Positions 1 to 35,808 of a stretch of 35,808 nucleotides of DNA are shown here, piece after piece. How positions within the stretch are numbered: position 1 is the stretch's first letter; each line of letters begins with the position of its first letter. The notes beneath the pieces were generated by a model. It ran no database searches. It had not been told where the DNA came from and saw only the letters and a list, made by a program, of their open reading frames with translations. The DNA comes from a virus. The position numbers and the translations under genes were made by a program. The stretch covers positions 1-35,808 of the IMG/VR virus record IMGVR_UViG_3300009604_000029; one strand, written 5' to 3'.

Positions 1-819
1 CTTGATATCCTGGACTCCACTGAGAATTAGAGGCTTATGGGATTTACCCACTCCTCCGAATCTAGCAGCGACGCGATTATCGAACTCCTCAAGCTCCTCA
101 TCTAGTGGAGCTCCCTCAAGCTGAATAATTGTGTCTGTGAGTATACCTCCGGTGAAGACGCTCCTGTTATGTTTAACCGCATCATTAGCAGTGTCGACGG
201 AGAGCCTAAGGGGAGCCATTGGAGACATCCCGGCGAACTCTTCTAATGGATTGAAGAGCCGGAACCATGTCACATCCTTGGGATCCCACATCTCTTTAGT
301 CCGCTGATGCTCGAAGATGTACGCAGAAATGTATTCGTTGGCATCGGGGATCACCTTCATCATATCTGGACGTCGGAGCCAGATATCTGTGGGAAGGTCG
401 TTCTTGGGATCCCGGTTCTTCACAACCCAGAAGCAGGATCCCCACAGATCAAGGAATGTGCTCGTCCCTCTCCACAGGTCTCCAACCGTCCACCAGGAGT
501 TCACCCTGCTTAGGATGCTCTTGAGTGGGTGATTGGGATCCTCTATCTCCTCCCACTCATTCCCTACCTTTCTCATTATCTTGAGCCTGGGTCTGAGAAT
601 GGCATCCTGCCGTATGCGGATGGCGGCATAAACTAGCGTGGACTGAGAGTAATAGTTCCCATATATGGTCGGAGCCCAGGACGTCCCAGGCCCTTCGTTC
701 TTCATGGATCCTATTTGTCGAGCCGCCATGGCCTTAACAACCGACTGACGAAGGCACCTGTGAGGAAAAGAGAAGATTCCCCATCTAGTTATCTCTTTGT
801 TGCAGAGTTCGCAGGTCAT
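1..819 (-). CDS. Phage portal protein, HK97 type, N-terminal 273 residues (gene cut at window edge)
   Basis: This is the ring protein at the capsid vertex through which DNA is packaged and to which the tail joins. The open frame runs from an ATG at 819 to base 1 without a stop, so the C-terminal part lies outside the window. The start has a strong Shine-Dalgarno site (AAGGAG five bases upstream) and lies nine bases after the large-terminase stop. Typical HK97-portal features are SWAPTIYGNYY followed by STLVYAAIRIRQDAI near residues 50-80, NPLEEFAGMSPMAPLRL, and a VKHNRSVFTGGIL segment. Unusually, the first 22 residues hold CELC and HRC cysteines, which could be a small metal site not typical of this family. 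Gene order terS-terL-portal supports the call. Confidence 0.9.
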   Translation of the reverse strand, partial: MTCELCNKEITRWGIFSFPHRCLRQSVVKAMAARQIGSMKNEGPGTSWAPTIYGNYYSQSTLVYAAIRIRQDAILRPRLKIMRKVGNEWEEIEDPNHPLKSILSRVNSWWTVGDLWRGTSTFLDLWGSCFWVVKNRDPKNDLPTDIWLRRPDMMKVIPDANEYISAYIFEHQRTKEMWDPKDVTWFRLFNPLEEFAGMSPMAPLRLSVDTANDAVKHNRSVFTGGILTDTIIQLEGAPLDEELEEFDNRVAARFGGVGKSHKPLILSGVQDIK

Positions 820-828
820 CGATTCTCC

Positions 829-2055
829 TTAATGGACTTTGAGTCCTCCCGACAGGATCTTGGAGAATGCTCCAGATAGGGCATCTACCTGATCATCGTG
901 GGATCCCTTAGGGAACGCTTCCACCTCATTAAGAAAATCAACTATCCATGGCCCTCGAACAATGTGGACATTACCTATCTGAGCCTGTCCACTCACCGGC
1001 TTCGCTCGGTCTGATTTGCTTCCTGTGTTAGGATTACCATATACTTGGTAGCCAGGTAGGATGGATCGCACGAAGTTATCTGTTACGATCTTACCTGAGG
1101 ATCCCGGCTCCCGTTCGATCCACACCGGTACTCGTCTTCCGTCTCTGAGAGCGGTATCCTTAACCCGCTCCTCCACTTCGGCAGGAGTCCCTCGGAATCG
1201 CACGATATCACAGATGAAGTAGGTCTTATCCTTAATCCCCAGTAGGAGGCCCACTGTCCAGTCGGGATCCTTGTTCCTCTTGCTAGGCTTAGTCGATGCG
1301 AAGTCCCAATAGCGAACGAGTCGGGAGCAGTCAGGGCTCTGATCAATCAGAGGGAACCAATGCTTCTGAAACAATCCGCCACTCTGGGATGCATCCCAGT
1401 CTCCATATTTCAGCTGGCGTCTGGTCAGGGGATCTAATTCATCTAGGGAGATTTCATACTCCTCTATGTCGAGATGAGGGTTATCTGACATGCTTGCAGG
1501 TATGAAGGCCTTATCTCCATCAATGAATCGGGATCTCACCCACTCATGTCCTATTCCACCCGGATTGCTGGCGGCTCTCATTCTGAGTGGGACATTCCCC
1601 ATATTTTTCTTGCGACGCAGTCGGGAGAACAGATAGGTGTAGTCGCTCTCCTCGAATTGAGTGAGCTCGTCGAACCCGATGTATTGGAACTCAGTAGACT
1701 GATATCGATACTTGTGCCTGTCCGTATCTAGGAATCCGAAGGTGAGCCGAGCACCCGATGGGAATGTCCAGGTCTTGGTTATCTCCTTCCATTTGGCCTC
1801 AGTTCCCTCAAGCCAGGTGTGAGACACGTCCATTATGGCTTCGGGCATGGCGAGGTCGGTGTATGTCCTCCGTAGGATGAGAGCGGCATATCTGGGAACA
1901 TCCACATACATTAATCCTCCAATGAGGATTGCGATGGACTTGCCTCCACCAGCCTGCCCTCCATACATGGCTTCACGGTCTGTAAGAGCGAGGAAGTTAG
2001 TCTGCTTTATCGTCGGTTCCACTGGGATCCAGGGATTGTTTTCGATCATCGCCAT
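829..2055 (-). CDS. terL: Terminase large subunit (ATPase and nuclease)
   Basis: Packaging motor that cuts concatemeric phage DNA and pumps it into the prohead. About 408 residues from the ATG chosen at 2055. The frame is open upstream to 2112, but that would lie deeper inside the small-terminase gene; ATG 2049 is also possible, and neither has a clear ribosome site. The ATPase shows Walker A (YGGQAGGGKS) near the N terminus and Walker B (YIGFDELTQFE) in the middle. The C-terminal RNase H-like nuclease shows RLVRYWDFAST, WIEREPGSSGK and the final acidic motif KGSHDDQVDALSGA. All catalytic motifs look intact. It overlaps the small-terminase gene by about 59 bases, which suggests translational coupling. 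Confidence 0.95.
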   Translation of the reverse strand: MAMIENNPWIPVEPTIKQTNFLALTDREAMYGGQAGGGKSIAILIGGLMYVDVPRYAALILRRTYTDLAMPEAIMDVSHTWLEGTEAKWKEITKTWTFPSGARLTFGFLDTDRHKYRYQSTEFQYIGFDELTQFEESDYTYLFSRLRRKKNMGNVPLRMRAASNPGGIGHEWVRSRFIDGDKAFIPASMSDNPHLDIEEYEISLDELDPLTRRQLKYGDWDASQSGGLFQKHWFPLIDQSPDCSRLVRYWDFASTKPSKRNKDPDWTVGLLLGIKDKTYFICDIVRFRGTPAEVEERVKDTALRDGRRVPVWIEREPGSSGKIVTDNFVRSILPGYQVYGNPNTGSKSDRAKPVSGQAQIGNVHIVRGPWIVDFLNEVEAFPKGSHDDQVDALSGAFSKILSGGLKVH

Positions 2056-2707
2056 CGTCGATGCCCACGATCTGATATCCCTCTCTCTCAGCGGCGTTAA
2101 GGAACTTACCAAAGTAGTACTCCGCTCTCTCTTCTATCGTCATTTCCATGGTAGCCTGACTGGTGGTGTGAACCTCCTCACGTGATGTGGGCTCACCCAT
2201 TAGCAGCTGGCGTCTGTCGATCCCCTGCATCATCAGGGTGACCAGGGACTTGAGCCAGGGAGCCCTGGCCTCCTTCATTGTAGGCCCATCCTCGAGAACC
2301 GTCTCAATCTCATCGATAGTGTCTCGAATGAGTTTCTCCAGCTTGTCAGCCAGATAAACGACGGACTCATTGGTGTGCTCGACGATCTGCTCTTTTATCA
2401 GAGGCCCATTCTCCTCCAGATATATCCCGACCTCATTCTTCACCAGGCTAGCAATGCTGTTATCCACAGTTTTGCTAATGACGAACTTGCTCTTCTCCAT
2501 AATCTTATCATTAGTGAAGATAGATTTCCTGATCTTAGATCGAGCCGCCCACTTTTTTATTGTGCCGATACTGATTCCGGTCTCCCGAGAGGCCTTAGCT
2601 GGACTACCAGTTACGTCATATATCTCCATCGCCTGCCGCCTAAGCTCGGGATCGTGGCGTGGAAGTTTGGATGCAGGGATTTCGGCCTTTTCACCCTTTC
2701 TTGGCAA
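1997..2707 (-). CDS. terS: Terminase small subunit-like DNA-binding protein
   Basis: Probable DNA-recognition subunit of the packaging terminase, 236 residues. Residues about 20-60 form a helix-turn-helix of the kind seen in small terminases: RRQAMEIYDVTGSPAKASRE then GISIGTIKKWAARSKI. The middle is mostly helical and charged and could oligomerise. The C terminus is acidic (IVGIDDGDDRK). It sits directly before terL and overlaps it, as usual for terS. It is longer than many small terminases (about 150-200 residues). The start overlaps the end of the preceding small gene by 17 bases. The functional call rests on the HTH plus position; sequence conservation in this family is low. Confidence 0.75.
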   Translation of the reverse strand: MPRKGEKAEIPASKLPRHDPELRRQAMEIYDVTGSPAKASRETGISIGTIKKWAARSKIRKSIFTNDKIMEKSKFVISKTVDNSIASLVKNEVGIYLEENGPLIKEQIVEHTNESVVYLADKLEKLIRDTIDEIETVLEDGPTMKEARAPWLKSLVTLMMQGIDRRQLLMGEPTSREEVHTTSQATMEMTIEERAEYYFGKFLNAAEREGYQIVGIDDGDDRKQSLDPSGTDDKAD

Positions 2708-2861
2708 TTATTCTAGCCCTCGTATCAATCGATCTTGCCGTTCTAGGCAGAATTCGAGACAAATGAGTCGCTATCCTCCACGGAGTTAGTCCCTTGTGGA
2801 GTAGATCTCGGATGTGTTCTTCCTCTTCGGGTGTCCATCGATGAGTATTAGCTGTCGTCAT
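2691..2861 (-). CDS. Small Myb/SANT-like helical protein, 56 residues
   Basis: Short basic protein with one Myb/SANT-like or homeodomain-like helical unit: RWTPEEEEHIRDLL, then GLTPWRIATHLSRIL, then RTARSIDTRARII. This spacing of Trp and helices resembles small DNA-binding adaptors. The start is the ATG at 2861, giving a 14-base overlap with the gene before it and 17 with terS after it. The frame is open further upstream to 3017, but that part is a shadow of the neighbouring gene. Possible roles are a packaging cofactor or a local regulator; neither is shown by sequence. A related C-terminal unit occurs in the protein at 3806-4585. Confidence 0.6.
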   Translation of the reverse strand: MTTANTHRWTPEEEEHIRDLLHKGLTPWRIATHLSRILPRTARSIDTRARIIAKKG

Positions 2862-3267
2862 CAGTTGAGATCCTGATTCGCACGTCCTCGATGATCTCGA
2901 TATCCATCTCACTACATCCCTGTCGTAGCATGGGGAGTTGATCATACGAGACATGAACGTCCTCTCCATTCTGTAATCGGGATATAATCTCGGACACCGG
3001 CTCTCCGAAGAACTCATAGATATTCGACAGGATAGACTTGGCGTGATATACTAGGGTTGGGAAACTCCTCGATGATTCCCCGCTAGCGGATCTGAGCCTG
3101 GCCGCTGAGTAGGCCCCTTCCCCGTCGTTTATCATGGACTCGCGCATCGCTTGGAAGTCAGGATCCTGGAGATATCCCTTATTCAGGTATCTCTCCACAT
3201 CTCTGGGATCTGCATCCCGGAGGAGCTCCCTTATTCCGGATACTGCTATGGATCTATCTCTTCCCAT
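2848..3267 (-). CDS. Hypothetical protein, first gene of the packaging operon
   Basis: A 139-residue protein I do not recognise. It is predicted to be soluble, with alternating helical stretches (IRELLRDADPRDVERYLNKG, FPTLVYHAKSILSNIYEFFG) and an acidic C terminus ending STDDDS. No metal or catalytic motif is visible. It follows the terminator at 3331-3368 and the promoter-like sequence at 3279-3308, so it is the first gene of the unit leading to terS, terL and portal. ATG 3267 is preceded by AGGAG, six bases upstream, but that site nearly abuts the promoter -10 element, so the leader would be extremely short. Position suggests a packaging or head accessory role; this is inference. Confidence 0.6.
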   Translation of the reverse strand: MGRDRSIAVSGIRELLRDADPRDVERYLNKGYLQDPDFQAMRESMINDGEGAYSAARLRSASGESSRSFPTLVYHAKSILSNIYEFFGEPVSEIISRLQNGEDVHVSYDQLPMLRQGCSEMDIEIIEDVRIRISTDDDS

Positions 3268-3278
3268 ATCTAACTCCT

Positions 3279-3308
3279 ACGCTATCACGAAGGGAGTCAG
3301 GGTGTCAA
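3279..3308 (-). promoter_or_regulatory. Sigma-70-like promoter P1 before the packaging genes
   Basis: On the minus strand there is a perfect -35 TTGACA (3308-3303), an 18-base spacer ending GTGA, and a -10 TAGCGT (3284-3279) with a TG extension. The -35 context GGATTGAC, the CTCC in the spacer and the GTGATA/TAGG around the -10 closely match the promoter at 5810-5838. It lies between a terminator and the first packaging gene. The start codon is only 12 bases beyond the -10. Confidence 0.6.
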
Positions 3309-3330
3309 TCCCTCGATCTCCCTCGAATGC

Positions 3331-3368
3331 AAAAATGAAGAGACTTAGTATTAATCCTACTTCTCTTC
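3331..3368 (-). terminator. Rho-independent terminator after the HNH gene
   Basis: On the minus strand, GAAGAGA (3368-3362) pairs perfectly with TCTCTTC (3343-3337). A weaker AGTA/TACT pairing continues inside the 18-base intervening sequence. A run of five T follows (3335-3331). It begins seven bases after the HNH stop codon and ends just before promoter P1. Confidence 0.65.
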
Positions 3369-3372
3369 GTTG

Positions 3373-3738
3373 TTAGGCTGTGGCCAGGGCTCCCGTCCAG
3401 CTTCCCCCTAGGGTTATGATCGACTTGGCATTCTTGACGTCCAGGATCAGGCTCGGTATGGACTTTATGTAGTCCAGGATCGAGATATCTGCTGTGAATT
3501 CGGAGGGATCCTTGTCTCCTCTTGAGCTATTGCAGTGCAGGCAGGAGGTTATCAGATTATCTCCAGTGTGTCCTCCCCCCTTAGAGTAGGGAACCAGATG
3601 GTCGAGCGTTAGGTTGCTCCGATCCTCGCTCCCGCACCAGATGCAGGCCATGCCGTCCCGCATGTAGATGGCCAGTCTCTTTTCTCTGCGTATCCATTTT
3701 GATCCCTGGTACTTGCTGTCCATCCCTCTGGCTACCAT
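3373..3738 (-). CDS. HNH endonuclease
   Basis: Metal-dependent DNA endonuclease of the HNH (beta-beta-alpha-metal) class, about 121 residues. The core is ACIWCGSEDRSNLTLDHLVP, then YSKGGGHTGDNLITSCLHCN. These give two CxxC zinc knuckles, the DH pair and the Asn of the H-N-H signature, all intact. ATG 3738 follows GAGGTG seven bases upstream; an in-frame TTG lies at 3753. The gene stands alone between the packaging and replication modules and ends in a terminator. An RNA hairpin can cover its ribosome site (see 3737-3797). It may be a free-standing homing endonuclease, or an HNH that assists terminase; position beside terS allows both. Confidence 0.88.
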   Translation of the reverse strand: MVARGMDSKYQGSKWIRREKRLAIYMRDGMACIWCGSEDRSNLTLDHLVPYSKGGGHTGDNLITSCLHCNSSRGDKDPSEFTADISILDYIKSIPSLILDVKNAKSIITLGGSWTGALATA

Positions 3739-3797
3739 TTCTCTGCACCTCAATCGATCTAACAGTAGTTTATCAGTGATTTTCGGTGCAGAGAAAT
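3737..3797 (-). promoter_or_regulatory. 13-bp perfect inverted repeat masking the HNH start codon
   Basis: ATTTCTCTGCACC (3797-3785 on the minus strand) is followed 35 bases later by its exact reverse complement GGTGCAGAGAAAT (3749-3737). The second arm contains most of the GAGGTG ribosome-binding site and the first two bases of the ATG at 3738. In mRNA this stem would hide both. Phage T4 uses similar hairpins to silence homing endonuclease messages made by read-through. The alternative is an insertion-boundary repeat. Confidence 0.6.
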
Positions 3798-3805
3798 ACT
3801 TCGAT

Positions 3806-4585
3806 TTAGAGTTCTATTAATTCCCCCACGTCATCCTCTTCTCTCTCCAGTATGTTGTTCCTATACTGGTACATGCAGGACTGGAATGTCCGGCTAGTCT
3901 GCCGAGCCATCTCCTTGCAGGCGCGATATGGCCCGATCTTCTCAATCAATCCAATCAGGGCCTCACGCTCGCCGTCTGACCATTTAGTACCGGCCTTGAT
4001 CTCTCGGATGGACTCATCTAGTGTGTTAACGGCGCGTTCGGTTGGGATCAGCTTGTGGGAGTTCTGCTTCAGCAGGTCGTCCCCATCCACCCGCTTGAAG
4101 GATCTGAATCTCTTCGCGTCCTCGTCGAAGATTAGGTTATAGTCCAGGGGAGGATCTATCAGGGTCAGATCTCCGCAGATGTTCAGCTTCGCTGTGGGGA
4201 GGTCGTCCGGATCGGCGTTACCGTTCCGATGGGAGCGTAGATATATGGCCCCAAGATGATCCCGGAACCCGCATCCACGCTGGGCCTCCATTCGGACATC
4301 GTCGATGATGATGGGAGTCACAGGGCCGTCGATCCAGTCGGGGATGTTATCTGGAGAATCGACTACCACCTCGATGTCCCCCACTGTGCAGTATCCGAAG
4401 ATCACCGCATCCCCCTTGATCCCCTCATCGTGTATGAAGAACAGCCGAGTTTCGTCTGGAGTATAGTCCGTTGGCACCTTGGAGATCCTTTTGCTGATGC
4501 CGAGATCCCTAGCCTCATCCGTGAAGTTTTGAATGGTTGGGTAGTGGATGTAGCCTACCCACATGATCAGATCCTTTCCAGCCAT
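3806..4585 (-). CDS. Hypothetical protein with C-terminal Myb/SANT-like domain
   Basis: A 259-residue protein from ATG 4585, chosen because GAGAGGTGG lies just upstream; an ATG at 4627 in the same frame lacks a ribosome site. The N-terminal half looks like an alpha/beta domain (KDLIMWVGYIHYPTIQNFT, AVIFGYCTVGDIEVV, PVTPIIIDDVRMEAQRGCGF) that I cannot assign to a family. The last 60 residues resemble a Myb/SANT three-helix unit (KWSDGEREALIGLIEKIG, then YRACKEMARQ, then SCMYQYRNNI). DNA binding is plausible from that part only. It is read after the DUF6011-like gene and before the HNH endonuclease. Confidence 0.65.
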   Translation of the reverse strand: MAGKDLIMWVGYIHYPTIQNFTDEARDLGISKRISKVPTDYTPDETRLFFIHDEGIKGDAVIFGYCTVGDIEVVVDSPDNIPDWIDGPVTPIIIDDVRMEAQRGCGFRDHLGAIYLRSHRNGNADPDDLPTAKLNICGDLTLIDPPLDYNLIFDEDAKRFRSFKRVDGDDLLKQNSHKLIPTERAVNTLDESIREIKAGTKWSDGEREALIGLIEKIGPYRACKEMARQTSRTFQSCMYQYRNNILEREEDDVGELIEL

Positions 4586-4639
4586 GGTGTTCCACCTCTC
4601 TGATTTGAGCTTCGGACATGTTACCATCTTGGGATCGAG

Positions 4640-4649
4640 GAGTAAATAC
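4640..4649 (-). promoter_or_regulatory. Copy 1 of intergenic motif GTATTTACTC
   Basis: Ten-base motif found by eye at three intergenic sites only (also 5154-5163 and 25504-25513). Here it lies between the stop of the DUF6011-like gene and the next gene. It may be an operator or a phage-specific promoter element; no sigma-70 -35 element lies at the right distance upstream. Confidence 0.3.
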
Positions 4650-4651
4650 CC

Positions 4652-5101
4652 TCACCCCTCGAATGGGAGGAGCCTGGCCGAGCACTCAGGCCCCATCCCG
4701 ATTGAGATCGACTCTGGTACGGTTAGCTTGCGTCCACACCGTCCGCACTTACCCTCATGCCAGACCTCTATGTGTTCGCTGACCCTCCCCTCAGCCAGGA
4801 GGCCGTAGAACCAGCTGAAGGCCTTAGATGATGGCGCTGACTCCGTTATGTTGCTCTTCCTGCCGTGCCTGAACCCATCTGGAAAGATCGTTCCCAGGAA
4901 GACGTAGTTCTCGTAGTTATCTGGGCCATTCAGGAGCTTCACGAAGTAGGGGCTATTCTCATTAGGGCGGCTGATTTTGTAGGTGAACCTGGCCTCCGTC
5001 TTATGACTAACCAGGGTTATCGTGGCCTTGCCAGCCGTAATGTATGAGAGGATGTAGTCTGGATCCGTGAGTCTGCCCTTGCTCTCGATCAGTGTAGTCA
5101 T
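4652..5101 (-). CDS. DUF6011-like zinc-finger protein
   Basis: A 149-residue protein. Its C-terminal region CGRCGRKLTVPES followed by ISIGMGPECSARL matches the pattern of the small DUF6011 zinc domain (CxxCGRxL, Pro-x-Ser, GxGPxC), common in phages and actinobacteria and without a known function. The preceding 100 residues look like a beta-rich domain (ATITLVSHKTEARFTYKISR, YENYVFLGTIFPDGF) that may bind nucleic acid or protein. ATG 5101 follows GAGGGAATAGGA. The gene is read after a strong terminator, so it should have its own promoter in 5110-5170. The two-domain layout (beta domain plus DUF6011) occurs in other phage proteins as I recall them; no role is assigned. Confidence 0.7.
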   Translation of the reverse strand: MTTLIESKGRLTDPDYILSYITAGKATITLVSHKTEARFTYKISRPNENSPYFVKLLNGPDNYENYVFLGTIFPDGFRHGRKSNITESAPSSKAFSWFYGLLAEGRVSEHIEVWHEGKCGRCGRKLTVPESISIGMGPECSARLLPFEG

Positions 5102-5172
5102 TCCTATTCCCTCTAGTTTTGGATTAGTTATAACTTAGCACAGGTAAACACACGAGTAAATACTCCCCAGGG
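5102..5172 (-). promoter_or_regulatory. Leader with GTATTTACTC copy 2 and possible promoter
   Basis: Intergenic leader between the terminator at 5173-5209 and ATG 5101. It contains the motif copy AGTATTTACTCGTG (5164-5151), 14 bases identical to the site before the RuvC-like gene. It also holds A/T-rich TATAAC and TAAGTT sequences that could be -10 boxes. The best -35 candidate, TTTACT with a 17-base spacer to TAAGTT, is weak. Some promoter is expected here because a terminator precedes it. Confidence 0.35.
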
Positions 5173-5209
5173 AAAAGATTATGGGCCAGGCTGGCTGAAT
5201 TCCTGGCCC
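5173..5209 (-). terminator. Rho-independent terminator after the acidic protein
   Basis: On the minus strand GGGCCAGG (5209-5202) pairs perfectly with CCTGGCCC (5190-5183) around an 11-base loop, followed by ATAATCTTTT. The stem is GC-rich and the T tract short but adequate. It isolates the acidic-protein gene as its own transcript. Confidence 0.7.
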
Positions 5210-5248
5210 ATCGGAGAGGATACCGAAGCAGAGCTCGGCTACTCTGCC

Positions 5249-5773
5249 TTACTTACTGACTTTGGCCTTGCCCTTCCTGGCTTTGGCCTTCACCGGCTCA
5301 GGCTCTTCCTGTTCTTCCTCTTCCTCTTCGAAATCGCCGTCGTCGTCCTCGTCTCCATCGTCTCCATCGTCGTCCCCCTCTTCTTCGTCCGGGGTGACGT
5401 CGACCTCATCGTCGGCCTCTGCCTCTGCCCTGCCGTATCTCTCCTCAATCTCAGCCCGGAGGGTGGCGGCTTCTTTCTTCTTGAGATCCCGGCCCAGATC
5501 CTTGGCCATCTTGCCAGCCCGTAGTCGATAAATCCGGTTCAGGCGCTCTTCCTCGGTCATTACCATGGGAGACCGAGTCCGCTTGGCTTTCTTGCTACCG
5601 CCCGTCATGCTGATCATTTCCACGGGGATGAGGAACGTGGTGCCCTCGTCATCGGACTCGTCGGCCTCGTATCCGGCCTTTTCCAGATTCTTCCGCATCC
5701 GCCTGGATTCAGTCCATACTTCGGCGTGGGAGTCGTCGTCCTTGAACGTGATGGTAGTCTCTTTGTTAGGCAT
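5249..5773 (-). CDS. Highly acidic low-complexity protein, own transcription unit
   Basis: A 174-residue protein of unknown function. Residues 1-60 look folded (TTITFKDDDSHAEVWTESRR, with AGYEADESDDEGTTFLIPVE). Residues 60-115 are basic and helical. Residues 120-160 are almost only Asp, Glu and Gly (EEEGDDDGDDGDEDDDGDFE), and the last 15 are a Lys/Ala tail (KAKARKGKAKVSK). This acidic-then-basic layout resembles DNA mimics or histone-chaperone-like tails but proves neither. It has a good promoter (5810-5838), a strong ribosome site (AGGAGGG before ATG 5773) and a terminator directly after the stop, so it is probably expressed strongly and independently. The acidic stretch is encoded by GA-rich trinucleotide repeats that could change length by slippage. 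Confidence 0.75.
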   Translation of the reverse strand: MPNKETTITFKDDDSHAEVWTESRRMRKNLEKAGYEADESDDEGTTFLIPVEMISMTGGSKKAKRTRSPMVMTEEERLNRIYRLRAGKMAKDLGRDLKKKEAATLRAEIEERYGRAEAEADDEVDVTPDEEEGDDDGDDGDEDDDGDFEEEEEEQEEPEPVKAKARKGKAKVSK

Positions 5774-5809
5774 TTAGCCCTCCTATCTATTTGTGTTTTG
5801 CGTTTACCT

Positions 5810-5838
5810 AGAGTATCACCAGCGGAGGCAGGCGTCAA
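5810..5838 (-). promoter_or_regulatory. Sigma-70-like promoter P2 before the acidic protein
   Basis: On the minus strand there is a -35 TTGACG (5838-5833), a 17-base spacer ending GTGA, and a -10 TACTCT (5815-5810) with TG extension. The predicted start near 5803 leaves a leader of about 30 bases carrying AGGAGGG. It lies in the 100-base gap after the polymerase gene. Its sequence is close to P1 at 3279-3308. Confidence 0.7.
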
Positions 5839-5873
5839 TCCTTAAATCGTTTCTGATTGAGAGGGATTTTCGG

Positions 5874-8357
5874 CTACCCCTCGTAGACCTTCTCCAGATC
5901 TCCCCATCCGTAGCCTCGGTGAACCTCGACGGCGAAGGGGACATCCGTCTCGAATCCCACGTTGTGTGTCTCCTCGATCATGATCTCCTGGGCCTCCTCA
6001 GCGATTTCCTCTGGCACCTGGACTCCAAACCCATCGTGGACATGGGGCCAAGCCATGGGGACATATCCCATTTCTCGAATCCTGTCCATCACTCTTATAT
6101 TGGCGAGGAGGGTCATTACACTGGCGAAGTTCTGAATCGGCGTGTTAACCGCCTGGCGCTCGATCTCGCTGATGTGCCTCTTATCCAGGAACACTGGGAA
6201 CCGTCGCTTATATCCGTAGATACTGGCGACCTCGTGCTCCTTCCTCACCAGTAGCTTCTGATCTCGAATCCATCTGGAGGCCTCTGGCATCTGACGAAGG
6301 AATCGATCACGATATATCTCGGCTTCCTTGACGGTCACTCCCAGCTGAGGAGCCAGGGATTTAGGCATCCTCCCGTAGATGATTCCGAATGCTATCGTCT
6401 TGGCGGCTCGACGCCTAAACGTCCGCTCCTCCTCACTCATGGCATTCAGATCGGCATCTGTTAGCCTGAACAGCTGCTTAGATACCTCACGATGAATGTC
6501 CCCGGCGCAGGCCTCTCGGAGAACCGCGTCTCCGGACAGATGGGCCAGGGCTCGTATCTCAGCCTGGGAGTAGTCTGCGTAGATCACAACATACCCATCG
6601 TCCGCGATGAATATCTTCTTGATTTCCTTCAGCCTCGGCATTCCATGAATGTTGGGATCAGTTGAGGAGAGCCTGCCCGTCCGAGTGCCATGAAGACGAT
6701 ATCGAGGATGGATCCGTCCCTGGCGCATTAATGCCTTATATCCGTGATAGTAGTTCTTCAGCTTAGTCCCGAGGAGCCGGTGCTGCACCATCAGCCGAGG
6801 GAACTCGTCCTGTTGAGCCAACCAGTGGAGCATGTATGTGCTGGTAGATCGAGGCTTCATGTTGGAGAAGACAGCTGATGAGGCCGTTTGCCAGTACTCA
6901 ATGGCCTCCGTGTCCTCGATCATCCGTATCTCTTCCAGGACTTCGCTCTGCGTCAGCACATCTTTCTTGGCCGACATCTGGTTGAGCCCCAGGTCATCGA
7001 AGAGATACTTGGACACCTGCTTGGGGCTGTTGAAGTTAAGGTCACTCGCGCCTGGGTAGGCCCTTAGCTGATCCTCTAGGTCTTGCAGTTCCCCAGCCCA
7101 CCTGGCTCCTAGTTCCTCATGGTACTCCTCATCCACCTTCATTCCAGTCCGCTCCAGATCAATGAAGTGATGCGCGGCTGGTATGAGTATGTCGTCATGA
7201 ACCGAGTCGACTCCGTCCTCTATCATCTCCTCGCGTAGATCCTCGGTCAGCCTATTGGTGAAATCGGCGTCTGCTCCGCAGTACAGGCTGATGTTAGTCC
7301 TGGTCTCGTTGTCATCCCAGTCGTCAAGGCTGAGCTTAAGAGGAGCCTTGCGATCCTCATTCGCGGCCTCGGTATTCAGAGATGACTTAAGGTGAACATC
7401 GTACTCGGGAGCCTTATAGTAGGACGCGGCTACGCGCTTAAGTCCATGGCTTCCCTTTCGCTCATCGAGGCAGTAGTGAGCCAGCATGGTATCCATGGTG
7501 AATCGTGGGAAGATCCCCCTGGAGTTAAGCCACATGACGTCGAATTGGCCATTATGGAATGAGCAGTCGACTCCCGACAGCGCTCGGCCCAGCTGCTCAT
7601 GATTACTCTGATTATCCTCAATCAGAGCTACCCAGTCGAGGATAACCGCCGTCTCCCTCTCCCAGGACATCCCCACACACAGAATATCCCCGGTGTCGGG
7701 GTCTAGACTGGTAGTCTCCAGGTCGATCGAGGTATGGCCCAGCCGCTTAAATCGACGCATTAGGGCATTAAAGCCCCGCTGCGTGTTGATGATTACGTAG
7801 TTGTCGTAGGGAGGCTCCACAATGGGATCCTCCCCGTCTGCTATACGCTTAGCGAAGGCCAGATCCTGATAGAAGTCGATGTACCCGTCCGGCGACCTGA
7901 ATATGCTGGCCGGGTGCAGGGTAGGCAGCACGCCGAACGTGTGACGTCCAATCGTTATTTCTCGGTATATACCTCGCTTCCGCGTGATGCCGGTCTTACC
8001 TCCGAGGATAGCCGCCACACCGAAGTTCCCGAGCGGTACTATAATCTTAGGCTGTGCGTCAATTAGATCAGCCATTAGCCTAGGATTACAGGCGCGGATC
8101 TCCTCGGGAGTGGGATCCCTGTTCTCTGGAGGCCTCCACATCAGCGCATTGTTACGATAGGTGTCTCCCCATTCGACTCCGATGTCCATGAGAGTCTCGC
8201 GGAGTAGCTTACCCGCCTTGCCCACGAATGATTCCCCTCGCTTCTCCTCCTCAGCCCCTAGGGCCTCCCCAATAAGAGCAATATCTGGTCGATGAAGACG
8301 ACCAGACGGGTATGCAGGGCATCCTTTAGATGGGCACTCGTCGCAGCGCGTGGACAT
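5874..8357 (-). CDS. Uracil-DNA glycosylase fused to family A DNA polymerase
   Basis: Replicative polymerase, 827 residues. Residues 1-180 are a family-4-like uracil-DNA glycosylase: GEALGAEEEKRGESFVGKAG is motif A, LHPAS motif B, with cysteines 5, 8, 13 and 90 that could hold part of an Fe-S cluster. Residues 205-375 are a proofreading exonuclease with DLE (212-214), HNGQFD and YCGADAD, all intact. Residues 400-827 are the polymerase: motif A YADYSQAEIRALAH, motif B RRAAKTIAFGIIYG with Arg, Lys, Phe and Tyr in place, and motif C HVHDG. In motif C the Glu usual after His-Asp is Gly (residue 776). A UDG-PolA fusion is known from SPO1-type phages. It is the last gene of the nucleotide operon, read after purA. 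Confidence 0.95.
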   Translation of the reverse strand: MSTRCDECPSKGCPAYPSGRLHRPDIALIGEALGAEEEKRGESFVGKAGKLLRETLMDIGVEWGDTYRNNALMWRPPENRDPTPEEIRACNPRLMADLIDAQPKIIVPLGNFGVAAILGGKTGITRKRGIYREITIGRHTFGVLPTLHPASIFRSPDGYIDFYQDLAFAKRIADGEDPIVEPPYDNYVIINTQRGFNALMRRFKRLGHTSIDLETTSLDPDTGDILCVGMSWERETAVILDWVALIEDNQSNHEQLGRALSGVDCSFHNGQFDVMWLNSRGIFPRFTMDTMLAHYCLDERKGSHGLKRVAASYYKAPEYDVHLKSSLNTEAANEDRKAPLKLSLDDWDDNETRTNISLYCGADADFTNRLTEDLREEMIEDGVDSVHDDILIPAAHHFIDLERTGMKVDEEYHEELGARWAGELQDLEDQLRAYPGASDLNFNSPKQVSKYLFDDLGLNQMSAKKDVLTQSEVLEEIRMIEDTEAIEYWQTASSAVFSNMKPRSTSTYMLHWLAQQDEFPRLMVQHRLLGTKLKNYYHGYKALMRQGRIHPRYRLHGTRTGRLSSTDPNIHGMPRLKEIKKIFIADDGYVVIYADYSQAEIRALAHLSGDAVLREACAGDIHREVSKQLFRLTDADLNAMSEEERTFRRRAAKTIAFGIIYGRMPKSLAPQLGVTVKEAEIYRDRFLRQMPEASRWIRDQKLLVRKEHEVASIYGYKRRFPVFLDKRHISEIERQAVNTPIQNFASVMTLLANIRVMDRIREMGYVPMAWPHVHDGFGVQVPEEIAEEAQEIMIEETHNVGFETDVPFAVEVHRGYGWGDLEKVYEG

Positions 8358-8395
8358 CTATTTGAGCTTCTTCTCCAGAAGAATCCTCATGTGCG

Positions 8396-9616
8396 TCACC
8401 CTCTTAAGTCTATTATATCTCGACGCTTAGGCCCCGTCGATATAAGCTTCACCGGGATTCCAGTTATATCCTCCACCATCTTTATGAACTCCCTGGCCCT
8501 CTTGTGAAGATCTTCCCAGTACTGACATCCCGTAGTCTGATGCCATCCCTTCATCATGAAGTACTTGGGTGAAGCCCCGGTATACTTCATGGTGGATCCC
8601 ACGACCTCATCCCCCTCCTCATATGCGATGCAGATGGGAACCTCGCGCTGTTCATCGAGGATATCTATTCGGGTGAGAGCCAGGTAGTCCGGCCTGCAAA
8701 TCCGATTGGCATACTTGATTGCAGGTAAATCGAGGAACCCCATTCGCCTGGGCCTTCCAGTTGTCGAACCGTATTCCAGCCCGGACTCTCGCAGTTGATC
8801 TCCGATATCCTGTGGCATCTCTGTCGGCAGAGGCCCCTCTCCTATTCTGGTGGAGTAGACCTTCATGACACCCACAACCTCATCAATTCTCCTGGGATCG
8901 ACTCCGAGCCCTGTCCCCACTGCTGCTGGAATGCAGCTAGATGAGGTGACATACGGATAGTGTCCATGATCGATGTCGAGCATCACCCCGTGGGCTCCCA
9001 TGAGAAGGAGGTTTAGGCGCTGGCTAATCGCCTCCTCTATGTGAGGAAGCGGATCCTTTATTTCACAGCGAGATAGTAGATCCGCTCGCAACTCATATAC
9101 CTTGGCTGTCGCTCGGTCTGCTCCCATTCGAGGCATTCTGGCAGCGATTTCGCGTGGCTCCCCATTCATCAATTCTTCAAATGAAGTCCCTGTGCGGAGC
9201 ATCTTGTCTGAATAGGCTGGCCCTACCCCTCTCCTGGTAGTTCCTATGGGATGCCCTGAGGTCTCCTCCCGATAGGTATCACGATAGATTTGATCGTAGG
9301 AGATGATGTGGGCCTTGGGATCCACGATGACGTGAACATTGGGGCTCATCTGATTGAGACTGTCTATCTCATTCACCAGCACATCGGGATCGATCACCAT
9401 CCCTCGTCCGAGGACGCTGATCATCCCAGTATGGAGTGAGCTCGCAGGGAGAAGGTGGAACGCCACTCGATTTCCATTGGGAGCCTCGACAGTATGACCC
9501 GCATTATTCCCTCCGTTGAACCGAGCGGATAGGTAGGCCTCCTGTCCCAGGTAGTCCACTATCTTACCCTTCCCCTCATCTCCCCACTGGAGTCCGATCA
9601 CTACTCGTACGGTCAT
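8396..9616 (-). CDS. purA: Adenylosuccinate synthetase
   Basis: Joins IMP and aspartate with GTP to make adenylosuccinate, the first committed step to AMP. From ATG 9616 the protein has 406 residues, near the bacterial length of about 430 and longer than archaeal PurA or phage PurZ (about 340). The start is set by GGAGGAAG upstream and a four-base overlap with dpdA. The GTP and active-site loop GLQWGDEGKGK keeps the catalytic Asp. GTTRRGVGPAYSDK, GVMLDIDHGHYPYVTSS and the aspartate loop GSTTGRPRRMG keep the Thr and Arg residues that bind aspartate. LTRIDILD replaces the usual TKxD guanine motif, so Lys has become Arg. PurZ enzymes of aminoadenine phages, as I recall, lack that Asp, so IMP is the expected substrate. 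Confidence 0.93.
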   Translation of the reverse strand: MTVRVVIGLQWGDEGKGKIVDYLGQEAYLSARFNGGNNAGHTVEAPNGNRVAFHLLPASSLHTGMISVLGRGMVIDPDVLVNEIDSLNQMSPNVHVIVDPKAHIISYDQIYRDTYREETSGHPIGTTRRGVGPAYSDKMLRTGTSFEELMNGEPREIAARMPRMGADRATAKVYELRADLLSRCEIKDPLPHIEEAISQRLNLLLMGAHGVMLDIDHGHYPYVTSSSCIPAAVGTGLGVDPRRIDEVVGVMKVYSTRIGEGPLPTEMPQDIGDQLRESGLEYGSTTGRPRRMGFLDLPAIKYANRICRPDYLALTRIDILDEQREVPICIAYEEGDEVVGSTMKYTGASPKYFMMKGWHQTTGCQYWEDLHKRAREFIKMVEDITGIPVKLISTGPKRRDIIDLRG

Positions 9617-10422
9617 AGATTCTTCCTCCACCAATGGCCTATGGAGCCTGAATTCTCCTCCTGATCATCATCTTCCTTCCCATCAAAAACCACCTGCGGC
9701 AGGCACATCATCCTCCAGTATTCCCGGTTCTCCTGGATCAGATGGGGATCTATCTCAGATCCGTCAAGGAAATCAAATGAGGAATCCGGCCTCGGCTTAC
9801 CAGAGGCCATCCTGACTCCCCCGGCTGAGTAAAAGGCTGCGACTCCGCTGTCCACTCCTCTTACTCGACCTGGGAACTGACTAGAAATGTCAGCGATTTC
9901 CCTTGGATCTCCTGGGCACCCGAGGAGATGGATGGGAATGAAGTGATCCTGTGCGTCTATAAGCTCGACGGCCTTAGCCCGAGGCATGTAGGAGGTGATG
10001 AACTTCGAGACTCCAATGGCACTAATCCTGGGGATCCAGGTGAGCATTTCTTCCATACACTTCACCCAGTCATCCTGATCACGTCCCTGCGGAACCACCA
10101 TTGATCTAAGCCCTGATATGTCAGCTTGATATACCCCATGACTCGACCATTTCACTGTCTCCCATCGATTCCCAAGAAAGTCCGGACAGATTAGCTCAGT
10201 AGCTCGGATCGTCTTGGCTAAGCTGATTAGTTCCTCAATTCGCATGGGAATTCCCGTCTCCACTACCCCATTGTCCATGATGACGTGGTCACCCCGCGCC
10301 GACTTGTCGATGAAGAACTGCCGGTATTCCTCATTGTAAAGGAGATGAGCCAGCGCCATATGATAATCGTTGTCCCGCTCGAAGCCCATGCGCCGGAGAG
10401 GAAGTATGGTGGCGATCTTCAT
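9613..10422 (-). CDS. dpdA: DpdA-like DNA transglycosylase (TGT paralogue) for 7-deazaguanine insertion
   Basis: Family related to tRNA-guanine transglycosylase that swaps guanine in DNA for a 7-deazaguanine base. 269 residues from ATG 10422, chosen for the ATGA overlap with the gene before it and a GGGAG site upstream. Phage DpdA features are a TIM-barrel start KIATILPLRRMGF, HVIMDNGVVE with the active-site Asp in the DNG, LICPDFLGNRW, MVVPQGRDQDDW, ISAIGVSKF, HLLGCPGDPREIA and RVRGVDSG. It has no tRNA-binding tail. It lies in one operon with queD, queE and folE, which supports a DNA-modification role. Which base it inserts cannot be read from sequence; see the finding on the missing QueC. 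Confidence 0.85.
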   Translation of the reverse strand: MKIATILPLRRMGFERDNDYHMALAHLLYNEEYRQFFIDKSARGDHVIMDNGVVETGIPMRIEELISLAKTIRATELICPDFLGNRWETVKWSSHGVYQADISGLRSMVVPQGRDQDDWVKCMEEMLTWIPRISAIGVSKFITSYMPRAKAVELIDAQDHFIPIHLLGCPGDPREIADISSQFPGRVRGVDSGVAAFYSAGGVRMASGKPRPDSSFDFLDGSEIDPHLIQENREYWRMMCLPQVVFDGKEDDDQEENSGSIGHWWRKNL

Positions 10423-10835
10423 TTCTTTAGCTCCCATCTCTGTAGTAAAGAGCAAGTCATCACTCGCTGAGGATCGTATGGCCTTCGATGAATGGGAGTC
10501 CCTAGATCCTTCCAGGCCCTTCTGGGAACGAAGAACTCAATCCTTTCGTCGCTTGGAGAACTGAACAGGATTCGATTGTATATGTTTATATCCAGGACAC
10601 AATCCTGGATGGCCCACTGCATTTCTCCGTCTAGCTTATGACGATCATCCTTAACGATGTGAAGATATGGTTTCCTCTGACGTGGGAATCGAACCGTTCG
10701 GCACAGCTTGCCGATCTTCATGGGATCTCGAAAATCATACTCCATGTACAGATGATCTCCATGCCTTAACTCCAGACTGTAGCCATTCCCCCTGAATAAG
10801 GTTAGTGCTTCCGTGCTTATTATAGCAGATACCAT
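10419..10835 (-). CDS. Hypothetical protein coupled to dpdA
   Basis: A 138-residue soluble basic protein that I do not recognise. It looks beta-rich: LTLFRGNGYSLELRHGDHLY, KPYLHIVKDDRHKL, EIQWAIQDCV-type strands and RIEFFVPRRAW. There is no metal motif and no membrane segment. The stop overlaps the dpdA start in an ATGA, so the two are translationally coupled, and it follows the DHH gene by eight bases. Coupling suggests a partner of DpdA or a DNA-targeting factor, but that is inference from position alone. The start ATG at 10835 follows TTTAGGAGG. Confidence 0.65.
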   Translation of the reverse strand: MVSAIISTEALTLFRGNGYSLELRHGDHLYMEYDFRDPMKIGKLCRTVRFPRQRKPYLHIVKDDRHKLDGEMQWAIQDCVLDINIYNRILFSSPSDERIEFFVPRRAWKDLGTPIHRRPYDPQRVMTCSLLQRWELKK

Positions 10836-10843
10836 GACTCCTC

Positions 10844-11623
10844 CTAAATAGGTTCGTTATATCCCGCAGCGTTGCGGTGACCGCCACCACCATATTTAAG
10901 GGCTACCTCGGAGACATCAAACTCACCCTCGCTCCGCAGGCTCCAGTGCCGCACCTCCTCTTCCTCCCAAAACATACCCGAGAACGGATGATCGGGGAAA
11001 GCCCTGATAAGAGCCTTCCCTACTTCGCTCTGAAGGATAGGAGTATTAACAATGGGGACAACATATCCTCCAACATTCCCTACGAATGCTTTGCTAACTA
11101 TGGATTCCACCATACTGTGTTGAGCTCGAAGAATGTGCTTTCCTTCTATCGCTAACATCCCAGGAATGAATCCGCTCCAGGTGAAGAAATCCTGAGGATG
11201 AGATGCGATTGCCGCGTTCACCTCCTTGGATCTGGTCATCTTCCACTTCCAGAGATCCCTATCCTGCACATAAAGCAGGATCTCAGGGACATCATCCCCT
11301 GGATGGAAGTACTCCCATGCGAGAACGGCTCCCGACTTGTCCATATCGAAGGTGCAGAATGGGAGTCCTTCCAGACCTGCCTGAGCCGTCTTGTGGTGAT
11401 CCAGGACTCTCACCTGACATCTCTCACTGAGGCTGATCAACATCTCTCGAGAATAGGAGAAGTCCACGATATAGACATCTGATCCATCTGGGATATCGGG
11501 CATCGGCTTCCCATAGCTAACAGGGATATATTCAGTGGCCTGGTGCTGTAGTCTCATCCAGGCAGCGAAGGCCGCTCCGAATCCATCCGAGCAGCCTCCA
11601 TGGTATAGAACATATGATGTCAT
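10844..11623 (-). CDS. DHH/DHHA1 family phosphoesterase
   Basis: Mn-dependent phosphoesterase of the DHH superfamily (RecJ, NrnA, GdpP relatives), 259 residues. Visible motifs in order: HGGCSDGFGAA (first Asp), VYIVDFSYS, the namesake RVLDHHKTA, YVQDRDLWKW (fourth Asp) and the C-terminal DHHA1 signature KYGGGGHRNAAG. It is much smaller than RecJ, so a nanoRNase, pAp phosphatase or cyclic-dinucleotide phosphodiesterase activity fits better than processive exonuclease. A role in degrading host signalling nucleotides is possible but not shown. ATG 11623 lies one base after the ribonucleotide reductase stop (TAACATG). The frame is open to 11683, but that part is a shadow of the reductase gene. 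Confidence 0.88.
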   Translation of the reverse strand: MTSYVLYHGGCSDGFGAAFAAWMRLQHQATEYIPVSYGKPMPDIPDGSDVYIVDFSYSREMLISLSERCQVRVLDHHKTAQAGLEGLPFCTFDMDKSGAVLAWEYFHPGDDVPEILLYVQDRDLWKWKMTRSKEVNAAIASHPQDFFTWSGFIPGMLAIEGKHILRAQHSMVESIVSKAFVGNVGGYVVPIVNTPILQSEVGKALIRAFPDHPFSGMFWEEEEVRHWSLRSEGEFDVSEVALKYGGGGHRNAAGYNEPI

Positions 11624-11624
11624 G

Positions 11625-13361
11625 TTACACCTCGCACACTTCGCAGTATTCCCCATTCTCCAGTACCCCTGGTCGACAGCCATTCACGTAAACCGTAATG
11701 CCCTTGCAGCCCAGGTCATAGGCTAGCATGTAGGCCTGACTGACGTCCTCCCAGGTGGAGCCTCGGGGTAGATTAATGGTCTTGGATGCCGAGTTATCCA
11801 GGAACTCCTGAACCACACCCTGCATCTTTATGTGGTGTTCCACTGGGATCTCAAGCGCCGTGACCAGGTGATCCCCCTCACCCTCAAAGAGAGGATGAGT
11901 GAACTGAGTCTCGCCTGTGGCGTCTCTCCTCGTATACTCCCTGGAGAACACAGGCTCGATCCCGGAGGATACTCCGGCCAGAATGGATGTCGTCCCTGTC
12001 GGTGCCTGACTGGTCAGGGTTAGGTTGCGGATCCCGTGCTCTAGGATCTTCTTATGTATATATTGAGGCATCCGCTTAATGAATGTCCCCTGGATGAACT
12101 CATTCCTCTGGAGACCTGGGGCTGATCCCTCGTTACTCGCAAGATCCACACTAGCCATGTAGGCGGTATCCCGTATATACTCATACACGGCTCGTGCGTA
12201 GTCGAGGGATTCCTCAGATCCATACTTCATCCTGTTTAGGATAAGGAGATCGGCCAGTCCCATCGTTCCAAGGCCGATTCGTCTCACCTGCCGCTGCACA
12301 TCACCTATATGCTGATTGATATCAGGGCTCTTGTCGATCACTCGATTTAACATCTTAACCGCAGTGACCACGGCATCGCGCATCCCAAACCAGTCAAGCT
12401 GGTTGAGCTTGGGATCCCAGAAGGCAGGCAGGTTGATGGCCCCTAGGTTGCATGATCCACCATTTGGGAGAATCTGCTCTCCGCATGGATTAGTGGATAT
12501 CAGGGTCTCCATGTACCTCGTGTTAGCCGTTCGATTGGCTCTCTCAAGGAAAACCAAGCCGGGATTACCGGTTTGAGAGGCTGACTGGCATAGGTGATCC
12601 CATATCAGCCGAGCAGGCGTGGACTTGTGGATTCTGACCTCACCTCCCCTGAGCATCCATTTATCAATGTCCCCATCCCAGATGGTATTATAGTCAGGAG
12701 ATGAGGTATCTGGGAAAACGGACGACCACATCCCATTAGTCTTTACTTGGTGCATGAATTCATCTGAGACCGCAACGCTGTGATTGGCCCTCAGGAAGCT
12801 AGACTCCGCGAACTCCATAACATCTGGATGCCAGTCGTCGAGAATGTACATGAGAGCCGCCGTCCTCGATCCTCCCTGGCGTATGCTATCCACCATCCGG
12901 TCTGCTCCTCCCATCCAGGAGACGGAGCCTGAGCTGTATCCATTCACTCCTGATATATAGGAGTCCCTCGGTCTCAGAACCGACCAGTTGATACCGACTC
13001 CCCCTCCCCGAGCGGTTATCTCGATCATCTCCGAGACTGTGCTCATGATCCCGGCTCGGCTGTCTGCCCCATGAGTGTCGTGAGCGACGCCGATGACGAA
13101 GCAGTTATAGAACGTGGCCAGCTGAGAGGATCCCACTCCATTGAGAATCCGGCCTGCTGGCACGAACCCGAATCCGCTGAGAGCTCTGAGGAACTCGCGT
13201 CGTTCCGTCCTGCTCGTGGCTAGGCCCGAGGCCACTCGATCCCACATATCCTCTGGGAAGGCCTCAAGAGTATTACCCTCGGCGTCTTTTAGTGCATAGC
13301 GATCCAGGAATACCCTCTCCCGCTGCTCCGTCCACTCCATTACTGAGAATCTATCCGCCAT
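11625..13361 (-). CDS. nrdJ: Class II (adenosylcobalamin-dependent) ribonucleotide reductase
   Basis: Makes deoxyribonucleotides from ribonucleotides using a vitamin B12 radical, so no separate small subunit is needed. 578 residues. Visible are the first redox Cys in LATFYNCFVIG, the loop ARGGGVGINWS, the radical-site motif NPCGEQILPNGGSCNLGAIN (Asn, Cys, Glu and the second redox Cys), APTGTTSILAG, and the C-terminal electron-relay cysteines NGCRPGVLENGEYCEVCEV. The absence of an R2 gene and the short single-chain layout favour class II over class I. It is the largest gene of the nucleotide cluster, beside MazG and DHH genes, and overlaps MazG by 11 bases. Dependence on host cobalamin is implied. 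Confidence 0.93.
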   Translation of the reverse strand: MADRFSVMEWTEQRERVFLDRYALKDAEGNTLEAFPEDMWDRVASGLATSRTERREFLRALSGFGFVPAGRILNGVGSSQLATFYNCFVIGVAHDTHGADSRAGIMSTVSEMIEITARGGGVGINWSVLRPRDSYISGVNGYSSGSVSWMGGADRMVDSIRQGGSRTAALMYILDDWHPDVMEFAESSFLRANHSVAVSDEFMHQVKTNGMWSSVFPDTSSPDYNTIWDGDIDKWMLRGGEVRIHKSTPARLIWDHLCQSASQTGNPGLVFLERANRTANTRYMETLISTNPCGEQILPNGGSCNLGAINLPAFWDPKLNQLDWFGMRDAVVTAVKMLNRVIDKSPDINQHIGDVQRQVRRIGLGTMGLADLLILNRMKYGSEESLDYARAVYEYIRDTAYMASVDLASNEGSAPGLQRNEFIQGTFIKRMPQYIHKKILEHGIRNLTLTSQAPTGTTSILAGVSSGIEPVFSREYTRRDATGETQFTHPLFEGEGDHLVTALEIPVEHHIKMQGVVQEFLDNSASKTINLPRGSTWEDVSQAYMLAYDLGCKGITVYVNGCRPGVLENGEYCEVCEV

Positions 13362-13605
13362 CTCGTGTTCTCCTCTTATTATCTGCGATCATGTGGGCGA
13401 AATTACTAACGTCTCCACATTCGTCTATTATAGCATCAGGATCTCCCGTAGCTAAGGCCTCCTTCAGTTCTTCTATCTCCTGATGCATTCGCATCATCAT
13501 CCACTCGTCGGAATAGTTGACCCAGCCTCCCAGATGATCGTTCTTGCGGAGCTTCTTCTCCATCACCTGGGAGAACCATTTGAGAGATCGCCTAGGCAGG
13601 AACAT
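13351..13605 (-). CDS. MazG-like nucleotide pyrophosphohydrolase
   Basis: Small all-alpha NTP pyrophosphatase, 84 residues, which cuts nucleoside triphosphates to monophosphates. The MazG metal motif is visible as EIEELKEAL followed, after about 10 residues, by IIDECGDVSNFAHMIAD, giving the ExxE...ExxD pattern. Related phage enzymes act on dGTP or dATP, on damaged nucleotides, or on ppGpp; sequence does not decide between these. Beside a deazaguanine pathway and a reductase it could trim the dNTP pool. It overlaps the gene before by 14 bases and the reductase after it by 11, so it is tightly coupled. The N-terminal 25 residues are basic and unassigned. Confidence 0.85.
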   Translation of the reverse strand: MFLPRRSLKWFSQVMEKKLRKNDHLGGWVNYSDEWMMMRMHQEIEELKEALATGDPDAIIDECGDVSNFAHMIADNKRRTRDGG

Positions 13606-14257
13606 GTTCAGGCGTCTCTAGATAGATGACGGGGATTCCGATGGAGTGCGCGTGCTCAATCTCGTTAGCAGTGCTGCTCCCAATATATCCCCCTGGATTC
13701 ACCACATAGATCCAATCGGATGCGTCTATCTTGCGAAGATGCAGTTGATCCAGATGCTCCTTGAGCGACGGCTCCATCTCGATTTTATCGGCATGTCCGA
13801 AGAAGCCCACGGCTAGTACCAGGTGTCCCTCAGAGGTTAGAGTCTGGACGACCTCAATCGTCTCATTCTTGAACTTGGTTGATCCGCACACGGTTACGAT
13901 CTGAGGTTTCACCGGAGTCCGCGTGACTATGGCCTCGCATCCCTCGTCCTCCCGTACCTCCACCTGATCGACCTGATGCAGCGTCTCCAGAATCTCACGT
14001 CCAATGGTCTCGCAGCTGCGTGGGCCTAAGTCAAGAACTCCTCGCTTTCCACCAATCAGCATCAATGATACGGCGATCTCTAGGGAATCTCGTAGATCAT
14101 GAAACTCGATCTCCCTGTCCTCATGCTTCACGGAGGCCCGTGCCGAAATGTGGAATGCGTGCATGTGAGGATGAGATAAGTAGAGTCGATTCTCTGGCGC
14201 TCCAGGCCAGTGGTGCAGGGCATTAAGCTGAGTGGATACCTTAATCTGGGACTTCAT
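13592..14257 (-). CDS. QueD-like T-fold domain fused to nucleoside deoxyribosyltransferase-like domain
   Basis: A 221-residue two-domain protein. Residues 117-215 resemble the nucleoside 2-deoxyribosyltransferase/DUF4406 fold: VTVCGSTKFKNE, VGFFGHADK, LHLRKIDASDWIYVVN and GGYIGSSTANEIEHA. Residues 7-113 match the layout of 6-carboxytetrahydropterin synthase (QueD): a His cluster SHPHMHAFHISA where QueD has CAQFHGHNYK, then EFHDLRDSLEIA like MVMDFGFLKQLW, then SCETIGREIL like the PTAEFLSKSIF helix, then VEVREDEGCEAI like VTVQETEDCSAT. The Cys of QueD is absent, so chemistry may differ. I infer a nucleobase- or pterin-binding module tied to a deoxyribosyl transfer module. It lies between folE and nrdJ and overlaps both neighbours. 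Confidence 0.7.
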   Translation of the reverse strand: MKSQIKVSTQLNALHHWPGAPENRLYLSHPHMHAFHISARASVKHEDREIEFHDLRDSLEIAVSLMLIGGKRGVLDLGPRSCETIGREILETLHQVDQVEVREDEGCEAIVTRTPVKPQIVTVCGSTKFKNETIEVVQTLTSEGHLVLAVGFFGHADKIEMEPSLKEHLDQLHLRKIDASDWIYVVNPGGYIGSSTANEIEHAHSIGIPVIYLETPEHVPA

Positions 14258-14432
14258 CCTGTTTCTCCTTATCTATAACTTCGTCGACTGAGGCTCGGGG
14301 AATTCGCCATTTACTGCCTACCTTGAATCCCCCCTTTATGTGTCCAAGCTTAAGCATCTCCCGGACACTGTAATCGCTCACACGTAGGATCTCGGAGACC
14401 TCCTGAACTGTTAATACCTCTGGGAACACCAT
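14241..14432 (-). CDS. Small excisionase-type helix-turn-helix protein
   Basis: A 63-residue winged-HTH protein of the MerR/excisionase-like HTH_17 class. Its typical layout is LTVQEVSEILRVSDYSVREM, then LGHIKGGFKVGSKWRIPRAS, then a short helix. Such proteins serve as excisionases, transcription regulators or DNA-architectural factors. No integrase is visible, so a regulator of this operon is more likely than an excisionase; this is inference. ATG 14432 follows AGAGGTG. It lies between folE and the QueD-like fusion gene, overlapping the latter by 17 bases. Confidence 0.8.
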   Translation of the reverse strand: MVFPEVLTVQEVSEILRVSDYSVREMLKLGHIKGGFKVGSKWRIPRASVDEVIDKEKQDEVPD

Positions 14433-14442
14433 GCGTTCACCT

Positions 14443-15288
14443 CTATTTCATTAAGAACTCGGCCCGTGCCGCAGGATCGCTCTTGATGATCCCGCTTAGG
14501 AAATTGGTCGTGAGGAAGGCATTCTCCTGCCTGGCCCCTCTGCATATCATGCAGGCATGTCGAGCCGTTATCGACACCCCTACTCCTCTAACATCTCCTC
14601 GTTCGATCACCTGTCCTATTTCCATGGTGAGCCGTTCCTGGATTTGCAGCCGCCTCGCCTTGGCATCTACTAGCCTGGCGAGCTTGGAGATCCCGATGAC
14701 CTTCCCATTGGGTAGATAGCCGATATCTACCGTTCCCCAGAATGGTAACATGTGGTGCTCGCAGGTCGACCAGAAGCCTATTTGCCTCATGATCACCATC
14801 TCGTCCGAGTTCTCGTTCTCGAACCACTTCAGTATCTCTTTTTCCTCACCATAACCGGAGAAGATCTCCCCCCAGGATCGAACGACTCGCTCTGGAGTCT
14901 CCAGCAGCCCATCTCGACTCGGATCGTCTCCAATGAACTGGATAATGCGACGGACATTGTCTTCTAGATCTCCTCCCTCACCCTCCCATGGGAAAACGAT
15001 CCAGGTGCCGAGGATACCCTCTTTAGGTTTATCAACTAGAGCCAAGAACTCTTTATTACCATGTTCACTCATGATACGATCACGTGTGGCTCCGCTATCC
15101 ACGATATCATCCATGATGATCTCAGCATCCTCAGGTCTGTCTACTAGTACCGTTCCCACCTGCGCCGACAGCCCTGCGATTATGGATCCTCCCCTTGGGA
15201 TCCCCCAGACCTTGCTGCCCTTAATGCCCATATTCTTAAGTCGCTTATTGATGTCTGACCAGCTGAGGGATATATGTCCGTTACTCAT
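14443..15288 (-). CDS. folE: Phosphoribosyltransferase-like domain fused to GTP cyclohydrolase I
   Basis: Converts GTP to dihydroneopterin triphosphate, the first step of the 7-deazaguanine pathway. 281 residues. Residues 105-281 are a full cyclohydrolase: DGLLETPERVVRSWGEI, the zinc site STCEHHMLPFWG (176-186), GISKLARLVDAKARRLQIQE and the second zinc Cys region RHACMICRGARQ. Residues 1-95 are a compact phosphoribosyltransferase-like domain with VWGIPRGGSIIAG and the PRPP-binding motif EIIMDDIVDSGATRDRI (55-72). A WIVFPWE linker joins them. The PRTase is shorter than free enzymes but keeps its acidic pair and DSGAT loop, so it may act on a base or sense PRPP. It overlaps queE by four bases (ATGA). 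Confidence 0.92.
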   Translation of the reverse strand: MSNGHISLSWSDINKRLKNMGIKGSKVWGIPRGGSIIAGLSAQVGTVLVDRPEDAEIIMDDIVDSGATRDRIMSEHGNKEFLALVDKPKEGILGTWIVFPWEGEGGDLEDNVRRIIQFIGDDPSRDGLLETPERVVRSWGEIFSGYGEEKEILKWFENENSDEMVIMRQIGFWSTCEHHMLPFWGTVDIGYLPNGKVIGISKLARLVDAKARRLQIQERLTMEIGQVIERGDVRGVGVSITARHACMICRGARQENAFLTTNFLSGIIKSDPAARAEFLMK

Positions 15289-15944
15289 GGTAGTCCTATT
15301 ACCTTGTGTAGTTGGATTGAGAGCTTCCAGCCTGGAAGGTCATATAGTTTATTAATGACTGACTGGGTGCCGATTCCCCTAGTCCGTTCATCGTCATCAT
15401 CATGCGCTATTGGCTGGAGATAGTAGCTCTCCGCGTTGAAGTCACGAAAGGCGTGGGGATTGATCGACGGATTAGGATGCGGATAGAGGAGCTTGAGCGT
15501 ATCGGCCCTGCGGATCACTGTCTGTTCCCATGGGAGCTTGGGTGATATAGTGAGATGATCTATATTGAAATATACATCATCCTTAAACTCCCGAGTTCCA
15601 TTGGACTCGACTGCCACATCGTATTTCACTTGGAGGCTGCTCAGAAGGTTGTAGTCCAGCTGAAGGGACGGCTCTCCTCCGCTAATCCACACCCATTTGA
15701 TCTGATTATCACCCTCTAAATCTCTAATCTGCGACAGGATCTCCTCGATGGTGAGCATCTTGTGGCTAAAGAAATCAGTATCACAAAATGGGCACGTCGA
15801 CTCCTCCCGTGTCTCCGGCCTCCCGTCCCACATGTTGCAGCCGGAGAATCTGAGAAATATACAGGGGACACCCGCCATTTGCCCCTCCCCCTGGATGGTC
15901 GGCCCGAAGATCTCGTGGACTCCGTATTTATGGGTAGGTTGCAC
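15285..15944 (-). CDS. queE: 7-carboxy-7-deazaguanine synthase (radical SAM)
   Basis: Radical SAM enzyme that rearranges 6-carboxytetrahydropterin to 7-carboxy-7-deazaguanine (CDG). 219 residues from a GTG at 15944. The start VQPTHKYGVHEIFGPTIQGE is the usual QueE N terminus. The cluster motif is CX14CX2C, seen as SGCNMWDG and then STCPFCDTD, a variant known in some QueE enzymes in place of CX3CX2C. WVWISGGEPSLQ is the glycine-rich SAM motif, and VAVESNGT and LTISPKLPW follow as in the family. It overlaps queD by 17 bases upstream and folE by four downstream, so the three pathway genes are coupled. Confidence 0.95.
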   Translation of the reverse strand: MQPTHKYGVHEIFGPTIQGEGQMAGVPCIFLRFSGCNMWDGRPETREESTCPFCDTDFFSHKMLTIEEILSQIRDLEGDNQIKWVWISGGEPSLQLDYNLLSSLQVKYDVAVESNGTREFKDDVYFNIDHLTISPKLPWEQTVIRRADTLKLLYPHPNPSINPHAFRDFNAESYYLQPIAHDDDDERTRGIGTQSVINKLYDLPGWKLSIQLHKVIGLP

Positions 15945-16383
15945 TGCAATCCTCCGTCTCCTGCACGGTAACCCGTGCCATGTGGATTCTCCTTAGGGAA
16001 TCGAAGTTCCCAGGACGACCAGCCTGAAGCTCATCCGTACTAGCGTAGATGAGCTCCTCCATTTGATCGAATATGGATTTCGAGAGGAACTCGGCTGTGG
16101 GCCTCCCCTGAGTAACCACAATGCTCTTAGAATCAGTCGCGAATAACTGAGGAAATCGTGGATCCTGATCCCATATAAGGAACTTGTGATCGTAAATGGA
16201 ATCGATCTGCGACCACAGTTGCTTGAGGAATCCGAAGTCCATCACCATGTCCAGATCGTCCAGATCCGATGACTCCACTACCAGGGTCACCTTATAGTTA
16301 TGTCCATGGAACTGAGCGCACTTGCCCTTGTGTCCCCAAATGGTGTGCCCCGCGCTGAAGCTGAAATCCCTAGATATTCTCAT
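15928..16383 (-). CDS. queD: 6-carboxy-5,6,7,8-tetrahydropterin synthase
   Basis: Converts dihydroneopterin triphosphate to 6-carboxytetrahydropterin, the QueE substrate. 151 residues, slightly longer than free-living QueD (about 120). Zinc ligands are His13 (FSAGHTIWG) and His26/His28 (QFHGHNYK), with the catalytic Cys22 in KGKCAQFHGH. IYDHKFLIW holds the catalytic Asp-His pair, PTAEFLSKSIF is the conserved helix, and VTVQETEDCSATY holds the pterin-binding Glu. An insertion around residues 70-95 accounts for the extra length. ATG 16383 follows GTAGGAGG. It is the first of the three deazaguanine genes and follows the helicase gene by nine bases. Confidence 0.95.
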   Translation of the reverse strand: MRISRDFSFSAGHTIWGHKGKCAQFHGHNYKVTLVVESSDLDDLDMVMDFGFLKQLWSQIDSIYDHKFLIWDQDPRFPQLFATDSKSIVVTQGRPTAEFLSKSIFDQMEELIYASTDELQAGRPGNFDSLRRIHMARVTVQETEDCSATYP

Positions 16384-16391
16384 TTGTCCTC

Positions 16392-17957
16392 CTACCAGTA
16401 TACACAGAGACCTCCACTTGGTCGACAGAGATGAAGAGTCTTCTTGGCTCTCGTCATGGCTACGTAGAACATCCTTACGATACTGTCCGTGGAGCTATTA
16501 TCCATGCCTGCTGGCGACATGTCGGGGAAGACGTAGACGTGATCTGCCTCCCCTCCCTTGACACTGTGGATCGTCCCAATGGTAACCCGAGGCCGGGTGT
16601 CCTCGATGCTTCCCCTCTCCAGCACTCTGAGCGTATAGTCCCAGGAGCCTGGCTCCCCGGCTCTCCTGAAGCTCTTAAAGATGGTGGCATCCTTAGCCAT
16701 TATACGTTCCAAGATGGTAGGATTAAAGGCGTCGATTAGATCCTCCATCTCGATCTCATTATCCTCGGCATCCTTGCAGGCTCGGAGGAATCCCTCTCTC
16801 CTACCCTGGATATAGGCCCCCGATTTGGCTCCCAGGACGCTCCCCCAGGTATGAGCCACATCCCCCGTTAATCTATTTTTAGAGAGAAATGCCCTTATCT
16901 TGTTACCCGCCGTATCCAGAGGATTCCACATCTTATTAGTTTTTCGATACGTGTTATGAAAGGGGATCCCTGCTTCTCTTAGTGCAGTGATAATGCCCTT
17001 TAACATGTACCCGCAGGACGCTATTATCATGTAGGTGCCGTCCTCCTGGAGCAACCCAGGCGGTAGTCTCCCGCTGCTCTCAGCCTCTACATAGGAATAT
17101 GCGTCCATTCTGACTTCCCCCTCCTCATCCCGTGGAAGGTATTCCTTCTCCCTCCGGTCAGAAATCTGGTGCACCCAGGCGTAGGCCTGCTGATGAACCG
17201 CCCGTGGGATCCGATAGGACTGAGTGAGTACCTTCTCCCGTCCATCTGGTAACTGAGGATTAAAGAACTCCTGAGGGATCGCGCCCGACCACTCATATAA
17301 ATTCTGATCGTCGTCCCCCACGAGAACTCGTATCTTGGTGTTCCATTGCCTTATGACTTCCAATTGGAGTGGAGTGTGATCCTGAGCCTCATCCACATAG
17401 ACGACCTGCTGAGCCGGGAGTGGATGGACATCCAGCGCTAGTTCGAGCCATCCCGCGTAATCCGGTCTCTCTGATTCTCGACACCACTCAGACCACTTAA
17501 GATGGAAATCCCTGGTGGGTGGATCCCACTCAGCCATCGGAACCATGCGTTGGCGATATATTTGAGCCCTTTCATAGAACGTATCTCCATTCCCAGCTAG
17601 AGTCCTCTCGGATGTCCCCTCCTCTTCTTCAGTTGTGCGCCACTGAAGAAATGGAGGCAGACAGTCCTCATCTGACCAGGAAGGATACGCCTTGATGAAT
17701 TCCTTAACGGCTGACTCAGCGGGAGCCGGGGATCCCAGCGCCCTCTTGCAGCGTGCATGAAGAGTCGTTACGTTCTCAGGTGCCAATGGTAGGTCTCGTC
17801 CAGAGGCCTCTCTCACAGCCGAGTTAGTGAGAGACACCACTGAGACCAGATCCTCCCCAAACCTGCTAACGCTTTTATTTATTCGCTTGGCTATCCAGGT
17901 CGTCTTACCCGAGCCTGGAGGGCCAAACGTTCGATATTCATCAGTCGAGTTCGTCAT
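16392..17957 (-). CDS. Superfamily 1 DNA helicase (UvrD/Rep-like)
   Basis: ATP-driven DNA helicase, 521 residues. Motif I is FGPPGSGKTTWIAKR (11-25), motif II VVYVDEAQDHTPLQL with DEAQD at 189-193, motif III VLVGDDDQNLYEWSGA, motif IV LTQSYRIPRAVH, motif V TIGTIHSVKGGEADHVYVF and motif VI VRMFYVAMTRAKKTLHL. All motors look intact. It lacks the large 1B/2B inserts of full UvrD, which is common in phages. It probably unwinds the fork or recombination intermediates with the primase encoded just before it; the genes overlap by 17 bases. No DnaB-type helicase is visible, so this or the SNF2 protein may be the replication helicase. Confidence 0.92.
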   Translation of the reverse strand: MTNSTDEYRTFGPPGSGKTTWIAKRINKSVSRFGEDLVSVVSLTNSAVREASGRDLPLAPENVTTLHARCKRALGSPAPAESAVKEFIKAYPSWSDEDCLPPFLQWRTTEEEEGTSERTLAGNGDTFYERAQIYRQRMVPMAEWDPPTRDFHLKWSEWCRESERPDYAGWLELALDVHPLPAQQVVYVDEAQDHTPLQLEVIRQWNTKIRVLVGDDDQNLYEWSGAIPQEFFNPQLPDGREKVLTQSYRIPRAVHQQAYAWVHQISDRREKEYLPRDEEGEVRMDAYSYVEAESSGRLPPGLLQEDGTYMIIASCGYMLKGIITALREAGIPFHNTYRKTNKMWNPLDTAGNKIRAFLSKNRLTGDVAHTWGSVLGAKSGAYIQGRREGFLRACKDAEDNEIEMEDLIDAFNPTILERIMAKDATIFKSFRRAGEPGSWDYTLRVLERGSIEDTRPRVTIGTIHSVKGGEADHVYVFPDMSPAGMDNSSTDSIVRMFYVAMTRAKKTLHLCRPSGGLCVYW

Positions 17958-19365
17958 CAGCCTCCTCTATCGATTGATACATACTGATCCAGCTAGGATC
18001 AATTCCCCATACTCTGCGCTTTCCCCTCTCCGCTCGGAATTCTTTAACCTCCGCTCCCATTCCTCGAAGACGCTGAGCTACCTGTTTCATTGTGAGCTTC
18101 ACTCCCCACTTGCTATTCCCTCGATAGATCAGATCCCCCAGGCTGAACCAAATGAACTCCCCCTGTCTGAAGCTACCCCGGATCGGAACCGGATCTCCAT
18201 CTGGGATCATTGGTAGTATTATCCCGCCAAGGTATTCCCCAAGAAGAACAGCCATCTCACCCTGTCCGGTAGCCTCGTCACCCGCGTCCACATCCTCAGC
18301 CACATCCATGAGCATCTGGACGAATTCATCATGGGATGGAACAGTCTTAGCGCTGAGCTTGCGTGTGACCTTACCAGTGGATTCGGCTAGGGATTTCTGA
18401 AGCTGAGGAGGAGCCAGGAGTTGACCTGTGGTGACTTCGCAGATACCCTCACTGAACGCGAGGACGAACTGAGGGCTGTCTCCCGTGATCCGTTTCACCG
18501 AAATGAGATCCAGTTTGAGTAATCTGGATACTCGATCCTTGATGTCCTCCGTATCCACAGTCGAGACACTCATGTCCTTGTTACGAATGCTATGCACGAC
18601 AGTCTCAATCTCCTTACGAGGCAGCGGAGGGTCATTCAGCGTGTTCCATGCAGATAGTATGGATACGACCTCATCCTGAGGCATCCCCATGTTAAAATAT
18701 CGACCAGCCAGCCTGGCTGCTGCCCCATTACGCTCCCCCTCACCAACCCCTTGTAGCAGTTTAGAATACCATGTCTCGCTTATCACCTGGACTTTAGGTC
18801 TGGAGACCGGCTCCTTCAACCATGAATCATTATCCAGGTAGGCCAGTGGGATGTCACCTAGCTCCTTCCCCTCGATCCATGTGTATCCCCGACCTGATGC
18901 GTGAATCGATGGTGGCGCTACTACGAATCCTCCCTCGGCGCGTATGTCCACCTTATTAAGGACTCCCACTCTGGTGCCGATTCCCTCACTCCCGCCGTCG
19001 TAGCGGAAGTACATGTGGAGTCCCCCTCCCCCGGTTCTCACCATGGGAGTATATATCTCATCAGGATCGATTCCTATCTCCAACAGGGACTCCATGCCCT
19101 CCTCTCCATCCACATCCACTACGAAGATGCCTGAGATGTTCCCCGTTACAATCCCCACGTTGTTATCAGGGAACCGATCCCACCACTTCTCTAGCTCGGT
19201 ATCAGAGAGCGCGGTCTTAGTCCTCCCCTGCCATTTGATCCTGGGATGTTTACCCGGAGACGTACACTTAGAGCTGCCGCAGCTGCACTTGTTACCATCT
19301 ACCAGGGTATGTGCAGGGACAACGGACAGCCCCATTTCTAGGTATTTTAAGGCGTAATCAAGCAT
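17941..19365 (-). CDS. Bifunctional primase-polymerase (archaeo-eukaryotic type) with PriCT-like domain
   Basis: Primes DNA synthesis; members of this class can make RNA or DNA primers. 474 residues. The prim-pol domain spans about residues 1-190: ALKYLEMGLSVVPAH, a Cys/His site CSCGSSKCTSPGKHP, VGIVTGNISGIFVVDVDGEE with catalytic Asp84 and Asp86, and RTGGGGLHMYFRYDGG with catalytic His117. A PriCT-like helical region follows about residue 205 (GVGEGERNGAAARLAGRYFN, then VSILSAWN). The C-terminal 200 residues are unassigned and end in a winged-helix-like segment (KQVAQRLRGMGAEVKEFRAE). A helicase domain is not fused but is encoded by the next gene. ATG 19365 lies after the stem-loop-rich gap. 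Confidence 0.9.
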   Translation of the reverse strand: MLDYALKYLEMGLSVVPAHTLVDGNKCSCGSSKCTSPGKHPRIKWQGRTKTALSDTELEKWWDRFPDNNVGIVTGNISGIFVVDVDGEEGMESLLEIGIDPDEIYTPMVRTGGGGLHMYFRYDGGSEGIGTRVGVLNKVDIRAEGGFVVAPPSIHASGRGYTWIEGKELGDIPLAYLDNDSWLKEPVSRPKVQVISETWYSKLLQGVGEGERNGAAARLAGRYFNMGMPQDEVVSILSAWNTLNDPPLPRKEIETVVHSIRNKDMSVSTVDTEDIKDRVSRLLKLDLISVKRITGDSPQFVLAFSEGICEVTTGQLLAPPQLQKSLAESTGKVTRKLSAKTVPSHDEFVQMLMDVAEDVDAGDEATGQGEMAVLLGEYLGGIILPMIPDGDPVPIRGSFRQGEFIWFSLGDLIYRGNSKWGVKLTMKQVAQRLRGMGAEVKEFRAERGKRRVWGIDPSWISMYQSIEEADDELD

Positions 19366-19375
19366 TCACAGTCCT

Positions 19376-19466
19376 AACTCTGCAAGAGTCGACCTACCTG
19401 GGAGAGTGGGGGAATCTCCCAGGCCAGGCCTTACCCTTAATTCACTCAGCGTTAGAGTGGTAAGGG
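19376..19466. repeat. Cluster of three stem-loops between the SSB-like and primase genes
   Basis: The 102-base gap holds three inverted repeats: ACTCT/AGAGT (19377-19381 and 19385-19389); CCTGGGAGA/TCTCCCAGG, nine perfect pairs around a nine-base loop (19397-19405 and 19415-19423); and CCTTACC/GGTAAGG (19429-19435 and 19459-19465). No T tract follows on either strand. Candidates are a transcript-processing or attenuation site, or part of a replication origin. Confidence 0.5.
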
Positions 19467-19467
19467 T

Positions 19468-20076
19468 CTAGAAGGGTAGATCGTCGTCATCGTCATCATC
19501 GTCGTCATCGTCGTCTGCCACTGCGGTAGCGCGAGCCCGAGATGATTTAGAGTCGGATCGACCACTTGATTTTGCCGCCTTGGCCTTCACCGGATTGGCG
19601 CTCTTGCCATTCCGAGACGAAGACTTGGACTTGGACTTGCTCTTTGGCGCGTCTTCGTCGTCATCGTCCGCTGCTCGACCTTTCTTCGCAGGCAGGACGG
19701 CGTTGACCTGAGATACGATCTGCTCATCACCGGACTCCTTGTTGATCCGCTTGTTGTGTCCAATGGTGAGACGGACGCTTCTCCCGATGAGCTTGTCGGT
19801 GTTGATATCCAGCGCGGATTCGGGATCTGCCCCGAACGCCACCAGATGCTCTTTCAGACTGAAGAGAGCGTGATCGAGCAGGCTGGTGAAGCTCTTGGTC
19901 GTTTCTCCCTTGGATGGGCCTCCGGTGATCTCCCAATCCCAGACCAACATGGCATTGCCTGCGGCAGACTCATCCTCCTCGCAGTCGACCAGATCAGCTG
20001 GCCAGGTGCCTGCCTCGATTAGAGTGAACGGACTGGAATCGTCGATGTCCCCTAGGTTTACCTTGATCTTTGGCAT
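19468..20076 (-). CDS. SSB-like DUF669-type protein with acidic DDDLPF tail
   Basis: Probable single-stranded-DNA-binding protein, 202 residues. The first 130 residues match the DUF669 style of phage proteins: KVNLGDIDDSSPFTLIEAGT, AMLVWDWEITGGPSKGETTK and GRSVRLTIGH, a beta-rich fold. Residues 135-185 are a Ser/Lys/Ala-rich disordered linker. The last 15 residues are Asp-rich and end DDDDLPF, almost the same as the DDDIPF tip by which bacterial SSB recruits repair and replication enzymes. The tail is written in the DNA as GAT/GAC repeats. It has its own extended -10 promoter and palindrome upstream, and a stem-loop cluster downstream. ATG 20076 follows TTTAGGAGGG. Confidence 0.8.
   Translation of the reverse strand: MPKIKVNLGDIDDSSPFTLIEAGTWPADLVDCEEDESAAGNAMLVWDWEITGGPSKGETTKSFTSLLDHALFSLKEHLVAFGADPESALDINTDKLIGRSVRLTIGHNKRINKESGDEQIVSQVNAVLPAKKGRAADDDDEDAPKSKSKSKSSSRNGKSANPVKAKAAKSSGRSDSKSSRARATAVADDDDDDDDDDDDLPF
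19477..19516 (-). repeat. GAT/GAC trinucleotide repeat encoding the poly-Asp tail
   Basis: About 13 consecutive GAT or GAC codons (seen as gtc/atc on the plus strand) encode the Asp run before the terminal LPF of the SSB-like protein. Such a tract can expand or contract by slippage and would change tail length without a frameshift. Confidence 0.75.
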
Positions 20077-20103
20077 TAATGCCCTCCTAAATTTGGTTCG
20101 GTC

Positions 20104-20138
20104 ACTTTACTCCTGGATTCCCCCAGTGGTAAAGTATA
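20104..20138 (-). promoter_or_regulatory. Extended -10 promoter P4 overlapped by a palindrome, before the SSB-like gene
   Basis: On the minus strand TGATATACT gives an extended -10 (TATACT at 20138-20133) with no good -35. An inverted repeat overlaps its end: ACTTTACCACTGG (20135-20123) and CCAGGAGTAAAGT (20116-20104), 11 of 13 pairs around a six-base loop. With no T tract after it, it looks more like an operator over the transcription start than a terminator. Confidence 0.5.
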
Positions 20139-21521
20139 TCATGTGAGGGATTTCGCTATATCCCTCCCGGCTACTACTCCAGTTAGAGCCGCTGCTACGA
20201 ATGAGTCCACGTATCCTGTGGCATCCCCCACTATATACAGACCAGGATGCCCGTAGACCTGCCAATTAGCAGTATCGACTGGAGCTCGATATGCGGGATA
20301 TTTCACCTCCGGGCCATAGATTATGGATTCCTCAGGGTCAAATGTGGGTATGGACGCATCGAGTCCTTCCAGGAATCGATGGAATGCCGAGTATAACTCA
20401 GCTGGTAGGGCGCGGCTTATATCTAACCCATCCCTCGCCATGACGTTCGTTCGGTAGGGAGGATGTAGATTCTCAGACGGCTCCTGCTTCATGAAGTCGC
20501 TAACCCGCTGGACTACGGTATGACCCTGCGCAATCTCATTAATGGATCTGGCCACATCCCTCACGTAATCCTGTGGATCCCCCGTGCCCACAGCCTCAGG
20601 CACCATCTTGGCTACCATAGCGAAGTTGCTGCTGTTGCTTCGCTCATTAGGATCAAGGGAGGAGTGACCGTTCACATTACGTATCCCCATCTCCTGATGC
20701 CACTGATTCACCACGAATCCCTGCTGATTGCAGCAGAACGATCTAGTGACGATGAACCCCGTCTGCTGCATCACCTTCCAGTCGTAGAATCGATCAAACA
20801 TGCAGCTGAGGCCGGAGTCCGCCGTCTCTACCCGGAGACCGATACCAGCTGGGCCTGACTTCGTAGACAATCCCAGGTCTTGTATTAGGTTCTCTGACCA
20901 GGTGATCCCCTGGATTCCACTGGCGATTACCACCTTATCGAAGAGAAGTCGCTCGCGTGCCACTGCGTCTCTGCGATTTGAGCTAAAACCTACCCAGGCA
21001 CCGCCCATCTCCTCTGGGAGAGGATCCACGCTCACTGCCTTCGTGAAGAATCTAACGTCGACTCCATCCCGGACGAGGGCCTGTGTCATCCCTATCGAGA
21101 ACCTGCGGATGCCGTCTGATCCCACATGTCTGAGAGGATAGGACGATAGATCCATGTCGTTGTCCGAGAAGTCCTTATCCCCCTGGACAGTCGGCTCATA
21201 CCACACTCCCTCCCCCGCATGTGTGACCACTTCCTTATCTATCTCCCACAGGATGGGCTCAAGAGCTGGATCGAAGATTTCCTCCAGCTGAGTACCCCGC
21301 AGCAGGCTGAATGGGAGCTTGCCGTCCGAGAACCCGCCTGCCCCTCCCTCTCCCTCAAGGACATAGCAGGATCTACAGGAACACGATTGGGTCTCAGGAC
21401 ACCATCGCTCCACCATGGGATGACCCATCTCGACCATCGTTATATTCTTTACCCCAAGGTCGAGCAGCTGCCTAGCGCAGAATGTCCCCGCAGGGCCAGA
21501 TCCGATTATTAGGACGTTCAC
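20139..21521 (-). CDS. FAD-dependent oxidoreductase (COG2509-like)
   Basis: Predicted soluble flavoprotein dehydrogenase, 460 residues. The FAD-binding start is MNVLIIGSGPAGTFCARQLL and the C-terminal FAD site LYIVGDATGYVDSFVAAALT. Between them are a cysteine cluster (CPETQSCSCRSCYVLEGE) and GGAGGFSDGKLPF, features typical of the uncharacterised COG2509 dehydrogenases, where such cysteines might hold a metal. The substrate is unknown. It is encoded between dNMP kinase (four-base overlap) and the SSB-like gene. It is unusual for a phage replication operon, and a redox step in base modification is one possibility. No transmembrane segment is seen. Confidence 0.85.
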   Translation of the reverse strand: MNVLIIGSGPAGTFCARQLLDLGVKNITMVEMGHPMVERWCPETQSCSCRSCYVLEGEGGAGGFSDGKLPFSLLRGTQLEEIFDPALEPILWEIDKEVVTHAGEGVWYEPTVQGDKDFSDNDMDLSSYPLRHVGSDGIRRFSIGMTQALVRDGVDVRFFTKAVSVDPLPEEMGGAWVGFSSNRRDAVARERLLFDKVVIASGIQGITWSENLIQDLGLSTKSGPAGIGLRVETADSGLSCMFDRFYDWKVMQQTGFIVTRSFCCNQQGFVVNQWHQEMGIRNVNGHSSLDPNERSNSSNFAMVAKMVPEAVGTGDPQDYVRDVARSINEIAQGHTVVQRVSDFMKQEPSENLHPPYRTNVMARDGLDISRALPAELYSAFHRFLEGLDASIPTFDPEESIIYGPEVKYPAYRAPVDTANWQVYGHPGLYIVGDATGYVDSFVAAALTGVVAGRDIAKSLT

Positions 21522-22072
21522 AGTTTCTCCTTCTTTAGTTGGGCCTCGACGTCTTTAAGTAGAGCCGGGAGCGATTCCGGTATCTCCGTCAGATCCCCAT
21601 CATTCAGGTATTCCCAGTCAGGTGGATCGGTGAGTCCGTACTCGCTGGAGTGATCAGACTCAATAGACCTGGACTTAGGTCGCAGGATCCCCACAATGCA
21701 GCCTCCCCAGGATCTAATCCCCTCGGCCTCATTGTCATATCGGATGTCGTCCACGACGATGTTGACCATTGGATCATCATACTGATGACCGAGGATTCTC
21801 CTGTGTAGGTGCATCACCCAGGTATCCTCGTGGATGTTTCGAGCCACCTCCGTCCCCAGCATCTGCATCATGAACCGAGGAGAGATGTCGTATCTCGGAT
21901 CGATCTCCTCCTTCAGGTATCCACTGATTTGAGCCGGAGATAGGTCATAGATCTTCGTGAGGATCTCCTTTATGGGATCCGCCAGGCTGAGCTTCACGAA
22001 TCCTCGCTTCACTAGTTCCATGGCTATCGTCGTCTTGCCTGATTGAGCTTGTCCAGTCAGTCCAATTATCAT
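21518..22072 (-). CDS. Deoxynucleoside monophosphate kinase-like P-loop enzyme
   Basis: Phosphorylates dNMPs to dNDPs for phage DNA synthesis. 184 residues. The P-loop is IIGLTGQAQSGKTTIAMELV, followed by FVKLSLADPIKEIL as in dNMP kinases of phage T4/T5 type. SPRFMMQMLGTEVARNIHED is the conserved substrate-site region, with WVMHLHRR after it. IVVDDIRYDNEAEGIRSWGG is the Walker B-like strand and lid region. Length is normal. Phages with unusual bases often need such a kinase with relaxed specificity, which fits this genome. It is coupled by four-base overlaps to genes on both sides. Confidence 0.88.
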   Translation of the reverse strand: MIIGLTGQAQSGKTTIAMELVKRGFVKLSLADPIKEILTKIYDLSPAQISGYLKEEIDPRYDISPRFMMQMLGTEVARNIHEDTWVMHLHRRILGHQYDDPMVNIVVDDIRYDNEAEGIRSWGGCIVGILRPKSRSIESDHSSEYGLTDPPDWEYLNDGDLTEIPESLPALLKDVEAQLKKEKL

Positions 22073-22671
22073 GATACTATGATCGAGCTCTTGCGTCGAC
22101 CCTCATCGTCCTCCTCGAAGTCTTCCATCTCTTCTGCCGTTGATCCCTGGAATCCAGCCAGAGCTATGACGTAAGAGAAGGCCATTCTCATGGCTTTACC
22201 AGCAGCACGAGTCTGAGCCATGCTCCTTGCCGCGTTCCTCTTGCCGATGATATCCTTCTGCCCTCTAGCCGCTTTATCCGTGAACCCACACATGGCCTCG
22301 GCGGCTGCGATGACCTCCATGGTATCAAGGGATTTGAGCACTACCCTGGCCTCGTAGGCTATGGGCACTCCGTCCTCCTCTATCAAGGTAGTCCACTCGG
22401 TCACCGGCGTCGCACGATTAAACCGTGCAATGGTCTGCCACCCCTCGAACCGCAGATACTTCTTGCCTCGTATCTTGAGAACGAGCTTCTCACCCGAGCG
22501 CTCCACGGCAGTGACAATGGCTGCGGCCTGCTCCGATGCGCGCATGATGATGTCATTCGCTGACTCAACATGAACGAGGTCGCCTCCCCCATTGCTCCTA
22601 AGAGCGAGCGACCTTACGGGTACGGGAATTTCTCGATACTCCCCCTCGATTGGATCCTCTCCGTTTGGCAT
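22069..22671 (-). CDS. Putative single-strand annealing or recombination protein
   Basis: A 200-residue protein without a certain family. Segments such as KYLRFEGWQTIARFN, WTTLIEEDGVPIAYEARVVL, EVIAAAEAMCGFTDKA and RNAARSMAQTRAAGKAMRMA, then YVIALAGFQGSTAEEMEDFE, recur in phage proteins often encoded beside RecB-type nucleases, and resemble ERF/Rad52-style annealing proteins. The tail is acidic (MEDFEEDDEGRR). It follows a Fe-S PD-(D/E)XK nuclease gene and overlaps its end by 74 bases. I infer a two-component recombination pair from this context. ATG 22671 follows AGAGGGA. Confidence 0.55.
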   Translation of the reverse strand: MPNGEDPIEGEYREIPVPVRSLALRSNGGGDLVHVESANDIIMRASEQAAAIVTAVERSGEKLVLKIRGKKYLRFEGWQTIARFNRATPVTEWTTLIEEDGVPIAYEARVVLKSLDTMEVIAAAEAMCGFTDKAARGQKDIIGKRNAARSMAQTRAAGKAMRMAFSYVIALAGFQGSTAEEMEDFEEDDEGRRKSSIIVS

Positions 22672-23575
22672 AGTAACTATCCCTCTGTTTGCGACTGGTA
22701 AAGTATTCCTTCAGGATGAGTTTATAGTCGTTCCCCTCCTGATAGGCCTTGCAGGCATCCCGAAAGTCGCATCTGCCGCACCTCATCGACTCTGGCTGAG
22801 GATAGATAGCTACTGTGCTTCCATCCTGAGGCTTAAACTCCCTCGCCTGCCAGTATGCTCGATGAAGAAATACCTCCATTTGACGAGATGTCCTGAATAT
22901 CTTCTGCCTATGGAAGAGTGGTGCCGACGTCCGGCCTGTGGGAATGACCTTCCGGAGCCCATTATATATCACCCCGACGACCTTCTCGTCAATCCCTAGT
23001 ATCTCAGCCAGATGCCTGCCAAGGAATATCTGAGAGGTGATCTGGTGATCCATTTCGAGATGAGCTGGCTCGAAGCGAGTATAGGTCTTATGTTCTAGGG
23101 AGAATAGCCTTCCCGAGTTCCTATCCCTGACCAGACCATCCAGCCGGGATGTCAGGGAGTAGGGGCTATCCTCATCTGTGCCTGGAATCTTGAGCGGCAT
23201 GTTGAGGGACTCTTCTATCCGAAGGACATCGAAATAATCGTTATCTCGATATTCCTCCAGATAGCTCTCCAACATGGCCTCACCCAGTTCCTTAGCCTCG
23301 GCCAGGGTCTCCCGATCCGCTGTCCAGTTCTCATCCAGCTTGCTTATCTCTCTGTCTGCCCACTTAATGAATACTTCGATGGGATTCGCCTTATCCTTAT
23401 AGTAGGCTGCGAGGGCCTGATGAATACCATCCCCAAGAGTCAAATTTATGTTCCTCTTGCGAGATCGATATCCAAGCTTATATGACCAATACCACTGGAG
23501 CCGACAGGCCATGGCGTCAAGCTGAGATGGACTTATGCTTAACTCGGGATTGTACCGTGGTTTACGTGGAGGCAT
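22598..23575 (-). CDS. PD-(D/E)XK nuclease with Fe-S cysteines (RecB/Cas4-like)
   Basis: DNA exonuclease of the RecB/Cas4/AddB class, 325 residues. Catalytic residues are His52 (GDGIHQALAAYY), Asp146 (LTSRLDGLVRD) and Glu161-x-Lys163 (FSLEHKTY). Four cysteines, Cys24 (MACRLQW) and Cys266, Cys269 and Cys275 (MRCGRCDFRDACKAY), sit in the pattern that holds a 4Fe-4S cluster in AddB and Cas4. The last 30 residues are basic and may bind DNA. It probably trims DNA ends for recombination with the next gene's product. It overlaps the SNF2 gene by 14 bases. There is no CRISPR context, so a Cas4 role is unlikely. Confidence 0.9.
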   Translation of the reverse strand: MPPRKPRYNPELSISPSQLDAMACRLQWYWSYKLGYRSRKRNINLTLGDGIHQALAAYYKDKANPIEVFIKWADREISKLDENWTADRETLAEAKELGEAMLESYLEEYRDNDYFDVLRIEESLNMPLKIPGTDEDSPYSLTSRLDGLVRDRNSGRLFSLEHKTYTRFEPAHLEMDHQITSQIFLGRHLAEILGIDEKVVGVIYNGLRKVIPTGRTSAPLFHRQKIFRTSRQMEVFLHRAYWQAREFKPQDGSTVAIYPQPESMRCGRCDFRDACKAYQEGNDYKLILKEYFTSRKQRDSYYAKRRGSNRGGVSRNSRTRKVARS

Positions 23576-25142
23576 GTTCTCTCCTTATTAGCTCATCTAT
23601 CGTCACCGGACGCTTGTCTCGGACAATGTCCCATATGTCGTCCTCGATGGTGTCCACGGCCTTAATGGCTATGCTCTCCACCTTCTCAGCCATCTGGCCT
23701 GGTCTCGAGATCCGATCCTGCGCGTGTTTATTACCAGGTGGATGCCAGTCTAGATCGATAAATATAACTCGATCAGCCTCAACCAGGTTCAGCCCCTCGC
23801 CTCCGGTTCCGTGCGTAGCTACTAATACCTGGGACTCCCCCGACTTAAAGCTTGCCTGGCTCTTACGCTGCTGAGTAGACGTCATGGATCCGGAGCCGAT
23901 AAGAGGAGCCGCCGTTATGCCTGCCTCACGCAGGTCATCAACGATCATCTTAACAAGTCGAGCGAAGTCAGTAAACACCACGGCCTGAGTATCCTTCTCT
24001 TGTATCACGTCGACCAGAGGATCAATCTTGCTAGATCCACGATACTCTGGAATCAAGAGCCTGGGATGAAGAGCCAGTTGTCTGAGCCTAGTCATTCGGG
24101 CTATCTTGATCTCAGCCTCGATCTCGATTCCATCCAATGAGATTTTGTGGTCATCCCTCATCATGTTATATATAGCACGCTGGTCTTCTGGCATCTCATA
24201 CTTCACTACCCGAGCCTTGACCTTTGGCATCCCCTCAAGGAGGCTCTTCGGACGGGATATTAGGTAATCAGCCATGATGAGACTAAGGTTCTCCTCCTCG
24301 GTTTCCTTAATCCCGCCCACCTTGATGCCGAACCCGTTGTGCTTAACCTCACAGAATCTGTAGGCGAATGACCAGAAGGATCTGAACCTCTCGGGATCGC
24401 AGATGTGCAGGAGCGTCCATGAGTCCATACCAGTATTGATGTTGGGACTGGCTGTGAGGAGATGGACAGGCTTGGACTTACCGGCTATCTTAAGAAGCGC
24501 CTTAAATGCCTTGGTTTTGCGGTTACGAATCCGATGGGCCTCATCAGCTATTAGCATGTCGGACGAGGCTAGCTCTCCATAGTGCATCTCAGCGACAGTA
24601 TAATTGCACACCAGGAACTCATCCCACTTCTCTCGTATTATGGAGTTACGATCTCCCTGGATAATGTCGGCGTGATATGGTGTCCACTCTCGAATGTGAT
24701 CGACCCAGTCATCCCGCTTGGTATTAGTGCAGACCACGAGGCCCCTCGCCAGGTTTTCTCGAGATGCCGCGTCGAGGGAGGTCACCGTCTTGCCCATCCC
24801 CTGCTCGTCCCCAAGTATGCCCCGTCGTATCTCCATCAGCCACTCCGACCCCACGCGTTGGAATGGGTACAGACCGGATCCCCCTACCCACGAATCTTCT
24901 TTATCAGATATCTCGCGGATCCTCCGTCTTGATCTAGTCAGGGCTAGGACGGCGTTCCTCACCTCGTTTGATATGGAGAGAGCGGGATCCCACTCCTTCA
25001 ATCGTCGAAGGATGTCGACACACAATGGGATGGTGACAGGCCCCTTTCGTCGAGCAAGAACCCCTGTCTCCCATGGAGGAGTCGAGCTTGATCTGAGGAC
25101 AGCAGAGTGCCCCGTATTGCCGAGGGTTAGGGTAGAAGGCAT
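23562..25142 (-). CDS. SNF2-family DNA helicase/translocase
   Basis: Superfamily 2 ATP-driven DNA translocase, 526 residues. Motif Q/I region is LYPFQRVGSEWLM with RRGILGDEQGMGKTVTSLDA (Walker A at 111-119), motif Ia GLVVCTNTK, motif II LIADEAHRIRN, motif III HLLTASPNI, motif IV QAVVFTDFARL, motif V THGTGGEGLNLVEADRVIF and motif VI AQDRISRPGQ. It is compact and has no accessory chromatin domains, as expected for a phage SNF2 protein. Such proteins remodel protein-DNA complexes or help replication restart. ATG 25142 lies one base after the RuvC-like stop (TAACATG). The first 75 residues are unassigned. Confidence 0.93.
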   Translation of the reverse strand: MPSTLTLGNTGHSAVLRSSSTPPWETGVLARRKGPVTIPLCVDILRRLKEWDPALSISNEVRNAVLALTRSRRRIREISDKEDSWVGGSGLYPFQRVGSEWLMEIRRGILGDEQGMGKTVTSLDAASRENLARGLVVCTNTKRDDWVDHIREWTPYHADIIQGDRNSIIREKWDEFLVCNYTVAEMHYGELASSDMLIADEAHRIRNRKTKAFKALLKIAGKSKPVHLLTASPNINTGMDSWTLLHICDPERFRSFWSFAYRFCEVKHNGFGIKVGGIKETEEENLSLIMADYLISRPKSLLEGMPKVKARVVKYEMPEDQRAIYNMMRDDHKISLDGIEIEAEIKIARMTRLRQLALHPRLLIPEYRGSSKIDPLVDVIQEKDTQAVVFTDFARLVKMIVDDLREAGITAAPLIGSGSMTSTQQRKSQASFKSGESQVLVATHGTGGEGLNLVEADRVIFIDLDWHPPGNKHAQDRISRPGQMAEKVESIAIKAVDTIEDDIWDIVRDKRPVTIDELIRREHAST

Positions 25143-25143
25143 G

Positions 25144-25503
25144 TTAGGTAGACTTATCTAAGAAGTGCAGGGCATGGGATAGCGCCGATCTTATGTGCCT
25201 CCCTGGTACGGAGGCCACCTTTTTAGTCCACTTAGGGAGAATAGCGGGTGATTGCATGGTGATAGGAGTATTGGTCTCCTGGGAGAACAGGTGCGCTATG
25301 CCGATGACCATAACAGGATCCTTGTAGTTCCTCATGACTCCCCCGAAGAAGTCCTCCACTACTAGATGATCTGGGGAGGACTCTCGCAGCCACTTCATTA
25401 CGTCAGCCAGTGGCTTGATCTCAGCCGAATCAAGGATTTCGCCTGATTCATTAACCAGGCATAAGCCGGTAGTTCCCCCTGGATCTACTGCGACTATCTT
25501 CAC
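25144..25503 (-). CDS. RuvC-like nuclease, short and lacking one catalytic acid
   Basis: RNase H-fold protein of the RuvC resolvase type, 119 residues. First acid Asp7 is in KIVAVDPGGTTGLCL and second Glu50 in HLVVEDFFGG. The C-terminal helix reads GRHIRSALSHALHFL, where related phage proteins have Asp at the Ser position (RxAL preceded by D). The last catalytic acid therefore seems lost, and activity may be altered. A GTG at 25503 must be the start: an in-frame TAG lies four codons upstream and the fold begins at once. Promoter P3 places transcription start on or next to this GTG, so the message is probably leaderless. It is the first gene of the replication operon. Confidence 0.8.
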   Translation of the reverse strand: MKIVAVDPGGTTGLCLVNESGEILDSAEIKPLADVMKWLRESSPDHLVVEDFFGGVMRNYKDPVMVIGIAHLFSQETNTPITMQSPAILPKWTKKVASVPGRHIRSALSHALHFLDKST

Positions 25504-25538
25504 GAGTAAATACTACACTTAAGAGGGCCGAGCGTCAA
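25504..25538 (-). promoter_or_regulatory. Sigma-70-like promoter P3 with GTATTTACTC copy 3
   Basis: On the minus strand -35 TTGACG (25538-25533), a 17-base spacer ending GTG, and -10 TAGTAT (25515-25510). The next seven bases are TTACTCG, where the G begins the GTG start codon of the RuvC-like gene, so the transcript would begin at the start codon. The sequence AGTATTTACTCGTG is shared exactly with 5151-5164. Confidence 0.65.
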
Positions 25539-25546
25539 CCTCCGGT

Positions 25547-25720
25547 TCATAGGGATTCCGTGGAGTCTGTGAGATCCTGATGACCGCACCTGGAACAGTT
25601 AACTACCTCGATGGTGCGATCAGGATATATAACGATGAGGCTCCGCGCTCGTCGACTCTTACAATGAGAACAGCGTGCAGGCGTTAGACTGGTGATCGGA
25701 TCTTGATAGGACACAACCAT
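25547..25720 (-). CDS. Small zinc-ribbon protein
   Basis: A 57-residue protein with two CxxC knuckles, ARCSHCKSR and VNCSRCGHQDL, about 25 residues apart, separated by two strands (LIVIYPDRTIEVV). This is a classic zinc ribbon. ATG 25720 was chosen because it follows the previous stop by seven bases with AGGA between; an ATG at 25756 is also open but overlaps the previous gene. It could bind nucleic acid or another protein; no role is assigned. It is the last gene before promoter P3. No clear terminator is visible in the 43-base gap after it. Confidence 0.7.
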   Translation of the reverse strand: MVVSYQDPITSLTPARCSHCKSRRARSLIVIYPDRTIEVVNCSRCGHQDLTDSTESL

Positions 25721-25727
25721 CTGGTTC

Positions 25728-26015
25728 CTAGACCTTGTTGATTGGGTGGGAGGCATGAAACTCAAGGTGCCTATCGAATCTCCCCTCGATTGACTTAACT
25801 GACCCAGTGAGAGACTCGATCGACTCTTTTATATCCTTCCCCCTGTTATCTCCATCCCGCTCTAGATCGTCAATCCTCTGGAGGATGTCCGTCTTCATTC
25901 CATTCGTGTCTCCATTATTGGGAGACCTGCGAAGGATTAGATATCCCAGAATGAGTACCAGCACCACCACGGATCCACCCGCTGAAAGCATCTCTCTTAG
26001 CAAGTCTGGTGTCAT
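25728..26015 (-). CDS. Membrane-anchored coiled-coil protein (holin or spanin candidate)
   Basis: A 95-residue protein with one transmembrane segment near residues 13-30 (GGSVVVLVLILGYLILRR). A polar linker (SPNNGDTNG) and a heptad-rich helix (ILQRIDDLERDGDNRGKDIK, then ESIESLTGSVKSIEGRFDRH) follow. Similar small TM-plus-coil proteins occur among holins and spanin-like lysis proteins, and also as tail-linked membrane proteins. Its place after the tail genes favours a lysis role, but no endolysin is visible beside it. ATG 26015 follows AAAGGCGGTGG. Topology is probably N-terminus outside, coil in the cytoplasm, judged from the Arg-Arg after the segment. Confidence 0.6.
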   Translation of the reverse strand: MTPDLLREMLSAGGSVVVLVLILGYLILRRSPNNGDTNGMKTDILQRIDDLERDGDNRGKDIKESIESLTGSVKSIEGRFDRHLEFHASHPINKV

Positions 26016-26028
26016 GATCCACCGCCTT

Positions 26029-26313
26029 TCAGGTTAGCCCGATTTCCTTGGCGATAAGCGAGATCCGGGCTGAGTCAGATGTCGCCTCAGAATACTGCTG
26101 TTTGCTACCCTTGGGAGGTGTGGGGCTAGAGATAAGCGTCCCTGATCGTGCGTCCGCTGTTCCATCCACTACTTCCAGGTCACCCTCGGCTATCCCCCAT
26201 CCCTTAGAGATGTCCGCCTTATGATCGTCTGCGGAGGCCAGGCTATCCGACGTGAATAGCACGTCCAGCCATTGTCCAGAAGATATCTGCTTTATATTGC
26301 GGAACTGTGTCAT
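26029..26313 (-). CDS. Hypothetical protein, 94 residues
   Basis: A small soluble protein I do not recognise. The first half has mixed strands (FRNIKQISSGQWLDVLFTSD), the middle is Ser/Thr/Pro-rich (SGTLISSPTPPKGSKQQ), and the end is helical (SARISLIAKEIGLT). No metal or catalytic motif is seen. Its start overlaps the 218-residue unknown by four bases (ATGA), so the two are co-translated. Position after the fibre-like genes and before the membrane protein suggests a virion accessory or host-lysis role. Confidence 0.5.
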   Translation of the reverse strand: MTQFRNIKQISSGQWLDVLFTSDSLASADDHKADISKGWGIAEGDLEVVDGTADARSGTLISSPTPPKGSKQQYSEATSDSARISLIAKEIGLT

Positions 26314-26966
26314 ACTATCATCCCCTCACGCCCTACGTTTGAGGTGCGATTCCACTGGCGTATCACGCTGAAATGATCATCCTCGAATTGACTTCTGTCT
26401 ATCTCTGGAGCTTTCCCCTCGATAAGCTCCTGGATTCGGAGATAGGCGAACTCAGGTATTCGGTACTTAGATATCAGCCAGGTTAGATGGACTAGGTGAG
26501 CCTCCTGTGGGCATTTACCCTTCTCCCATCTGGCCTCATATTTTTCCCATCCCTCAGTTCGCTCGTGTATTTTCTCAAGCTGGATCGCTGCCAGATCGAT
26601 TGGCTGCCCCAGGCTCAACATCTCGTTAAGAGAGAGCGTCGTTCCATGAACTACTACCTTCTCCTGGAAATGAGCCTGCGTCTTGTGAACGGTCACTCCA
26701 TTACCGAATGGCCAGTCCTCGGGGAACCAGTCGTATCCTATACCATCTCTCGCCAGAGTACGGCTGATGATAATATTGAGGCCTCCGGCCCACTCCTCAC
26801 CCTTGCGATCCGGCGACAGCAGGAACGTGCCCTCCTTCCTTAGTTGGACAGATGAGTCATGTTCGAGAATCGCCAGTTCCTCCACCTTCTCGATGGCGTG
26901 CTGGATCCCCCCGGCGTTAAGCCCGTTACGAGGGAATCCTGCGAAGACATATAGATATCGTTCCAT
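26310..26966 (-). CDS. Hypothetical protein, 218 residues, at the tail/lysis boundary
   Basis: Not assigned. The N terminus MERYLYVFAGFPRNGLNAGG looks like a glycine-rich first strand-loop of an alpha/beta enzyme, and VTVHKTQAHFQEKVVVHGTT is beta-rich. The second half is helical (LAAIQLEKIHERTEGWEKYE, HLVHLTWLISKYRIPEFAYL). There is no signal peptide, and no lysozyme, amidase or peptidase signature, so I do not call it endolysin although it sits where one is expected. The Trp- and His-rich middle could be a nucleotide or sugar site; this is speculation. ATG 26966 follows AAGGAAT. Confidence 0.55.
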   Translation of the reverse strand: MERYLYVFAGFPRNGLNAGGIQHAIEKVEELAILEHDSSVQLRKEGTFLLSPDRKGEEWAGGLNIIISRTLARDGIGYDWFPEDWPFGNGVTVHKTQAHFQEKVVVHGTTLSLNEMLSLGQPIDLAAIQLEKIHERTEGWEKYEARWEKGKCPQEAHLVHLTWLISKYRIPEFAYLRIQELIEGKAPEIDRSQFEDDHFSVIRQWNRTSNVGREGMIV

Positions 26967-26975
26967 GCTTATTCC

Positions 26976-27536
26976 TTACGATACGATGGATGAGTAGACG
27001 TGAAGCTCATCGGCTCCGGTGGTATTTGAGGCATTGCTAGATTCTCCCGTATGCACGACATCTGTCAGAGTAGCAGTCGGCATGTCGGCATTAAAGTTAT
27101 GCTGGACTTGAGTGGCCTCTTCACCACTAGATGTGACGTGCCCAGAAGATAGATATGAAGAGACTCCATAGATAAACACGGCCTCCCAAAAACCATTCCT
27201 TACAGCCGCCTGACCATCATCCCAGCTTATCGAGGATCGCGCTTGAGTTGAGTTAACCTTAACTCCTGCGCCAGAAGAGGATCCCACATCTGCGCTTCTT
27301 CGCATACAACACATTGCATGAACAGGCGTGCCCACAGCTATGGAGAGACTAGAGGCTGTTAGGATAGCTACGACTGTCGTGCTCGTGGTCGTCCCCTCAG
27401 TAGTATTGCCGCCATCTCGAACCAATCCACCGCCGCTCGACTTACCAGACCTCCACACCCAGAAGAACACAGTCCCTGCCATCCCCACCAAGACCAACGC
27501 CAGGGCAGCTATACCGAGGGCCAGTTCTTGAGTCAC
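26976..27536 (-). CDS. Membrane-anchored Ser/Thr-rich structural protein
   Basis: A 186-residue protein read from a GTG at 27536, one base after the previous stop (TAAGGTG) and preceded by GGGGGTGG. Residues 3-26 form a transmembrane or signal-anchor segment (ELALGIAALALVLVGMAGTV). A Gly/Ser/Thr linker follows, then a beta-rich domain with LTASSLSIAVGTPVHAMCCM, WDDGQAAVRNGFWEAVFIYG and repeated Ser/Thr/Gly turns. The C-terminal part resembles small carbohydrate-binding or fibre-tip modules in phages (a WxxG and exposed Ser/Thr pattern), but I cannot name it. The N-terminal anchor is odd for a tail protein and may mark a lysis or superinfection role. Confidence 0.55.
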   Translation of the reverse strand: MTQELALGIAALALVLVGMAGTVFFWVWRSGKSSGGGLVRDGGNTTEGTTTSTTVVAILTASSLSIAVGTPVHAMCCMRRSADVGSSSGAGVKVNSTQARSSISWDDGQAAVRNGFWEAVFIYGVSSYLSSGHVTSSGEEATQVQHNFNADMPTATLTDVVHTGESSNASNTTGADELHVYSSIVS

Positions 27537-27537
27537 C

Positions 27538-27966
27538 TTAAACCACCCCCTTGAGGGACTCCAGCGTGGTGAATTGGTCCAGGTCCACCTCGGCTGGGAT
27601 GTTGGCACGTATCCTATGGACTACTCTAGCCTTGACCATGTTTACCTCCACCTTCTGATTGACACCATCCCACTCCCAAGCATCAAAGAAGTAGTCATCA
27701 GGCAGGTCAGTATCCTCTACCACGTAATGAGGGCCCACCTGAGGCAGGTCAGGGGCAACTAGCTTGGGGTGGCGGAACTGGCATTGGAGTATCATGTCTG
27801 TGCGTTCAGCCTCTGATTCACAAGGAATGACACCAACCTCCTTATTGCGCCTGACCACAAAGTCAACCACTTGCTGCTCTGTAGCGAACTCCAACAGGTC
27901 AGGATTAGGATGGACCTGCCTTAGGTTGTAGGGTGGATTCGGGTTGGGTATTAGTATCTGCTTCAT
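27538..27966 (-). CDS. Tail-fibre-associated protein (assembly-chaperone-like)
   Basis: A 142-residue protein with the C-terminal pattern DDYFFDAWEWDGVNQKVEVN followed by MVKARVVHRIRAN. This matches the AWxWDG...vDMxKAr motif of small proteins encoded next to tail fibres in many phages, often called fibre assembly proteins. The N-terminal part is Pro/Asn-rich. It lies directly after the fibre-like gene (TAACATG, one base between stop and start). Its base usage is richer in CCA, ACC and CAG and poorer in GGA than neighbours, and it has no GGATCC, which suggests a different origin with the fibre gene. Confidence 0.6.
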   Translation of the reverse strand: MKQILIPNPNPPYNLRQVHPNPDLLEFATEQQVVDFVVRRNKEVGVIPCESEAERTDMILQCQFRHPKLVAPDLPQVGPHYVVEDTDLPDDYFFDAWEWDGVNQKVEVNMVKARVVHRIRANIPAEVDLDQFTTLESLKGVV

Positions 27967-27967
27967 G

Positions 27968-28945
27968 TTATTGGTCTCCTCCTACCATCAGGTTGAATGG
28001 TGAGTCATCGGCTGTGTTGCCAGACACGTTCAGGGCGTGCACGTCGATGGCACCAACGAGCTTGGTGTCCACGTAGACATACCTGTTCCCCTGGCCTGGT
28101 GTTGCGACACCATCAATATTCGCGTCTCCAAAGTCCGTAGCAATGGTGACGGTGTAGTTACCAGCGGAGTCCCTGGTATTGCTGGTGACGTTGTAGCTAC
28201 CGGGCCCCAAGGTGCCAGACTCGCTTGTGGTGTGGCATCTGACTTTGAGTACACCAGGAGAGTGCTTGACCAGGTCTGGTGGCACTACCAGGAACCCAGT
28301 GTCCTCGGCCTCGATGTTAGCCTTGGTGGCTTCGGTAGGGTGGGTGCCACCAGCATGGGTTGCATCCACAGTGATTGACCCCCAGGTGCCACCAAGTTCA
28401 CCATTAGGGGATGTCCCAACCACGATTTCGGCACTGAGACCAGCATCAGCAGTTCCTACCAGGTAGTTCACAGTAGCAGGAGCACCACCACTCTCCAAGG
28501 CTGCTATTGCCTGAGCCACCCTGAGGGCAGAAACTGGCCTGACCTGGGTGTCCGTACCGGCTTCGGCTTGGGCCTGGGACATGGCCGTCTGCCAGGCTGG
28601 TACGCCGGAGGCCTGCTGAAGCGTGTTACCATCTGTCCCTGCCACGAGGATAGCGAAGGTGCCTGCGCCCGATCCATACAGAATGCCGCCCGTGGTGATA
28701 GCTGAGGCATCGAACTCAAGTCCTCCCACCTCCTGTCTAACGAGGAGGCTTCCCGAGGATACAAACAGATGAGCATGCGTCTGGAAGTCCGTCGCATCAC
28801 CAACTGGCACCCGTCCTGTGGCAGGCGCAGTAGCGATACCGAACATGGCGTCAATGGCCAGCTGATTATCACGAACATGAGTATTCATGATAGCCGCCGT
28901 GACTACCTCTCCAACTGTCCAGGTTCTTGGTGCTGTCCAGGCCAT
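27968..28945 (-). CDS. Tail-fibre-like / minor tail structural protein
   Basis: A 325-residue virion protein. The start AWTAPRTWTVGEVVTAAIMN followed by THVRDNQLAI is a common opening of phage tail-appendage proteins. The next 100 residues are glycine- and alanine-rich beta (GILYGSGAGTFAILVAGTDG). The C-terminal 150 residues look like a beta-sandwich (GSYNVTSNTRDSAGNYTVTI), possibly the host-binding tip. Its high GCC/ACC codon share and absence of GGATCC differ from the rest of the window. With the next gene it may be a swapped host-range cassette. ATG 28945 follows AGAGG. Confidence 0.7.
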   Translation of the reverse strand: MAWTAPRTWTVGEVVTAAIMNTHVRDNQLAIDAMFGIATAPATGRVPVGDATDFQTHAHLFVSSGSLLVRQEVGGLEFDASAITTGGILYGSGAGTFAILVAGTDGNTLQQASGVPAWQTAMSQAQAEAGTDTQVRPVSALRVAQAIAALESGGAPATVNYLVGTADAGLSAEIVVGTSPNGELGGTWGSITVDATHAGGTHPTEATKANIEAEDTGFLVVPPDLVKHSPGVLKVRCHTTSESGTLGPGSYNVTSNTRDSAGNYTVTIATDFGDANIDGVATPGQGNRYVYVDTKLVGAIDVHALNVSGNTADDSPFNLMVGGDQ

Positions 28946-28946
28946 T

Positions 28947-29384
28947 CTAGACCTCTAATCCGTGATCGAAGTTCTCCTTCTTCAGAGAAAGGAGGGTCTC
29001 ACCCGGAGACCAGTTGCGGTTGGCCCCGAAGTCAGGATGGTGGAGACTGAAGTTAGCTCCGTGAGTTCTCTTTAATAGAACGGCCTCGATCTCCTCTCTA
29101 TCTTCAGGGAGGACGATTCTGAGCCATTTGCCTTCGTTCTCCAGATTCCCGCACTCGCAGCACATGAAGTAGGGAAAGCTCAGATCGATAATGATAGCCG
29201 AGGCGCAGGAGCACTCCACTATCCATTTGCTTCGATTAATACGGGCCTTGATCTCCCCCGACACGTTCACCTTATCGTTAGGCTCTTCTAACTCGCCATT
29301 CCCCGACATTAGGTACATCTTGGCAGTGAGATAGAGGAAGCTCACGTTAGGCTGATGATCCTTGTGCTGTATGATGATATCCAT
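28947..29384 (-). CDS. Hypothetical zinc-finger protein in the tail operon
   Basis: A 145-residue protein from ATG 29384, one base after the previous stop (TAATATG). Residues about 60-85 hold ECSCASAIIIDLSFPYFMCC followed by ECGN, a CxC...CCxC set that could hold zinc. After it comes KWLRIVLPEDREEIEAVLLK, then the segment ANRNWSPGETLLSLKKENFD. The C-terminal W.PGET pattern with a following strand recurs in small phage proteins encoded between distal tail genes. I do not know its function; a virion assembly or adaptor role fits the context. The frame is open upstream, but that part is shadow. Confidence 0.6.
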   Translation of the reverse strand: MDIIIQHKDHQPNVSFLYLTAKMYLMSGNGELEEPNDKVNVSGEIKARINRSKWIVECSCASAIIIDLSFPYFMCCECGNLENEGKWLRIVLPEDREEIEAVLLKRTHGANFSLHHPDFGANRNWSPGETLLSLKKENFDHGLEV

Positions 29385-29385
29385 A

Positions 29386-30912
29386 TTAATATCCTGGGAT
29401 GGTAGTAGTCCCCAGTTTAGAAGTATTAAGCGTCCACCAGTCGGAGAACCCCTCGGCCTTGGAGCACCCATATGTAACGGTGTGCCTGCGATGGGAGTCG
29501 ATGACGTGCCGCTCCGACTCGATGTAGAAATCCGTTTGATCCATCCTCAGGGATCTGCTGCCGGTTCCGATAACGGTGATCCTGTCATTTATATCTCGAC
29601 TCATGATAGACTTCATGTGAGTGGAGTCTCGATTGCCGCTTACCGTCATCTGAATGAGAGGAACCTTGTCCTTATTAACTCTTAGTATCCACAGGGCTCC
29701 ATCCCTGGCCTCAGCTATGGTGGGGATGAACTCCGCTGGTGATGGATACTTTCTTCTGCCATGAGCCGTCTGGCTATCGCTGTCCTCCTCCCGAATAAGC
29801 GCGGAGGTCTGAGTCAGCGCATTACCTCGGGCCTGACTAAAGGTGAGGAACCCAGCCAGGCTCCCAGTATTTGTCCAGGTCATTTTCATAGCCTGGGAGA
29901 ACTTCTCGACCACGATATTAGATGCCGTTGTCACGTTAGTCCCCGTTCCAGCTGTCGTCTCATTAAACGTGAAGTCGGCTGTCGCGGTTGGAGTAACCCA
30001 GTCATCCACGGCTACTACGTTCAGTGTGGAGGTCTCATTGGGATGCCGAGCCCATATGACGAGCGTCCCCCCATTTGGAGCTATAGGAGGGAAATCAGCC
30101 GACGCCACTCCCATCTTCCACAGAGTCCCCAGAGCCGCAGTGCTGTAGGTGATCACCGGGATCTCAATAGAGTTAAAGATAAAGGGCAGGGGATTAACCG
30201 ATACCAGATTCGAGTATCCCAGAGTGCCTGTGGAGCTATCTGTAAAGGTGTCCTGGCTCAAAGTAAATGGGGATTTGAGACGAGCGTGCCTATCATGAAA
30301 ACCGATCTTCCCGTCCTTCGTCTCGAAGATGAATCCATTCTCCGACACCTCGACTGCCCTGAGGGCATTCATCGCGTAGGTATCGCTGCGCCAGAACCGA
30401 GTGAGCGTCGTCTGACCAGTACTTATGGATCTGTCCGCGCTGGGCCAGCTAGCCTTATCCAGAATAGTCCCCACAGCCTTATCCGTCGGTACATTAAGGA
30501 GAAGCGGGATATCTATCTGATCCTGGTTGATGTATCCCAGTGGGCCTATGGCCGCAACCTCAGCGATGTTCAGTTGTCTCAGATCCGCACGAGGAGTGAT
30601 AGACTCGATGAATCCAGTATATAGAGTCTCCGCTGTCGGAGCCGTCGCCCGAATACGTATCTTACGAGCCGGTTCCAGAGATCCAAACAGAGGCCCTCCG
30701 CTGTTGAGATCCTCGTAGTCTCCAGAATCGTTGTTAAGGAGAAGAGTCAGCCTGCTCGCCTGGGATCGACCTGTTAGTTGGGACTCCTTGTCTCTGCCTC
30801 TAATCCAGGTGGTAAACAAGGCCCTGGACGTGACATTGTCCCCAGTACCCGTGAAGGTGCCGATATTACCCCAGTCAATCTCGACTACGTATGTCCCTAG
30901 AGTCCCTGCCAT
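29386..30912 (-). CDS. Distal tail / baseplate-hub-like minor tail protein
   Basis: A 508-residue structural protein following the tape measure. The start GTYVVEIDWGNIGTFTGTGD with VTSRALFTTWIRGRDKESQL, then RLTLLLNNDSGDYEDLNSGG and KIRIRATAPTAETLYTGFIE are typical of siphovirus minor tail proteins that combine Dit- and hub-like beta domains. The centre (GFIFETKDGKIGFHDRHAR) resembles Gp27/Tal-type strands. No peptidase or lysozyme motif is visible. Position right after the tape measure supports a role closing the tail tip. It overlaps neither neighbour, and its stop is one base before the next ATG. Confidence 0.75.
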   Translation of the reverse strand: MAGTLGTYVVEIDWGNIGTFTGTGDNVTSRALFTTWIRGRDKESQLTGRSQASRLTLLLNNDSGDYEDLNSGGPLFGSLEPARKIRIRATAPTAETLYTGFIESITPRADLRQLNIAEVAAIGPLGYINQDQIDIPLLLNVPTDKAVGTILDKASWPSADRSISTGQTTLTRFWRSDTYAMNALRAVEVSENGFIFETKDGKIGFHDRHARLKSPFTLSQDTFTDSSTGTLGYSNLVSVNPLPFIFNSIEIPVITYSTAALGTLWKMGVASADFPPIAPNGGTLVIWARHPNETSTLNVVAVDDWVTPTATADFTFNETTAGTGTNVTTASNIVVEKFSQAMKMTWTNTGSLAGFLTFSQARGNALTQTSALIREEDSDSQTAHGRRKYPSPAEFIPTIAEARDGALWILRVNKDKVPLIQMTVSGNRDSTHMKSIMSRDINDRITVIGTGSRSLRMDQTDFYIESERHVIDSHRRHTVTYGCSKAEGFSDWWTLNTSKLGTTTIPGY

Positions 30913-33057
30913 TTAGCCTCTGACCACAATAATGTCGTGGAAGGCCCCTCCACCAACCGCACGGCGGAAGGCTGCCTGGATGTGCTGATCCAGACTGTCG
31001 ATCCCCACGATGGCACCCTGTAGGTTCATCACTACTGTAAGGGATCCTCCCCCTCCCATCATTCCTCTTCGCTGTCGTGAGGGAGGAGTGACGACCTCCT
31101 GCCCGTGAGCCATGATTAGCCGAGGCTCCCCCGGAGCACCTGGGACGACCCCACCTCGATCTAACTGAGGAGTCAGATGATTCACTATCCGCTGAAGGTT
31201 ATTTATCAGGGCATCACGCTGAGCCGTCTGAGGCTGAGACATAAGCTCATTAATCTGCCTAAAGGCGTCATCGATTCTGCGCTGGATATCCCGTCTATTC
31301 TCCGCTGTAGCCTCGGCAGTGGCGCTCCCCCCGGCTACAGCCTTGTTAGCCTCCTCAGCCTTCTCCTTCGCCCTCTCAAACAGCCCCATAAGGCCTTCCC
31401 ACTTAACTCCCACCTCCTCCGCGAAGGCTGCCATCACTCCCTTGAGGTTATCCGAGCTTATCCCCATTTCAGCCAGCTTGCCAATGATGGTGTCTACCGA
31501 TTGATGCGTGACCTGCTGCCACTTCTCAATCACAGTAGTAGTGGTGACCCCGAACTCCTCAAACTTATCTAGCACCGGATCCAGATCATCTCGAATTCTA
31601 TTATATGAATCGAGGATCCTTTGACTAGCTTTCTCCTCAGCAAGAGCATTCCTATCCGCTAGAGCTATCCTGTCGGCGCTAGCTTGTCGGAGATCACCCA
31701 TGATTCTTTCTATCGAAGTTCTGTTATTATTGACTCTCTCCTTGTTACCCTGAGCCAGCCGAGCAGATAATTGCTTCTGACGCTCCGATTGTTCTTCAAC
31801 CGAGTTATTTACTGCTTCAGTTAGATCTCCATAGGAATCAATGACCTCCTCATTACTTTTAGTAATCACCTCCCCAACCTTCTCAGAGGCCTCACCCATC
31901 TTCTCTATCGTATCAGTGGCGATATCGATTTTAGGGATGCCCTCATTAATTTTATCAATGGCCTTCTGCATCGCATCCCCGAACTTATTTGGGCCAGGGA
32001 TGGCGTCGAGGACGGCCTTGGCGGCTTTGAGCATGCCTGCGAGGGCCTTCCGATGGACGATGGTCATCTTGTTAAAGAGGTCAATAATGAAGTTGACCGC
32101 TGACTCAGTTGCCTTCTTTATTCCATTCCAGACAGTGTCCCAGTTCTTCCAGAGGAGGATTATTCCAGCCACGAGAGCCGCAATAGCCACAACCACGAGA
32201 CCGATTGGCCCAGTAGCGAGGGCCAGGGCACCACCGAGAGCAGTCACACCGGCTATGATTGCAGGAAGGAGCAAGATTAGAGGCCCCAGTACGGCCATCA
32301 CAGCCCCGATAGCTACAGCGACTATACCTAGAACTTTAGTCAGTTTAGGATGAGCCTGCGTCCACTCAATTACCTTTCGAGAGATCTTCTCGATTATGAC
32401 CGCTCCCTTCTGCATGATAGGGATAAGGGCATCCCCCAGGATCTGGAGGACATCACCCATTCGATTCTTCATTTGAGTGAATGGATCAGCAGCTGCCTCA
32501 GCAGCACCTCCGAATTGCTTAGTGAGGGCAGCCATAATCTCAGTTTGAGTAGCCCCCTTCGCTAATACAATCCCATATCTAGAGAGGCTAGATGTCTCCC
32601 CCGCGATCGCTTTACCGACAAGGAGAGAGGCTGACTTTAGATCTATCCCAGCCCCTGCCGCCACATCAGTAGTAACGGCAAGAGCATCTAATACCCCATC
32701 CCATTTACCCCCTATAGTAACCAACTTCTGCAAGGCATCCCGTTGCTCCTCATCTCCGAAGTTAGTCTTGCGCTGTTGGGATTCTATAAGAGATTCAATC
32801 TTATCCTTCTGACTATCATAGGATTGCCCGATATTCTTCAGGGACTGATCGAGCCTCTTTATACCAATAATCTGCTCCTGAGAGGACTTAACAGCCAGTC
32901 CACCAATAGCAAGTATAGATGCTCCCGCTACGGTGAAGGCCTTACCCACACCTGCGGCCTTCTTGGCGAACGCGTCTACACCTCTCCCAGCGGAGGCCAT
33001 AGCTGCGGCAGATCGATCAACCGCCGTTAGAACCATTTGGAGTTTTAGATCAGCCAC
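30913..33057 (-). CDS. Tail tape-measure protein
   Basis: Sets tail length and enters the host membrane at DNA injection. 714 residues. The N-terminal half is helical and coiled (MADLKLQMVLTAVDRSAAAM), then a strongly hydrophobic stretch lies around residues 240-305 (VLGIVAVAIGAVMAVLGPLI, LVVVAIAALVAGIILLWKNW), typical of tape measures. A long Asn/Gln/Glu-rich coil follows and a C-terminal LDRGGVVPGAPGEP segment with RRGMMGGGG. By the usual rule of about 1.5 angstrom per residue, a tail of roughly 105-110 nm is predicted. It starts inside the frameshifted chaperone gene (eight-base overlap). It is clearly siphovirus in type. Confidence 0.92.
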   Translation of the reverse strand: MADLKLQMVLTAVDRSAAAMASAGRGVDAFAKKAAGVGKAFTVAGASILAIGGLAVKSSQEQIIGIKRLDQSLKNIGQSYDSQKDKIESLIESQQRKTNFGDEEQRDALQKLVTIGGKWDGVLDALAVTTDVAAGAGIDLKSASLLVGKAIAGETSSLSRYGIVLAKGATQTEIMAALTKQFGGAAEAAADPFTQMKNRMGDVLQILGDALIPIMQKGAVIIEKISRKVIEWTQAHPKLTKVLGIVAVAIGAVMAVLGPLILLLPAIIAGVTALGGALALATGPIGLVVVAIAALVAGIILLWKNWDTVWNGIKKATESAVNFIIDLFNKMTIVHRKALAGMLKAAKAVLDAIPGPNKFGDAMQKAIDKINEGIPKIDIATDTIEKMGEASEKVGEVITKSNEEVIDSYGDLTEAVNNSVEEQSERQKQLSARLAQGNKERVNNNRTSIERIMGDLRQASADRIALADRNALAEEKASQRILDSYNRIRDDLDPVLDKFEEFGVTTTTVIEKWQQVTHQSVDTIIGKLAEMGISSDNLKGVMAAFAEEVGVKWEGLMGLFERAKEKAEEANKAVAGGSATAEATAENRRDIQRRIDDAFRQINELMSQPQTAQRDALINNLQRIVNHLTPQLDRGGVVPGAPGEPRLIMAHGQEVVTPPSRQRRGMMGGGGSLTVVMNLQGAIVGIDSLDQHIQAAFRRAVGGGAFHDIIVVRG

Positions 33058-33684
33058 CTAGTCCAGGCCCTCCAAGGACATCATCCTCCTCTTCCGAGGG
33101 CTCACCTCTGGCCTCATTCTCAGCACTAAGGAGAATGGAGATATTAGTCACTACCTCATCTGGGGTATCCATGTAATCGGGATAACTCCATCCCGTTCTA
33201 AGAAGAAAAGCCGCCTCAGACATAACTATAGTCAGAGGAGCGCTCTCCAGTATAGACGCTAGGGAGTCTTCGAATCTTTTTTTGCTTCTGCTTCGCTGAG
33301 GGGTACATAGAGCTCCTGCATACGAACGAGGACTACTTCCGTCTGTGGATCCGGCAGAGTATCCAGAAAGTCTACTGAAACGGCTGAGTCCCACGACCAG
33401 GCAACCGTTCCATGTATTAGGTAGGCATCGTCATCTGCGTCAACATCGAAGGACTCCAGATCCTGAAACATCCGCCTCTTCAGGGCCTCTTTATCTTCGA
33501 AGTCGATATCCTCATTTGGATCAATCTTGGGTAGATTCTTCATGGCGGACTTCCTTATGGCCTTCCGCATACCTCGTGTCACCAGAGTCCGTATAGTCCA
33601 CCATGACCCATCAGAGAATCTAAACGTCTCCTCATCACTGGGCTCATTCACCTCAATAGTAAAATCTTCGGGCTGGGTTAACAT
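33050..33684 (-). CDS. Tail assembly chaperone long form, made by -1 frameshift (gpGT-like)
   Basis: The longer chaperone (about 211 residues) begins at ATG 33684 and shifts into the -1 frame on the slippery A_AAA_AAA at 33283-33277. The junction reads SEAEAKK then RFEDSLASILESAPLTIVMS. The second part is helical and ends in an acidic, Gly-rich tail (EEEDDVLGGPGLGG). In phage lambda the equivalent G-T fusion binds tape measure and recruits tail tube protein. The -1 frame has no sensible start of its own, and its stop overlaps the tape-measure start by eight bases, as expected. Confidence 0.85.
33259..33684 (-). CDS. Tail assembly chaperone short form (gpG-like)
   Basis: The unshifted product, 141 residues, ends at TAG 33261-33259, six codons after the slippery site. 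Its start MLTQPEDFTIEVNEPSDEET and GSWWTIRTLVTRGMRKAIRK, then the acidic helical middle (KIDPNEDIDFEDKEALKRRM) fit known siphovirus G proteins in size and place. It ends SEAEAKKDSKTP. The short and long forms are made in a fixed ratio in known phages. ATG 33684 follows AGAGGTG. Tube-protein genes precede it and the tape measure follows. Confidence 0.85.
   Translation of the reverse strand: MLTQPEDFTIEVNEPSDEETFRFSDGSWWTIRTLVTRGMRKAIRKSAMKNLPKIDPNEDIDFEDKEALKRRMFQDLESFDVDADDDAYLIHGTVAWSWDSAVSVDFLDTLPDPQTEVVLVRMQELYVPLSEAEAKKDSKTP
33277..33283 (-). other. Programmed -1 ribosomal frameshift site A_AAA_AAA
   Basis: On the minus strand the zero frame reads GCA AAA AAA GAT, so the heptamer A AAA AAA fits the X XXY YYZ rule. 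Slippage gives AAA AAA AGA TTC, joining the two chaperone frames. The zero-frame stop comes 16 bases later. Confidence 0.85.
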
Positions 33685-33696
33685 GACTAGGCACCT

Positions 33697-33906
33697 CTAT
33701 CTGTTTGGTTTAAGTGAATATGGATAAGCGGAGAAAGCTCGCTCTCTATCGAATTCGGCTTCTAGATCCGTTCCGCATTGAGGACAATACTTCACTGCAA
33801 TCCCCTGGCTACGCCAGCCTGATCCACTGCGGAAGGCCGGTTGCCACCGAGGCCCCGTCCCAGATGGACATACATGCCGTATCTCCTGGTTGACTGTAAT
33901 CGGCAT
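33697..33906 (-). CDS. Small zinc-ribbon-like protein in the tail operon
   Basis: A 69-residue protein with one clear knuckle VKYCPQCGTDLE and an earlier Cys in IRHVCPSGTGPRWQ, so a complete zinc site would need His or the single Cys. It lies between a tail-tube-like gene and the chaperone gene and has a good start (GGAG before ATG 33906). It is too short for a structural tail protein. It may be an adaptor or simply a cargo gene; no role is assigned. The gap to each neighbour is only 12-15 bases. Confidence 0.6.
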   Translation of the reverse strand: MPITVNQEIRHVCPSGTGPRWQPAFRSGSGWRSQGIAVKYCPQCGTDLEAEFDRERAFSAYPYSLKPNR

Positions 33907-33921
33907 TACGTACTCCGTGGA

Positions 33922-34347
33922 TTAGACTGTGCCTACTGTGACCGTCCCATCGACAACGAATCGGGCCTCGTAGCCCACTCTCTCTCGAATAGCCGCAGAC
34001 GGCCTATAGGATAGGCACAGGGATTCCCCATTGAACTTACGCCTGCCCGAGGCAGTGCCGAAGGGATAGAACTCCCAGGATCCCAGCGTACCAACCAGAG
34101 TGGCGAACACCGGATCCGATCCATCTGTCTGGTCATCAACGAAGCCAGCTAGGGTGTATTCCCCGCTCTGTTCGATCCCCGCAATGAATCGCTCCCCAGT
34201 ATCATTAAAGCTGGTGACGTCGATCTGAGCCACTTCCTTACCTGGGGGATTGCTCACTGAATCGATATACTGAGTCATGTTCTTGAGCGTCCCCAGGTTA
34301 TTATCCTGCTTCCACTCGGTGTTTCCGTTGACGATGTACTTGGCCAT
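33922..34347 (-). CDS. Tail tube-like protein (second, small)
   Basis: A 141-residue beta-rich protein. Segments VAQIDVTSFNDTGERFIAGI, EYTLAGFVDDQTDGSDPVFA and GSWEFYPFGTASGRRKFNGE match the pattern of siphovirus major tail proteins (a T-F-D-S-G-E-R strand followed by an F-x-D-D turn). The same pattern occurs in the 235-residue protein at 34537-35244 (DSTTFQDSGERMVGGVRADG), so the two are probably paralogues. Which one makes the tube cannot be told; the other may be a terminator or a decoration. It precedes the chaperones, the usual place of the tube gene. Confidence 0.75.
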   Translation of the reverse strand: MAKYIVNGNTEWKQDNNLGTLKNMTQYIDSVSNPPGKEVAQIDVTSFNDTGERFIAGIEQSGEYTLAGFVDDQTDGSDPVFATLVGTLGSWEFYPFGTASGRRKFNGESLCLSYRPSAAIRERVGYEARFVVDGTVTVGTV

Positions 34348-34349
34348 CG

Positions 34350-34562
34350 TTATACCTCCTTGATCGCTCCCTTATCTAGAAGGCGAGCTATGTTTAGTCG
34401 CTGTCCACCTGGGCACGTCACATCCGATAAGCTAAACTCTTCATCCTTTCCATATCCTCTCCAGTACTTCTTAAGAGGGATCCCCTTTTTATCAACGGGT
34501 TCGAAGGATATCCCATCACATATGACTCTGTATCTCTTATCCTCTTTTGAAGATGATGGCAT
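34350..34562 (-). CDS. Small hypothetical protein between tail-tube genes
   Basis: A 70-residue protein from ATG 34562; the upstream part of its frame is shadow of the preceding gene. It is basic, with YRVICDGISFEPVDKKGIPL and KYWRGYGKDEEFSLSDVTCP, then LNIARLLDKGAIKEV, which resembles a small SH3-like beta barrel with a C-terminal helix. Many siphoviruses carry such small proteins between connector and tail genes. It overlaps the end of the tube-like gene by 26 bases. No function is assigned. Confidence 0.55.
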   Translation of the reverse strand: MPSSSKEDKRYRVICDGISFEPVDKKGIPLKKYWRGYGKDEEFSLSDVTCPGGQRLNIARLLDKGAIKEV

Positions 34563-35244
34563 AAATCGCCGTCCCCGCTGTAGTACTGGAATACGCTGCT
34601 CGATAGTAGCGATCCAGGGTTCCTGATGTGGACACCTTAGCCGCTGTCGGAGCAGTAGCCAGGAATGTCGTGAATACAGCCCATGTTGTACCGTCCGAGC
34701 TATCCTCAACTCGAAGGGTTCCGCTCCCCGTGGCCAGGTTCCCCGCCATGCTGAACATGTGGGCATACATGGTTCCACCCGCCGTGGACAGCGCTCCGGC
34801 GTCCAGGGTGCCGAAGTTAGCGGCTGCGGTTCCTGTGGTCTTGGGAGCCATCAGCTCGCTTCGATCCCAGGCCTGATCCGGCCTTGTGATGGTCTCCTGA
34901 CGCACCATGTCCCTAATGTTTATGGGATTCCTGGCAGCATACATTTGTCCAGTGGATCCGTAGGATACTGATCCGGTATTACTTCCAATGACGACACTGA
35001 TAACTCGATTACCGCTCCCGAGGTGCGTTCCAACAGCGTCGTTCATAGAGTCGCTGTCTTCCAGGAGCCCTGCCCACTCAAATCCATCTGCACGGACTCC
35101 CCCCACCATCCGCTCACCTGAGTCCTGGAAGGTGGTGGAGTCTATTCCAGGCGCAGCTAGCTCGATAGAGAAGCTTGTAGTGGCCGGAGTTAGATCATAC
35201 TTATCGAAGTAGACCTTAACGTCCCTAAACAGGAATTTAGCCAT
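34537..35244 (-). CDS. Tail tube-like protein with C-terminal beta domain
   Basis: A 235-residue virion protein. Residues 1-130 carry the tail-tube-like strands (DVKVYFDKYDLTPATTSFSI, STTFQDSGERMVGGVRADGF, EWAGLLEDSDSM). Residues 140-235 look like an added beta-sandwich (GTLRVEDSSDGTTWAVFTTF, AAKVSTSGTLDRYYRAAYSS), similar to Ig-like or discoidin-type surface domains of phage virions. The extra domain may stick out from the tail. It overlaps the connector gene by eight bases, so the order is connector, tube, small protein, tube paralogue. With the shorter paralogue it could form a two-subunit tube. Confidence 0.75.
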   Translation of the reverse strand: MAKFLFRDVKVYFDKYDLTPATTSFSIELAAPGIDSTTFQDSGERMVGGVRADGFEWAGLLEDSDSMNDAVGTHLGSGNRVISVVIGSNTGSVSYGSTGQMYAARNPINIRDMVRQETITRPDQAWDRSELMAPKTTGTAAANFGTLDAGALSTAGGTMYAHMFSMAGNLATGSGTLRVEDSSDGTTWAVFTTFLATAPTAAKVSTSGTLDRYYRAAYSSTTAGTAIYAIIFKRG

Positions 35245-35725
35245 TTCTTCTCCATTTAGTCTCGATTGCGCTGATCATTGATCTCAGATGCATATCTATC
35301 TTGGGAGAGGCCGTGTCCATTGCCCTGGTTAGCGTCTTATATCCCTCCCTCCCCTGCTGGAAGATACGCCTTGCTATTGAGAAGGCCGCTCCTCTGGGAT
35401 TAGTGAATCCCTTTCGTCTGGCCCACTTCTCAATCGGCTCTACGGGAGGTCTCTTCCCTGGACGCTGACCGAACTCCAGAGTGGGTGCGTATTCCAGATT
35501 AGATCCCACCACGGCCTGGGTAGGTGCCACATCCGTAGTGATGGATCCCCTGTATCGGCCAGTATCGACAGGAGCGTCCTCCTTGGCTATCGCCTCCACC
35601 TCGAACACGCTACTACTGAGGAAGTCCTTGAGAGGGCCTCCGATGAACTTCTTATTCTTCATCTGCCGCTGGACGTCCTTGAGCTCATCGTCAGACAGGT
35701 CGAACTTTATTGGAGATACTGGCAT
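35237..35725 (-). CDS. HK97 gp10-like head-tail connector protein
   Basis: A 162-residue protein of the HK97 gp10 family, which links the head connector to the tail. The hallmark is AKEDAPVDTGRYRGSITTDV followed by VVGSNLEYAPTLEFGQRPGK, matching the P-x-D-T-G-x-x-R-xS and Y-A-x-x-x-E-x-G motifs. The N-terminal segment (LSDDELKDVQRQMKNKKFIG) is helical. The start ATG 35725 overlaps the stop of the preceding partial gene by one base (TGATG). Gene position before the tube genes is the normal one. Confidence 0.88.
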   Translation of the reverse strand: MPVSPIKFDLSDDELKDVQRQMKNKKFIGGPLKDFLSSSVFEVEAIAKEDAPVDTGRYRGSITTDVAPTQAVVGSNLEYAPTLEFGQRPGKRPPVEPIEKWARRKGFTNPRGAAFSIARRIFQQGREGYKTLTRAMDTASPKIDMHLRSMISAIETKWRRNG

Positions 35726-35808
35726 CAGCCTACCGTCTTAATGACCCAGATGATGAGATCGAATCCGAAGTAGTTGCCTCCACCTAGGGACTTACGTCCG
35801 ATCCCCTC
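35725..35808 (-). CDS. C-terminal fragment of a connector-module protein (cut at window edge)
   Basis: Only the last 27 residues lie inside, ending in TGA at 35727-35725. They read EGIGRKSLGGGNYFGFDLII and then WVIKTVG. The N-terminal part is beyond the window. Its place before the gp10-like gene suggests a head-completion or stopper protein. The fragment is too short to identify. Confidence 0.55.
   Translation of the reverse strand, partial: EGIGRKSLGGGNYFGFDLIIWVIKTVG

Follow-up and report, generated by a model that had tools for sequence, protein, structure and literature searches.

In 2023, Cui and colleagues reportedly found phage DNA to contain 2'-deoxy-7-deazaguanine and 2'-deoxy-7-carboxy-7-deazaguanine, and they predicted a decarboxylase of 7-carboxy-7-deazaguanine (CDG), named DpdL. 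We know of no fusion of DpdL to a nucleoside 2-deoxyribosyltransferase (NDT) or MazG domain, and in the open-licence literature we found nothing on DpdL. In Z-DNA phages, the NDT-family enzyme DmtZ hydrolyses dAMP and also transfers its deoxyribose 5-phosphate to the modified base; the DmtZ of phage Wayne forms one protein with a dNTP diphosphatase (PMC12884076). For deazaguanine phages, Hutinet et al. (2019, PMC6884629) allowed for the existence of 2'-deoxyribosyltransferases that had escaped detection. Here we analyse an entire virus record of 35.8 kb (the window), in which a QueD-like T-fold domain is fused to an NDT-like domain for which DmtZ is the closest precedent.

The fusion gene lies on the minus strand at 13592-14257, exactly where the initial annotation had placed it, and encodes 221 amino acids; the plus strand has many stops. 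The ribosome-binding site is good (AAGGAG), and the gene overlaps its neighbour on either side. Residues 1-114 (13916-14257) form the T-fold half, assigned from profile matches, alignment and model, and residues 116-221 with the stop codon (13592-13912) form the NDT/DNPH1-type half, assigned from the profile match of a relative, alignment and model. Neither half matched a Pfam or NCBIfam model, and sequence searches of the PDB with each half gave no useful match. Since the fusion is also found in unrelated contigs (L174, L205 and L238), an assembly artefact was rejected as its origin; contig L001, which is 100% identical, was left out as an independent instance.

The surrounding minus-strand operon is closely packed, and the majority of its genes overlap. 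It begins with a primase-like protein, a UvrD-like helicase, a canonical QueD (PTPS; 15928-16383), QueE (CDG synthase; 15285-15944), FolE (GTP cyclohydrolase I, extended at its N-terminus by a phosphoribosyltransferase-like segment; 14443-15288) and a small HTH_17 excisionase-like DNA-binding protein (14241-14432), which separates FolE from the fusion. After the fusion come a MazG-like pyrophosphohydrolase of 84 aa (13351-13605), whose gene shares 14 nt with that of the fusion, an NrdJ-type ribonucleotide reductase (11625-13361), a DHH phosphoesterase and a 138-aa protein, and the last part holds a DpdA-like DNA transglycosylase (9613-10455), a PurA-like adenylosuccinate synthetase (8396-9634) and a UDG-PolA fusion. 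A deoxynucleotide monophosphate kinase (DNMK) is encoded on the same strand at 21518-22072. The placement of the domain pair in a deazaguanine operon thus holds, with FolE, QueD, QueE and a DpdA-like protein all encoded in the window. The DpdA assignment rests on this context, on relatives in the Campylobacter CP21 and Cellulophaga phiST phages (phrog_20335), on a profile comparison with further DpdA-like proteins (E 3e-6 in a single comparison) and on a weak hit to PDB 7ui4, a solved DNA-guanine transglycosylase; a Pfam search with the protein gave no match.

Several other genes of the window recur elsewhere. The PurA-like gene adjoins the DpdA-like gene here as in L108, L174 and L205, an arrangement conserved in this virus group; it scored 395.7 bits as PurA and 116.8 bits as PurZ (PurZ cut-off 300), and a PurZ-type aminoadenine system was therefore rejected. 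The UDG-PolA gene (5874-8357) joins a family-4 uracil-DNA glycosylase domain to a family A DNA polymerase, as in L108 and L174. FolE proteins of 282 aa, similar to that of the window, are encoded in L036, L074 and L076. An FAD-dependent oxidoreductase with a PF21688 C-terminal domain lies at 20139-21521, and a related-looking fragment is found at the start of L108.

The T-fold half matched phrog_17812 (115 aa, function unknown) with E 2.8e-14 and the phage QueD family phrog_2389 weakly (E 0.004); profile-profile comparison with phage QueDs gave E 1.2e-5 in a single comparison. The full-length model (pLDDT 93.1) had E. coli QueD as its top PDB match (VIA Z 12.6, rmsd 2.4, 107 residues). When modelled alone from a separate N-domain alignment (pLDDT 94.7, pTM 0.86), the T-fold domain took the same fold as in the full-length model, and E. 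coli QueD was again the best match (Z 12.9, rmsd 2.0). A chance resemblance to QueD was rejected by these fold and profile tests. The T-fold half is QueD-derived, as its description as a QueD-like domain in the initial annotation had implied.

Active-site assignments in both halves were made by sequence position. Across the 91-member T-fold alignment, H15, L27, H31, H33, V43, R48, E51 and C82 are invariant, and S81, E83, E103 and D104 are near-invariant. H15, H31 and H33 would occupy the positions of the QueD zinc histidines, and E103 that of the base-binding Glu. The family therefore appears to share with QueD (PTPS family, PF01242) the T-fold, three metal histidines and a base-binding Glu in the last strands, and with the phage QueDs of the same clusters a Cys-Glu motif where helix 2 begins, with S81-C82-E83 corresponding to G-C-E in the QueDs of these same phages. 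Unlike in QueD, however, the position of the catalytic Cys (the Cys27-type nucleophile, four residues before HxH) is taken by the invariant Leu27, which bears out the proposed loss of this residue, and between helix 1 and helix 2 of the T-fold alignment we found no conserved counterpart of the Asp-His dyad (D65-H66 of phage QueDs). Because the catalytic Cys and the Asp-His dyad are lost and a separate canonical QueD is encoded alongside, we also rejected the idea that the T-fold half is a second QueD. Separately, many QueDs of these phages, among them L002:778-1254, L017:1905-2357 and L074:6717-7160, have HGY in place of HGH and Tyr/Phe at the first zinc histidine, and keep the Cys and the Asp-His dyad; their metal site seems altered.

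Members of the T-fold family are usually encoded by stand-alone genes of 105-140 aa, and one scan of viral contigs gave at least 582 of them. At least one of FolE, QueD, QueE and DpdA lies near the T-fold gene in 77 of the best 80 loci (FolE in 62, QueD in 49, QueE in 55 and DpdA in 63); in ACP17 and Xanthomonas X1, the gene lies immediately before QueE and near a DpdA-like gene. Full-length QueC was found in 0 of 46 records with the T-fold family (9 named phages and 37 contigs), where two divergent PP-loop ATPases gave partial scores and one further protein reads as an NAD synthetase. It was found in 13 of 14 QueE phages picked down the ranking of a QueE search, all 14 of which lack the T-fold family. 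Fisher's exact test for this exclusion gave p 2.7e-12, a value that overstates its strength because the records are partly related and not all phylogenetically independent. QueC was likewise not found in L108, L174, L205 and L001, all of which are fragments.

QueE is encoded in 8 of the 9 named T-fold phages and a separate QueD in most, so the T-fold family replaces neither. With QueE and QueD present and QueC missing, the pathway would run to CDG, followed by the T-fold protein in QueC's place. The T-fold half therefore most likely processes the QueE product CDG instead of QueC, and it is probably a CDG decarboxylase that gives 7-deazaguanine, which would be the simplest chemistry. The initial annotation had overlooked this widespread, stand-alone family of QueC-less pathways, whose occurrence suggests a step in the making of the base; its proposal of proofreading or removal of the wrong base is not supported. 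The T-fold family would hold the same QueC-less position in the pathway as the predicted decarboxylase DpdL, and the identity of the two is a lead.

Another idea, which we regard as unlikely, is that the T-fold half is non-catalytic or converts the 7-position in some other way, for example on an imported base, so that the link to QueC is indirect. In Faecalibacterium phage Roos, a T-fold gene is found with a DpdA-like gene and a YhhQ-like transporter, and QueD, QueE and QueC were not found; Roos is thus a poor fit to CDG as the substrate unless CDG is supplied by the host. Other loci, too, have a YhhQ-like transporter instead of the CDG pathway. However, the strict metal histidines together with E103, E51, R48 and S81-C82-E83 resemble an active site, and the exclusion of QueC is very strong. 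Hutinet et al. (2019, PMC6884629) noted that the QueC substrate may be the modification in phage Bipper, which is without QueC; the T-fold family was not found in Bipper, and neighbours of QueE/DpdA in Bipper, Nicole72 and BSTP8 were rejected by alignment as divergent members.

The neighbourhoods of T-fold genes held further features. The three Roos genes are consecutive (L007:6001-7899) and form a minimal import-based set. Two phages with a T-fold gene, Vibrio phage D479 (L187) and L188, encode PP-loop ATPases that are QueC-like but divergent and have a cysteine-rich C-terminus, which counts against a T-fold protein in QueC's place. ParB-like proteins repeatedly occur just before the DpdA-like and T-fold genes (L014:642-1412, L019:282-1103, L036:746-1279 and L007:5303-6004). 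In many QueC-less phages, a putative glycosyltransferase-like gene of 330-400 aa lies beside the T-fold gene and DpdA (L002:3969-4997, L004:3452-4612, L009:4849-5910, L020:4806-5909, L021:8983-10197, L036:2476-3477, L080:2604-3629 and L088:8281-9441). A PHROGs search with two of these proteins gave no match; such neighbours may hint at glycosylated 7-deazaguanine or CDG.

As for the C-terminal half, its relative in L109 matched phrog_355 ("nucleoside 2-deoxyribosyltransferase") with E 2.1e-5, and the model of residues 116-221 matched the NDT 6evs (Z 11.2), DNPH1 8rqd (Z 11.0) and MilB 4jem (Z 9.9). TIR domains, which have the same superfold, scored nearly equally (SARM1, Z 9.9), so that the function is not set by the fold alone. 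Across 43 aligned members, the CGST loop (124-127), Tyr191, Ser195-Thr196 and Glu199 are invariant, and Glu199, in the helix after the GxST loop, would be at the position of the nucleophile. The predicted NDT-superfamily fold and this Glu agree with the NDT-like character first assigned to the domain. The same two features liken it to the nucleotide N-hydrolases DNPH1/RCL and MilB, and its CGST loop presumably resembles their CGS-type loop. In contrast to these enzymes, the position of the superfamily Tyr is Thr122, as in every member aligned, and the domain, at about 100 aa, is shorter than the known enzymes. The position of the Asp/Asn partner is D181 in most members and His in L205 and vir519.

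Because of Thr122 in place of Tyr, and of His in place of Asp in L205, glycosidic activity is uncertain. This half could be an inactive glycosidase that lost its catalytic Tyr and now binds a nucleotide or base for regulation or as a scaffold, and the nearly equal fold match of TIR domains fits such a role. We nevertheless doubt it, since a decayed site would hardly keep Glu199, Tyr191, Ser195-Thr196 and the CGST loop unchanged in more than 40 diverse members, as is seen here. MilB, too, is reported to be without the superfamily Tyr, which counts against the loss of activity.

If the domain is active, its substrate is likelier to be a deoxynucleotide than a deoxynucleoside, as judged from residue positions. 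Gly193, six residues before Glu199, would stand where NDTs have the Asp/Asn that binds the free 5'-hydroxyl, and by the criterion used for DmtZ this favours nucleotides (PMC12884076). The initial annotation had suggested a protein that handles a deoxynucleoside of the modified base; a deoxynucleotide version of this idea is plausible, whereas Gly193 and the nucleotide-type resemblance speak against the deoxynucleoside. Salvage by a true nucleoside 2'-deoxyribosyltransferase, acting on free deoxynucleosides of degraded host DNA, consequently seems improbable to us: NDT structures do match the model, as 6evs does, but Gly193 and the partnership with MazG described below indicate nucleotides. Phages and plasmids commonly encode relatives of the domain (about 100 aa), mostly as single genes with no deazaguanine genes nearby; the domain therefore has a general role elsewhere, which counts against the pathway proposed below. 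In the Methanofastidiosa archaeal virus vir519 (L011:4992-6313), an NDT-like gene lies directly upstream of DpdA (PF23859), and no T-fold gene is present.

A third module, which the initial annotation had overlooked, is MazG. The motif ExxE...ExxD is intact in the window protein, and an alignment of four proteins shows E43, E46, E62 and D65 in every one. Five viral genomes combine the T-fold, NDT-like and MazG-like modules, and in all five a DpdA-like gene lies downstream of them; PurA follows the same order in L108, L174 and L205. In the window and in L238, the T-fold and NDT-like domains are fused and MazG is separate; in L108, the T-fold gene stands alone and the NDT-like domain is fused to MazG; in L174 and L205, all three form a single ORF of 312 and 333 aa, respectively. 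The NDT-like domain is thus fused to MazG in three related genomes (L108, L174 and L205). The L238 fusion is 47% identical to the window protein, and its contig is binned as Candidatus Dojkabacteria. The same domain pair accordingly recurs in other dpdA viruses (L174, L205 and L238, with the modules also in L108), as the initial annotation had anticipated, and the repeated fusion of the same three parts in differing arrangements argues for their joint action.

Based on these findings, we tentatively propose that two steps of a 7-deazaguanine DNA-modification pathway without QueC are coupled in the fusion protein, where the T-fold half would decarboxylate CDG and the NDT-like half would act on dGMP; we consider this quite possible, if still somewhat doubtful. 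FolE, QueD and QueE would make CDG, and the T-fold half would strip its carboxylate to give 7-deazaguanine. MazG would convert dGTP to dGMP, and the NDT-like half may cleave the glycosidic bond of dGMP, with the outcome that either guanine is released or the deoxyribose 5-phosphate is passed to the 7-deazaguanine made next door. In the latter case, the 7-deaza-dGMP could then be phosphorylated by the phage dNMP kinase (21518-22072). DpdA would still be the main, post-replicative route. Given DpdA, the virus could do without a nucleotide route, which would supplement DpdA as DmtZ supplements PurZ.

The release of guanine alone is the basis of an alternative that we find somewhat unlikely: The pair of MazG and the NDT-like domain would destroy dGTP, via dGMP, to guanine and deoxyribose 5-phosphate without any base transfer, while the T-fold half makes its base independently and the fusion couples expression or location alone. 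The hydrolases DNPH1 and MilB are among the best fold matches, the MazG motif is complete, and comparable pairs deplete dATP in Z-phages (PMC12884076). On the other hand, a loss of dGTP would leave replication starved if G is incorporated before DpdA acts, and the fusion to a base-making domain in 4 of 5 genomes would be left unexplained.

Passage of the sugar to the new base would instead make T-fold, NDT-like and MazG modules a channelled enzyme that produces 7-deaza-dGMP directly, a pre-replicative route beside DpdA and the guanine counterpart of DmtZ. We offer this extension of the coupled pathway as a possibility that is itself rather doubtful. Like DmtZ, the C-terminal half is a phage NDT-superfamily domain without the 5'-hydroxyl Asp, with a dNTP diphosphatase as partner or fusion, in a base-modified phage (PMC12884076). 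DmtZ differs in that it serves a dAMP/2-aminoadenine system, has Tyr6, which is essential there, as well as Asn77, has a Dut-like partner rather than MazG and carries no base-making domain. The MazG module resembles MazG-like dNTP pyrophosphohydrolases, including MazZ of Z-phages, in its ExxE...ExxD motif and as a small dNTPase-type protein beside a modified-base pathway; unlike the known MazG-like proteins, MazZ included, that of the window's group overlaps or fuses with an NDT-like gene.

Each part belongs to, or derives from, a known family. What is new, as far as the open-licence literature that we checked is concerned, is how the parts are combined, that this combination recurs with MazG, and that QueC is excluded. 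The T-NDT/MazG module is a concrete candidate for the kind of 2'-deoxyribosyltransferase that could not be ruled out in deazaguanine phages (PMC6884629), and its recurrence suggests a second, predicted viral way to put modified G into DNA. The near-perfect exclusion of QueC also gives a lead to the function of the large phage family phrog_17812. In genomes, the T-fold gene may serve as an easy marker of phages whose DNA is expected to carry 7-deazaguanine or CDG and not preQ0 or archaeosine.
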